DNA from: a bacterium
GTDB taxonomy: Bacteria > Patescibacteriota > Minisyncoccia > UBA6257 > JAGOQP01
Length of the DNA stretch: 44,958 nt
Assembly: GCA_021780155.1 (NCBI GenBank)
Contig: JAJXZH010000033.1
Location: forward strand, 1 to 44,958
Direction: 5' to 3'
Shown: positions 1 to 44,958 of the stretch, in pieces
Numbering within the stretch: the first letter of the stretch is position 1
Layout: every line of letters starts with the position of its first letter
The notes under the pieces: generated by a model
Databases searched by the model: none
Told to the model about the DNA's origin: nothing
The model's input: the letters and a program-made list of their open reading frames with translations, nothing else
Program-made: the position numbers and the translations under genes

Positions 1-157
1 TTTGTTTGAGATATTCTGCGGGGTTAAGGATGATTATTACAGCGGCAGTGAGAATGGCTAAGATACCTATTACTACCAATAACTCTATGAGAGTGAAGCT
101 TGTGTTGCTTTTTAAGGATGGAGATTTGTTGTTTATTATTTTAGACGGAGCGTCCAT
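1..157 (-). CDS. Type IV pilin-like prepilin, N-terminal part (truncated by window edge)
   Basis: Minus-strand translation from 157: MDAPSKIINNKSPSLKSNTSFTLIELLVVIGILAILTAAVIIILNPAEYLKQ; classic prepilin FTLIELLVVIGILAIL motif. Absent from ORF track because it runs off the window. Confidence 0.85.
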   Translation of the reverse strand, partial: MDAPSKIINNKSPSLKSNTSFTLIELLVVIGILAILTAAVIIILNPAEYLKQ

Positions 158-253
158 AAGAATATTTTGTTATATTTATTATACTCTATTTTGTAGTTTA
201 TATTTTTTAATTATAACATAATTAAAAAACAAAACAAAAAGGATAAAATTATT

Positions 254-1255
254 TTAAATTTTGAGCAGTTTTGCGGCTTCTTCGGGAAACACGGGATTTA
301 TTTCCACCCCCGTCCCCATTTCAAACCCAGCCGATATGTTTGACTTGGGAACTATTTCCAAATGCCAGTGATAATGATAAAAATTTTTTTTATTAAGAAC
401 AGGAGCGGTGTGAATATAAAAATTATAATCAGGATCTTTTAGATTTTTAGAAATTGATTTTAAAACACTCTTTAAAGCAAGCGATATGTCAGCCAAAATA
501 GAAACGTTTGAATCCTCAAAATAAGGCAGATGAGTTTTAGGAAAAATATTGACTTGATACGGCTCTTTGGCGGCAAAAGGCACAAAAGCGACGACTCCAT
601 TTTGATTATAAACAATCCTTGATTTTTCTTTTAACTCTTGTTTTATAATGTCACAATGTATGCATCGATGATATTTTTGGTGATATTTTTTTGAATAAGA
701 AATGGAACGGCTGACGGAATTTGGAACTACCGGTAAAGCGATAATTTGATAATGAGGGTGAGAAACTGAAGCTCCGGCATTGGGACCAAAATTTTGAAAC
801 ATAGAAACATAAGCAACACATTTATCAACGGACAATTCTTTATATCTTTTGGCCAAAGCCATTAAAACACCGGATGCCATCTTATCGGATAAATCCTTAT
901 AATTTTTATAATGATCTCTGGTGATTAAAATGTCGTGATGCCCCACTCCACTTACCACATCATAAATTCCATGCTTAGAAGAAACGGCGCAAGACAGATG
1001 TCTATGAGTGAGCGTCGGATATTTATTTGGCAAAACCTGAATTTCCCATTTTTCAATTGGTTTATTTTCGGGAAACCAGAAATGAGGGATTTCGTTTCCG
1101 TTTTTTTGAGGATTTTCAAAAGGACAATTCTTTTTTGAAGAAATTTTTCTTTTTATGGACGGAGCGCCAAAATCGTTGGGTCTTTGAATTCTCTTGGGGG
1201 AGATTAAAACCCATTCTCCGGTCGTTGAGTGATATCTAAGCTCGGAACTTTTCAT
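254..1255 (-). CDS. galT: Galactose-1-phosphate uridylyltransferase family protein
   Basis: N-term ELRYHSTTGEWVLISPKR, ASVSHPHYQIIALP active-site motif, HYHWHLEIVPK near the C-terminus. Confidence 0.88.
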   Translation of the reverse strand: MKSSELRYHSTTGEWVLISPKRIQRPNDFGAPSIKRKISSKKNCPFENPQKNGNEIPHFWFPENKPIEKWEIQVLPNKYPTLTHRHLSCAVSSKHGIYDVVSGVGHHDILITRDHYKNYKDLSDKMASGVLMALAKRYKELSVDKCVAYVSMFQNFGPNAGASVSHPHYQIIALPVVPNSVSRSISYSKKYHQKYHRCIHCDIIKQELKEKSRIVYNQNGVVAFVPFAAKEPYQVNIFPKTHLPYFEDSNVSILADISLALKSVLKSISKNLKDPDYNFYIHTAPVLNKKNFYHYHWHLEIVPKSNISAGFEMGTGVEINPVFPEEAAKLLKI

Positions 1256-1331
1256 AATTCAAAATAAAAATATTAAAAATAATGCCAAAAAAATAAAACA
1301 ATCAAAAAATAATTTATTAAATTTTGATTTT

Positions 1332-3314
1332 TTATTTTTTTACTATTCTATTATCATAATACCACTGGAAAACCTTTTTAGCGACCGGAACGGCGTTTAA
1401 ACTCCCCTCTTTAGCGTCTTCTATCATAACCAAAACCGCAATTTGCTTGGGAGCGGATACTTGTGGATCAAAACTCGGATTTCCACTGATATTTTTATCC
1501 GTGTTTATCTGAGTAGCATCCGCGCTTATCTGCGATTCCGAAGGTATGTTATAACCGACAAAAAACGCATTTGTTTTTTGATTGTTTTGGATTTGAGCGC
1601 TTCCGGTTTTGGCGGCAATTTTCATTGGAACATCACTTAGGGTGTGCGAAGTTCCATAATCTTTGGTAACTCCATCCAACATACCCTGCTCAATCTCATT
1701 AAAATGATTGGGATCTTTGGCGCTGATAATATCAAAATGAGGAGTATTTTTATAAACAATATTGCCTTGAGCATCAACTATGTCGTTTGCCAAATAAGGA
1801 ACCGGCATTTTACCTTTATCGGCAATAGAGCAAATATATCTTAAAAGCTCTATTGGGGTGATTCTTAAATCTCCCTGACCGATGGCAACATTATAAGTAT
1901 CTCCAAGGCGCCACGGATTTCCGGTTTCCTTTTCTCTCTCTTGAGGATTGGCCAAAATTCCGGCGGACTCTCCCGGCAAGTCGATACCGGTTGGTAAATT
2001 GATTTCAAATTTTTTCCAATAATCTATTAACCTATCAACACCCAATCCAATTTGACTTCCACCGCCAAATTTGGCATCCGGACTCTTGTCGGTAAATCCG
2101 CCAACTACTTCATAAAAATAAACATTGCTTGAGCGCGCCAAAGCGGAGTACAAATCAACCCACCCCTGAGGACGCCAATCCAAAAATTTTGACGGCTTGT
2201 CGGGATAGTAAGGATTGGGAACTTCTATATATCCTATGGACAGAATTTTTTTTAAGGGATTTATTATGTTGTCTTCCAAAATACCAAAAGACACAAGCGG
2301 TTTTATGGTAGAGCCGGGACTATAAAGACCGGAGATTACCCGATTAAAAGTCGGCTTATTTTTATCGACGAATATCTGTCCGGTCAAATTATTATTATCA
2401 AAACTCGGCAAGCTAACCATCGAAAGAATTTCTCCGGTTTGAGGATCCATCACTATTCCGGCTCCGGCAACTCTTCCCAGTGATGCCAATTGGTCCTGCA
2501 TCGCTTTATAAAAATAATCCTGGAGGCCGGCGTCCAAAGTTAAATTAACCGAATCTCCACCTATTGGATTATTTAACGTTTTGTTTTCAAGCAAATTTCC
2601 TCTGGCATCTTTATACGAAATTTCAACCCCGTTGGTTCCCGTAAGATATTTATTATATTCCAACTCTATCCCCGATTTTCCAATTTCATCATTTAAATTT
2701 AAATCCTTATTTTGATTCAAATCCGTCTGATTAACCAATCCGGTATAACCAACGATATGGGAAAAAATCGGCCCTTCCAGATACTGCCTTTTGTAGCTAT
2801 TTTCTATGACTACCGATTGCAGATTCAATTTTTTTAGGGCTATAACTTCCGACAATGGGACGTCTTGGATTATCGGAAGATATGCTTGAGTTTCCAAATC
2901 TATTGAAGCAATTTCTTGTTTAACCAAAGCAATGTCAAAAGGCGCCGCATTGTTTATTTGATTCAAAATGTCGTCAAGTGAATTCCTATTTTTTAAGAGT
3001 TCGGAAAGGTTAAGCGCCACATTAAAATTCGGCTGATTGGAAACCAAAATATTCCCATTTCTGTCGTAGATAATCCCTCGTGGAGCTTTCAAAATAGTTT
3101 CTTGTCCGGCATTTGCCAAAGCTCTCGATTGATAATTTGTTCCCAAGAAAACTTGAAACCAAACCAATCTGGATAGAGCCAATAAAATAATTGAAATTAA
3201 AATCCAGCCAAAAACGGCAAAAACTTTTTCCGAGAGAGGACGCTCAACCATCCCCAAATCTTGAGACAGGCCGTCAACTATTGATTCTTCTAAAAATATT
3301 TCTTTTTTATCCAT
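1332..3314 (-). CDS. mrdA: Penicillin-binding protein 2 (transpeptidase)
   Basis: APRGIIYDRNG, SPGSTIKP (SxxK), SSN, KTGSAQ (KTG) motifs; directly downstream of mreC/mreD-like genes. Confidence 0.9.
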   Translation of the reverse strand: MDKKEIFLEESIVDGLSQDLGMVERPLSEKVFAVFGWILISIILLALSRLVWFQVFLGTNYQSRALANAGQETILKAPRGIIYDRNGNILVSNQPNFNVALNLSELLKNRNSLDDILNQINNAAPFDIALVKQEIASIDLETQAYLPIIQDVPLSEVIALKKLNLQSVVIENSYKRQYLEGPIFSHIVGYTGLVNQTDLNQNKDLNLNDEIGKSGIELEYNKYLTGTNGVEISYKDARGNLLENKTLNNPIGGDSVNLTLDAGLQDYFYKAMQDQLASLGRVAGAGIVMDPQTGEILSMVSLPSFDNNNLTGQIFVDKNKPTFNRVISGLYSPGSTIKPLVSFGILEDNIINPLKKILSIGYIEVPNPYYPDKPSKFLDWRPQGWVDLYSALARSSNVYFYEVVGGFTDKSPDAKFGGGSQIGLGVDRLIDYWKKFEINLPTGIDLPGESAGILANPQEREKETGNPWRLGDTYNVAIGQGDLRITPIELLRYICSIADKGKMPVPYLANDIVDAQGNIVYKNTPHFDIISAKDPNHFNEIEQGMLDGVTKDYGTSHTLSDVPMKIAAKTGSAQIQNNQKTNAFFVGYNIPSESQISADATQINTDKNISGNPSFDPQVSAPKQIAVLVMIEDAKEGSLNAVPVAKKVFQWYYDNRIVKK

Positions 3315-3769
3315 AATCCGAAAGCAAATAATAATTCTTCAACGATTATGTTATAGATAAATTCCATGAAAAAAACAAGGTAGTCCACATGGTTAAGAGA
3401 AACCAACGACAGCCAAAAAACCGATTGAATCAAAAAAACCATAGAAATTCTGACTGCTAATATCTTTTTAAATATGAAAAAATTTGTGATAACAAAAGAA
3501 ATAATCCCCAAAATAAACAAGATGGCATATTCCCAAATCAAGAAAGGGGTAAATTTAAGCCAAAATTCTTCGGCAATCAAAAACAACAAAAACAATCCCC
3601 AATCATCAACCAAAAAAGAAATAACGATTGGAGTAATAATAAAAATATTCGGCTTAATTCCGGAGGATGAAAAATCAATCAAAGAAAGAACAATTGCCGC
3701 CAAAAAAATAAAAAAAGCGGCTGCAAACTCCTTTTTAAAATTGGCATTATTTTTTAACAACATAAACAT
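3290..3769 (-). CDS. MreD-like rod-shape membrane protein
   Basis: Small multi-TM protein between mreC and mrdA; call based mostly on synteny. Confidence 0.6.
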   Translation of the reverse strand: MFMLLKNNANFKKEFAAAFFIFLAAIVLSLIDFSSSGIKPNIFIITPIVISFLVDDWGLFLLFLIAEEFWLKFTPFLIWEYAILFILGIISFVITNFFIFKKILAVRISMVFLIQSVFWLSLVSLNHVDYLVFFMEFIYNIIVEELLFAFGLWIKKKYF

Positions 3770-4424
3770 TATTAATATCGCTTAGAGCATAAGATAAATC
3801 TATTTGGGCTTTAAAAAACGCTCCAGTGGAATCTTCTCCAACGTTTTTAACCGAACCAATTAATAATCCGTAAGGCAAGTCCTTTGATGCCGAATAAATC
3901 GGGTCCCCGACGGAAACTTGTTTGGTTTTATCAATCAATCCCACTTGTGGCGAAACCCCTCCGGTTAAAAGACCGTCAATTCCACTTTTCCCTATTTTTA
4001 CAGGCAAAGAATAAGACGGATCAAAAATAGTTATAACCTCGCTGGAATCGTCATAAATGGAAGATATCTGACCAATTAAAATCGTTTTAGAAAACATCAC
4101 CGGATCGCCCAGAGCAATCCCGTCGTTTTTGCCCAAATTTATATATATTCTGTTTTTTACATCAAATGGATAAAGAGAGAAAATTTTGGCGTAAACATAT
4201 TTTGAATCAGAAGGAAGAGAATATGAATTTTGGATTGCCGAAAGCTCTCCTTTCAAATCACTGTTTTCTTTTTTTAAATTTTCAATTTCGTTTAAAACCG
4301 AAGGCAATGAAAATATTTTTACCACCGAATTAAAAAATCCGTATGGTTTTGAGAAAAAAAATGGCGTAGCGATTATCAAAAAAACGACAATCACCAATAT
4401 TAAAACAACGGCGGATTTTTTCAT
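3747..4424 (-). CDS. mreC: Rod shape-determining protein MreC
   Basis: N-terminal TM, coiled coil, KNRIYINLGKNDGIALGDPVM and later beta-domain typical of MreC; adjacent to mreB. Confidence 0.88.
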   Translation of the reverse strand: MKKSAVVLILVIVVFLIIATPFFFSKPYGFFNSVVKIFSLPSVLNEIENLKKENSDLKGELSAIQNSYSLPSDSKYVYAKIFSLYPFDVKNRIYINLGKNDGIALGDPVMFSKTILIGQISSIYDDSSEVITIFDPSYSLPVKIGKSGIDGLLTGGVSPQVGLIDKTKQVSVGDPIYSASKDLPYGLLIGSVKNVGEDSTGAFFKAQIDLSYALSDINNVYVVKK

Positions 4425-4442
4425 TATTTTTCAAATTTAAAA

Positions 4443-5483
4443 TTACTCTATGGTTATGGGCTTGACCGAAAGAGCAAAAAACTTTTTATGGTTTTCAATA
4501 TTTTCGGCGGCTATTCCCGTTCCCCTAACAACGCAAGTGAGCGGATCATCAACGGAAATTGTTTTAACTCCTATTTCTTTTTCAATCAAATCACTGAGTC
4601 CTTTAAGCAAGCTTCCTCCTCCCGAAAGATAAAGCCCGTTATTTAAAACATCTCCAGCAAGTTCCGGGGGGGTTTTTTCGACGGTATCTTTTATCGCCTC
4701 TATTATCTGTCTAACTGAGGGCATAAGCGCCATTCTCGCCTGAGAGTCCTTTATAATTGTCTCCTTGGGAAGTCCAGACGAAAGGTCTCTTCCGGATATT
4801 TTTATTTCAATCGGCTTTCCCATATTGATCGCCGAACCGATTTCTATTTTTATTTTTTCGGCAGTCGGCTCTCCAATTGCCATTTTAAAATCATCGTGAA
4901 CATATTGAGCTATATCATTATTCATTTTATCGCCGGCAATTTTCAAACTTTTTGAAACAACTACTCCTCCCATAGAAACGATGGCGATTTCGCAAGTGCC
5001 TCCACCAATATCAACTACCATATGAGCCGTTGGTTCGTTTATTGGCAGATTGGCGCCAAGCAAAGCGGCAATCGGCTCTTCAATCAAATAAGCCACGGAA
5101 GCGCCGGAGGATACGATAGCGTCTTCCACGGACTTTCTCTCAACTTCAGTCAAGTTGGTTGGAATCGCGACAATCGCTCTAATATAATTAAAAAGACGAT
5201 CTTTTTTTATCTTTTTTATAAAATATTTTAAAATTTCTTGAGCCATTTCGAAGTCGGAAATGACACCATTAACAAGTGGCTTTATAACATCAATGTGAAC
5301 CGGAGTTCTGCCCATCATTCTTTTAGCTTCATTGCCAATAGCCAAAACTTGGCCGGTTTTATTATTCACGGCAATCATTGTCGGTTCATTGAAAATAACC
5401 CCTTCACCCTTCAAATAAACAAGCGAATTGGCTGTTCCCAAATCAACTCCAATATCGGTTTTTATCCCTTTAAATAACTTCAT
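4443..5483 (-). CDS. mreB: Rod shape-determining protein MreB (copy 1, in mreBCD operon)
   Basis: DIGVDLGTANSLVYLKGEG, VVDIGGGTCEIAIVS, LSGGGSLLKGL; start set at MKLFKGIKTDIG (ORF track start 5495). Confidence 0.93.
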   Translation of the reverse strand: MKLFKGIKTDIGVDLGTANSLVYLKGEGVIFNEPTMIAVNNKTGQVLAIGNEAKRMMGRTPVHIDVIKPLVNGVISDFEMAQEILKYFIKKIKKDRLFNYIRAIVAIPTNLTEVERKSVEDAIVSSGASVAYLIEEPIAALLGANLPINEPTAHMVVDIGGGTCEIAIVSMGGVVVSKSLKIAGDKMNNDIAQYVHDDFKMAIGEPTAEKIKIEIGSAINMGKPIEIKISGRDLSSGLPKETIIKDSQARMALMPSVRQIIEAIKDTVEKTPPELAGDVLNNGLYLSGGGSLLKGLSDLIEKEIGVKTISVDDPLTCVVRGTGIAAENIENHKKFFALSVKPITIE

Positions 5484-6738
5484 TTTTAATACCACTACAA
5501 TACTTTTTTATAAAAGAAAAATCAACTATTTCACTTTTTGATTCATTTCTTTTTTTAAACTCTATTTTGGAACCGGTTTTCTGACTCACTATCAATCTGA
5601 CGGGGATTCCAATCAAATCACTTTCGGCAAATTTTTCTCCGGCTGATTTTTCTTTTCTATCATCAAACAAAACCTCAACTCCCATTTTTAAAAGTTTCGA
5701 ATAAATTTTTAACGCTCTGTCAAAAATTTTTTTGTTCTCTTTTTCTTCATTTGAAGACAAGGCAATTAAATGAATTTGAAACGGCGCCACCGAATTGGGC
5801 CAAATCAATCCTCTATCATCATAAGAGATCTCGGCAATTGTCCCCATCAATCTTGAAGTGCCAATCCCATAACATCCCATAATAACCAATTTTTCCTCTC
5901 CATCTTTATCTCTAAATTTAAGTTTGAACGGTTCCGAATATTTGGTATTCAATTTAAAAATATTACCCACCTCAATACCCTTTCCAAGAATTAGAGGTGC
6001 TCCGCATTTAGGACACAAATCTCCGCTTTTTGAGCTATTTATCTCGCTATTTTGAGCAAAATGACATTTTTTGCAATAGATAATGGAATCTTCTCCATTT
6101 TCTGAAAGCGCTTGAAATTCATGAGAATATTTTGAAAATGTTCCACCCGATGCCTCCACCAATAAAGCATCAAGTCCGACTCTCTTGTATATTTTTTGAT
6201 AAGCAATGATGGCCTTGGAATAATACTTTTCCAAATCCGATTCGTCGGCGTGGAAAGAGTACAAATCCTTCATCATAAATTCTCTTCCTCTTAGTATTCC
6301 CGATTTTGCCCGTGGCTCATCTCTAAATTTAGTTTGTATTTGATATAAACCAAAAGGCAAATCCTTGTAAGAAAAAATCGCTTTTTGAGCCAAAGGAACA
6401 ACTATCTCTTCATGAGTCGGTCCAAGAGCAAATTCTTTTTTATCGCGCGAAATAATTTTAAACAAGGCCTCAAAAGTTGACCATCTTCCGGTTTGTTGCC
6501 AATTTTCTTTAGGATTTAAAGCTGGCATTAAAATCTCTTGGGCGCCAATAGCATTTATTTCCTCCCTGACAATGTTGTTAATTTTGTTTAAAACTCTAAG
6601 CCCAAAAGGAAGATATGAGTAAACTCCGGCCATTAGCTTGTCCACAAAACCCGCCCTAATCAAAACCTTAGCATTGTATGATTCTTCGTCTTTGGGAAAT
6701 TCTTTACGGACAAAATTTGGGATTTGAGATTGCAACAT
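5470..6738 (-). CDS. proS: Proline--tRNA ligase, short form apparently lacking the INS editing domain
   Basis: Class II motifs (FRDEPRAKSGILRGREFMMKDLYSFH; GCYGIGTSRLMGTIAE), GPTHEEIVVPL; 422 aa. Confidence 0.9.
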   Translation of the reverse strand: MLQSQIPNFVRKEFPKDEESYNAKVLIRAGFVDKLMAGVYSYLPFGLRVLNKINNIVREEINAIGAQEILMPALNPKENWQQTGRWSTFEALFKIISRDKKEFALGPTHEEIVVPLAQKAIFSYKDLPFGLYQIQTKFRDEPRAKSGILRGREFMMKDLYSFHADESDLEKYYSKAIIAYQKIYKRVGLDALLVEASGGTFSKYSHEFQALSENGEDSIIYCKKCHFAQNSEINSSKSGDLCPKCGAPLILGKGIEVGNIFKLNTKYSEPFKLKFRDKDGEEKLVIMGCYGIGTSRLMGTIAEISYDDRGLIWPNSVAPFQIHLIALSSNEEKENKKIFDRALKIYSKLLKMGVEVLFDDRKEKSAGEKFAESDLIGIPVRLIVSQKTGSKIEFKKRNESKSEIVDFSFIKKYCSGIKNEVI

Positions 6739-6780
6739 ATTTTTATTTGGTAAACATTATCATTAAAAAACAATTAAAAA

Positions 6781-7923
6781 TCAATGAAAAAGTCTGACAA
6801 CATCTTGAATGCTGGCGGCCAAAACCAAAGTCAGAAGAAGAGCAAAACCTATGCCATTTATCCATTGCTGAGTTCTTAATTTAACCGGAGAACCCTTTAT
6901 CTTTTCTATAATCAAAAACAAAACCCTTCCCCCATCAAGCGCAGGAAATGGAAAAATGTTTAGCGCCGCCAAGTTAAGTGAAATGAAGGCGACTAAATTT
7001 GCAAGATATCCAACTCCCAAACTGGTGGCTTGAGAGGTCGCTTGAAATATTCCAACCGGACCGGAAATATATTTAAAAAGATTCGGTCCATAGAAAAATC
7101 CAATAATCAAATCAAATAAAGTCGTGTAAATCATCAAGAATATTTTAAAAGAAACTTTGGTCGCATCCCAAATGGCATTAAAAAACGACTCCTTTTGAAC
7201 TCCTCCCGACGACAAAGCAACACCAAGAGGCCCCTCTCCGGCAGGAACGTTGACTCTCGGGACAACTTCAACTGTTCTTGAACCACTCCCATTTTGAACA
7301 GTCAAAGAGATTTTATCGCCCTTGTGGCTATTGATAAAAGAAATGAAAGAATCAGCCGAAGAATACCCGACAATTTTATCTCCATCTTTAATTCCCGCCG
7401 AATAAGCCGGGGAATCTTTTACCACCTGAGAAACAACAACTACCGGCTTGGTCCCAATGATAAAAACTATGACTAAAATGAGCCAGCCCAAAATAAAGTT
7501 CATTGCCACTCCGGAAACCAAAACAATAATTCTTTGCCATATCGGTTTTGAAGAAAAATATCTTTCCTTCGGAATTTTTAAATTCTCGTCTATCTCGGTA
7601 ATTTTTTCATCAATGATTATTTCTTTGTCGTCAAGCTTGATGGCCTCTATAATTTCCTTTTGAGAAACAACTTGTTCGCCTAAATTAGCATCTTCTTCGC
7701 TCTCTCCGTCTTCTCCGGCAATTTTAACAAATCCGCCCAAAGGAACGGCATTAATAGTCCAAAGGGTTTCTTTTTTCTTCCATCCTTTTATTTTAGGAGG
7801 GAAGCCAAAACCAAATTCCTGAACATACATTTTAAATTTTTTGGCGGATAAAAAATGCCCAAATTCATGGACTAAAACCAAAATCGCCAGAATGGCAATA
7901 AAAATTATTATATTTAATATCAT
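6781..7923 (-). CDS. rseP: RIP / site-2 zinc metalloprotease with PDZ domain
   Basis: LVLVHEFGHFLSAKK (HExxH), PDZ-like SPAYSAGIKDGDKI, NIFPFPALDGGR. Confidence 0.9.
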   Translation of the reverse strand: MILNIIIFIAILAILVLVHEFGHFLSAKKFKMYVQEFGFGFPPKIKGWKKKETLWTINAVPLGGFVKIAGEDGESEEDANLGEQVVSQKEIIEAIKLDDKEIIIDEKITEIDENLKIPKERYFSSKPIWQRIIVLVSGVAMNFILGWLILVIVFIIGTKPVVVVSQVVKDSPAYSAGIKDGDKIVGYSSADSFISFINSHKGDKISLTVQNGSGSRTVEVVPRVNVPAGEGPLGVALSSGGVQKESFFNAIWDATKVSFKIFLMIYTTLFDLIIGFFYGPNLFKYISGPVGIFQATSQATSLGVGYLANLVAFISLNLAALNIFPFPALDGGRVLFLIIEKIKGSPVKLRTQQWINGIGFALLLTLVLAASIQDVVRLFH

Positions 7924-7926
7924 AAG

Positions 7927-8475
7927 TTATTCGTTTATTTCTTTTGTCTTTTTTTCAAGCAAGCCATCAATATCGGAATTGAATTTGTCCATCATTTTTT
8001 GAAATTCCTGATTCAATTCAAAACGATCATCTTCGGTTACCTCTTTTGTTTTTTCCAAATCGTTTAGATGTTTTTTAATTTCATCTCTTGTCGTTCTTGA
8101 TTTTATTCTTGTTTCTTCCGCTTTGGATTTAACCGCTTTTATCAGATCATTTTTTCTTTCTTGAGTTAACGAGGGAAGATTGGCGTGAATTGTATTTCCG
8201 TCATTTGAAGCATTGATATTGAGACGAGAAGAAATCTCTTTGACTATTGCCGAAACGGCATTTGCGTCCCAGACATTTATTTGAATTTCTCTGGGAGGAA
8301 CAATCATTATTGAGCCAAGCTGTTTTATGGGAAGTTTTTGACCATAATATTCAACTTGAATTTCTTCAACCATGGCCGGTGACGGCCGAGAACCTCGAAT
8401 CAACGCAATTTCATCCTTAAAGAATTTTATGGTTTCTGAAAGTTTTGACTCTAATTCTTTTTTTAATTCGTCCAT
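7927..8475 (-). CDS. frr: Ribosome recycling factor
   Basis: IRGSRPSPAMVEEIQVEYYGQKLPIKQLGSI..., PSLTQERKNDLIKAVK; start set at MDELKKELE. Confidence 0.93.
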   Translation of the reverse strand: MDELKKELESKLSETIKFFKDEIALIRGSRPSPAMVEEIQVEYYGQKLPIKQLGSIMIVPPREIQINVWDANAVSAIVKEISSRLNINASNDGNTIHANLPSLTQERKNDLIKAVKSKAEETRIKSRTTRDEIKKHLNDLEKTKEVTEDDRFELNQEFQKMMDKFNSDIDGLLEKKTKEINE

Positions 8476-8514
8476 AAGATAAATATACCCCATAGAAAAT
8501 ATAAAATCAAAGCA

Positions 8515-8542
8515 TCAAAAAACGGGCTAGGTGCCCGTTAAA
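8515..8542 (-). terminator. Intrinsic terminator upstream of frr
   Basis: Minus strand AACGGGC-ACCTA-GCCCGTT followed by TTTT tract. Confidence 0.7.
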
Positions 8543-8675
8543 GATGTCTCATTTAGATCTACTTTGAGGTTTAAATGGTTATTTATTGCACATTAAAGGC
8601 ATTGACTGAATTTATAACGAGACAAGCCTAATCCGTTTTTTGCAAAATTATTTTTCCCAAAAAATTTGGAGCGTT

Positions 8676-9743
8676 TTACATACTTAAAATCGTTCTTCCT
8701 CCGGAAAAATAAAATTGAGAAACCTTGAATTGATTATTCATTTCCGTAATTTTCCAATTTTCTCCGCCATCATAACTCATATAAAGATTCTGTCCGGAAG
8801 CAACATAAAGCGCTCCGTTATTCCAACCGATGGCATCAATTTGCTTTTTTAATATCGGAATGTGTTTTAACAAAGAAAAACTATCCCCTCCATCATAACT
8901 GACTTGAATTCCACTGCCGGTTAAAACATAAATAACTCCTCTGCCAAAAGCGACATTTTTTGCCGGACTGGATCCAAAGAACCATCCTCCGGGTATTTTA
9001 ATTCCCGTAAAGCTGGCACTCAAATTGGCTCCTTTTTTGAAAGATCCGTCTTTAAGCAAAAGATAGAAATTTCCATCTCCGGGATAATAAATTTTTATTA
9101 CCGGCGATGAGAAAGCATTAACTACTCGAGTTTCTCCGTTTAGTAAATTATATCTAATTATCTGGCCGGTTGACATTCCAAAATACAAATAATTTCCAGA
9201 CCTATAAATATCGTAAGCGGCTTCTCCGTCAAAATCCATAAGTTTTTTGAGGTGAAAGAAATAATCCCAAGTTTGATAGACCGTTCCTTTTCCATTAGAA
9301 AAAACGGAGATAAAGAAGTCCTCTCCATTTCCGGAAGCGGGAAGCGTTTTAAAAACAAACGACTGGCTGTTTATCTCGTTATTGGAGCTGTTGAATCTAT
9401 CCCAAGTAAGCCCCCCGTCACGACTCAAAAATAATCCATGATCGGTTCCCATCCAAAACATATTATTTTTAAGATAACTACTGATATCAAAAATCTTGGT
9501 TCTATTATTTATATCCAATATGTCCTGATGAAAATTTTTGAAATTATCAAAAGTTATCAAAACCTGTCCAACATTGGAACTCCAATCGGTTTCAACCGCG
9601 GCAAATACCGAAGCGAACAAATCCGAAGGATTGGCAAAGGAGGTTAAATTCCCCGAAGAAATGCTATTGATTAAAGAAAGCCCGATGAACGCGCCAATGA
9701 TTCCAACTATTAAGAGTCCGATAAAATAGATTTTGTCGTCCAT
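8676..9743 (-). CDS. Membrane-anchored BNR/Ycf48-like beta-propeller protein
   Basis: N-terminal TM plus repeated D(H)G...SRDGGLTWDRF / SYDGGDSFSLL / SYDGGENWKIT blades. Confidence 0.75.
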   Translation of the reverse strand: MDDKIYFIGLLIVGIIGAFIGLSLINSISSGNLTSFANPSDLFASVFAAVETDWSSNVGQVLITFDNFKNFHQDILDINNRTKIFDISSYLKNNMFWMGTDHGLFLSRDGGLTWDRFNSSNNEINSQSFVFKTLPASGNGEDFFISVFSNGKGTVYQTWDYFFHLKKLMDFDGEAAYDIYRSGNYLYFGMSTGQIIRYNLLNGETRVVNAFSSPVIKIYYPGDGNFYLLLKDGSFKKGANLSASFTGIKIPGGWFFGSSPAKNVAFGRGVIYVLTGSGIQVSYDGGDSFSLLKHIPILKKQIDAIGWNNGALYVASGQNLYMSYDGGENWKITEMNNQFKVSQFYFSGGRTILSM

Positions 9744-10609
9744 AATATATTTTTTATATGAATTCTTTTATTAACTGCCAGAGATTCCATTCTGGCGATT
9801 TCCTGATTGATATTTTTACAAAGTTTTGGTTCTTTTTTGAAAAATGGTCTGACTTTTTCCACTATCTCTTTAAAGAAAACATCCAGAGATTCGGGAGATT
9901 TTTCGAACATTTTTAATAAATCGTCAACTATATTTTCTAAAGCTCTTTTTTCCGAATTTTTCTTATTGGTAAAATTCTTTATAGCCAATGAGATTTCCTT
10001 TGAAGATTTATCGTCTTGAGACAACATAACCGCTCTCCCAATCCTGCCATATGATTTCTTAGCTATGCTCTTTGCTTCATTTTCACCAATTTTACCATAT
10101 TTAACCAAAAAGTCAAGTATCATGCTTTCGGGCAATGTTTTGAAGTAAATAGACTGCATTCTTGATACCAAAGTTGGTAAAAAATCCGCTTTATCCTTAG
10201 CGGTTATAATAATGAGCGAGTTTTTAGGGGGGCTCTCAACTATTTTAAGCAAAGCGTTCTGAGCTTGATCGGTAAGCCATTTAGCATCTCTAATAATGAC
10301 TATTCTATAAGGAGAGGAGACGGCTGTTTTATATAAAAATCTTTCCACTTCCCTGACGGCATCAATACCAACACTTTCTTTGTTATTTTGAAAATCGCCT
10401 GAATTATCCGAAAAATCAACGATTAAAGTTTCGTTCAAAATTTTTTCCGGTTTTGAAAATTTTTTGGTTTCTATGTAGTTGGCCAAATATTCGGCAAATA
10501 AAAATTTTCCCGTTTGAGGTTCACCAAAAAACAAATAGGAATGAAATAACTCTCTATTGTCCGCCAAACGTTTAAAATCTTTTATAAGGCTATCGCGGCC
10601 GTAAATCAT
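9710..10609 (-). CDS. holB: DNA polymerase III delta'-like subunit
   Basis: SYLFFGEPQTGKF, DAVREVERFLYKTAVSSPYRIVIIRDAKWLTDQAQNALLKIVESPP typical of clamp-loader delta'. Confidence 0.82.
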   Translation of the reverse strand: MIYGRDSLIKDFKRLADNRELFHSYLFFGEPQTGKFLFAEYLANYIETKKFSKPEKILNETLIVDFSDNSGDFQNNKESVGIDAVREVERFLYKTAVSSPYRIVIIRDAKWLTDQAQNALLKIVESPPKNSLIIITAKDKADFLPTLVSRMQSIYFKTLPESMILDFLVKYGKIGENEAKSIAKKSYGRIGRAVMLSQDDKSSKEISLAIKNFTNKKNSEKRALENIVDDLLKMFEKSPESLDVFFKEIVEKVRPFFKKEPKLCKNINQEIARMESLAVNKRIHIKNILWTTKSILSDS

Positions 10610-10707
10610 AAATCAAAATTAAAAAATAAAATATAAAAAATAAATATTGAAATTAAAAATAATTATCACAATTTAATGTCTTAAATCGTATTTCAATTTT
10701 TAAAATT

Positions 10708-11721
10708 TTATTTTTTATTAAGAAGCGTCCTCTTGTAAACATCGAGGTGGTTTAAGATAAGTCCGGTGCCCTTAGCCACACAAAATAATGGCTCTTCGGC
10801 AACATAAGAATTGACTCCTAACGCTTTTTTAAAAAATACCGACAAGTTTTCGATCTGAGCTCCTCCTCCTGAAAGCACCAGTCCCTTTTCCATAATATCG
10901 GCAACTAATTCCGGTGGAGTTTCATTAAAAACTTTTTGAACCGCGCTAGCAATTTCTACCAGTTGAGGATGAAGCGCTTCGGCTATTTCGTTAGAATTAA
11001 TAATTAAATCTTTGGGAAGTCCGCTGGCGCTGTCTCTGCCTCTTATTTGATATTCTTTTTTTGACCTTCCGGTCGTTGCCGAACTGATGGCAATTTTCAC
11101 ATTTTCAGCCGTTTGTTCCCCAATATAAAGAGAGTATTTTTTTTTAATGTAATCAGAGATGGCTTGATCAAATTTATTTCCGGCAACTCTCAAACTCGCC
11201 CAAGAAACAATCCCCCCCAAAGAAACAACGGCAACTTCCGAAGTGCCTCCACCAATATTGATTATCATATTCCCGGAATGGGAATTGATCGGTATACCCG
11301 CTCCCAAAGCGGCTAAAATCGGCTCTTTAACGATATGAGCCTCTTTGGCGCCGGCCTCAACGGCAGCTTCAATAACAGCCCTTTTTTCCGTCTGAGTAAT
11401 TCCAGCAGGAACGGAAATGACCACGTCCGGCTTGATGATTGTTCCGAATGCTCCAACGGCTTTGGAAATAAAATATTTTAAAAGAGCTTTGGTTATGTAA
11501 TAATCGGCAATCACTCCGTCCTTTAGCGGTTTATAAGCAATAATATCGGAAGGGGTTTTGCCTATCATTTCTTTAGCTTCTTTGCCGACGGCTAAAACTT
11601 TGTTTTCCGGAACACTCAAAGCAACGATAGTCGGTTCGTTTATAATAAATCCCTTACTGGGAACAAAAACAACCGTATTGGCGGTTCCCAAATCTATTCC
11701 TATTTTTGTAGTAAAAGCCAT
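10708..11721 (-). CDS. mreB: MreB-family actin homolog (copy 2, standalone)
   Basis: KIGIDLGTANTVVFVPSKGFIINEPTIVALS, IINIGGGTSEVAVVSLGG, LSGGGAQIENL. Confidence 0.92.
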   Translation of the reverse strand: MAFTTKIGIDLGTANTVVFVPSKGFIINEPTIVALSVPENKVLAVGKEAKEMIGKTPSDIIAYKPLKDGVIADYYITKALLKYFISKAVGAFGTIIKPDVVISVPAGITQTEKRAVIEAAVEAGAKEAHIVKEPILAALGAGIPINSHSGNMIINIGGGTSEVAVVSLGGIVSWASLRVAGNKFDQAISDYIKKKYSLYIGEQTAENVKIAISSATTGRSKKEYQIRGRDSASGLPKDLIINSNEIAEALHPQLVEIASAVQKVFNETPPELVADIMEKGLVLSGGGAQIENLSVFFKKALGVNSYVAEEPLFCVAKGTGLILNHLDVYKRTLLNKK

Positions 11722-11855
11722 AAAATTAAAAAATCGATGGATTATTTTTCTGTTTTAACCACCACATAATAATCCGTTTTCCCAAAAGTTGCAACAGGAC
11801 AACGATTTTATCGCGTTAAAATTAATTATTCTTTTAAAATCAAGTAATAGACAGG

Positions 11856-13115
11856 TTAATCGATTCTTTCTATTTTACTCCCAATCATTCTCAATTTTCC
11901 ATCCATATTTTCATATCCTCTATCAATAAATTCAATATTATTGATTATCGTTTCACCTTCGGCGATTAAGCTGGCCAAAACCACTGCCGCTCCCCCTCTG
12001 ATATCCAAACTGGAGACCTCCGCTCCTTTTAAGCGAGAAGGACCACTGACAACTATTCGATTTGGATTAAGAACTTCCACATTTGCTTTCATAAGTTTTA
12101 GCTCTTCAAGATATCTAAATCTTCCATCAAATAAAGTGTCAAATATCTCCGTTCTTCCATTTGCTTGAGTCATCAAAACGGCATACTGCGGTTGAAGATC
12201 GGTCGGAAATCCCGGATATGTTCTGGCGTCTATATCGCAAGCAATCAGTTTTCTTCCTGAAAATGTTTTGACGTATTCCTTGCCATTTTTTAAAAAAATT
12301 TCAAATTTCGCTCCGGCATCTTTTAGTTTTTTGAAAAACAAATCATTATGACAAGAGATGACCGGGCCAACGACAATTTCAGAGTCGGTCAAAATACCGG
12401 CAATAATATAGGTTCCCGCCTCTATTCTGTCGGGTAAAATTTCATATTCGACGCCGTTTAATTTATCCACTCCTTTTATTTCAATTTCATGAGTGCCGGC
12501 GCCTGTAATCTTTGCTCCCATTTTATTGAGAAAATCAGCCAAGTCTTTAATTTCCGGCTCTGCAGCGGCAACATGAATTTTGGTAATCCCAGAAGAAAAA
12601 ACTGAAGCCATGATGGCATTTTCTGTGGCAGTAACACTCATTTTTCTCAAAACAATATGTCCACTCTTGGGTTTGCCGATTAAGTGAAAATTATCTCCTT
12701 CTTTTTTTATCAACACACCCATTTGTTCAAAAACATCCAAATGGTCATCTATGGGTCTTGAACCAATCAGGCATCCTCCGGGCTGATTTAAAATCACCTC
12801 TCCAAATTTTGCCAAAAGCGGTCCGGCCAAAACAATTGAGCCCCTTAATTTTTTGACCAAACTCTCGTCAAGACAAAAGGTTTTTATTTTTTGAGGATCG
12901 ATTTTTATTTCATTTTCGGAAAATTCCACCTCCGCCCCTATGCTTTTTATAATTTCAACCAATTTTTCTATATCGCTTATTTGGGGAACGTTTTTGATGA
13001 CGCACGGAGAAGAAGCCAAAATTGCCGCCGGTATTATTTTGAGTGCGGCGTTTTTTGCTCCTCCAATCTTTATTTCACCGGATAATTTTTTTTGCCCACC
13101 TACTTTAAATTTCAT
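11856..13115 (-). CDS. murA: UDP-N-acetylglucosamine 1-carboxyvinyltransferase
   Basis: GGAKNAALKIIPAAILA, QPGGCLIGSRPIDDHLDVFEQMG, TYPGFPTDLQPQ. Confidence 0.93.
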   Translation of the reverse strand: MKFKVGGQKKLSGEIKIGGAKNAALKIIPAAILASSPCVIKNVPQISDIEKLVEIIKSIGAEVEFSENEIKIDPQKIKTFCLDESLVKKLRGSIVLAGPLLAKFGEVILNQPGGCLIGSRPIDDHLDVFEQMGVLIKKEGDNFHLIGKPKSGHIVLRKMSVTATENAIMASVFSSGITKIHVAAAEPEIKDLADFLNKMGAKITGAGTHEIEIKGVDKLNGVEYEILPDRIEAGTYIIAGILTDSEIVVGPVISCHNDLFFKKLKDAGAKFEIFLKNGKEYVKTFSGRKLIACDIDARTYPGFPTDLQPQYAVLMTQANGRTEIFDTLFDGRFRYLEELKLMKANVEVLNPNRIVVSGPSRLKGAEVSSLDIRGGAAVVLASLIAEGETIINNIEFIDRGYENMDGKLRMIGSKIERID

Positions 13116-13194
13116 AATTTTAGAGTTATTATATTATTGTCCTGATTATAAAACTATAATTTCAATGGCGCAATTGCCGCCTTTTTAAATAACC

Positions 13195-14496
13195 ATGAGT
13201 TTAAATTTTAGAAGATTTTTGTTCGTTTTGTTTGTTATTATTTTTGCCGTCGCCGGAACTATCATTATTTATTATACCAAGGGATATAGGGTAGATTTTT
13301 CAAATTTTTCAATCGTAAAAACCGGAGGGGTTTACATAGAATCAAACGTCGCTGGATTTCAAATTGATTTGGGTAAAAATGTTTATAATGATCAGTCGGG
13401 ATTGTTTAAAAAAAGCACTCTCATCTCCGGCATTCTGCCTAAAAAATATATCCTAACAATAAAAAAGGACGGCTACAACGATTACGAAAAAAATATAGAA
13501 GTTCTTCCTTCCCAGGTGTTTAGATTATTTAATGTTCTTTTGGTTCCAAAAACAATCACTCCTTATTTTTCGGCGACAAATATTTTGGGCGATTCAATTG
13601 TAGATACTTCAGGCAGCAAGATAATCACATTCGATAAAGAAAAAAACATATATTATCTGTATGATTTTTCGTCAATGTCGGCAACTTCATCATCGCCGAT
13701 AAATATCACATCAAAAATATCTCCCATTATAAAACAAAAAATTGTCTCTGTTTGGTTTAACCCTCAAAAAGACAATACTTTTATAGTTCAAACAGCCAAA
13801 GGTTTGTATCAAATCGATTTGACGGCTAAAATCGCCTCGCCAATTCAAATCGGAAAAATAGATTCAGTCAGTATTCAAAACAACAACCTTTATGCCTTAT
13901 TAGAAAATCCCATACCTAAAAAATCACTAAACACAACGTCTTCTCCTCCATCAAAAATAATCACTTATGATTTATCACTCAATTCAAAAGTTTTGGAATT
14001 TAATCTTCCTTACGGCGCTTCATCAATAGTTAAATTCGCGCCAATAAACAACGTTGTTATATTACTACTTTCTGATGGTGCGCTTTATGCCTATGATTTT
14101 TCCGGAAATCAACTCTATCAGATAGCTCATTCGGCAAAAATGTTTTCCGTTTCCGACGATAAAAATAAAATATTTTTTCAAGATAAAGACGGAAAATCTT
14201 TTGTCTACACCTTTGACGACGAAAAGCAATTTTTGGACGCATCTCAAAATATATCAATCGGGTTAAAACTAATTGACACTTTGAATATAGATCAAGTTTG
14301 GTGGTATCCGGATTCTTTTCATTTAATACTTGAATATCCAAATAAAATAACCGTTGCCGAAGTTACGCAAAAAAACCCAAATGAGAATTTTACTTTGGTT
14401 AATTCTTTTGACGAAGCTTTTTATTCTTCGACAAACAAAATTTTATACACTATAAAATCGGGAACATTAAATTTTTGGGATATTTCAAAAATTTAA
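13195..14496 (+). CDS. PEGA-domain-like membrane-anchored protein with beta-propeller-like remainder
   Basis: N-terminal TM, then GVYIESNVAGFQIDLGKNVYNDQSGLFKKSTLISGILPKKYILTIKKDGYNDYEKNIEV (PEGA-like). Only convincing plus-strand CDS. Confidence 0.7.
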   Translation: MSLNFRRFLFVLFVIIFAVAGTIIIYYTKGYRVDFSNFSIVKTGGVYIESNVAGFQIDLGKNVYNDQSGLFKKSTLISGILPKKYILTIKKDGYNDYEKNIEVLPSQVFRLFNVLLVPKTITPYFSATNILGDSIVDTSGSKIITFDKEKNIYYLYDFSSMSATSSSPINITSKISPIIKQKIVSVWFNPQKDNTFIVQTAKGLYQIDLTAKIASPIQIGKIDSVSIQNNNLYALLENPIPKKSLNTTSSPPSKIITYDLSLNSKVLEFNLPYGASSIVKFAPINNVVILLLSDGALYAYDFSGNQLYQIAHSAKMFSVSDDKNKIFFQDKDGKSFVYTFDDEKQFLDASQNISIGLKLIDTLNIDQVWWYPDSFHLILEYPNKITVAEVTQKNPNENFTLVNSFDEAFYSSTNKILYTIKSGTLNFWDISKI

Positions 14497-14885
14497 TTTT
14501 TTTTATAAATAACAGGTAAAGAAAAAATTAAAGCCCCCAACAAAACAAACAACAAATCGTAAGTTATGCCCTCAACACTTCTTTGAATGTAAGTGGAGAA
14601 AAAATTGCTGAAAAAAAATTCATGAGTCTCCCAAATGATTCCGACAAAGGAAGCAAATGATATGGACATTAAAACAATTTTTATCTTCTCCGCCAAATAA
14701 TGATTTCTTTCTCCCAAAAAATTATCAAATAAAAAGAAAAACAAGATAGCAGAAATAATCCCCAGCGATAAATGAGTTAGATAATCAACCCAGGGATAGG
14801 CATAGCTTCCAAAAAAAACAAAGGCAATATGGAAAATCAAAAACAGAACAAAACAAGACAAAACAAAACGAGACGAAATAATCAT
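14493..14885 (-). CDS. Small multi-TM membrane protein (DUF2238-like)
   Basis: Motifs DYLTHLSLG, GIIWETHEFFF, EGITYDLLFVLLGA resemble DUF2238-like membrane proteins. Confidence 0.5.
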   Translation of the reverse strand: MIISSRFVLSCFVLFLIFHIAFVFFGSYAYPWVDYLTHLSLGIISAILFFFLFDNFLGERNHYLAEKIKIVLMSISFASFVGIIWETHEFFFSNFFSTYIQRSVEGITYDLLFVLLGALIFSLPVIYKKN

Positions 14886-14902
14886 TTTTTAGAAAATAAA
14901 AA

Positions 14903-15361
14903 TTAACGCTTTGACCATTGAGGAGCTTTGCGCGCCTTTTTGAGACCATACTTTTTTCTTTCAACCATTCTTGGGTCTCTTGTCAAAAATCCTTGCTGTT
15001 TAAGCTTCTTTCTTAAGGTTTCATCCATTTCCAAAATAGCTCTGGAAATGCCGTGCCTTAACGCTTCGGCTTGAGCGGAAATTCCTCCCCCAACAATTCT
15101 GGCGGTTATTTTCATTGATTTTAACCCCAATCTTTCAATCGGAGATTTAACCGTTCTTTGATAATTCGGCAAAGCAAAATATTTCTCAATCGGCTTTTCA
15201 TTTACTTCAATATCAACCAATTCATTGTTTTTGGATTTATATATTCTGACTCTGGCAACGGCAGTTTTTCGTCTTCCAACTCCTTGAAAATATTTACCGC
15301 TTTCAGATTTTGATTCGGCCGTTGAATGATTGATTGTTTTTTTGTCTTTTCTTTCGGTCAT
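14903..15361 (-). CDS. rpsI: 30S ribosomal protein S9
   Basis: GVGRRKTAVARVRI and C-terminal GLKKARKAPQWSKR. Confidence 0.96.
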   Translation of the reverse strand: MTERKDKKTINHSTAESKSESGKYFQGVGRRKTAVARVRIYKSKNNELVDIEVNEKPIEKYFALPNYQRTVKSPIERLGLKSMKITARIVGGGISAQAEALRHGISRAILEMDETLRKKLKQQGFLTRDPRMVERKKYGLKKARKAPQWSKR

Positions 15362-15365
15362 AAAA

Positions 15366-15713
15366 TTATTTTTCTATAATTAATCTTTTAATTCTTCGAG
15401 CTTGAAGTTTGTTTTTGGGAAGCATCCTCAAAACCGCCTTTCTCAAAACCCACCCCATTCCGTGTTTTTCCAAAACATCTTTAATTTTTCTTTCTTTAAG
15501 ATGACCTATTTGAGTGGTATGAGAATAATAAACTTTTTGACTCAACTTTCTTCCTGTCAAAATCAAACTATCAATATTTTTAATAATAACCTTGTCGTCT
15601 CCTTCAAGACGTGGGTTATAATTTGGGTTTTTCTTGCCTTGCAAAATCAAAGCAATCTCAGATGCTGTTCTTCCTAAAACTTTTCCTTTGCAATCTATTA
15701 TATATTCTGACAT
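15366..15713 (-). CDS. rplM: 50S ribosomal protein L13
   Basis: YIIDCKGKVLGRTASEIALILQGK; AVLRMLPKNKLQARRIKRL; start set at MSEYIID. Confidence 0.94.
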   Translation of the reverse strand: MSEYIIDCKGKVLGRTASEIALILQGKKNPNYNPRLEGDDKVIIKNIDSLILTGRKLSQKVYYSHTTQIGHLKERKIKDVLEKHGMGWVLRKAVLRMLPKNKLQARRIKRLIIEK

Positions 15714-15717
15714 AAAA

Positions 15718-17862
15718 TTATTTTTTTCCTTCAATTATTTGTTGCTCAACGCTTTTTGGAACTTCTTCATAATGGCTAAATTCCATCGTGAAAGATCCTC
15801 TGCCTTGAGTCATGGACCTTAATTTTGTAGCATATCCAAACATTTCAGACAAGGGGACCATGGCATCTATAACCTTCATCATTCCCCTGTCGGACAAGCC
15901 CTCAATTCTACCTCTTTTTGAATTCAAATCTCCAGTGGCGTCTCCTAAATAATCAGTCGGAGTGATTGTTTGAACTTTCATTATCGGCTCAAGAATAATT
16001 GGCGTTGCCAATCTTGCTCCCTCCTGAAGAGCCATCGAACCGGCGATTTTGAATGCCGCCTCGGAAGAGTCAACGTCATGATAAGAACCATCAAAAAGAG
16101 CGACTTCTATGTCGGTCATCGGATATCCGGCAACAACTCCTTTATCCAATGCCTCTTTAATTCCTTTTTCCGCAGCCGGAATAAATTCTTGAGGAATAAT
16201 TCCTCCCTTAATTTGATTGAGGAAAACAAATCCCTTGCCTCTTTCCAATGACTTAACTTTGATTTTGACATGTCCATATTGACCCCTTCCTCCGGATTGT
16301 CTGATATATTTACCTTCGGCTTCGGAGCTTCCTTTAACAGTTTCTTTGTAGGAAACTCTTGGTCTTCCAACGTTGGCCTCAACATTAAATTCTCTCTTCA
16401 TTCTGTCAACTAAAATTTCCAAATGAAGCTCTCCCATGCCCCAAATTATTGTCTCTCCGGTATCAGAATCTCCGGTAACTCTAAATGTCGGGTCTTCATC
16501 TGACAATCTTCTTAAAGCAATACCCAATTTTTCTTGGTCAGCTTTAGTTTTAGGTTCAATTTTAAGATTGATAACCGGCTCCGGAAAGATAATTTTTTCC
16601 AAAACAATGGGTTTTTCTGGATCGCACAAAGTATCTCCGGTAGAAGTATTTTTGAGTCCAACAATGGCACCCAAATCTCCGGCAGACATTTCTTCAACAT
16701 CCTCTCTGTGATTGGCGTGCATTCTAACTATTCTTCCGACTCTTTCCTGATTTCCTTTGATTGAGTTTAAAATGTAAGAGCCCTTTTCCATAACCCCGCT
16801 GTAAATTCTAAAATAAGTCAAGTTTCCGACAAATGGGTCAGTGGCAATTTTAAAAGCCAAAGCCGTTAATGGTTCCTTGTCGCTTGGCTGTCTGATTATT
16901 TCTTCTCCGGTTTTAGGATCGGTTCCTTTAATCGGCTTAGAATCAATAATTTCCAAAGGTGATGGCAAATAATCAACAACTCCGTCCAGCATCATTTGAA
17001 CGCCTCTGTTTTTTAAGGCGCTTCCGCAGAAAACCGGAAACAATTCGTTGTTAATTGTTGCCTTTCTTAAAACTTTTCTTAGTTCGTCAACGGAAATTTC
17101 TTCTCCATTCAAATACCTTTCCATAAGCGATTCATCTTTTTCAACAATTTTTTCAATCAACAAGGCACGCTTATCGTTAGCTTCCAAAACCATATCGGCA
17201 GGAATTTCAATTTCTTTGACTATTTCTCCATTGTCTCCTTCGGTGGTGTAGGCCTTTTTTTCCAATAAATCAACAACTCCTTTGAAATTTTCCTCAAGAC
17301 CAATCGGAATTTGAACCGCAACAGCATAAGGAGTTAATCTTTCAAGAATGGAATTAAATGAATATTCAAAACTGGCTCCCATTCTGTCCAATTTGTTAAT
17401 AAAACAAATTCTGGGAACCTTGTATTTATCCGCTTGGTGCCAGACAGTTTCCGATTGAGGTTCTACTCCGGCAACCCCATCAAAAACCGTGACTCCACCG
17501 TCTAAAACTCTCAAAGAACGCTCAACTTCAACGGTAAAATCCACGTGTCCGGGAGTGTCAATAATATTAATTTTGTGTTCAAACTGAGAACGAATTTTAT
17601 TTTTTTCTTCTTGATCGGATATTTTTATCAATTCTCTAATCGGCGTCCAAAAACAAGTAGTCGCCGCCGAAGTGATTGTGATTCCTCTTTCTCTTTCTTG
17701 TTCCATCCAATCCATAGTCGCCGCTCCCTCGTGAACTTCTCCTATTTTATGAGAGATACCGGTATAAAATAAAATGCGCTCAGAAACGGTGGTTTTTCCG
17801 GCATCAATGTGGGCGATAATTCCTATATTTCTATATTTTTCTAATGGATAACGTTTTGCCAT
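15718..17862 (-). CDS. fusA: Elongation factor G
   Basis: [45 protein letters not shown], full length 714 aa. Confidence 0.97.
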
Positions 17863-17936
17863 AAATTTCTAAATTTTATTTTAAAATCATTGAGCGCATA
17901 AACTCCGCGCCAACAAGCGCCATTTTAATCATCAAG

Positions 17937-18404
17937 TTATCGAGCAAAATGAGCAAAAGCTCTGTTGGCTTCAGCCATTTTGTGAATATTTTGTTTTTTA
18001 CGGATGGCGTATCCTTCGTTATTATAAACTCCGATTATTTCATCGGACAATCTTTGAGCCATTGGCTTCCCTTTAACTGATTTGGCACCTTCCAAAATCC
18101 AATGACAAGCCAAGAAAAATTTTCTTTCGGCGCGCACTTCTCTGGGGACTTGGTAATTGGCTCCTCCAACGCGTTTTGAAACAACTTCATAAATAGGAGA
18201 TGCATTTTCTATCGCTTTCTCAAAAACTTGGAGTGGCTCTAATTTGGTTTTTTGCCCAATTAAATCAAGAGCGTCATAAACAACTTTCTGGGCCACCGAT
18301 TTTTTGCCGTCCTGCATTAAATAATTTATAAATCTCGCGATTTGAAGATTTTCGTGTTTTATGTCCGGCTCTATATTTCTTTTATAATTTCTTTTTTTTC
18401 TCAT
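17937..18404 (-). CDS. rpsG: 30S ribosomal protein S7
   Basis: RFINYLMQDGKKSVAQKVVYDAL, RVGGANYQVPREV. Confidence 0.96.
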   Translation of the reverse strand: MRKKRNYKRNIEPDIKHENLQIARFINYLMQDGKKSVAQKVVYDALDLIGQKTKLEPLQVFEKAIENASPIYEVVSKRVGGANYQVPREVRAERKFFLACHWILEGAKSVKGKPMAQRLSDEIIGVYNNEGYAIRKKQNIHKMAEANRAFAHFAR

Positions 18405-18418
18405 AATTTATCAATTGT

Positions 18419-18829
18419 TTATTTTCCTCTTTTAACGCCATATTTGCTTCTTTCCTGCTTTCTATTTTCAACTCCGGTAGCATCAAGACGTCCGCGAACA
18501 ATGTGATATCTAACTCCAGGCAAATCCTTAACTCTTCCGCCTCTTATCATAACCACTGAGTGCTCCTGCAAATTGTGTCCCTCTCCGGGAATATAAGCGG
18601 TAACTTCCATTCCATTGGTTAATCTGACACGAGCCACTTTTCTTAAAGCGGAGTTAGGTTTTTTGGGAGTAGTTGTAAAAACTTTAACACAAACACCTCT
18701 TTTAAAAGGAGATACTGAATTTTTAGGTCTATTTTTTACGGTATTAAAATAAAAACCAAGCGCCGGGGCTTTTGATTTTTTAGCTATAGCTTTCCTTCCT
18801 TTTTTAACTAATTGCGTTACTGTCGGCAT
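18419..18829 (-). CDS. rpsL: 30S ribosomal protein S12
   Basis: [50 protein letters not shown]. Confidence 0.97.
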
Positions 18830-18916
18830 AATAAAAATGTCCTTTTCCGGACAAAAGTAAATATAAACAAATGAGATTAAAAAGTCAAATACAAAGCCCC
18901 TGCCAACAACACATTT

Positions 18917-19531
18917 TTATACCAAGAGATTGTAAAACCAAAAAATAATCGGAGTGATTAATGAAAATCCGAAAAAAATAAAAATTATCAAAAACCAAAG
19001 TCCGTAGCGTTCCAAAACATACTGAAACTTAAACCATTTTGACGGCAACAAAGAAAATAATATTTTGGACCCATCCAGCGGAGGAATTGGAATAAGATTA
19101 AAAATCATAAGAGAAACATTCATCATTATCACAATCTGAAGAAAAATTGGATTGATAATAGGTTGAGTAAAAATAATTTGAGATTTTAAAATAAGAGCGG
19201 CAAAGATGGCAATTAAAAAATTACTCAATGGTCCGGCAAGGGCGATCAATCCGCTTCCGCTTTTTGGATTTTTCAAATTAAACGGATTATAGGGAACTGG
19301 TTTTGCCCAACCGATAACAAAAGCTCCTCCAGTGCTCAAATACAAAAGCAAGGGCAAAAGAATCGACCCAAAAGGATCCAGATGGTTGAGAGGATTTAGG
19401 TTCAATCTTTTGGCGTCTTTCGCGGTGTTGTCTCCAAGCAAATAAGCAACATAGCCGTGAGAAACCTCGTGAATCATTACGGATAAAATTAAAATGACAA
19501 GCTGAAAAATTATTAAAACCGCATCATTCAT
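18917..19531 (-). CDS. M50 family site-2 protease-like integral membrane metalloprotease
   Basis: HEVSHGYVAYLLGD (HExxH-type), NLIPIPPLDGSKI. Confidence 0.85.
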   Translation of the reverse strand: MNDAVLIIFQLVILILSVMIHEVSHGYVAYLLGDNTAKDAKRLNLNPLNHLDPFGSILLPLLLYLSTGGAFVIGWAKPVPYNPFNLKNPKSGSGLIALAGPLSNFLIAIFAALILKSQIIFTQPIINPIFLQIVIMMNVSLMIFNLIPIPPLDGSKILFSLLPSKWFKFQYVLERYGLWFLIIFIFFGFSLITPIIFWFYNLLV

Positions 19532-19543
19532 ATTTTTAAATAT

Positions 19544-20764
19544 TTAATTATTGCCGATTAATTGGATGAGTTTATTTAAAGAATTATATTGAGCCGGAGA
19601 TGATATTTGATAATTTTGATTAAAGCCAAACAAGTATAGGCTAAAATTTTTGGGATTTAAAGCGTATCCTGAAATTTCCGGAGAAAAAGAATAGCTTATT
19701 TTATAAATTGTTCGATCGCTTTTTGAAATCCAGATATCAATAGCGTTTGAAAAGACCGATGCAAGCGGGCCACTGCTCTGGCCTACATTATCATAAAAAT
19801 ATTTTGTCGCTTGACCAATTCCATCTTGATTTAAAGTTATTAAATAATGATAGTAATTGCTTCCGTTTATCGTATCGGTTCCCTTAGAAATAATCGTTTT
19901 CACATTTGAATAGTTTAATATCAAATTAAAAAGCTGAGATAATTGATTTTGGGGAAAATTTCTTAAATCGTTAATTTCGGAAAAGATTCCATTGGGAATA
20001 AAATCAACGAGAGTATCCGGTGAAGAATCAACTTGAGCCCACCCCAAAGCAAGCTGACTTGCCAGTTGAGCGTCCTGAGGCGAAGTAGTTGCGATAGAAT
20101 TAATTTTAAAAAACCACGACTGAGGATTAAGAGAAAGAAAACTCACATCCCAAAATGGCGTTGAGCTGGAATCGGCGTTAAATCCGTCTTGAGCAAAAAT
20201 TTGAGAAGAAATTTTGGGATAATCTCCCGAGACATCAACCACTCCTTGAGAAGTTATCGTGTTTTTGTCGGAAAACAAATTAAAAATTTGAGAGTCGTTT
20301 GAATTTTTATCGGCCAAAACGTCGGCTTGAAAATAATAAGAAAAAGATTTTGCCGCCAATAAATTCCCCATTGCTTTTTTAACCACAACAGAAGGAATGG
20401 TCTCATAAAAATACAACCCGACCGAAACAATCAAGAATGCCCCAACCGCCGACGCCACAAAAATAATGAATCTTTTTTTGTAGGTGCTTAAAATTTCTCT
20501 GGCTGAAGATTCCTGTTCTTTAAATTCTTGAGAAATATCGTCGATTTTATTTATTTTTGGTCCTTTATAAATTTGTTGACCCTTCTTTGAATAATCTCTC
20601 AAAAAAGATTCCGGTATTTCCTGATGCAAAACCATCTCGTTTATCGCCCCTTCTATTTCTTGATAAGTAAACCCGGCGAATATTAAATCACTAATTAACT
20701 GCTCCCTTCCAACGCCTTGAGCAACGGAATTTTTAATTATGTCCACTATTTCTTTTTTTGACAC
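19544..20764 (-). CDS. Conserved hypothetical membrane-anchored protein
   Basis: N-terminal helical domain, single TM (FIIFVASAVGAFLIVSVGLYFY), large extracytoplasmic domain. Confidence 0.6.
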   Translation of the reverse strand: MSKKEIVDIIKNSVAQGVGREQLISDLIFAGFTYQEIEGAINEMVLHQEIPESFLRDYSKKGQQIYKGPKINKIDDISQEFKEQESSAREILSTYKKRFIIFVASAVGAFLIVSVGLYFYETIPSVVVKKAMGNLLAAKSFSYYFQADVLADKNSNDSQIFNLFSDKNTITSQGVVDVSGDYPKISSQIFAQDGFNADSSSTPFWDVSFLSLNPQSWFFKINSIATTSPQDAQLASQLALGWAQVDSSPDTLVDFIPNGIFSEINDLRNFPQNQLSQLFNLILNYSNVKTIISKGTDTINGSNYYHYLITLNQDGIGQATKYFYDNVGQSSGPLASVFSNAIDIWISKSDRTIYKISYSFSPEISGYALNPKNFSLYLFGFNQNYQISSPAQYNSLNKLIQLIGNN

Positions 20765-20765
20765 T

Positions 20766-21029
20766 TTAAAGATTATTCCAAATTAATTTTTCCTGAATCC
20801 ATTGCTCCCTCTCTTTTTCGTCTTTAATAAATTTCGGTTTCAAATGCCAAAACCACGCATTATTTCCATTTTCTTTTTTAACAAACAAATCAACATCTCC
20901 AAGCATTATCCCTTCGGGTAGAATATTTTTCCACCCTCCGGATTCAAAATCTGCCAAATCGTCAATTTTCCCATCAAGTTTTTGTTTTTGAACTTCTTTT
21001 TGATTACTTATCTTTTCAAAATCGTTCAT
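20766..21029 (-). CDS. Small hypothetical protein
   Basis: ORF immediately upstream of previous gene; start set at MNDFEKISNQ. Confidence 0.45.
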   Translation of the reverse strand: MNDFEKISNQKEVQKQKLDGKIDDLADFESGGWKNILPEGIMLGDVDLFVKKENGNNAWFWHLKPKFIKDEKEREQWIQEKLIWNNL

Positions 21030-21096
21030 ATTTTGATTATAGCACAAAAGATGTCTTTAAAATATTCCACTCAAAGTATAAATATTACGCACTACA

Positions 21097-21131
21097 TAAA
21101 AAGCCCCGCCTGCCGGCAGACAACACGGGGG
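21097..21131 (-). terminator. Strong intrinsic terminator, minus orientation
   Basis: Minus strand AGCCCCCG...CTGCCGGCAG...CGGGGCTTTTT. Confidence 0.65.
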
Positions 21132-21204
21132 CTCATCGTTCAATTCTCGGAGCCATAAAAATATACCGCCAAATGCGGTATATTTTTTTGTCGGGCTGCC
21201 GGGA
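21121..21204. repeat. 84-bp exact direct repeat, copy 1
   Basis: caacacgggggctcatcgttcaattctcggagccataaaaatataccgccaaatgcggtatatttttttgtcgggctgccggga, identical to 21483-21566. Confidence 0.95.
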
Positions 21205-21341
21205 CGCTTTGCTATTTCACGTCGTCGCTTCGCTCCTCCCAAGAAACCCTCGGTTTCTTGACGCTCTTTTAGAGCTTTTTCCTACACGGGAAACTACAAG
21301 TTTCCCGACCCCTTCCGATTTAACTCCCTTGAAACTCAACG

Positions 21342-21375
21342 AAATAAAAAATCGCCAACAAGCGATTTTTTATTT
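21342..21375. terminator. Perfect 14-bp hairpin (terminator-like)
   Basis: AAATAAAAAATCGC-CAACAA-GCGATTTTTTATTT, followed by another tRNA-Pro 3'-end fragment (tgtcgggctgccggga). Confidence 0.6.
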
Positions 21376-21482
21376 TGTCGGGCTGCCGGGACGCTTTGCT
21401 ATTTCACCTTTCGCCCCCGACCCCCACTTAAGAAACCTTCTGGTTTCTTACGTCGTCCCGACAAGTCGGGACTCCTATTTTC

Positions 21483-21566
21483 CAACACGGGGGCTCATCG
21501 TTCAATTCTCGGAGCCATAAAAATATACCGCCAAATGCGGTATATTTTTTTGTCGGGCTGCCGGGA
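21483..21566. repeat. 84-bp exact direct repeat, copy 2 (ends inside tRNA-Pro)
   Basis: Identical to 21121-21204; its last 14 nt are the 3' end of the minus-strand tRNA-Pro. Confidence 0.95.
21516..21549. terminator. Bidirectional terminator-like hairpin directly 3' of tRNA-Pro
   Basis: AAAAATATACCGC-CAAAT-GCGGTATATTTTT; second copy at 21154-21187. Confidence 0.7.
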
Positions 21567-21623
21567 ATTGAACCCGGGTCGCATCCACCCCAAGGATGTA
21601 TACTACCGTTATACTACAGCCCG
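21553..21623 (-). tRNA. tRNA-Pro, anticodon GGG
   Basis: Hand fold: acceptor CGGGCTG/CAGCCCG with C1-G72 and A73, anticodon arm CATCC-TTGGGGT-GGATG, T-arm CCGGG-TTCAATT-CCCGG; CCA not encoded. Confidence 0.93.
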
Positions 21624-21705
21624 ATGCTTATTAAAGGTATACCGATTATCAAAAAAATTCAATAAAAAAATCGCCCCGACTCTGGAGCAATTTTTATTAA
21701 AAAAT

Positions 21706-21894
21706 TTATTTTTCAGATTTACCCATTTTTTTTATACAAGTCGTGCATGCCAAAACTCTCTTGCCGTCTGTCAGCCGAGTTTTTTGCAAATTGGGATATT
21801 TTCTAAGCCAATTTACCGGATTATAATTTCCGCGAAGCTTTTTTCTGGTTCCCCCCATTTGAGAACCTTTTCCACAAATTTCACAAGTTTTCAT
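21706..21894 (-). CDS. rpmB: 50S ribosomal protein L28
   Basis: MKTCEICGKGSQMGGTRKKLRGNYNPVNWLRKYPNLQKTRL...; zinc-binding-type L28. Confidence 0.85.
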   Translation of the reverse strand: MKTCEICGKGSQMGGTRKKLRGNYNPVNWLRKYPNLQKTRLTDGKRVLACTTCIKKMGKSEK

Positions 21895-21927
21895 TTTATA
21901 AAGTTTATTTGTTTTTAATATTTTAAT

Positions 21928-22015
21928 GAGCCCGCCGCAAGATTCATCCCGGCAAAATACCAGGTGGGTGGACTCAATCTTGACGCAAGCGCCATGATAC
22001 TATCGCCCTCCCATA
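21928..22015 (-). ncRNA. Candidate structured leader upstream of rpmB
   Basis: GC-richer island with nested pairing CAAGATT...AATCTTG and CCTGG...CCGGG; alternatively a tiny reading frame MALASRLSPPTWYFAGMNLAAGSLKY. Confidence 0.35.
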
Positions 22016-22095
22016 AAAAAATGTTTGACCGAGAATCTTTTGGCAAGGCTCGATTAAACAATAGCAAAATAAATCAAAAAATCAAGCCGTTTGCG

Positions 22096-22566
22096 TTATC
22101 TTTCGTCCTCAACATAGATCTGATTAAAATCCACTTTTTTATAATCAAAAATCTCGTCTTGATTAAAAAATCTCCAAACTTCTTTTTCGGCGTTTTCAAC
22201 ACTATCCGAGGTATGAATTATATTTGCCTGTCTGGACATAGAAAAATCTCCCCTGATAGTCCCGGGAGGAGCTTGCCTGCTTTGGGTCGGACCGCACATT
22301 CCCCTTACTACACTTACCGCTTCCAGTCCCTCCAGCGCCATTGCTACGACGGGAAATTCTTTCATAAAAGATTTAAGCCCGGCAAAAAACGGCTTATCTT
22401 TGTGATGAGCATAGTGTTCATCAAGTAAAACATCACTCAACTGCATCATTTTAAGTCCGATTATTTTTAGTCCCTTTTGTTCAAACCGTTCAATTATTTT
22501 ACCAAGCAAATTTCTTTGCAAAGCATCCGGCTTTAAAAGCACGAGAGTTTTTTCTTTTGTCCCCAT
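22096..22566 (-). CDS. ndk: Nucleoside diphosphate kinase
   Basis: KTLVLLKPDALQRNLLGKIIERFEQKGLKIIGLKM; HTSDSVENAEKEVWRFF; catalytic His in NIIHTSDS. Confidence 0.92.
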   Translation of the reverse strand: MGTKEKTLVLLKPDALQRNLLGKIIERFEQKGLKIIGLKMMQLSDVLLDEHYAHHKDKPFFAGLKSFMKEFPVVAMALEGLEAVSVVRGMCGPTQSRQAPPGTIRGDFSMSRQANIIHTSDSVENAEKEVWRFFNQDEIFDYKKVDFNQIYVEDER

Positions 22567-22589
22567 ATTTTTATTTATTGTTAAATTTT

Positions 22590-23993
22590 TTATTTTTTAT
22601 TTTTTTTAATTTCCAAATGAAGTTCATCCAGTTGTTTTTTTTCTAATTCACTTGGAGCGTTCATCATAAGATCTCGCGCATCGCCAGTTTTAGGAAATGC
22701 TATTACCTCTCTAATGTTTGGCTCGTTAGAAAGAAGCGTCACTAACCTATCCAACCCCCAAGCAATGCCCCCGTGAGGAGGAGCTCCGTAAGAAAACGCC
22801 TCAAGCATGTGCCCAAAATTATTCAAAATTCTCTCTTCGTTAAACCCCATAATTTCAAAAACTTTTTTCAAAGCTTCCGATTTGTGATTTCTAACACTGC
22901 CACCTCCTATTTCAAATCCGTTCAGCGCAATATCATATTGAGAAGTGAGAATTCCTTCTATATTTTTTTTCTCCATCAAATCATTTATAAATTCTTCTTT
23001 GGGAGCCGAAAAAGGATTGTGAGTGAATGTAAATCCACCATCATCGGTCTTTTCAAAAAACGGAAAATCAATAACCCAGCAAAATGCCAGTAAATTCGGG
23101 TCATTTTTATCTTCTCTTAGGTCGGGTCTGTCGGTTTTATATTTTTCCATCGCCTCTTTGTATGTCAGGCGCGGAAAAGGAATTTGTTGTATTTTTTTGC
23201 TTGGAGCGCAGACATGAACCAAATCAATTAATAATTTTTCATTTAACGCCATAACGTCCTCTCTTTTGACAAAACTCATCTCCAAATCAAGTTGAGTAAA
23301 CTCCGGCTGTCGGTCACCTCTGGTATCTTCATCTCTAAAACATCGAGCAATCTGAAAATATTTTTCGACTCCACCAACCATCAAAAGTTGCTTGTATTGT
23401 TGAGGAGATTGAGGTAAAGCAAAAAATTTACCGGGATAAAGCCGGGAAGGAACGACGTAATCCCTGGCCCCTTCGGGAGTGGACTTTGTCAATATTGGAG
23501 TTTCTATTTCCAAAAAGTTTTCTTTATCCAAAAAATCCCTTATAAATTTAACAACCTTGTGCCTCAAAGAAAGATTGGCGCTTAATCTCGGTCGCCTGAT
23601 ATCAAGATAGCGATATTTCATTCTTATTTCTTCGCCAATGTTTCTACCATCGGAATTTATTTCAAACGGAGGAGTCAGTGATTCATTCAAAACTTCAAGA
23701 TTTTTAACTTCAATTTCAAATTTTCCGGTATCTATATTTTTATTGATTAAATTTTCCGGACGTTCTTTGACAATTCCGGATATTTTTATTACCCATTCAT
23801 TTCTGATTTTTTGAGCTTGTTCATAAAGTTCCTTTCCGCTCCATGGTCCAAAAACCGCTTGACAAATACCGCTCCTATCGCGAAGGTCTATAAAAACTAT
23901 TTTCCCGTGGTCTCTACGATTATCAACCCATCCATATAAATCCACCGATTCACCGGTTTTGGAGATTATTTCTTTAATCCAAACTCTTTCCAT
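22590..23993 (-). CDS. aspS: Aspartate--tRNA(Asp/Asn) ligase, short form apparently lacking the GAD domain
   Basis: N-terminal OB fold VDLYGWVDNRRDHGKIVFIDLRDRSG; class II motifs FRDEDTRGDRQPEFTQLDLEMSF and GGIAWGLDRLV; 467 aa. Confidence 0.92.
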   Translation of the reverse strand: MERVWIKEIISKTGESVDLYGWVDNRRDHGKIVFIDLRDRSGICQAVFGPWSGKELYEQAQKIRNEWVIKISGIVKERPENLINKNIDTGKFEIEVKNLEVLNESLTPPFEINSDGRNIGEEIRMKYRYLDIRRPRLSANLSLRHKVVKFIRDFLDKENFLEIETPILTKSTPEGARDYVVPSRLYPGKFFALPQSPQQYKQLLMVGGVEKYFQIARCFRDEDTRGDRQPEFTQLDLEMSFVKREDVMALNEKLLIDLVHVCAPSKKIQQIPFPRLTYKEAMEKYKTDRPDLREDKNDPNLLAFCWVIDFPFFEKTDDGGFTFTHNPFSAPKEEFINDLMEKKNIEGILTSQYDIALNGFEIGGGSVRNHKSEALKKVFEIMGFNEERILNNFGHMLEAFSYGAPPHGGIAWGLDRLVTLLSNEPNIREVIAFPKTGDARDLMMNAPSELEKKQLDELHLEIKKNKK

Positions 23994-24072
23994 ATAGAAT
24001 TAGGATATAAAAAAAAACAAAAAAACGCAACCAAGAAGAGTTTTGTCTTGCCGAAAGACGGTCAATAAAAAA

Positions 24073-24918
24073 TCATTTCAATCCGGAAACTTTGATTAAA
24101 TTATTTTGACGAAAAATTTTTATAATTCCGTTAATATCGGTTCTAAATATCTGCGCGCCTAAAGCGGAAATTCTACTTAAAGCATCTTTAGTGGGATGGC
24201 CATAAGAATTTTTTCCTACCTCAACCACGGCAATTTTAGGATTGACGGCACCGATAAAATCGGCCAAAGAGGAATATTTGGACCCATGATGAGGCACTTT
24301 TAAAATATCCGCCGAAACTGATTTGTCCAATATTTTTTGTTCGGTTTTGGAAGATATGTCGGCCGTAAAAAGAGAGCTTAGATTTCTACCTTCAAATTTA
24401 ATAACCATAGAATCGTCATTTATCGGGACTTTTGAATTAGAATCAATTTTTTGAGGCCAGATGATTTTAAAATTGTCTTGTTTGTAATAGACTTTATCGC
24501 CGGCAGACAAAACCACATATGGTATCTTATTTTCCAAAAGAGACGCTCTTAAATTCTTCCATAATTCGGTTTCAATTCCGTTATAAATTACTAAACCGAT
24601 ATCAAAGTTTTTTATAATTTGAAACATTCCTCCGGCATGATCGAGTTGACCATGAGAAATAAAAACGACGTCAATTCTTTTTTTATAAAAAGGAAGCAAT
24701 TTTTCAAGATTGTCCAAAATTTTAAAATTACTTCCGGTATCAATCAAAAACGAAGCACCACCGGTTTTAATCAATTCGCTATCTCCTTGTCCGACATCCA
24801 AAAAATAAATCTCGGCATCGTCATTAAACGAACTCGACAATATTATCCCCCAAGAAAAAATATTGGCAATCATCAAAAATAAAACCGCTGAAATATATTT
24901 TTTATACGATATATTCAT
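24073..24918 (-). CDS. ComEC-type metallo-beta-lactamase-fold domain protein (separate ORF)
   Basis: FLDVGQGDSELIKTGGASFLIDTG, ISHGQLDHAGG, KVPHHGSKYSS; own N-terminal TM. Confidence 0.85.
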   Translation of the reverse strand: MNISYKKYISAVLFLMIANIFSWGIILSSSFNDDAEIYFLDVGQGDSELIKTGGASFLIDTGSNFKILDNLEKLLPFYKKRIDVVFISHGQLDHAGGMFQIIKNFDIGLVIYNGIETELWKNLRASLLENKIPYVVLSAGDKVYYKQDNFKIIWPQKIDSNSKVPINDDSMVIKFEGRNLSSLFTADISSKTEQKILDKSVSADILKVPHHGSKYSSLADFIGAVNPKIAVVEVGKNSYGHPTKDALSRISALGAQIFRTDINGIIKIFRQNNLIKVSGLK

Positions 24919-26356
24919 TTGTTTTTAGTTTGTCTTTAAATTTATAAATAATCCAAAAAATTATAAAATAATAAAATACGGATATTATTAACCCAAATTG
25001 AATTTGCGCCTGAGGAAAAGAACCGAAAAAATTTATCACCCAAGATTCGAATTTTAAAGGAATGAAAGCAAATATGGAGCCAAAACGCGCCAATGGCATC
25101 CAAATCATTCCCAAGAGTCCTACAAAAAAACCAAAAGACATCGTTATTGGGACAAGCGGCAGAATTAAAACGTTGGAAATAACTCCGGTGAAAGAAAATC
25201 CTCCAAAATAAAAAGCCAAAATCGGCAAAACAGCCGCTTGAGCAGACACTGTTTCAAAAAACGTTTTTTTAAAACCTTCCAAAAAAACATTTTTAAAAGA
25301 AAATGTCGGAGAAAAAATTGGCATCAAATAAGTTATTCCGGCAAGCGAAGCAAAAGAGAGAACAAACCCAATGTCAAATTTCAAAATCTCGGGATTAAAG
25401 ACGAGCATTAAAAACGCCGAAAAAGACATCGCTTGAATAAAATTATATATCCGAGAAAGTTGCTTAGAGACAATCATCAACGAACCCATAAAAGCGGCTC
25501 GGATAACCGAACTTTGCGCTCCAGTCATTAAAACAAACAAAATTATCGCTCCCAAAGAAATCCAAAAACCTATTTTTTTTGGAAGAAAAAAACTCAAAAC
25601 AAAAAAGAGCGAGGATATTAAAATTGTGATGTTATATCCCGACAAAGCAACTAAGTGGGTGGTTCCGCTATTTTTCATGGCATTTTTAAAATTATCCGAA
25701 AATCCCGCCCCCTCTTGACCCAAAAGCATTCCGCTAATCAACGCCGCTTCATCACGATTTAAATTTTTTTTGAAAATTTCCAAAAAATTATTTTTAAAAG
25801 AGTAGAGCGAACTTAAAAGATTAGTCGGAGATTTTTCTATTGAAACAAACGATGGATAATTTACCGTACCGATTATGCCGTCTTTTTTCAGATAATTGGT
25901 TTTATTATCAAGCGGATTAATTTCTCCTTTAAAAGACAACTTATTCCCATAATAAAAATTTTTCTGCAAATTGGTTCTTACTAAAATAAATTGACTATTA
26001 TTAGTCTTTACAATAAATTCTTGAGATTTCTCGGATGTTTTAGGATAGGAATCGACAATCCCGGAAATATTTATCTCTTTCCCAAAAATAATCCGGGTGT
26101 TTGAAAATTTGGCGTAGTCAAAAGCTCTTGAATAAAAAGCTCCCGCAAAGATAACTAATGTTAAAAAGCCGACGCTAAATAAAATACGACTTGACCTCAA
26201 AACCCCAAAAAATGAAAAAATCAAAAAAATAAAAATCTCTCCAAACAATATATAAATTAGGCCAATCTTAAAACCGGCGACAAAAACTCCGATTATAAAA
26301 AATAAAAAAAATAAAAAACTTTTTTGACCAATATTCATTTCAATTATAATCACCAC
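24902..26356 (-). CDS. comEC: ComEC/Rec2 N-terminal competence channel domain
   Basis: SGMLLGQEGAGFSDNFKNAMKNSGTTHLVALSGYNITIL, SVIRAAFMGSLMI; multi-TM. Confidence 0.87.
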   Translation of the reverse strand: MVIIIEMNIGQKSFLFFLFFIIGVFVAGFKIGLIYILFGEIFIFLIFSFFGVLRSSRILFSVGFLTLVIFAGAFYSRAFDYAKFSNTRIIFGKEINISGIVDSYPKTSEKSQEFIVKTNNSQFILVRTNLQKNFYYGNKLSFKGEINPLDNKTNYLKKDGIIGTVNYPSFVSIEKSPTNLLSSLYSFKNNFLEIFKKNLNRDEAALISGMLLGQEGAGFSDNFKNAMKNSGTTHLVALSGYNITILISSLFFVLSFFLPKKIGFWISLGAIILFVLMTGAQSSVIRAAFMGSLMIVSKQLSRIYNFIQAMSFSAFLMLVFNPEILKFDIGFVLSFASLAGITYLMPIFSPTFSFKNVFLEGFKKTFFETVSAQAAVLPILAFYFGGFSFTGVISNVLILPLVPITMSFGFFVGLLGMIWMPLARFGSIFAFIPLKFESWVINFFGSFPQAQIQFGLIISVFYYFIIFWIIYKFKDKLKTNEYIV

Positions 26357-26877
26357 TCAAACCCGACTTCCGCTTTTTTGCCCTTATTAAACGGATGCTT
26401 TATTTCTTTCATCTCGGTGGCAAGATCGGCTCTCTTAATAAATCCAGCCGGCGCTCCCCGACCGCTTAAAACTATTATCATTTTTTGCGATTCGTTCTTT
26501 ATAACTCTCAAAACATCAGCCTCTTTAATCAGACCCAACGATACCGCGACATTTATTTCGTCCAATGCCACAATATCCCATTTATTTGATTTTATGGCCG
26601 CTGATGCCAATTTAAGCGTATTTTGAGCCGCTTTTTTATGCACCGCGAAAGGCAATTTATCCCCCAATATTCCGACAAATCCTTTACCACCACGATGAAT
26701 TTCAAATTTCCCTTTTAAGGTTTTGTGTCTATCCAAAAATTTATGCTCACCGGAAATCCAGGGACCCTTTATAAATTGAAACATTATTGTCCTTTTTTTC
26801 TGTCCAACAGCGCGCAACATTTGACCGATTGTCGCGGTTGTTTTTCCTTTTCCGTTTCCGGTAAAAACTACAATCAT
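26350..26877 (-). CDS. cobO: Cob(I)alamin / corrinoid adenosyltransferase (CobO/BtuR family)
   Basis: VVFTGNGKGKTTATIGQMLRAVGQ P-loop, FQFIKGPW, WDIVALDEINVAVSLGLI, VVLSGRGAPAGFIKRADLATEM. Confidence 0.9.
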   Translation of the reverse strand: MIVVFTGNGKGKTTATIGQMLRAVGQKKRTIMFQFIKGPWISGEHKFLDRHKTLKGKFEIHRGGKGFVGILGDKLPFAVHKKAAQNTLKLASAAIKSNKWDIVALDEINVAVSLGLIKEADVLRVIKNESQKMIIVLSGRGAPAGFIKRADLATEMKEIKHPFNKGKKAEVGFEW

Positions 26878-26942
26878 TGGATTAATTATATAGATCGGAC
26901 ATTAATATATCAATTATACTTTACTTAATTTTATGGATACCG

Positions 26943-26972
26943 AAAAAAGAAAAAAACCTCGCAAAGCGAGGT
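26943..26972 (-). terminator. Intrinsic terminator after ORF 26992-27726
   Basis: ACCTCGC-AAA-GCGAGGT with T-rich tail on minus strand. Confidence 0.75.
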
Positions 26973-26991
26973 CAAAGAAAAAATAGAAAAA

Positions 26992-27726
26992 TCAGGAGAC
27001 TACTTCGCGAGAACACCAGTCATCATAATGATCACCGGAATAACAACTGCCTATATCTAACTCGTTGTTAATAACATCCCATCCAATACCGACGACACTG
27101 CCATCGTGAATGTTGTGAGAACTAGTAAGAGTGAGCGTATTAATATCCAAATGTCCATCCGTTTTCCAATGGAAAAAAAGCTCCAGCATCATCCGCTCTT
27201 CGACAGTCATAATATTGAGACCTTGTGCTTTACAGTCATTAGCTGATTTATTTTTGTGCTCTTCGTCGGCTTCTACTCTATCACGACACCGGACAATATA
27301 CGTTTTGTCAGCGGTCCGAGGCGAAGTAATATTGTCAAATTTTTCGCCAAACCACCACGACCTAAATCGTTCCTTCGTCTTGATGAGGATGCGATTGAAA
27401 GTCATCCCCTCAAGCATTACGACAAAACAGTCAAAATCGTCGCGAGCCGGAGGAAAAACAAGATTGGATAAATCGACAGCTTTTTCTCCCCAGACCTCCT
27501 TATAGAAGCGCTCCCAATCGCTCAATAACTCCTTATTACGAACATCACCCGCCAGATTGAGTATCGCACTCCGCAAAGCGTTAAAGAGTTGTCTCTTATG
27601 ACTCCCAAGCCACCGAAGCTGTTGCTCGTTCAGCGAGAAGAAAAGCTTGGTAATAAATGTCACCACATCACCAAGTAAATCTCCGACCTGACGAGCGAGT
27701 TCCTTGGCCGTCTTATGCGTTGGCAT
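26992..27726 (-). CDS. Hypothetical protein with aromatic/Gly/Asp-rich C-terminal tail
   Basis: Start set at MPTHKTAKELARQVGD after strong SD (GAAAGGGG); ends ...LTSSHNIHDGSVVGIGWDVINNELDIGSCYSGDHYDDWCSREVVS; own terminator. Confidence 0.75.
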   Translation of the reverse strand: MPTHKTAKELARQVGDLLGDVVTFITKLFFSLNEQQLRWLGSHKRQLFNALRSAILNLAGDVRNKELLSDWERFYKEVWGEKAVDLSNLVFPPARDDFDCFVVMLEGMTFNRILIKTKERFRSWWFGEKFDNITSPRTADKTYIVRCRDRVEADEEHKNKSANDCKAQGLNIMTVEERMMLELFFHWKTDGHLDINTLTLTSSHNIHDGSVVGIGWDVINNELDIGSCYSGDHYDDWCSREVVS

Positions 27727-27852
27727 AAGCTTGCCCCTTTCTTTTTTCACTTCTTATTTAGGTGCTATCTGGACGAAATAGCGCAATGCCATTCCATTCC
27801 AGTTTTATGCCATAGTTATAGAATTCAAAAATATCTCTGTCAAGTAAAATAT

Positions 27853-27873
27853 AAAAAAACGGCCCTAAGGCCG
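27853..27873 (-). terminator. Intrinsic terminator after ORF 27874-28281
   Basis: CGGCC-CTAA-GGCCG followed by seven T on minus strand. Confidence 0.8.
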
Positions 27874-28281
27874 CTATGATATAATTCTTGAATTTTCTTC
27901 GTCCCAAATATCCTCTGCCACATTCCACCAAAATTCTATCGGGTAAAGTTCTTTGTGAGCCAGAGCCATGATTTCCGTTATAACTTCTGCGCTGTTAAAA
28001 TATCCACCTCCGCCATCTCCAATAATTCTTATAAAAGATTCAAAATAAGAAGATCTGGTGCGTTCACCGCGAACTATATTTTTTTTATATATCTTTGTGA
28101 CTCTACGACAAAATGCATCCACTCGACGATAGAGTTCTTCCAAGCCAATCACTCCATTCCAATGCCTACTTTCTTTTACATCAAACACGAAAAGAAACGA
28201 ATCCTTTTTTTCGAGTATTTTCTTTGCACGCTTAGTTAAAGATAAATCGGAGCGCTCAATTTTCTTGGCTGGCCACCCCAT
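27874..28281 (-). CDS. Small hypothetical protein with possible palm/nucleotidyl-cyclase-like motifs
   Basis: Start set at MGWPAKKIERS; FLFVFDVKESR and FESFIRIIGDGGGGYFNSAEVITEIM; own terminator. Confidence 0.65.
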   Translation of the reverse strand: MGWPAKKIERSDLSLTKRAKKILEKKDSFLFVFDVKESRHWNGVIGLEELYRRVDAFCRRVTKIYKKNIVRGERTRSSYFESFIRIIGDGGGGYFNSAEVITEIMALAHKELYPIEFWWNVAEDIWDEENSRIIS

Positions 28282-28465
28282 AACCCATCCTAACGTTCTT
28301 AAACCATAATAACACACCAAAATAAAATTAAAATCTATATAAAAAATAATCGCTCAAACACCACAATATCCAATACTTAACACAAATTCAGATTATAAAC
28401 TTCTTGTGCGTTTCGTATTTTCTAAACCAAATCAAACATCCAAACAATATAAAAGTTAGAGGATT

Positions 28466-29587
28466 TTAAACTATAATTCCTCCCCCAAACATTTGCCCCT
28501 TGCAATTATAAAATACCGTCGATTGCCCCGATGCCGGAAATATCTGATGTGGAACATCAACGCGGATTAGTGCTGATAAAGAAACGGATTTATGCGGATT
28601 ATCCAGAGGAGTCAGAGTTGCCCTAAATAATGGCTGACGATATCTATTTCTGATAAAAACCTTAATTTCTTTTCCGCTTTCAAAATCTTTTTTTGTTTTA
28701 TCACTCAAAAAATTAATATCGGCTATTTGAAATTCTTTACATAACAATTTTTTATCACCCTCATAAGCGACAATCAGTTCGTTTCTTGCAAGGTCTTTTT
28801 TAATAACATAAAAAGATTCTCCGGAAAAATTTTTAAATCCATGTTTTTGACCGATTGTATAAAGCCAAACCCCATCATGCTCTCCCACTTTATTTCCGTT
28901 CGTATCAATTATATCTCCCTCTTTCATCTTTATTTTTTCCCTCAAAAAATCACCAAAATCAAACTTCCCCAAAAAACAAATTCCCTGTGAATCCTTTTTT
29001 TCGGCAACCGGAAGACCGGATTTTTTGGCAATTTTTCTAACTTCTGGTTTTGTTATTCTCCCCAATGGAAATATTAAATGTTCCAATTTTTCTTTAGGGA
29101 TATCCCACAAAAAATACGATTGATCCTTATTCTTGTCTTTGGCTTGATAAATTCCTTCTTTCCCTCCAAAAATTTTTATTTTTGATTTTTTATTTTTTAT
29201 TTTATTGACGGCATAGTGTCCCGAAGCGACAAAATCAAACCCAAGCTCCATCGCTTTGTTATATAAAAGCCCAAATTTAATCTCTCGATTACAAACAACG
29301 TCCGGATTGGGAGTGATTCCTTTTTTATATCCATTCAAAAGATAATCAACCACCTTTTTTTTATATTCCTCTTCAAAATTAAAAACATAAAACGGAATTT
29401 TAATTTTTTCGCAAACCAGCCGAGCATCTTCGGCATCTCTGTCCTGGCATCCATCAACGTTATATCCCCTGATAAATCCCCCGACTATATCAAATCCCTG
29501 CTTTTTTAAAAGCAGGGCGGCAACCGAAGAGTCCACCCCTCCTGACATCGCTACCAGTACTTTTTTATTATTTTTCTTTAGAAACAT
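28466..29587 (-). CDS. mnmA: tRNA-specific 2-thiouridylase
   Basis: KKVLVAMSGGVDSSVAALLLKKQG, CNREIKFG, GHYAV, KDQSYFLW, DSQGICFLG. Confidence 0.95.
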   Translation of the reverse strand: MFLKKNNKKVLVAMSGGVDSSVAALLLKKQGFDIVGGFIRGYNVDGCQDRDAEDARLVCEKIKIPFYVFNFEEEYKKKVVDYLLNGYKKGITPNPDVVCNREIKFGLLYNKAMELGFDFVASGHYAVNKIKNKKSKIKIFGGKEGIYQAKDKNKDQSYFLWDIPKEKLEHLIFPLGRITKPEVRKIAKKSGLPVAEKKDSQGICFLGKFDFGDFLREKIKMKEGDIIDTNGNKVGEHDGVWLYTIGQKHGFKNFSGESFYVIKKDLARNELIVAYEGDKKLLCKEFQIADINFLSDKTKKDFESGKEIKVFIRNRYRQPLFRATLTPLDNPHKSVSLSALIRVDVPHQIFPASGQSTVFYNCKGQMFGGGIIV

Positions 29588-29713
29588 TTTTTATAAGATT
29601 ATAAGTATTTCTACGACTTAGCAATCCCTAATATTAATTTTATTAAAAAGAAAAAGAGGCCAAGAGCTCAAGCACTGTAAGGCGCAAGAGCTCAAGACCC
29701 CAAGATTGCAGTA

Positions 29714-30301
29714 TTACTTGCGGAACGCGGCGAACCGACAGATCGCATCCCAGCCGCCGTCGACCAAGCTCAGGTTCAGGTTGCGCCTCGAGCCGTACAC
29801 GCTGAGATACGGAATGCAGCGATCGCCGAACGGGCTCTGCCACACGGAACCGAGAGCCACGATCGAGAACTGCCGCTGGAGATCCGGGTACTTGGCTCCC
29901 AAGGAAAGGAGCGTGTGGAGATCGACGGGTTTGAGACCTCGCCGATCGAGTTCGCTGAGAGCGTCTTCTGTCGAGATCACTCGGTTGAAGTGGATGAGCT
30001 GAACATCGACGGTGCTCTTGTGATCCCGGAAATTTGGGAAGTTCCTGTCGTTCGCGTCGTTGTTCTTCCAGTCATACCCCCCTGATTGAACCAGGGATTC
30101 GATTGAAAGGCCGTAATTCACGGTAACAGGATAGAACGAGGATTCACTCTTCGGAAACTGCCACTCAATGATCTCCTGAAGACGACGCTTGAGTTCCGTC
30201 GGATCGTGCGGATATCCGCACGATTGCCGGAGTTGACGTTTGATCTCGGTAAGCTGACCGTCGAGATCGTAGTACTGTTCGCCTGTGACCTTGATAGCCA
30301 T
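29714..30301 (-). CDS. GC-rich hypothetical protein with CRFxxxRK C-terminus
   Basis: Start set at MAIKVTGEQYYDLDGQLTEIKRQLRQ after SD-like GAAAGGAAAG; composition clearly GC-richer than flanks; ends GDRCIPYLSVYGSRRNLNLSLVDGGWDAICRFAAFRK. Confidence 0.75.
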   Translation of the reverse strand: MAIKVTGEQYYDLDGQLTEIKRQLRQSCGYPHDPTELKRRLQEIIEWQFPKSESSFYPVTVNYGLSIESLVQSGGYDWKNNDANDRNFPNFRDHKSTVDVQLIHFNRVISTEDALSELDRRGLKPVDLHTLLSLGAKYPDLQRQFSIVALGSVWQSPFGDRCIPYLSVYGSRRNLNLSLVDGGWDAICRFAAFRK

Positions 30302-30384
30302 GACAAACTTTCCTTTCTGGCGATTTGCTCCCTTTCCAGGAACATATCGCCTCATAGATGCCAGCGGGCTCCCGGGTTATTCCG

Positions 30385-30439
30385 GGTTTACCATAGCAGA
30401 AAGCATCTTTTGAAAGGGTATTTTCTGCTATGGTAAACC
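30385..30439. repeat. 18-bp perfect inverted repeat in the 5' leader of ORF 29714-30301
   Basis: GGTTTACCATAGCAGAAA (30385-30402) / TTTCTGCTATGGTAAACC (30422-30439), 19-nt loop. Confidence 0.9.
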
Positions 30440-30565
30440 GCTATAAATATTATAATTTTGAACGTGCTATTCTTCGTAATTATTAAATCACACATTCTCT
30501 TTTTTTGTCAATAAGAGCACCTTCGTTGTTTGTCGTAGGTTGTAAGTTGTTGGTTGTGGGTTATT

Positions 30566-31135
30566 TTATGCCTTCTCTACTCTCTCCACATATTGACCCA
30601 GTTCTGTATTAACCCTGACAATATCGCCTTCGTTAACAAACATCGGGACGTTAACCTTAGCCCCCGTTTCCAAAATAACTGTTTTAGTCCCTCCGGTTGC
30701 CGTATCTCCTTTGAAATTCGGGGGGGCTTCAACAATTTTGAAATCCATTTTTATTGGCAACTGAATGCTAACCGTTTTATCTTGCCATTTAACAACCATT
30801 ATTTCCGTATTGGATTTTAAAAATTGCGCCCTGATTCCGAGTTGCTCAGCGGTGAAAAAAAATCTATTTTTAGGATTACCCAATTCATTAAACCAATACT
30901 GTCCTTTATTTTCATACAAAAAAATGGCCTTCATTTTATCAAGCTCGGCTTCTTCAAGATTGTCACTCATTTGAAAAGATTGCTCTTTAACTTTTCCGGT
31001 AATCAAATCGCGAAGTTTTGTTTTCATCACCGGTTTTCTTTGTTGCATACGCAAAAAATTGGCCTCTAATACTTCATAAAGAGAGTCCTCATAGGTAAAA
31101 AATTGACCGGGTTTTAATTCGTTATAAGACAGCAT
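30566..31135 (-). CDS. efp: Elongation factor P
   Basis: YNELKPGQFFTYEDSLYEVLEANFLRMQQRKPVMKTKLRDLITG; C-terminal DIVRVNTELGQYVERV. Confidence 0.93.
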   Translation of the reverse strand: MLSYNELKPGQFFTYEDSLYEVLEANFLRMQQRKPVMKTKLRDLITGKVKEQSFQMSDNLEEAELDKMKAIFLYENKGQYWFNELGNPKNRFFFTAEQLGIRAQFLKSNTEIMVVKWQDKTVSIQLPIKMDFKIVEAPPNFKGDTATGGTKTVILETGAKVNVPMFVNEGDIVRVNTELGQYVERVEKA

Positions 31136-31162
31136 AAAAAAATAAATTGATTCTAATTATTT

Positions 31163-32626
31163 TCAATCGCGCGGAGGATTGTTATCTTTCTGCTCAAGCG
31201 CCTTTTTGATAATATCTTTTAATTCACCAATGTCAATCTTTTCGTTCTGATTTTTATACTCTCTTTTTCTCTCATCTCGGTTAATTTCTTTTTTTAAAAC
31301 ATCGGCTAGTGGAGTTTCGTTTTTTCTGTCCACAAGACCTTGGGCAGTTTTTTCTTCGGAATAATATTCACTGGCTATTTTTTTATCAACCAATTCTTTG
31401 GGTAAGGCGTATTTTTCTCGAGAAACATCAATTATGGAAGCAAACATGGAATTTTCGGGTAACTCCATTGGAGGCAATGTTCTTGCCGAAAAAGGTTTTG
31501 AGGTCATTCCATCTATCATTAATTTAACATAAACTTGAAAATTCGGAAGATTGACAAAATCATTCGCCAAAAAATCAGGAAAGAATTCTTTTTCCAAAAA
31601 TTCGGCATCGGTCGCCCCAACTCTAAAAACTATCATAGTTCCGACGTTTCCAAAAACCGCCGCTCTGACTTCTTCGGAAAGTTGTTCTATATATTGATGG
31701 GCAACTATCAAATTGAGTTTATATTTTCTGGCCTCAGAAAGAATTGTGGCAAAAGATTCGGTGGCAAAGTTTTGAAATTCATCCACATAAAGATAAAAAT
31801 CTTTTAAATCCTTACCGGCAGTTCCGGAACGAGACATTGCCGCCAGCTGTATTTTAGTAACCACCATCGCTCCGAGCAAAGAAGAGTTATCTTCTCCGAT
31901 TTTTCCCTTTGATAAATTAGCAATAAAAATTTTGCCTTCGTCCATAATTTTTCTAAAATCAAAAGACGAATGAGCCTGTCCGATGATATTTCTTATAAGC
32001 GGATTGGCCACAAATTGACCAACTTTATTTTGGATAGCGGCAACGGCTTCGGTTTCCAATTTTTGGGTATATTTGGCAAATTCATCCACCCAAAACGACT
32101 TAACTACCGGGTCCTGGAGATTTTCAACGATAGATTTTCGGTACTCTTTATCAGCAAACATCTTCATAATTCCCAACAGAGTTGAGTTGGGATATTCCAA
32201 AAGAGCGAGTAGCGTATTATTCAAAATATATTCCATTCTCGCCGACCAAACATCCGGCCATATTTTTTTAAATACAGACATAAGACCCGACGCAACCAAA
32301 TGTCGACTGTCATTACTTACTCTTTCCAATGGATTAAAAGCCATCGGATAATTTATATCCGAAGGATTAAAATAAATAATATCATCAACTCTGTCTTCGG
32401 GAACCAGTTTTAAAACATCTTCGGCGGTTTCTCCGTGCGGATCAACCAAACAGACTCCTTTGCCATTGGCAATATCCGAAAAAACCATATTGGACAAAAG
32501 CGTGCTTTTCCCCGTTCCAGATTTTCCGATGATATAAACATGGCGTCGCCTATCATCTTCTTTGATGCCAAATTTTATTTCTTGATTTCTGTAATTTGTT
32601 TTTCCTAAATAAAGAATACCTTTCAT
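31163..32626 (-). CDS. VirD4/TraD-like (DUF87-type) AAA ATPase
   Basis: VYIIGKSGTGKSTLLSNMVFSDI Walker A, DFYLYVDEFQNFATESFATILSEARKYKLNLIVAHQYIEQL Walker B/sensor region. Confidence 0.83.
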   Translation of the reverse strand: MKGILYLGKTNYRNQEIKFGIKEDDRRRHVYIIGKSGTGKSTLLSNMVFSDIANGKGVCLVDPHGETAEDVLKLVPEDRVDDIIYFNPSDINYPMAFNPLERVSNDSRHLVASGLMSVFKKIWPDVWSARMEYILNNTLLALLEYPNSTLLGIMKMFADKEYRKSIVENLQDPVVKSFWVDEFAKYTQKLETEAVAAIQNKVGQFVANPLIRNIIGQAHSSFDFRKIMDEGKIFIANLSKGKIGEDNSSLLGAMVVTKIQLAAMSRSGTAGKDLKDFYLYVDEFQNFATESFATILSEARKYKLNLIVAHQYIEQLSEEVRAAVFGNVGTMIVFRVGATDAEFLEKEFFPDFLANDFVNLPNFQVYVKLMIDGMTSKPFSARTLPPMELPENSMFASIIDVSREKYALPKELVDKKIASEYYSEEKTAQGLVDRKNETPLADVLKKEINRDERKREYKNQNEKIDIGELKDIIKKALEQKDNNPPRD

Positions 32627-32642
32627 ATTTTTAAAATTAATT

Positions 32643-33944
32643 TTATTCTATCGGCAAATTAGCCGGCGGCTCTCCTTTGCGAGAATAGATAGTTTGAAGT
32701 TTTGCCGCTTTAACAACGCCTGCCGGAAAATGAAACAAAGTCGCCAATTCTTCGGTATTTAAAATCGGTAAAGATTCGGAAACTAATCGGCCGGAATATC
32801 CGAATTTTCTTTTTCTGTAGTAATCATACATTCTTCTTTTTTTGGAATTGACCTGAAATTGCTTATACCAAGGAAAGATTCTTCCCCAAAATTTTCCATA
32901 AGAAGTGGAAAGCTTATCGCCCTTTAAGGCGTTCAAATCGCTGGTGTTAAAAAGCTGAAAAGCCGATCTCAAAGCAGCAACATTTGACATAGTGAATTCA
33001 TTTTTTTTATCTATATAAACAGCTCTTAATGAAAATTGAAACGACATTTTGGTGCCCTTATTGCCGATAGCTTTAATAACATCTTGCTGAGATGGAGTCA
33101 GTTTCCACATTCCCAAAGAAATCGTTTCTCCAGAGCTTTTTTCTTCTCGAGTAGAATCAACTATTTTTTTTATTTCATCTTCACATTCTTTTTTCAAATC
33201 ATTTTCCGTTTGAGCTCCGGCTGGACTGATTAAAAGCTGGATCCAAATCATTTCATCATCCTTTAATTTTGACATTGCTTCGGCGATGTTGGATATTGGG
33301 TCAATTCTTTTTTCTTCTTTAACTTCTTCAAAGTAGGGGTAGGTTCTTATCGGGTAAGCGTTATTTTTGACAAGCGTGAATCCCCCTCCCCACAAATCCC
33401 ATATTTCGTTGGGTAAAACCTCCGGCATTTCTTCGGTATAATCTTGAGTTTCAACGATTTCAACATCGGGGTATTGAGCATAAATTGCCGCTTCGGCAAG
33501 ATTTCTAAATTGAGCCGGACACCTTAAATAAAAATGAGTTCCTCCGCCTCTTCCAACCATTTCCAAAGACATCCAAAGATCGACTTTCCCGTCAAGATAT
33601 TTTTCATGCCATTTTATTCCTCCTGAATATATTCCGTAAAACGAAGAAAATACCTGCTCCATAGATTTTGGAGTTTTGATTAAATCTTTGGGGGGCTTGA
33701 GTTCCAGCATTATCCACTTCACCTTTGAAATAAATTCTATTCTTTTTTGATAAAGTCTAAGCGTCCAAAAAAGAGCAAATAAAAAAATAGGCAAAATTAT
33801 CCAAACAACCGCCAACAGGGTTTGAAAAAAACTTCCGATAGCCGCATTAATAAATTCAAACATTGATTTAAAATGAATATATATAAAGAATATCAGCTTA
33901 AAACGTTTTTTTAAAGTTCCAATATCAAAAATGCCGGCAAACAA
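32643..33944 (-). CDS. Membrane-anchored conserved hypothetical protein, likely partner of downstream ATPase
   Basis: N-terminal TM then soluble domain; probable start at MFEFINAAIGSFFQ, adjacent to the VirD4/TraD-like ATPase gene. Confidence 0.65.
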   Translation of the reverse strand: MFAGIFDIGTLKKRFKLIFFIYIHFKSMFEFINAAIGSFFQTLLAVVWIILPIFLFALFWTLRLYQKRIEFISKVKWIMLELKPPKDLIKTPKSMEQVFSSFYGIYSGGIKWHEKYLDGKVDLWMSLEMVGRGGGTHFYLRCPAQFRNLAEAAIYAQYPDVEIVETQDYTEEMPEVLPNEIWDLWGGGFTLVKNNAYPIRTYPYFEEVKEEKRIDPISNIAEAMSKLKDDEMIWIQLLISPAGAQTENDLKKECEDEIKKIVDSTREEKSSGETISLGMWKLTPSQQDVIKAIGNKGTKMSFQFSLRAVYIDKKNEFTMSNVAALRSAFQLFNTSDLNALKGDKLSTSYGKFWGRIFPWYKQFQVNSKKRRMYDYYRKRKFGYSGRLVSESLPILNTEELATLFHFPAGVVKAAKLQTIYSRKGEPPANLPIE

Positions 33945-33956
33945 TCAACTCCTAAA

Positions 33957-34985
33957 TTAAGCGACGTGATATAAACCGCCGTTAATTTTCTTGAAATATT
34001 TTTTGTTTTGAAGATTAAGCAAAATAGTATTTTGCTTCAGCACTCTTTGCTCGGAAACAAGTTGAACTATTTTATCAACAGGTAGCGGACCATTTTCTTT
34101 TAAAATTTTGAATATAACATCTTTGGCGGTTCCAACTTCATATCCATTTTCCTTAAGACCATAGAGTCCTCTACCAACGAGAACAAATCTCGGGTCCTTA
34201 ATCAATTCATTATGAACCGTTTGAAAATGAGCCTTTTTGGAATCAAATTTAATTTTATTTATTTCTTCGGCGATTTTTTTAAAATGCATCGGAGATTCTT
34301 TTTTCTTGAGTATTAAATACGATTTATCTCTAATAGTTTTGGGGACAATTTCCGGCCATTCGGCTAAACCAAAATCTCCGTAGGGATTGGCGGAAAAAAT
34401 TTTAGAATTCAAAATAAAATTAGCGGCGACATTGTCCGAAATAGAATGACTTCTAACGGTTTGATAAAAAAGTTCATCAAATTTTTTCTTGGAAATAATT
34501 TCTTCTTTTTTGTTTTTTAAACTTTTGGCAACCTTGGAGATGAATTCTTTGTTTGATTTTAAATTTTCCGAAGAAATATACCAAAAAGAATAAAACTCTC
34601 TGTTTTCTGGAAAAAGAGTTGGAGATTTAAATATTGTAAACAAAAGTTCTACCTCCGAAGATTTAAGATTATTATCCGAAAGAACAAATTTTAAATCTTG
34701 AAACAACAAATCGGCTCGCCTCACTCCTCCAAGATTTTTTATGTGATTCAAAGATTTCTGATAAATTAATTTAATATCTTTATTGTTTTCGGACATTTTC
34801 AAAAGAGAACGCAAGGCCGATGTTTCTATCTGACGAATCCTTTCTCTGGTAATTCCATATCTGACACCCAAAGCGGCTAAAGTTTTTGGCTTGCTCTCAA
34901 AAAGCCCAAAACGTTGGGTAATGATTTCTTTCTGGCGCTTAGAAAGACTTGTTATTAAATTGTTTAATATATCTTTTAGAAACAT
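33957..34985 (-). CDS. Sigma-70 region 4-like HTH fused to C-terminal HARE-HTH-like domain
   Basis: LSKRQKEIITQRFGLFESKPKTLAALGVRYGITRERIRQIETSALRSL; MHFKKIAEEINKIKFDSKKAHFQTVHNELIKDPRFVLVGRGLYGLKE. Confidence 0.8.
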   Translation of the reverse strand: MFLKDILNNLITSLSKRQKEIITQRFGLFESKPKTLAALGVRYGITRERIRQIETSALRSLLKMSENNKDIKLIYQKSLNHIKNLGGVRRADLLFQDLKFVLSDNNLKSSEVELLFTIFKSPTLFPENREFYSFWYISSENLKSNKEFISKVAKSLKNKKEEIISKKKFDELFYQTVRSHSISDNVAANFILNSKIFSANPYGDFGLAEWPEIVPKTIRDKSYLILKKKESPMHFKKIAEEINKIKFDSKKAHFQTVHNELIKDPRFVLVGRGLYGLKENGYEVGTAKDVIFKILKENGPLPVDKIVQLVSEQRVLKQNTILLNLQNKKYFKKINGGLYHVA

Positions 34986-34996
34986 TGGCTTATTTT

Positions 34997-35893
34997 CTAT
35001 TTATTTTTACCAAACTTATGCCAAATTGTCAATATCGGACTGGCAATAAAAATTGAAGAATAAGTTCCAAAAATAACTCCGATGAGCATAATTAGAACAA
35101 AAAGTTTCAAGGTTGGAGCGCCAAAAACCAACATTGCCGTCAAAACCAAAACCAGCGTCAATGAAGTATTAATGGAGCGAGCAATAGTTTGGACAACGCT
35201 GTCGTTAACGATTTCATCAAAGCTTTTATTTCCTTTTCTAACTAAAAGATTTTCTCTGATTCTGTCAAAAACAACAATCGTGTCATGTACCGAAAATCCC
35301 ATAATAACCAAAAGCGCCACCACAAAATTGGTATCCATTTCAACTCCGGCAAAATGACCCATTGCCGCAATCACCCCCGAAGGAATAACAACATCATGAG
35401 TTAAAGCTATCAAAGTTGCCACCCCATATTTCCAAGACTGCACCGGGTAAGACGCCTTTCTGAACGCAAAAGCAATATATAAAGAGATTCCGAGTAAAAC
35501 CAAAATTATTGCCCAAATGGCCCGACTCTTAAGTTGGCTGCCAATAGTTGGACCGATACTTTCAAATTTTAATTCCTGAACTTGAGAAAATTTTTGTTCC
35601 AAAGATTTCAAATAAGATTGATGATCGGCCTCAGAAACATTTTGAAGCTTTATCATATAACTTTCGGAGGTTAAATCTTTATAGACGATAGGGTCTTTGG
35701 CTCCAAAAGAAATAAAAGCATTTTGCAAGGCGCTATCACTTATGTTTGGATCGCCTATTTTTATTTGCCACAAAGTGCCTCCTGTAAAATCTATACTCGG
35801 TTTAAATCCAAAAATAATTACAAGAATCAAGCTGATGATAACCAAAATCAGCGAGAATGTTAAAAATATTTTTTTGTGTCCGATGATATTCAT
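34997..35893 (-). CDS. secF: Protein translocase subunit SecF
   Basis: PSIDFTGGTLWQI, GFSVHDTIVVFDRIRENL. Confidence 0.93.
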   Translation of the reverse strand: MNIIGHKKIFLTFSLILVIISLILVIIFGFKPSIDFTGGTLWQIKIGDPNISDSALQNAFISFGAKDPIVYKDLTSESYMIKLQNVSEADHQSYLKSLEQKFSQVQELKFESIGPTIGSQLKSRAIWAIILVLLGISLYIAFAFRKASYPVQSWKYGVATLIALTHDVVIPSGVIAAMGHFAGVEMDTNFVVALLVIMGFSVHDTIVVFDRIRENLLVRKGNKSFDEIVNDSVVQTIARSINTSLTLVLVLTAMLVFGAPTLKLFVLIMLIGVIFGTYSSIFIASPILTIWHKFGKNK

Positions 35894-35895
35894 AT

Positions 35896-37143
35896 TTATT
35901 GAGTTTTATCTTTAACAAAAACAGTCATTAAATTTCTGGTAACGGTAATGGCCGTAAACATGCTTACCAAAACACCCAAAAGCAAAGTAAGTGCCAAGCC
36001 CTTAACAAAACTTGAAGTTAAATTATAAAGAATCAAAGTGGTAATTATGGTTGAAATATTTGAATCACGAATAGAAGGCCAGGCCCGCTTAAAACCTTCT
36101 TTTATGGCAATGGTTCTTGAGAGCCCCCTTCTTAATTCCTCTTTTGTGCGTTCAAAAATCAAAACATTTGCATCCACCGCCATTCCGATTGAGAGCAAAA
36201 ATCCGGCAATACCAGCCAAAGACATGGTTACAAAAAGTTTAAATATGGATAAAGATAAAATTGTGTAAATAATCAAAGCGATTGAAGCATAAATTCCAAA
36301 TGAACGATAATAAATAATCATAAAGAACATAACCAAAATCATTCCAATAACTCCGGCCAAAATTGATTTATCCAAAGAATCTTTTCCTAAACTGGCACCG
36401 ATTGTTTGTTGGTCTATTAAAGATATCGGAGCGGGTAAAGCACCGGCACTTAAATTACTCGCCAGCTGTTTTGCCGAATCAATCGTGAACGATGGGCTGG
36501 TGATAATGGCGTTTCCTCCGGAAATTTTATCTTGAACTACCGGATCGCTCAATAAATTATTGTCAACGAAAATGGCGATCCTCTTGCCAATATTATCACC
36601 GGTTAATTTTTCAAACATTGTTGCTCCTTCACTATTGAAAGCAAGGTCAACTCGCGGAGATCCGGTCGTTTGATCAAAATCTATTTTTGCCGACTGAAGA
36701 TATTGTCCGGTTAAACCGGTAGGAATAAATTGAGTGCTGGTTCCATTTTGAACTTCCAACCTAAAATCAAGGTATGGAGTTTGCCCAATCTCTTGTATCG
36801 CTTGATTGACATCGGAAATTCCCGCCAAATCAACATTCAATAAATAATCTCCGCCCGATTGGCCAATAGTCACCTGAGGTTCTTTTACTCCAAACATATT
36901 TACTCTGCGCTCAATAACATCACGAAGACCGTTGGCGGTATCCGACCTGCTTGCGTCGGGAACTTTGGAAAAATCTATTTTATAAACAAGGTGAGCCCCG
37001 CCAACCAAATCAAGCCCTAAACGCCACGGGCTCCAGGATGCTAGTTGTGGCAAAACTTTATTATTCGGATAAACAAAAAATGCCCCTATAGCGCTTATTA
37101 AAACAATAACCATAACAAATACCAATGCGGAACGTTTTTTCAT
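35896..37143 (-). CDS. secD: Protein translocase subunit SecD
   Basis: RLGLDLVGGAHLVYKID, GMAVDANVLIFERTKEEL; start set at MKKRSALVFVMV rather than the ORF-track start 37413. Confidence 0.92.
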   Translation of the reverse strand: MKKRSALVFVMVIVLISAIGAFFVYPNNKVLPQLASWSPWRLGLDLVGGAHLVYKIDFSKVPDASRSDTANGLRDVIERRVNMFGVKEPQVTIGQSGGDYLLNVDLAGISDVNQAIQEIGQTPYLDFRLEVQNGTSTQFIPTGLTGQYLQSAKIDFDQTTGSPRVDLAFNSEGATMFEKLTGDNIGKRIAIFVDNNLLSDPVVQDKISGGNAIITSPSFTIDSAKQLASNLSAGALPAPISLIDQQTIGASLGKDSLDKSILAGVIGMILVMFFMIIYYRSFGIYASIALIIYTILSLSIFKLFVTMSLAGIAGFLLSIGMAVDANVLIFERTKEELRRGLSRTIAIKEGFKRAWPSIRDSNISTIITTLILYNLTSSFVKGLALTLLLGVLVSMFTAITVTRNLMTVFVKDKTQ

Positions 37144-37151
37144 TAAAAATA

Positions 37152-37179
37152 ATATTATCACAAAAAATAACGATTGCAA
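37152..37179 (-). promoter_or_regulatory. Putative sigma70-type promoter for secDF
   Basis: Minus strand TTGCAA - 16 nt - TAATAT, just upstream of the secD start. Confidence 0.5.
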
Positions 37180-37189
37180 GTTTATAAAA

Positions 37190-37425
37190 AATGGGATGCG
37201 CTGCAAGCGCATCCCTTTATGGTTCGTCCCGACAAATGTCGGGAGACAAAGTTTGGCGGGGTCTTTGTCCCCCTCGCGCTGTTGGTTTTGGAAAATCGTT
37301 TTGGATTTTTCCCGGGAAAAATCCATGGACCTGGTTGATGCCGGGGTTGATCCTTTCCCCTTGATGATTTCCATCGCCGACAGCGGACAAAGATGGAGGC
37401 AAAGACCCCACACTGCAAGTTTCTG
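37190..37425 (-). ncRNA. Candidate structured non-coding RNA of unknown family
   Basis: Closing stem GGGGTCTTTG/CAAAGACCCC (10 bp), inner CCTC/GAGG and CGCTGT/ACAGCG, local hairpins including GGATTTTTCCCGGGAAAAATCC and TCCCGACATTTGTCGGGA, terminal hairpin plus T tract, promoter-like TTGACT-17-TAAAAA upstream. Confidence 0.65.
37193..37215 (-). terminator. Intrinsic terminator of the candidate ncRNA
   Basis: Minus strand GGGATGCGC-TTGCA-GCGCATCCC-ATTTTTTATAA. Confidence 0.85.
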
Positions 37426-37431
37426 ATAAAG

Positions 37432-37460
37432 TTTTTAACACGCGACAAGTTTAAAGTCAA
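37432..37460 (-). promoter_or_regulatory. Putative promoter of candidate ncRNA
   Basis: Minus strand TTGACT - 17 nt - TAAAAA located ~7 nt before the inferred 5' end. Confidence 0.5.
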
Positions 37461-37474
37461 GAAGTGGCTAACAA

Positions 37475-37915
37475 TCAAAAACTTTTGTTTTTATTAAAAA
37501 TGACAAGTGATGAAAGAACCGACGCCAAGAGTATATCCGAAAAAGAAACGACGCAGTACACACATAAATTGCCAATTAAAAAAATTTGCAGATAAAGCAA
37601 GTATAAAGAAAAAATCATTCCGGCAAAAATAGAAGAATAGTAGATAAACCTTAAAAATTTTTTTCCAAAAAATATATTTAATAAAGCCAGTAAAAAAATA
37701 AACGAATAAAAAGCTATTCCCCAATACGACAAATGAACGCCAAAAAGAGTGGAATATTTTGAATATAAAACAATATCGCAACTTTTTCCGATAACGCACG
37801 GCAAATAATACCCACCATAAATTTTCTGATGAATGGCAAAGGAGTCAATTAGGCCGATCAAAGAAAGTGGTAGCAGAAAAAAAGAAAAATATTTTTTTGT
37901 TTTTGTCATTATCAT
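37475..37915 (-). CDS. Vitamin K epoxide reductase (VKOR) family protein
   Basis: GLIDSFAIHQKIYGGYYLPCVIGKSCDIVLYSKYSTLFGVHLSYWGIAFY...LIGNLCVYCVVS (CxxC). Confidence 0.85.
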   Translation of the reverse strand: MIMTKTKKYFSFFLLPLSLIGLIDSFAIHQKIYGGYYLPCVIGKSCDIVLYSKYSTLFGVHLSYWGIAFYSFIFLLALLNIFFGKKFLRFIYYSSIFAGMIFSLYLLYLQIFLIGNLCVYCVVSFSDILLASVLSSLVIFNKNKSF

Positions 37916-37948
37916 AAAACTTAATTATACGCCAAAATATTATGGTTA

Positions 37949-37978
37949 AAAAACGGCTTTATAATAAAAGCCGTTTTT
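37949..37978. terminator. Bidirectional intrinsic terminator
   Basis: AAAAACGGCTTT-TATAAT-AAAGCCGTTTTT. Confidence 0.85.
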
Positions 37979-37988
37979 AAAAATTATT

Positions 37989-40574
37989 TTATCCCAAATT
38001 ACAGACCTTGCATCCGGTAGGAGTGGTAAAATCAACAACATCCTCTCCATTATTATCAAGAGATACGTCTTTTTCTCCGCCATCGGAAGAAGCAAGAGCC
38101 GGAGAAATATCCAACTCTCCCGTTTTATCATCAACGGAAGCAGACGCCTCCTTATAAATAGATAGTCCTTTGACTTTTTCGTCTTTGGCGGAAATCAATT
38201 CCCCATCCTGATTTTTTGGAGTTTTTTCTTTTTTGGATCCCTTACCCGAAACCAAAACTTGATTTGTGATTGACCCATCCCTAAAAACAGTTACCCCCTT
38301 ACACCCCAATTTATAAGCCATTAAATAGACTTCTTTGACATCTTCAACGGTTGCATCAGCGGGAAAATTATTTGTTTTAGAGATTGAAGAATCTGTCCAT
38401 CGTTGAAAAGCGGCCATAGCTCTAATGTGATCTTTGGGAGAAATATCATGCGCCGTAACAAAAACCTTTTTAAATTTTTCGGAAACATAAGAAAGTTCTC
38501 TGACCGTTCCATTGTGAGATGCCACTTCTTTGATTAAAGCGTCGTCCATTAGTCCTTCTTTTTGCATTTTTTCTTCAAAAACCGGGTCAACATAATAGAA
38601 ATTTCCGACAGTAACGTGTTTTTCAAAAACCAAACTATAAACCGGCTCTATTCCGGAAGAGCATCCGGCAATCATAGAAATAGACCCGGTTGGAGCAATA
38701 ACGGTGGTGTAGCCATTTCTAATTCCATATTTTTTTATGTCTTTTGAGATATCGTCCCATTTAAAATGCCATTGAGTTTTGTCGTAAAATCCGGAAAAAG
38801 GAAGCTTGCCCTCCTTATAAAAAGATTTTTCATAGTAAGGCATCGGACCTCTCGATTTGGAAAGCTCAACGGAAATTACTTTGGAATGATAATTTATGGC
38901 TTCTATTAATCTACCCATAAAATCAACGCCCGATTTCCCATTGTATGGCAACTCCAATTCATAAAGAGCATCGCCAACCCCCATAACTCCAAGGCCAAGT
39001 TTTCTGGTAGAAAGAGTCATCTCTTCTATTTCTTTGAGTGGGTATAAATTTATATCAACAACATTGTCCAAAAATCTTGAAGCAATTTTTGTTACTCTCT
39101 CTAATTCCTCCCAATTCATTTTGGCGGTACCTCCATTTTTCTTTTCAACAAAAGACCAAATATTGAGCGACCCCAAATTACATGACTCAAACGGATACAA
39201 TAAAACTTCTCCGCAAGGATTAGTTGTTACTATTGGGCCCAAATATTTGTAAAAAGGATTGTATTCATTAACTTTGTCCTCAAAAATAACTCCCGGCTCG
39301 GCCGACTCCCACGCTTGATAAACAATGATATCCAAAAATTGTTTGGGATCTATGTAAGAGATAATCTTTTTGGTTCTGGGATTAATTAGCGGATAAGGTT
39401 CTTTCTTCTCAAAATATTTCCAAAAATCTCCCATTATCAAAGTTGAGATATTGAAATTTGTCAGAGCTTTATTTCCTTCTTTGGCTTTAATGAATTTAAG
39501 AATGTCGGGATGATTTGAGTTAAGAATGCCCATATTGGCGCCTCTTCTAATCCCCCCTTGTTTAATGACGTCGGTCATATTATCAAACATAGTCATAAAA
39601 CTAATAGGTCCGGAAGCCACGCCACCGGTAGTTTTAACATAATCTCCTTCGGGTCTTAATTTTGAGAAATTATAACCAACTCCACCTCCAGCCTTAAAAA
39701 TAACGGAGGCGGCCTTCAGTTTGTCCATTATGTCTTCAATAGAATCTTCAATTCCAAGCACAAAGCAAGCACTTCCCATACCCAAATAATTACCAAAATT
39801 GGCAATTGCCGGAGTGTTAGGCATAAACTTTCTTGAAATCATCACATCATAATACTCAAAAACTTCTTTTTCATATTTTGAAAAATAACCATTTTCAAAA
39901 AGTTTCAAAAAAGCGTTCCATTTTATATTTATTTTCCCTTGAGAGAAAAATTTATTATACAATCTCAAAAGAGCAATGGCGTGAAAACGATTCAGCGGGT
40001 ATTTTCCTATTTTTATTTTTCCATCAAGTTTGTCAACGTCATATTCAATGGGAACATAATTTTTAACCGGCACCCCCCTTTTTTTATAAACTTTATCATC
40101 ATAAAACAAAGACGGTATGGTGGCATGAACAGAAACTCTGGTAAAAAGCTCTTTAGGAGATTCGATAATATTACCTTCGTCATTTTTTTTGAGATATCTC
40201 GAGGCCAAAACTCTCAGGGCATTAACATCAAATTTTTTATCCACTTCATCAATTTCTTTTTTATTTAAAATCTGAGATTTTTCTTGTCTAATTTCATATC
40301 GATGCTGACGATATAAAATATAAGCTTTGGCGACTTTTGCCATTCCACTCTCTATTAAAACTTTTTCAACTACATCTTGAACTTCTTCAACCGTTGGAGC
40401 TGCTGAAGTTTTTTTCCCATGTTCAAGTTTTTTTAAAATTTCCTTAGTGATTTCTTCGGACCTTTTCCAATCCGCCTGACCAACGGCTAAAGATGCATTG
40501 TAAACGGCATTGGTTATCTTTTGAACATTGAAAGGGACTTTTGCGCCATTGCGCTTTAAAATAAATTTAATCAT
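37989..40574 (-). CDS. nrdJ: Class II (adenosylcobalamin-dependent) ribonucleotide reductase with ATP-cone
   Basis: N-terminal ATP-cone; TNPCGEVLLYPFESCNLGSLN; APTGSISMIAGCSSGIEPVYSLVFEKHV; C-terminal TGCKVCNLG. Confidence 0.92.
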   Translation of the reverse strand: MIKFILKRNGAKVPFNVQKITNAVYNASLAVGQADWKRSEEITKEILKKLEHGKKTSAAPTVEEVQDVVEKVLIESGMAKVAKAYILYRQHRYEIRQEKSQILNKKEIDEVDKKFDVNALRVLASRYLKKNDEGNIIESPKELFTRVSVHATIPSLFYDDKVYKKRGVPVKNYVPIEYDVDKLDGKIKIGKYPLNRFHAIALLRLYNKFFSQGKINIKWNAFLKLFENGYFSKYEKEVFEYYDVMISRKFMPNTPAIANFGNYLGMGSACFVLGIEDSIEDIMDKLKAASVIFKAGGGVGYNFSKLRPEGDYVKTTGGVASGPISFMTMFDNMTDVIKQGGIRRGANMGILNSNHPDILKFIKAKEGNKALTNFNISTLIMGDFWKYFEKKEPYPLINPRTKKIISYIDPKQFLDIIVYQAWESAEPGVIFEDKVNEYNPFYKYLGPIVTTNPCGEVLLYPFESCNLGSLNIWSFVEKKNGGTAKMNWEELERVTKIASRFLDNVVDINLYPLKEIEEMTLSTRKLGLGVMGVGDALYELELPYNGKSGVDFMGRLIEAINYHSKVISVELSKSRGPMPYYEKSFYKEGKLPFSGFYDKTQWHFKWDDISKDIKKYGIRNGYTTVIAPTGSISMIAGCSSGIEPVYSLVFEKHVTVGNFYYVDPVFEEKMQKEGLMDDALIKEVASHNGTVRELSYVSEKFKKVFVTAHDISPKDHIRAMAAFQRWTDSSISKTNNFPADATVEDVKEVYLMAYKLGCKGVTVFRDGSITNQVLVSGKGSKKEKTPKNQDGELISAKDEKVKGLSIYKEASASVDDKTGELDISPALASSDGGEKDVSLDNNGEDVVDFTTPTGCKVCNLG

Positions 40575-40751
40575 TTTTAAAAAAATATTTTAGCTTTTCG
40601 ACAAAGCTTGTTTTGCGATTCTAAAAAATCAATCGGAAATTAAAAAAACTTGAAATAAAAAATACGAATATTTTTAAAAACATCGGATAAAAAGATAAAA
40701 ACACAAAAAACGATTTTATCCCGTTTTTATTTTTATTCGTACTTGCAAAAA

Positions 40752-42131
40752 TTATCTTCGTTTGCCTTTTTTTCTCAAAAACGTCGGAATGTCCCACTCT
40801 TCTTCGGAATCTTCGGCGATTGTCTGTTGTTGTCCGGATGATGATTGTCCCTGACTTTCTTTTTTTTCTTCTTTTTTTGAAACCGTGGATAATTTTTGCT
40901 TCTCCTCCGTGTTTTGGAATATGCTACCACTTTTAACGTTTGATTCAAAGTCAGAAAAGAGAGAATAATTTCTTCCATAACTTGAACCAAATCCCGTAGC
41001 TATCAAAGTTACCTTAATTTGACCCTTTGAAAGTTTTCTGTCGTGATAAGCACCAAAAATTATCTTAGCGGAAGGATCTACGTTCTCGGAAATAGCCGAT
41101 GCTATCTCGTTAATTTCATTCATTCTTAAATCTTTATGCCCGGAAACACTAAACAACACCCCTTTAGCGCCGTCAATAACACTTTCCAGTAATGGAGAGT
41201 TTAATGCCATATTCGAAGCCGTTAAAGCTCTTTCCTTTCCGGAAGATATCCCCACCCCTATGATTGATGTGCCGGAATTTTGCATAATTGATTTAACATC
41301 GGCGAAATCAACATTAATAATTCCGGGAGAAATGATTAATTCCGCCACTCCTAAAACCGCATTTTTTAAAACTTCATCAATCGCTTCAAAAGCTTTGTGA
41401 AGCGTTGTGTCTTTGTTGATCACCGAAAAAATCTTGTCGTTGGAAATAATTATCAGAGAATCAACTCTATCTTTTATCTTCACTATCGCATCTTGAGCAA
41501 TTTGATTTCTCTGAATTCCCTCAAACGAGAAAGGTTTGGTAACAACGGCAATGGTAAGAATTCCCAACTCTTGAGCAACTTCGGCAATCACCGGCGCCGC
41601 CCCACTACCCGTTCCCCCTCCAAAACCCGAGGTCAAAAAAACCATATCGGCTCCCGAAAGAGCGTTGGCAATTTCTTCTCTGTTTTCTTCGGCTGCTTGT
41701 TTTCCTAAATCCGGATTCATTCCCGCTCCCATCCCTTTGGTAATTTGTTTTCCAATAACTAATTTTCTTTTTGCCCGACAATGTTCCAAATCTTGGGCAT
41801 CGGTATTGATAGCAATTAAATCAACTCCTTTGGGAAAATAATCATACATTCTGGTTATGGCATTGCCTCCTCCACCACCAATACCAACTACTTTTATTTT
41901 TGGCATCAGAGATGATTTTTCTTTTCTGATAGGAGCGCTAAAAGCCGTCGATTTTATTTTTTCTTTTTTTACCAAGATACTTTTTGATTTTTTTACGATA
42001 TTGTCGCGAGATAAAGATTTTTTTATTTTTATTTTTTTCTCTTTTTGTTTTTTATCAAAAGAAATCTTTATTTTTTTCTCCGGGTTTTTCTTGTTTTTTT
42101 TCATATTTAAATTCAAAAACGAATTTATCAA
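40752..42131 (-). CDS. ftsZ: Cell division protein FtsZ with long basic N-terminal extension
   Basis: KVVGIGGGGGNAITRM, FLTSGFGGGTGSGAAPVIAEVA, C-terminal peptide EEEWDIPTFLRKKGKRR. Confidence 0.94.
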   Translation of the reverse strand: MINSFLNLNMKKNKKNPEKKIKISFDKKQKEKKIKIKKSLSRDNIVKKSKSILVKKEKIKSTAFSAPIRKEKSSLMPKIKVVGIGGGGGNAITRMYDYFPKGVDLIAINTDAQDLEHCRAKRKLVIGKQITKGMGAGMNPDLGKQAAEENREEIANALSGADMVFLTSGFGGGTGSGAAPVIAEVAQELGILTIAVVTKPFSFEGIQRNQIAQDAIVKIKDRVDSLIIISNDKIFSVINKDTTLHKAFEAIDEVLKNAVLGVAELIISPGIINVDFADVKSIMQNSGTSIIGVGISSGKERALTASNMALNSPLLESVIDGAKGVLFSVSGHKDLRMNEINEIASAISENVDPSAKIIFGAYHDRKLSKGQIKVTLIATGFGSSYGRNYSLFSDFESNVKSGSIFQNTEEKQKLSTVSKKEEKKESQGQSSSGQQQTIAEDSEEEWDIPTFLRKKGKRR

Positions 42132-42154
42132 ATTATTTTAAATATCAATCGGTG

Positions 42155-43423
42155 TTAATCTTCAGATGGAGTAAATAATTTCACAATTTTTTTATACCAG
42201 GGCTCACTAATTAGATAATTGGACCCCTGAATGAAGCGAAATGGACCCTCTTTTTTCAAATTATCCACTCGTTGAAGCGCCAATCCGCAAGCCACAATCA
42301 TCTCGGGATCGTCCAGTTCGTTGGTTATCTGAGCATGAGAAGATTCTATATCAGAAAGATTTGGGAGTCCAATTTGAGCCGGAAGTTTTAATTCTTCTTT
42401 GGCAAGATCCAAGACGCCTTGAAGTTTTGACCCTCCGCCGGAAATGACAACTCCGGCCGGAAGCTTTTGAGATTTGGCAAGATTTTTTAATTCTTCGTTT
42501 ACTAAGGAAAATATCTCCCTTACTCTTACCTCTATTATTTCGGCGATATATCTTTTGGAAACCTCTTTACTTTGGCCTTCCTCAAATTGACTCAAATCTA
42601 TTTTTTCTTTAGTTGAAACATCTTTTGAAAAAGCGCATCCGAAAGTCATCTTTATGGCCTCTGCTGTTTTAATGGAACATTTAAGCCCAATGGCTATATC
42701 GTTGGTAATATTGCCGGCGCCTATGGGAAAAACTTTAGTGGAAAATATTTTTCCATCCTGAAAAACGGAAATGGAAGTCGTTCCAAAACCGATATCTATC
42801 AAAGCTGAACCCAATTCCTTCTGGCTTTTGGATAAAACCGAGCGTTCTCCGGCAATAGGATTAAAAATCAAACTTCCATCGATATCGGCTTTTTTTCCCA
42901 AAACGAGACCTATCATTTTTGAAAAATTCTTGTAGATGGAAGAAAAGATGGCTATCAAAACAACATTGGCTTCAAGTTTTCTTCCGGAAAGACCAATGAC
43001 ATTAGCGTCGTCCACCTCAATGTCGTCAATAATAAATTCTCTCGGAAAAGAGTGTATTAATTGCCAGCCGGGAGGAAGATTGACGGCTAATGATTCTTTA
43101 ATGACTCTATCCACATCCTCGGAAATAATTTCAAGATCCGGACGTTGAATAGAAATCACCCCTCGTGAAATCAAAAACTTGCTTTTAGTTCCGGAAATTC
43201 CAAAAACAATATTCTTAATACATTTTTTGTCAAAATGTTTTATCTCGCTTAATATTTCAAAAAGAACTTTAACCGCCTCTTCCACATCGACTATCTCACC
43301 CTTTTTTATTCCGGCAGATTTTTTCTTTATAGTCTTAACCGCAACAACCGTTCCGTCTCTTTTGACGTCAACGACAACTCCTTTTATCTGAGACGACCCT
43401 AAATCTATGGCGGTTACAAACAT
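42155..43423 (-). CDS. ftsA: Cell division protein FtsA
   Basis: TAIDLGSSQIKGVVVDV, ALIDIGFGTTSISVFQDGKI, VVISGGGSKLQGVLDLA; upstream of ftsZ. Confidence 0.9.
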   Translation of the reverse strand: MFVTAIDLGSSQIKGVVVDVKRDGTVVAVKTIKKKSAGIKKGEIVDVEEAVKVLFEILSEIKHFDKKCIKNIVFGISGTKSKFLISRGVISIQRPDLEIISEDVDRVIKESLAVNLPPGWQLIHSFPREFIIDDIEVDDANVIGLSGRKLEANVVLIAIFSSIYKNFSKMIGLVLGKKADIDGSLIFNPIAGERSVLSKSQKELGSALIDIGFGTTSISVFQDGKIFSTKVFPIGAGNITNDIAIGLKCSIKTAEAIKMTFGCAFSKDVSTKEKIDLSQFEEGQSKEVSKRYIAEIIEVRVREIFSLVNEELKNLAKSQKLPAGVVISGGGSKLQGVLDLAKEELKLPAQIGLPNLSDIESSHAQITNELDDPEMIVACGLALQRVDNLKKEGPFRFIQGSNYLISEPWYKKIVKLFTPSED

Positions 43424-43553
43424 AATATTTGGTTGGTAAAAAATAAAAAATAATTAGATTAAACTAATTTTAGACAAAATAATTTTTTTTGGCAAATCGG
43501 TTATCAACAAGCAACCGCTGTGAAAAACAGCGGTCAAAAAATTAATTTTTATC

Positions 43554-43964
43554 TTAAATCATTCTTAATAAATCAGATTCCTTCTTCTCCATTTTTAATC
43601 TTTCTTTCAAATACTCGTGGTCGTATCCAAATAAATGAAGTACGCCATGAACAACCATCAATTTATTGTCCTGATTATTTTTGACGATAAAATCAGGATT
43701 GATATATATTTCGCCAAGATATTTTAACTTTGAAGGAGCGCTGATAAAATCTTTAGGTTCGCAAAAACTCAACACATTGGTTGTTTTGTTTTTTCCTCTA
43801 TAAACGCGGTTTAATTTTTTAATAAAATCATCATCCACCAAATAAAAATCAACTCTGTAGCCGTCTTTTTTGAGCAACAAAAAAACTCTCCGCGCCACAG
43901 CAGAGATATTTTTTTTATCGGAATTAAATTTTTTATTTGCGACGATTACGGAAATTTTGTTCAT
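43554..43964 (-). CDS. ybeY: Endoribonuclease YbeY (rRNA maturation)
   Basis: TTNVLSFCEP, VHGVLHLFGYDHE (HGxLHLxGYDH). Confidence 0.9.
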   Translation of the reverse strand: MNKISVIVANKKFNSDKKNISAVARRVFLLLKKDGYRVDFYLVDDDFIKKLNRVYRGKNKTTNVLSFCEPKDFISAPSKLKYLGEIYINPDFIVKNNQDNKLMVVHGVLHLFGYDHEYLKERLKMEKKESDLLRMI

Positions 43965-43971
43965 CTAAAAA

Positions 43972-44424
43972 TCATTTCCCTAAAGAATCTTTAATTATGG
44001 CGCTAACCGACGAACCGTCGGCCTTGCCACCAATTTTCTCCATAGTTTTTTTGATAATCGCTCCAAAATCTTTTTGGGTCGGATTTACAAACCCCTCCAA
44101 TATCTCGGAAACTATTTTTTTAATTTCATCGTCGCTCATTTGAGCGGGAAGAAAGCTTTCTATAAATTGAAGTTCTTTTTCTTCTTCATTGGCGGATTCC
44201 ATTCTGCCTCCACTTTGATACATCTCCGAAGCGTCTTTTCTTTTTTTGATTTCTTTTCTTAAAACATCAATAACATCGTCTTCGGTCATGTCTTGTCCCT
44301 TTCCTTTTTTTTCTATTTCTTTATTTCTTACCGCCGCAATCACCATCCTTAAAACCGATGTTTTGAAGCTGTCTTTATTTATCATCGCTTCTTTAAGAGA
44401 AGATGAAATTTTTTCTAAAAGCAT
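43972..44424 (-). CDS. GatB/YqeY domain protein
   Basis: LKEAMINKDSFKTSVLRMVIAAVRNKEIEK, DVLRKEIKKRKDASEMYQSGGR, KDFGAIIKKTMEKIGGKADG. Confidence 0.9.
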   Translation of the reverse strand: MLLEKISSSLKEAMINKDSFKTSVLRMVIAAVRNKEIEKKGKGQDMTEDDVIDVLRKEIKKRKDASEMYQSGGRMESANEEEKELQFIESFLPAQMSDDEIKKIVSEILEGFVNPTQKDFGAIIKKTMEKIGGKADGSSVSAIIKDSLGK

Positions 44425-44427
44425 AAT

Positions 44428-44640
44428 TTATATTTTACCCAATCTTTTTAATTTATCGGTTTCTTTTTTCTTGTTTAACCGATAAAGAGCCGACTCTTTT
44501 CTGGCTCTAACGCTTTGATTTCTATCGTGATATCTGGTCTTTTTGGATTGTCTGATTATTCCGGAACGTTGAATTTTTTTGGTAAAACGGAACAAAAAGG
44601 CATTCACCGATTCCCCTTCTTTTTTCTTTATCTCAATCAT
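44428..44640 (-). CDS. rpsU: 30S ribosomal protein S21
   Basis: MIEIKKKEGESVNAFLFRFTKKIQRSGIIRQSKKTRYHDRNQSVRARKESALYR. Confidence 0.88.
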   Translation of the reverse strand: MIEIKKKEGESVNAFLFRFTKKIQRSGIIRQSKKTRYHDRNQSVRARKESALYRLNKKKETDKLKRLGKI

Positions 44641-44661
44641 AGTTACAAAAAATTTGTGAAT

Positions 44662-44958
44662 TTATTTAATAATTATATCTCTTACTTCTTGCAAGCTTTT
44701 CTCCGGAGGATTACTAACCACCGAGTGAATTGAACCGCCCTTATCCCCGATAAATCGCGGGATAATATGAATGTGAAGATGATCAATCGCTTGCCCACTG
44801 ACCTTACCATGATTAATTCCGATTGTAAAGCCGTCGGGTTTGATTTTTTCTTTCAGTAATTGAACAACTTTTTTTACAGACTTAAAAACTTCGGCCACTT
44901 CGTTATCATCCAATTCCAAAATCGTTTCGGCGTGTTTTTTGGGAATAACCATAGTATG
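44662..44958 (-). CDS. HIT family protein (5' end truncated by window)
   Basis: QAIDHLHIHIIPRFIGDKGG histidine triad; reading frame runs to the window edge. Confidence 0.88.
   Translation of the reverse strand, partial: HTMVIPKKHAETILELDDNEVAEVFKSVKKVVQLLKEKIKPDGFTIGINHGKVSGQAIDHLHIHIIPRFIGDKGGSIHSVVSNPPEKSLQEVRDIIIK

Follow-up and report, generated by a model that had tools for sequence, protein, structure and literature searches.

A probable structured noncoding RNA between the VKOR gene and secD in two species of a Parcubacteria-type genus

Introduction

What occupies the short interval that separates a VKOR gene from secD in the compact genome G000? The interval could encode an RNA of its own, act as a leader of the secD-secF transcript, extend the SecD protein, or derive from a mobile element. 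The source genome is 708 kb long and estimated to be 99.7% complete, and the window, meaning the whole 44,958-nt stretch analyzed here, is its contig 35. Small size and the lack of SRP suggest a genome of CPR/Parcubacteria type. On the minus strand, Pfam domains give the gene order ribonucleotide reductase, VKOR, the element studied here, secD, and secF.

An original prediction, made from the sequence alone, favored an uncharacterised structured noncoding RNA. This is supported here by a diverged homologue, selective constraint, some compensatory changes, the lack of a conserved reading frame, and the lack of an Rfam match. We consider it probable that the locus encodes a structured RNA of ~235-240 nt that is noncoding and transcribed independently, forming its own unit between VKOR and secD. 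The family appears to be new, very narrow, and restricted to one genus, and is ordinary in kind. A search of the literature on noncoding RNAs of tiny-genome CPR bacteria returned next to nothing.

Results

Sequence features and predicted fold

All of the motifs reported previously were found, at or near the positions given for them. The 10-bp closing stem pairs perfectly (GGGGTCTTTG at 37258-37267 with CAAAGACCCC at 37400-37409, plus strand), and the CCTC/GAGG and CGCTGT/ACAGCG pairs lie inside it. The palindrome is also present, though its length is 24 nt rather than 22 once the outer T/A is counted. On the minus strand, TTGACT (37460-37455) and TAAAAA (37437-37432) are separated by the described 17-nt spacer, and the body is followed by a terminator, with a stem at 37215-37193 and then TTTTTT (Table 1). 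As had been claimed, the RNA body is richer in GC (~52%) than its flanks, which have 24-35% toward VKOR and 27-35% immediately ahead of secD; the exception is the first part of the secD coding sequence, which reaches 50% GC.

Table 1. Features of the VKOR-secD interval, with coordinates in the window
Feature	Coordinates	Strand	Description and evidence
RNA body, 152 nt	37258..37409	-	P1 closing stem, P2 inner stem, conserved apical region with several predicted hairpins; fold z, G002 homologue
Putative promoter of RNA unit, TTGACT-17-TAAAAA	37432..37460	-	Sequence; -35 and spacing kept in G002
P1 5' arm GGGGUCUUUG	37400..37409	-	Partner of 37258-37267; one U-A pair replaced by C-G in G002
P1 3' arm CAAAGACCCC	37258..37267	-	Pairs with 37400-37409
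Most conserved stretch GGAAAUCAUCAAGGGGAAAGGAUCAACCCCGGCAUCAA	37335..37372	-	G002 alignment: 1 change in 38 nt
Perfect 24-nt palindrome UGGAUUUUUCCCGGGAAAAAUCCA, predicted hairpin	37302..37325	-	Invariant in G002
Intrinsic terminator GGGATGCGCTTGCAGCGCATCCC-ATTTTTT	37187..37215	-	Kept in G002 with C-G to U-A stem change
Separate secD promoter-like region, TTGCAA-16-TAATAT, TGTG before -10	37144..37186	-	Downstream of terminator; 97.7% identical in G002; similar elements before secD in G001

A 256-nt minus-strand segment folded with a minimum free energy (MFE) of -99.3 kcal/mol, against -71.1 +/- 5.2 kcal/mol for dinucleotide shuffles (z -5.45), and 0 of 200 shuffles were as good. The plus strand folds about equally well (z -5.28), which a long inverted repeat would be expected to do. 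Within the most conserved stretch AUCAA occurs three times, for the most part in segments predicted to be looped or unpaired. As a motif, the promoter of the RNA unit is weak, with a TAAAAA that has no final T, and promoter-like sites are no more frequent in the region than in shuffles. Its counterpart in the congener G002 reads TTGACT-17-TAATAT, with the same -35 and 17-nt spacing. The linker between body and terminator holds a hairpin at 37227-37244 (TCCCGACA/TGTCGGGA) that is missing from G002. Many genomes of the order contain short matches to this hairpin, which suggests a dispersed palindromic repeat.

A homologue in a second species under selective constraint

Searching 61 relatives at the DNA level gave one strong match, in G002, at the same site between the same two genes. 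The RNA is therefore not confined to the immediate strain, if narrowly so: one other species carries it. The two RNA bodies align without gaps and differ by 18 substitutions in 152 nt (11.8%). This is lower than in the flanking noncoding DNA (40 of 98 positions changed, 41%; p 2e-7) and lower than at the fourfold-degenerate sites of secD, secF, and VKOR (127 of 325 changed, 39%; p 3e-10), from which we conclude that strong purifying selection acts on the body. Outside the body, identity to G002 varies widely by segment, at 67% in the upstream spacer, 47% in the linker, 83% in the terminator, and 98% in the secD promoter region. The predicted fold has kept its strength, at -63.4 kcal/mol for the G002 sequence and -62.4 kcal/mol for that of G000. 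Random mutants carrying the same substitutions averaged -53.7 kcal/mol, and the real G002 sequence was better than most of them (P 0.04).

None of the three minus-strand frames of G000 is interrupted by a stop within the body, which accounts for the apparent N-terminal extension of SecD. The original prediction had dismissed that extension, and G002 bears this out, as the frame there is both stopped and shifted. Each of the three minus-strand frames of G002 has a stop inside the body, the linker contains indels, and substitutions between the two species are spread over all three codon positions. These stops and the spread of substitutions rule out a conserved protein or any other conserved open reading frame (ORF) on this strand. 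The body thus combines sequence constraint with the lack of a conserved ORF, the pattern of an independent structured noncoding RNA gene. A stop-poor structured RNA with an open frame can pass for an N-terminal extension of SecD.

Base-pair evidence and choice of strand

All 50 of 50 pairs hold in both species, in a structure that was itself derived from both sequences; in a slid control, 39-62% of cells were paired. Pairs changed on both sides were found in P1 (body positions 9-144, U-A/C-G) and in P2 (body positions 27-131, C-G/U-A), and the terminator stem contributes one more compensatory change between G000 and G002 (C-G/U-A). Two further body pairs show one-sided changes, G-U/G-C or U-G/C-G exchanges that preserve legal pairing on the minus strand but not on the plus strand. 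As column shuffles equaled the observed body pair-change counts in 129 of 500 cases, and covariation is minimal with two sequences, the compensatory changes are only suggestive of a conserved fold.

With the structure predicted from each species singly, the substitutions of the other species break fewer pairs than random ones do, by a marginal amount for the minus strand (P 0.05 and 0.07) and to no lesser degree for the plus strand (P 0.07 and 0.007). Because the plus-strand values are no weaker, pair statistics alone do not choose the strand; the terminator T-tract and the G-U-type pair changes favor the minus strand. The two species' MFE structures fold differently at the apical junction. 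P1 and P2 are the reliable parts of the predicted structure.

Candidate structured RNAs from comparative genomics have been recognized in the same manner as the RNA proposed here, by a conserved fold in an intergenic region that shows compensatory changes but lacks an ORF (Weinberg et al. 2010, PMC2864571). Those candidates rest on sets of homologues, in contrast to the two sequences available here.

Relationship to secD and secF

The main competing explanation is that the element is a cis-acting secD-secF leader, in which a ligand, a protein, or the movement of ribosomes decides whether the terminator forms and thereby sets secDF expression. We regard this as unlikely. The element does lie on the same strand directly upstream of secD, with the terminator ~45 nt before the ATG, and secDF has upstream regulators elsewhere, but these are arrest peptides (PMC7897499). 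Like the element, VemP and other Sec-related arrest peptides are found upstream of protein-localization genes including secDF (PMC7897499, PMC10987492). They are, however, translated, whereas the element has no conserved upstream ORF that could encode such a peptide, and it is parted from secD by the terminator and a second promoter-like segment. That segment, which lies between terminator and start codon, is more conserved and has a counterpart in the RNA-less congener G001. A terminator/antiterminator switch was also sought, and the strongest duplex between the body and the 5' arm of the terminator did not surpass those formed by shuffles (P 0.63 and 0.85).

Because secD has a conserved promoter-like segment of its own downstream of the terminator, an RNA with its own unit, acting in trans, is favored over a leader. 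The unit would comprise the 152-nt folded body, the linker, and the terminator, and would end ahead of the secD promoter-like segment. Since that segment has its counterpart in G001, secD transcription would not depend on the RNA. Both transcription of the RNA unit and its action in trans are what we infer from this arrangement.

Distribution and origin

A covariance model built from the two sequences gave no further match in 244 genomes of the order, in 384 genomes sampled from the class, or, under laxer filters, in the 13 genomes of the family; such a model is narrow and was run on the large sets with strict filters, which may have passed over distant homologues. The third congener, G001, yielded no homologue; a full-length weak model match there (18 bits) was rejected, as it falls inside a P-type ATPase-like gene. 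A gapped pattern run over genome contigs hit at least 115 stretches, and among the 80 matches listed the model confirmed G002 alone. In viral contigs there were 88 pattern matches, with no model match worth following, and two longer patterns gave zero matches; blastn against phages and plasmids gave none either. The congener G001 and the family members G003 and G005 all carry secD after a VKOR-like gene, the two separated by a short spacer that does not contain the element. As these relatives have the same gene order, the simplest account is a gain, and the element was probably acquired between VKOR and secD in the common ancestor of G000 and G002. With other relatives lacking it, the element has no broad history of selection behind it.

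A gained element could be a MITE-like small mobile element, or what is left of one, with P1 as terminal inverted repeats and a target duplication at its flanks, a reading that we find distinctly improbable. It would fit the perfect 10-bp terminal inverted repeat, the absence of the element from G001 and other relatives with VKOR beside secD, and a 17-nt direct repeat (82%) at 37175-37191 and 37414-37430 that brackets the unit and whose quality and spacing are reached in ~1% of shuffles. That repeat may be a trace of the unit's insertion, but it is poor in G002. Copies elsewhere were looked for and lent no support: there is no second copy in G000 or its relatives, and the terminal repeat recurs only at about the rate of a reversed control pattern. 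The loops and junction are, moreover, under purifying selection rather than drifting.

Known RNA families and the missing SRP

No Rfam family fits the element at gathering or permissive thresholds, the check proposed when the RNA was first suggested. Permissive matches were chance-level sRNAs, mostly on the terminator or flanks, and the best of all was on the plus strand (E 0.009; 30.8 bits against a cut-off of 228.9). The earlier exclusions of the housekeeping RNAs also held. ARAGORN finds no tmRNA, with its tRNA-like domain and tag ORF, in the window, and RF00023 has no Rfam match on the reading strand; RNase P RNA (RF00010) has no match at the locus, the genome's copy being at G000:C30:9237-9666. 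That copy scores 92.6 bits, under the Rfam cut-off of 100, and with an E of 2e-29 is diverged but clear. The conserved, Ffh-binding part of SRP RNA is its domain IV, and no covariance-model match (RF00169, RF01854) with domain IV was found at the locus.

6S RNA associates with the holoenzyme of RNA polymerase and serves as a template for product RNAs. The 6S-like role that had been entertained finds no backing, with no match to the RF00013 model, in a search that detects 5 of 14 known genomes in its control, and with a predicted fold ending in a several-hairpin junction instead of a single bulged rod. The element resembles 6S RNA in being single-copy and intergenic, in its similar length, and in its long closing stem, and differs from it in the missing model match, the several-hairpin apex, and its confinement to two species.

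The Ffh M domain (PF02978) is absent from G000 and from 40 of 41 genomes, with 14 of 14 controls positive, and G008 is the only one of the 41 with Ffh. A small SRP RNA was found in none of the 41 (G000 and 40 relatives). Loss of SRP in Parcubacteria was published by Nelson and Stegen (2015, PMC4508563), so its absence here is not new. A role for the element in replacing SRP has no support in a genome without Ffh. It is very improbable that the element is one of the housekeeping RNAs (6S, SRP, RNase P, or tmRNA) in a much diverged form: Rfam detects neither 6S nor SRP RNA in the genome, and the long closed stem and size are roughly right for 6S, but the models of all four go unmatched on the reading strand even at E 10, the RNase P RNA sits on contig C30, there is no SRP to join with Ffh missing, and, unlike a housekeeping RNA, the element is not found in relatives.

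Discussion

Gain of a GC-rich, strongly constrained RNA in a compact genome implies a useful function. In the independent RNA proposed here, the long P1/P2 stem would hold the RNA ends together, and the apical junction and loops, with their three AUCAA copies, may form a surface that touches protein or target RNAs; these loops are the candidates for contact because the most strongly kept sequence lies there. The most likely role of the RNA is to bind a protein or to act as a base-pairing regulator. More tentatively, and on balance doubtfully, the element could represent a new class of structured RNA that acts in trans and arose recently in a Parcubacteria-type genus without SRP, with a conserved junction for binding protein or target RNAs (three AUCAA), possibly tied to protein export through its position between VKOR and secDF. 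The protein adjoining secF (33957-34985, minus strand) has a Sigma70 region 4 domain joined to a HARE-HTH domain.
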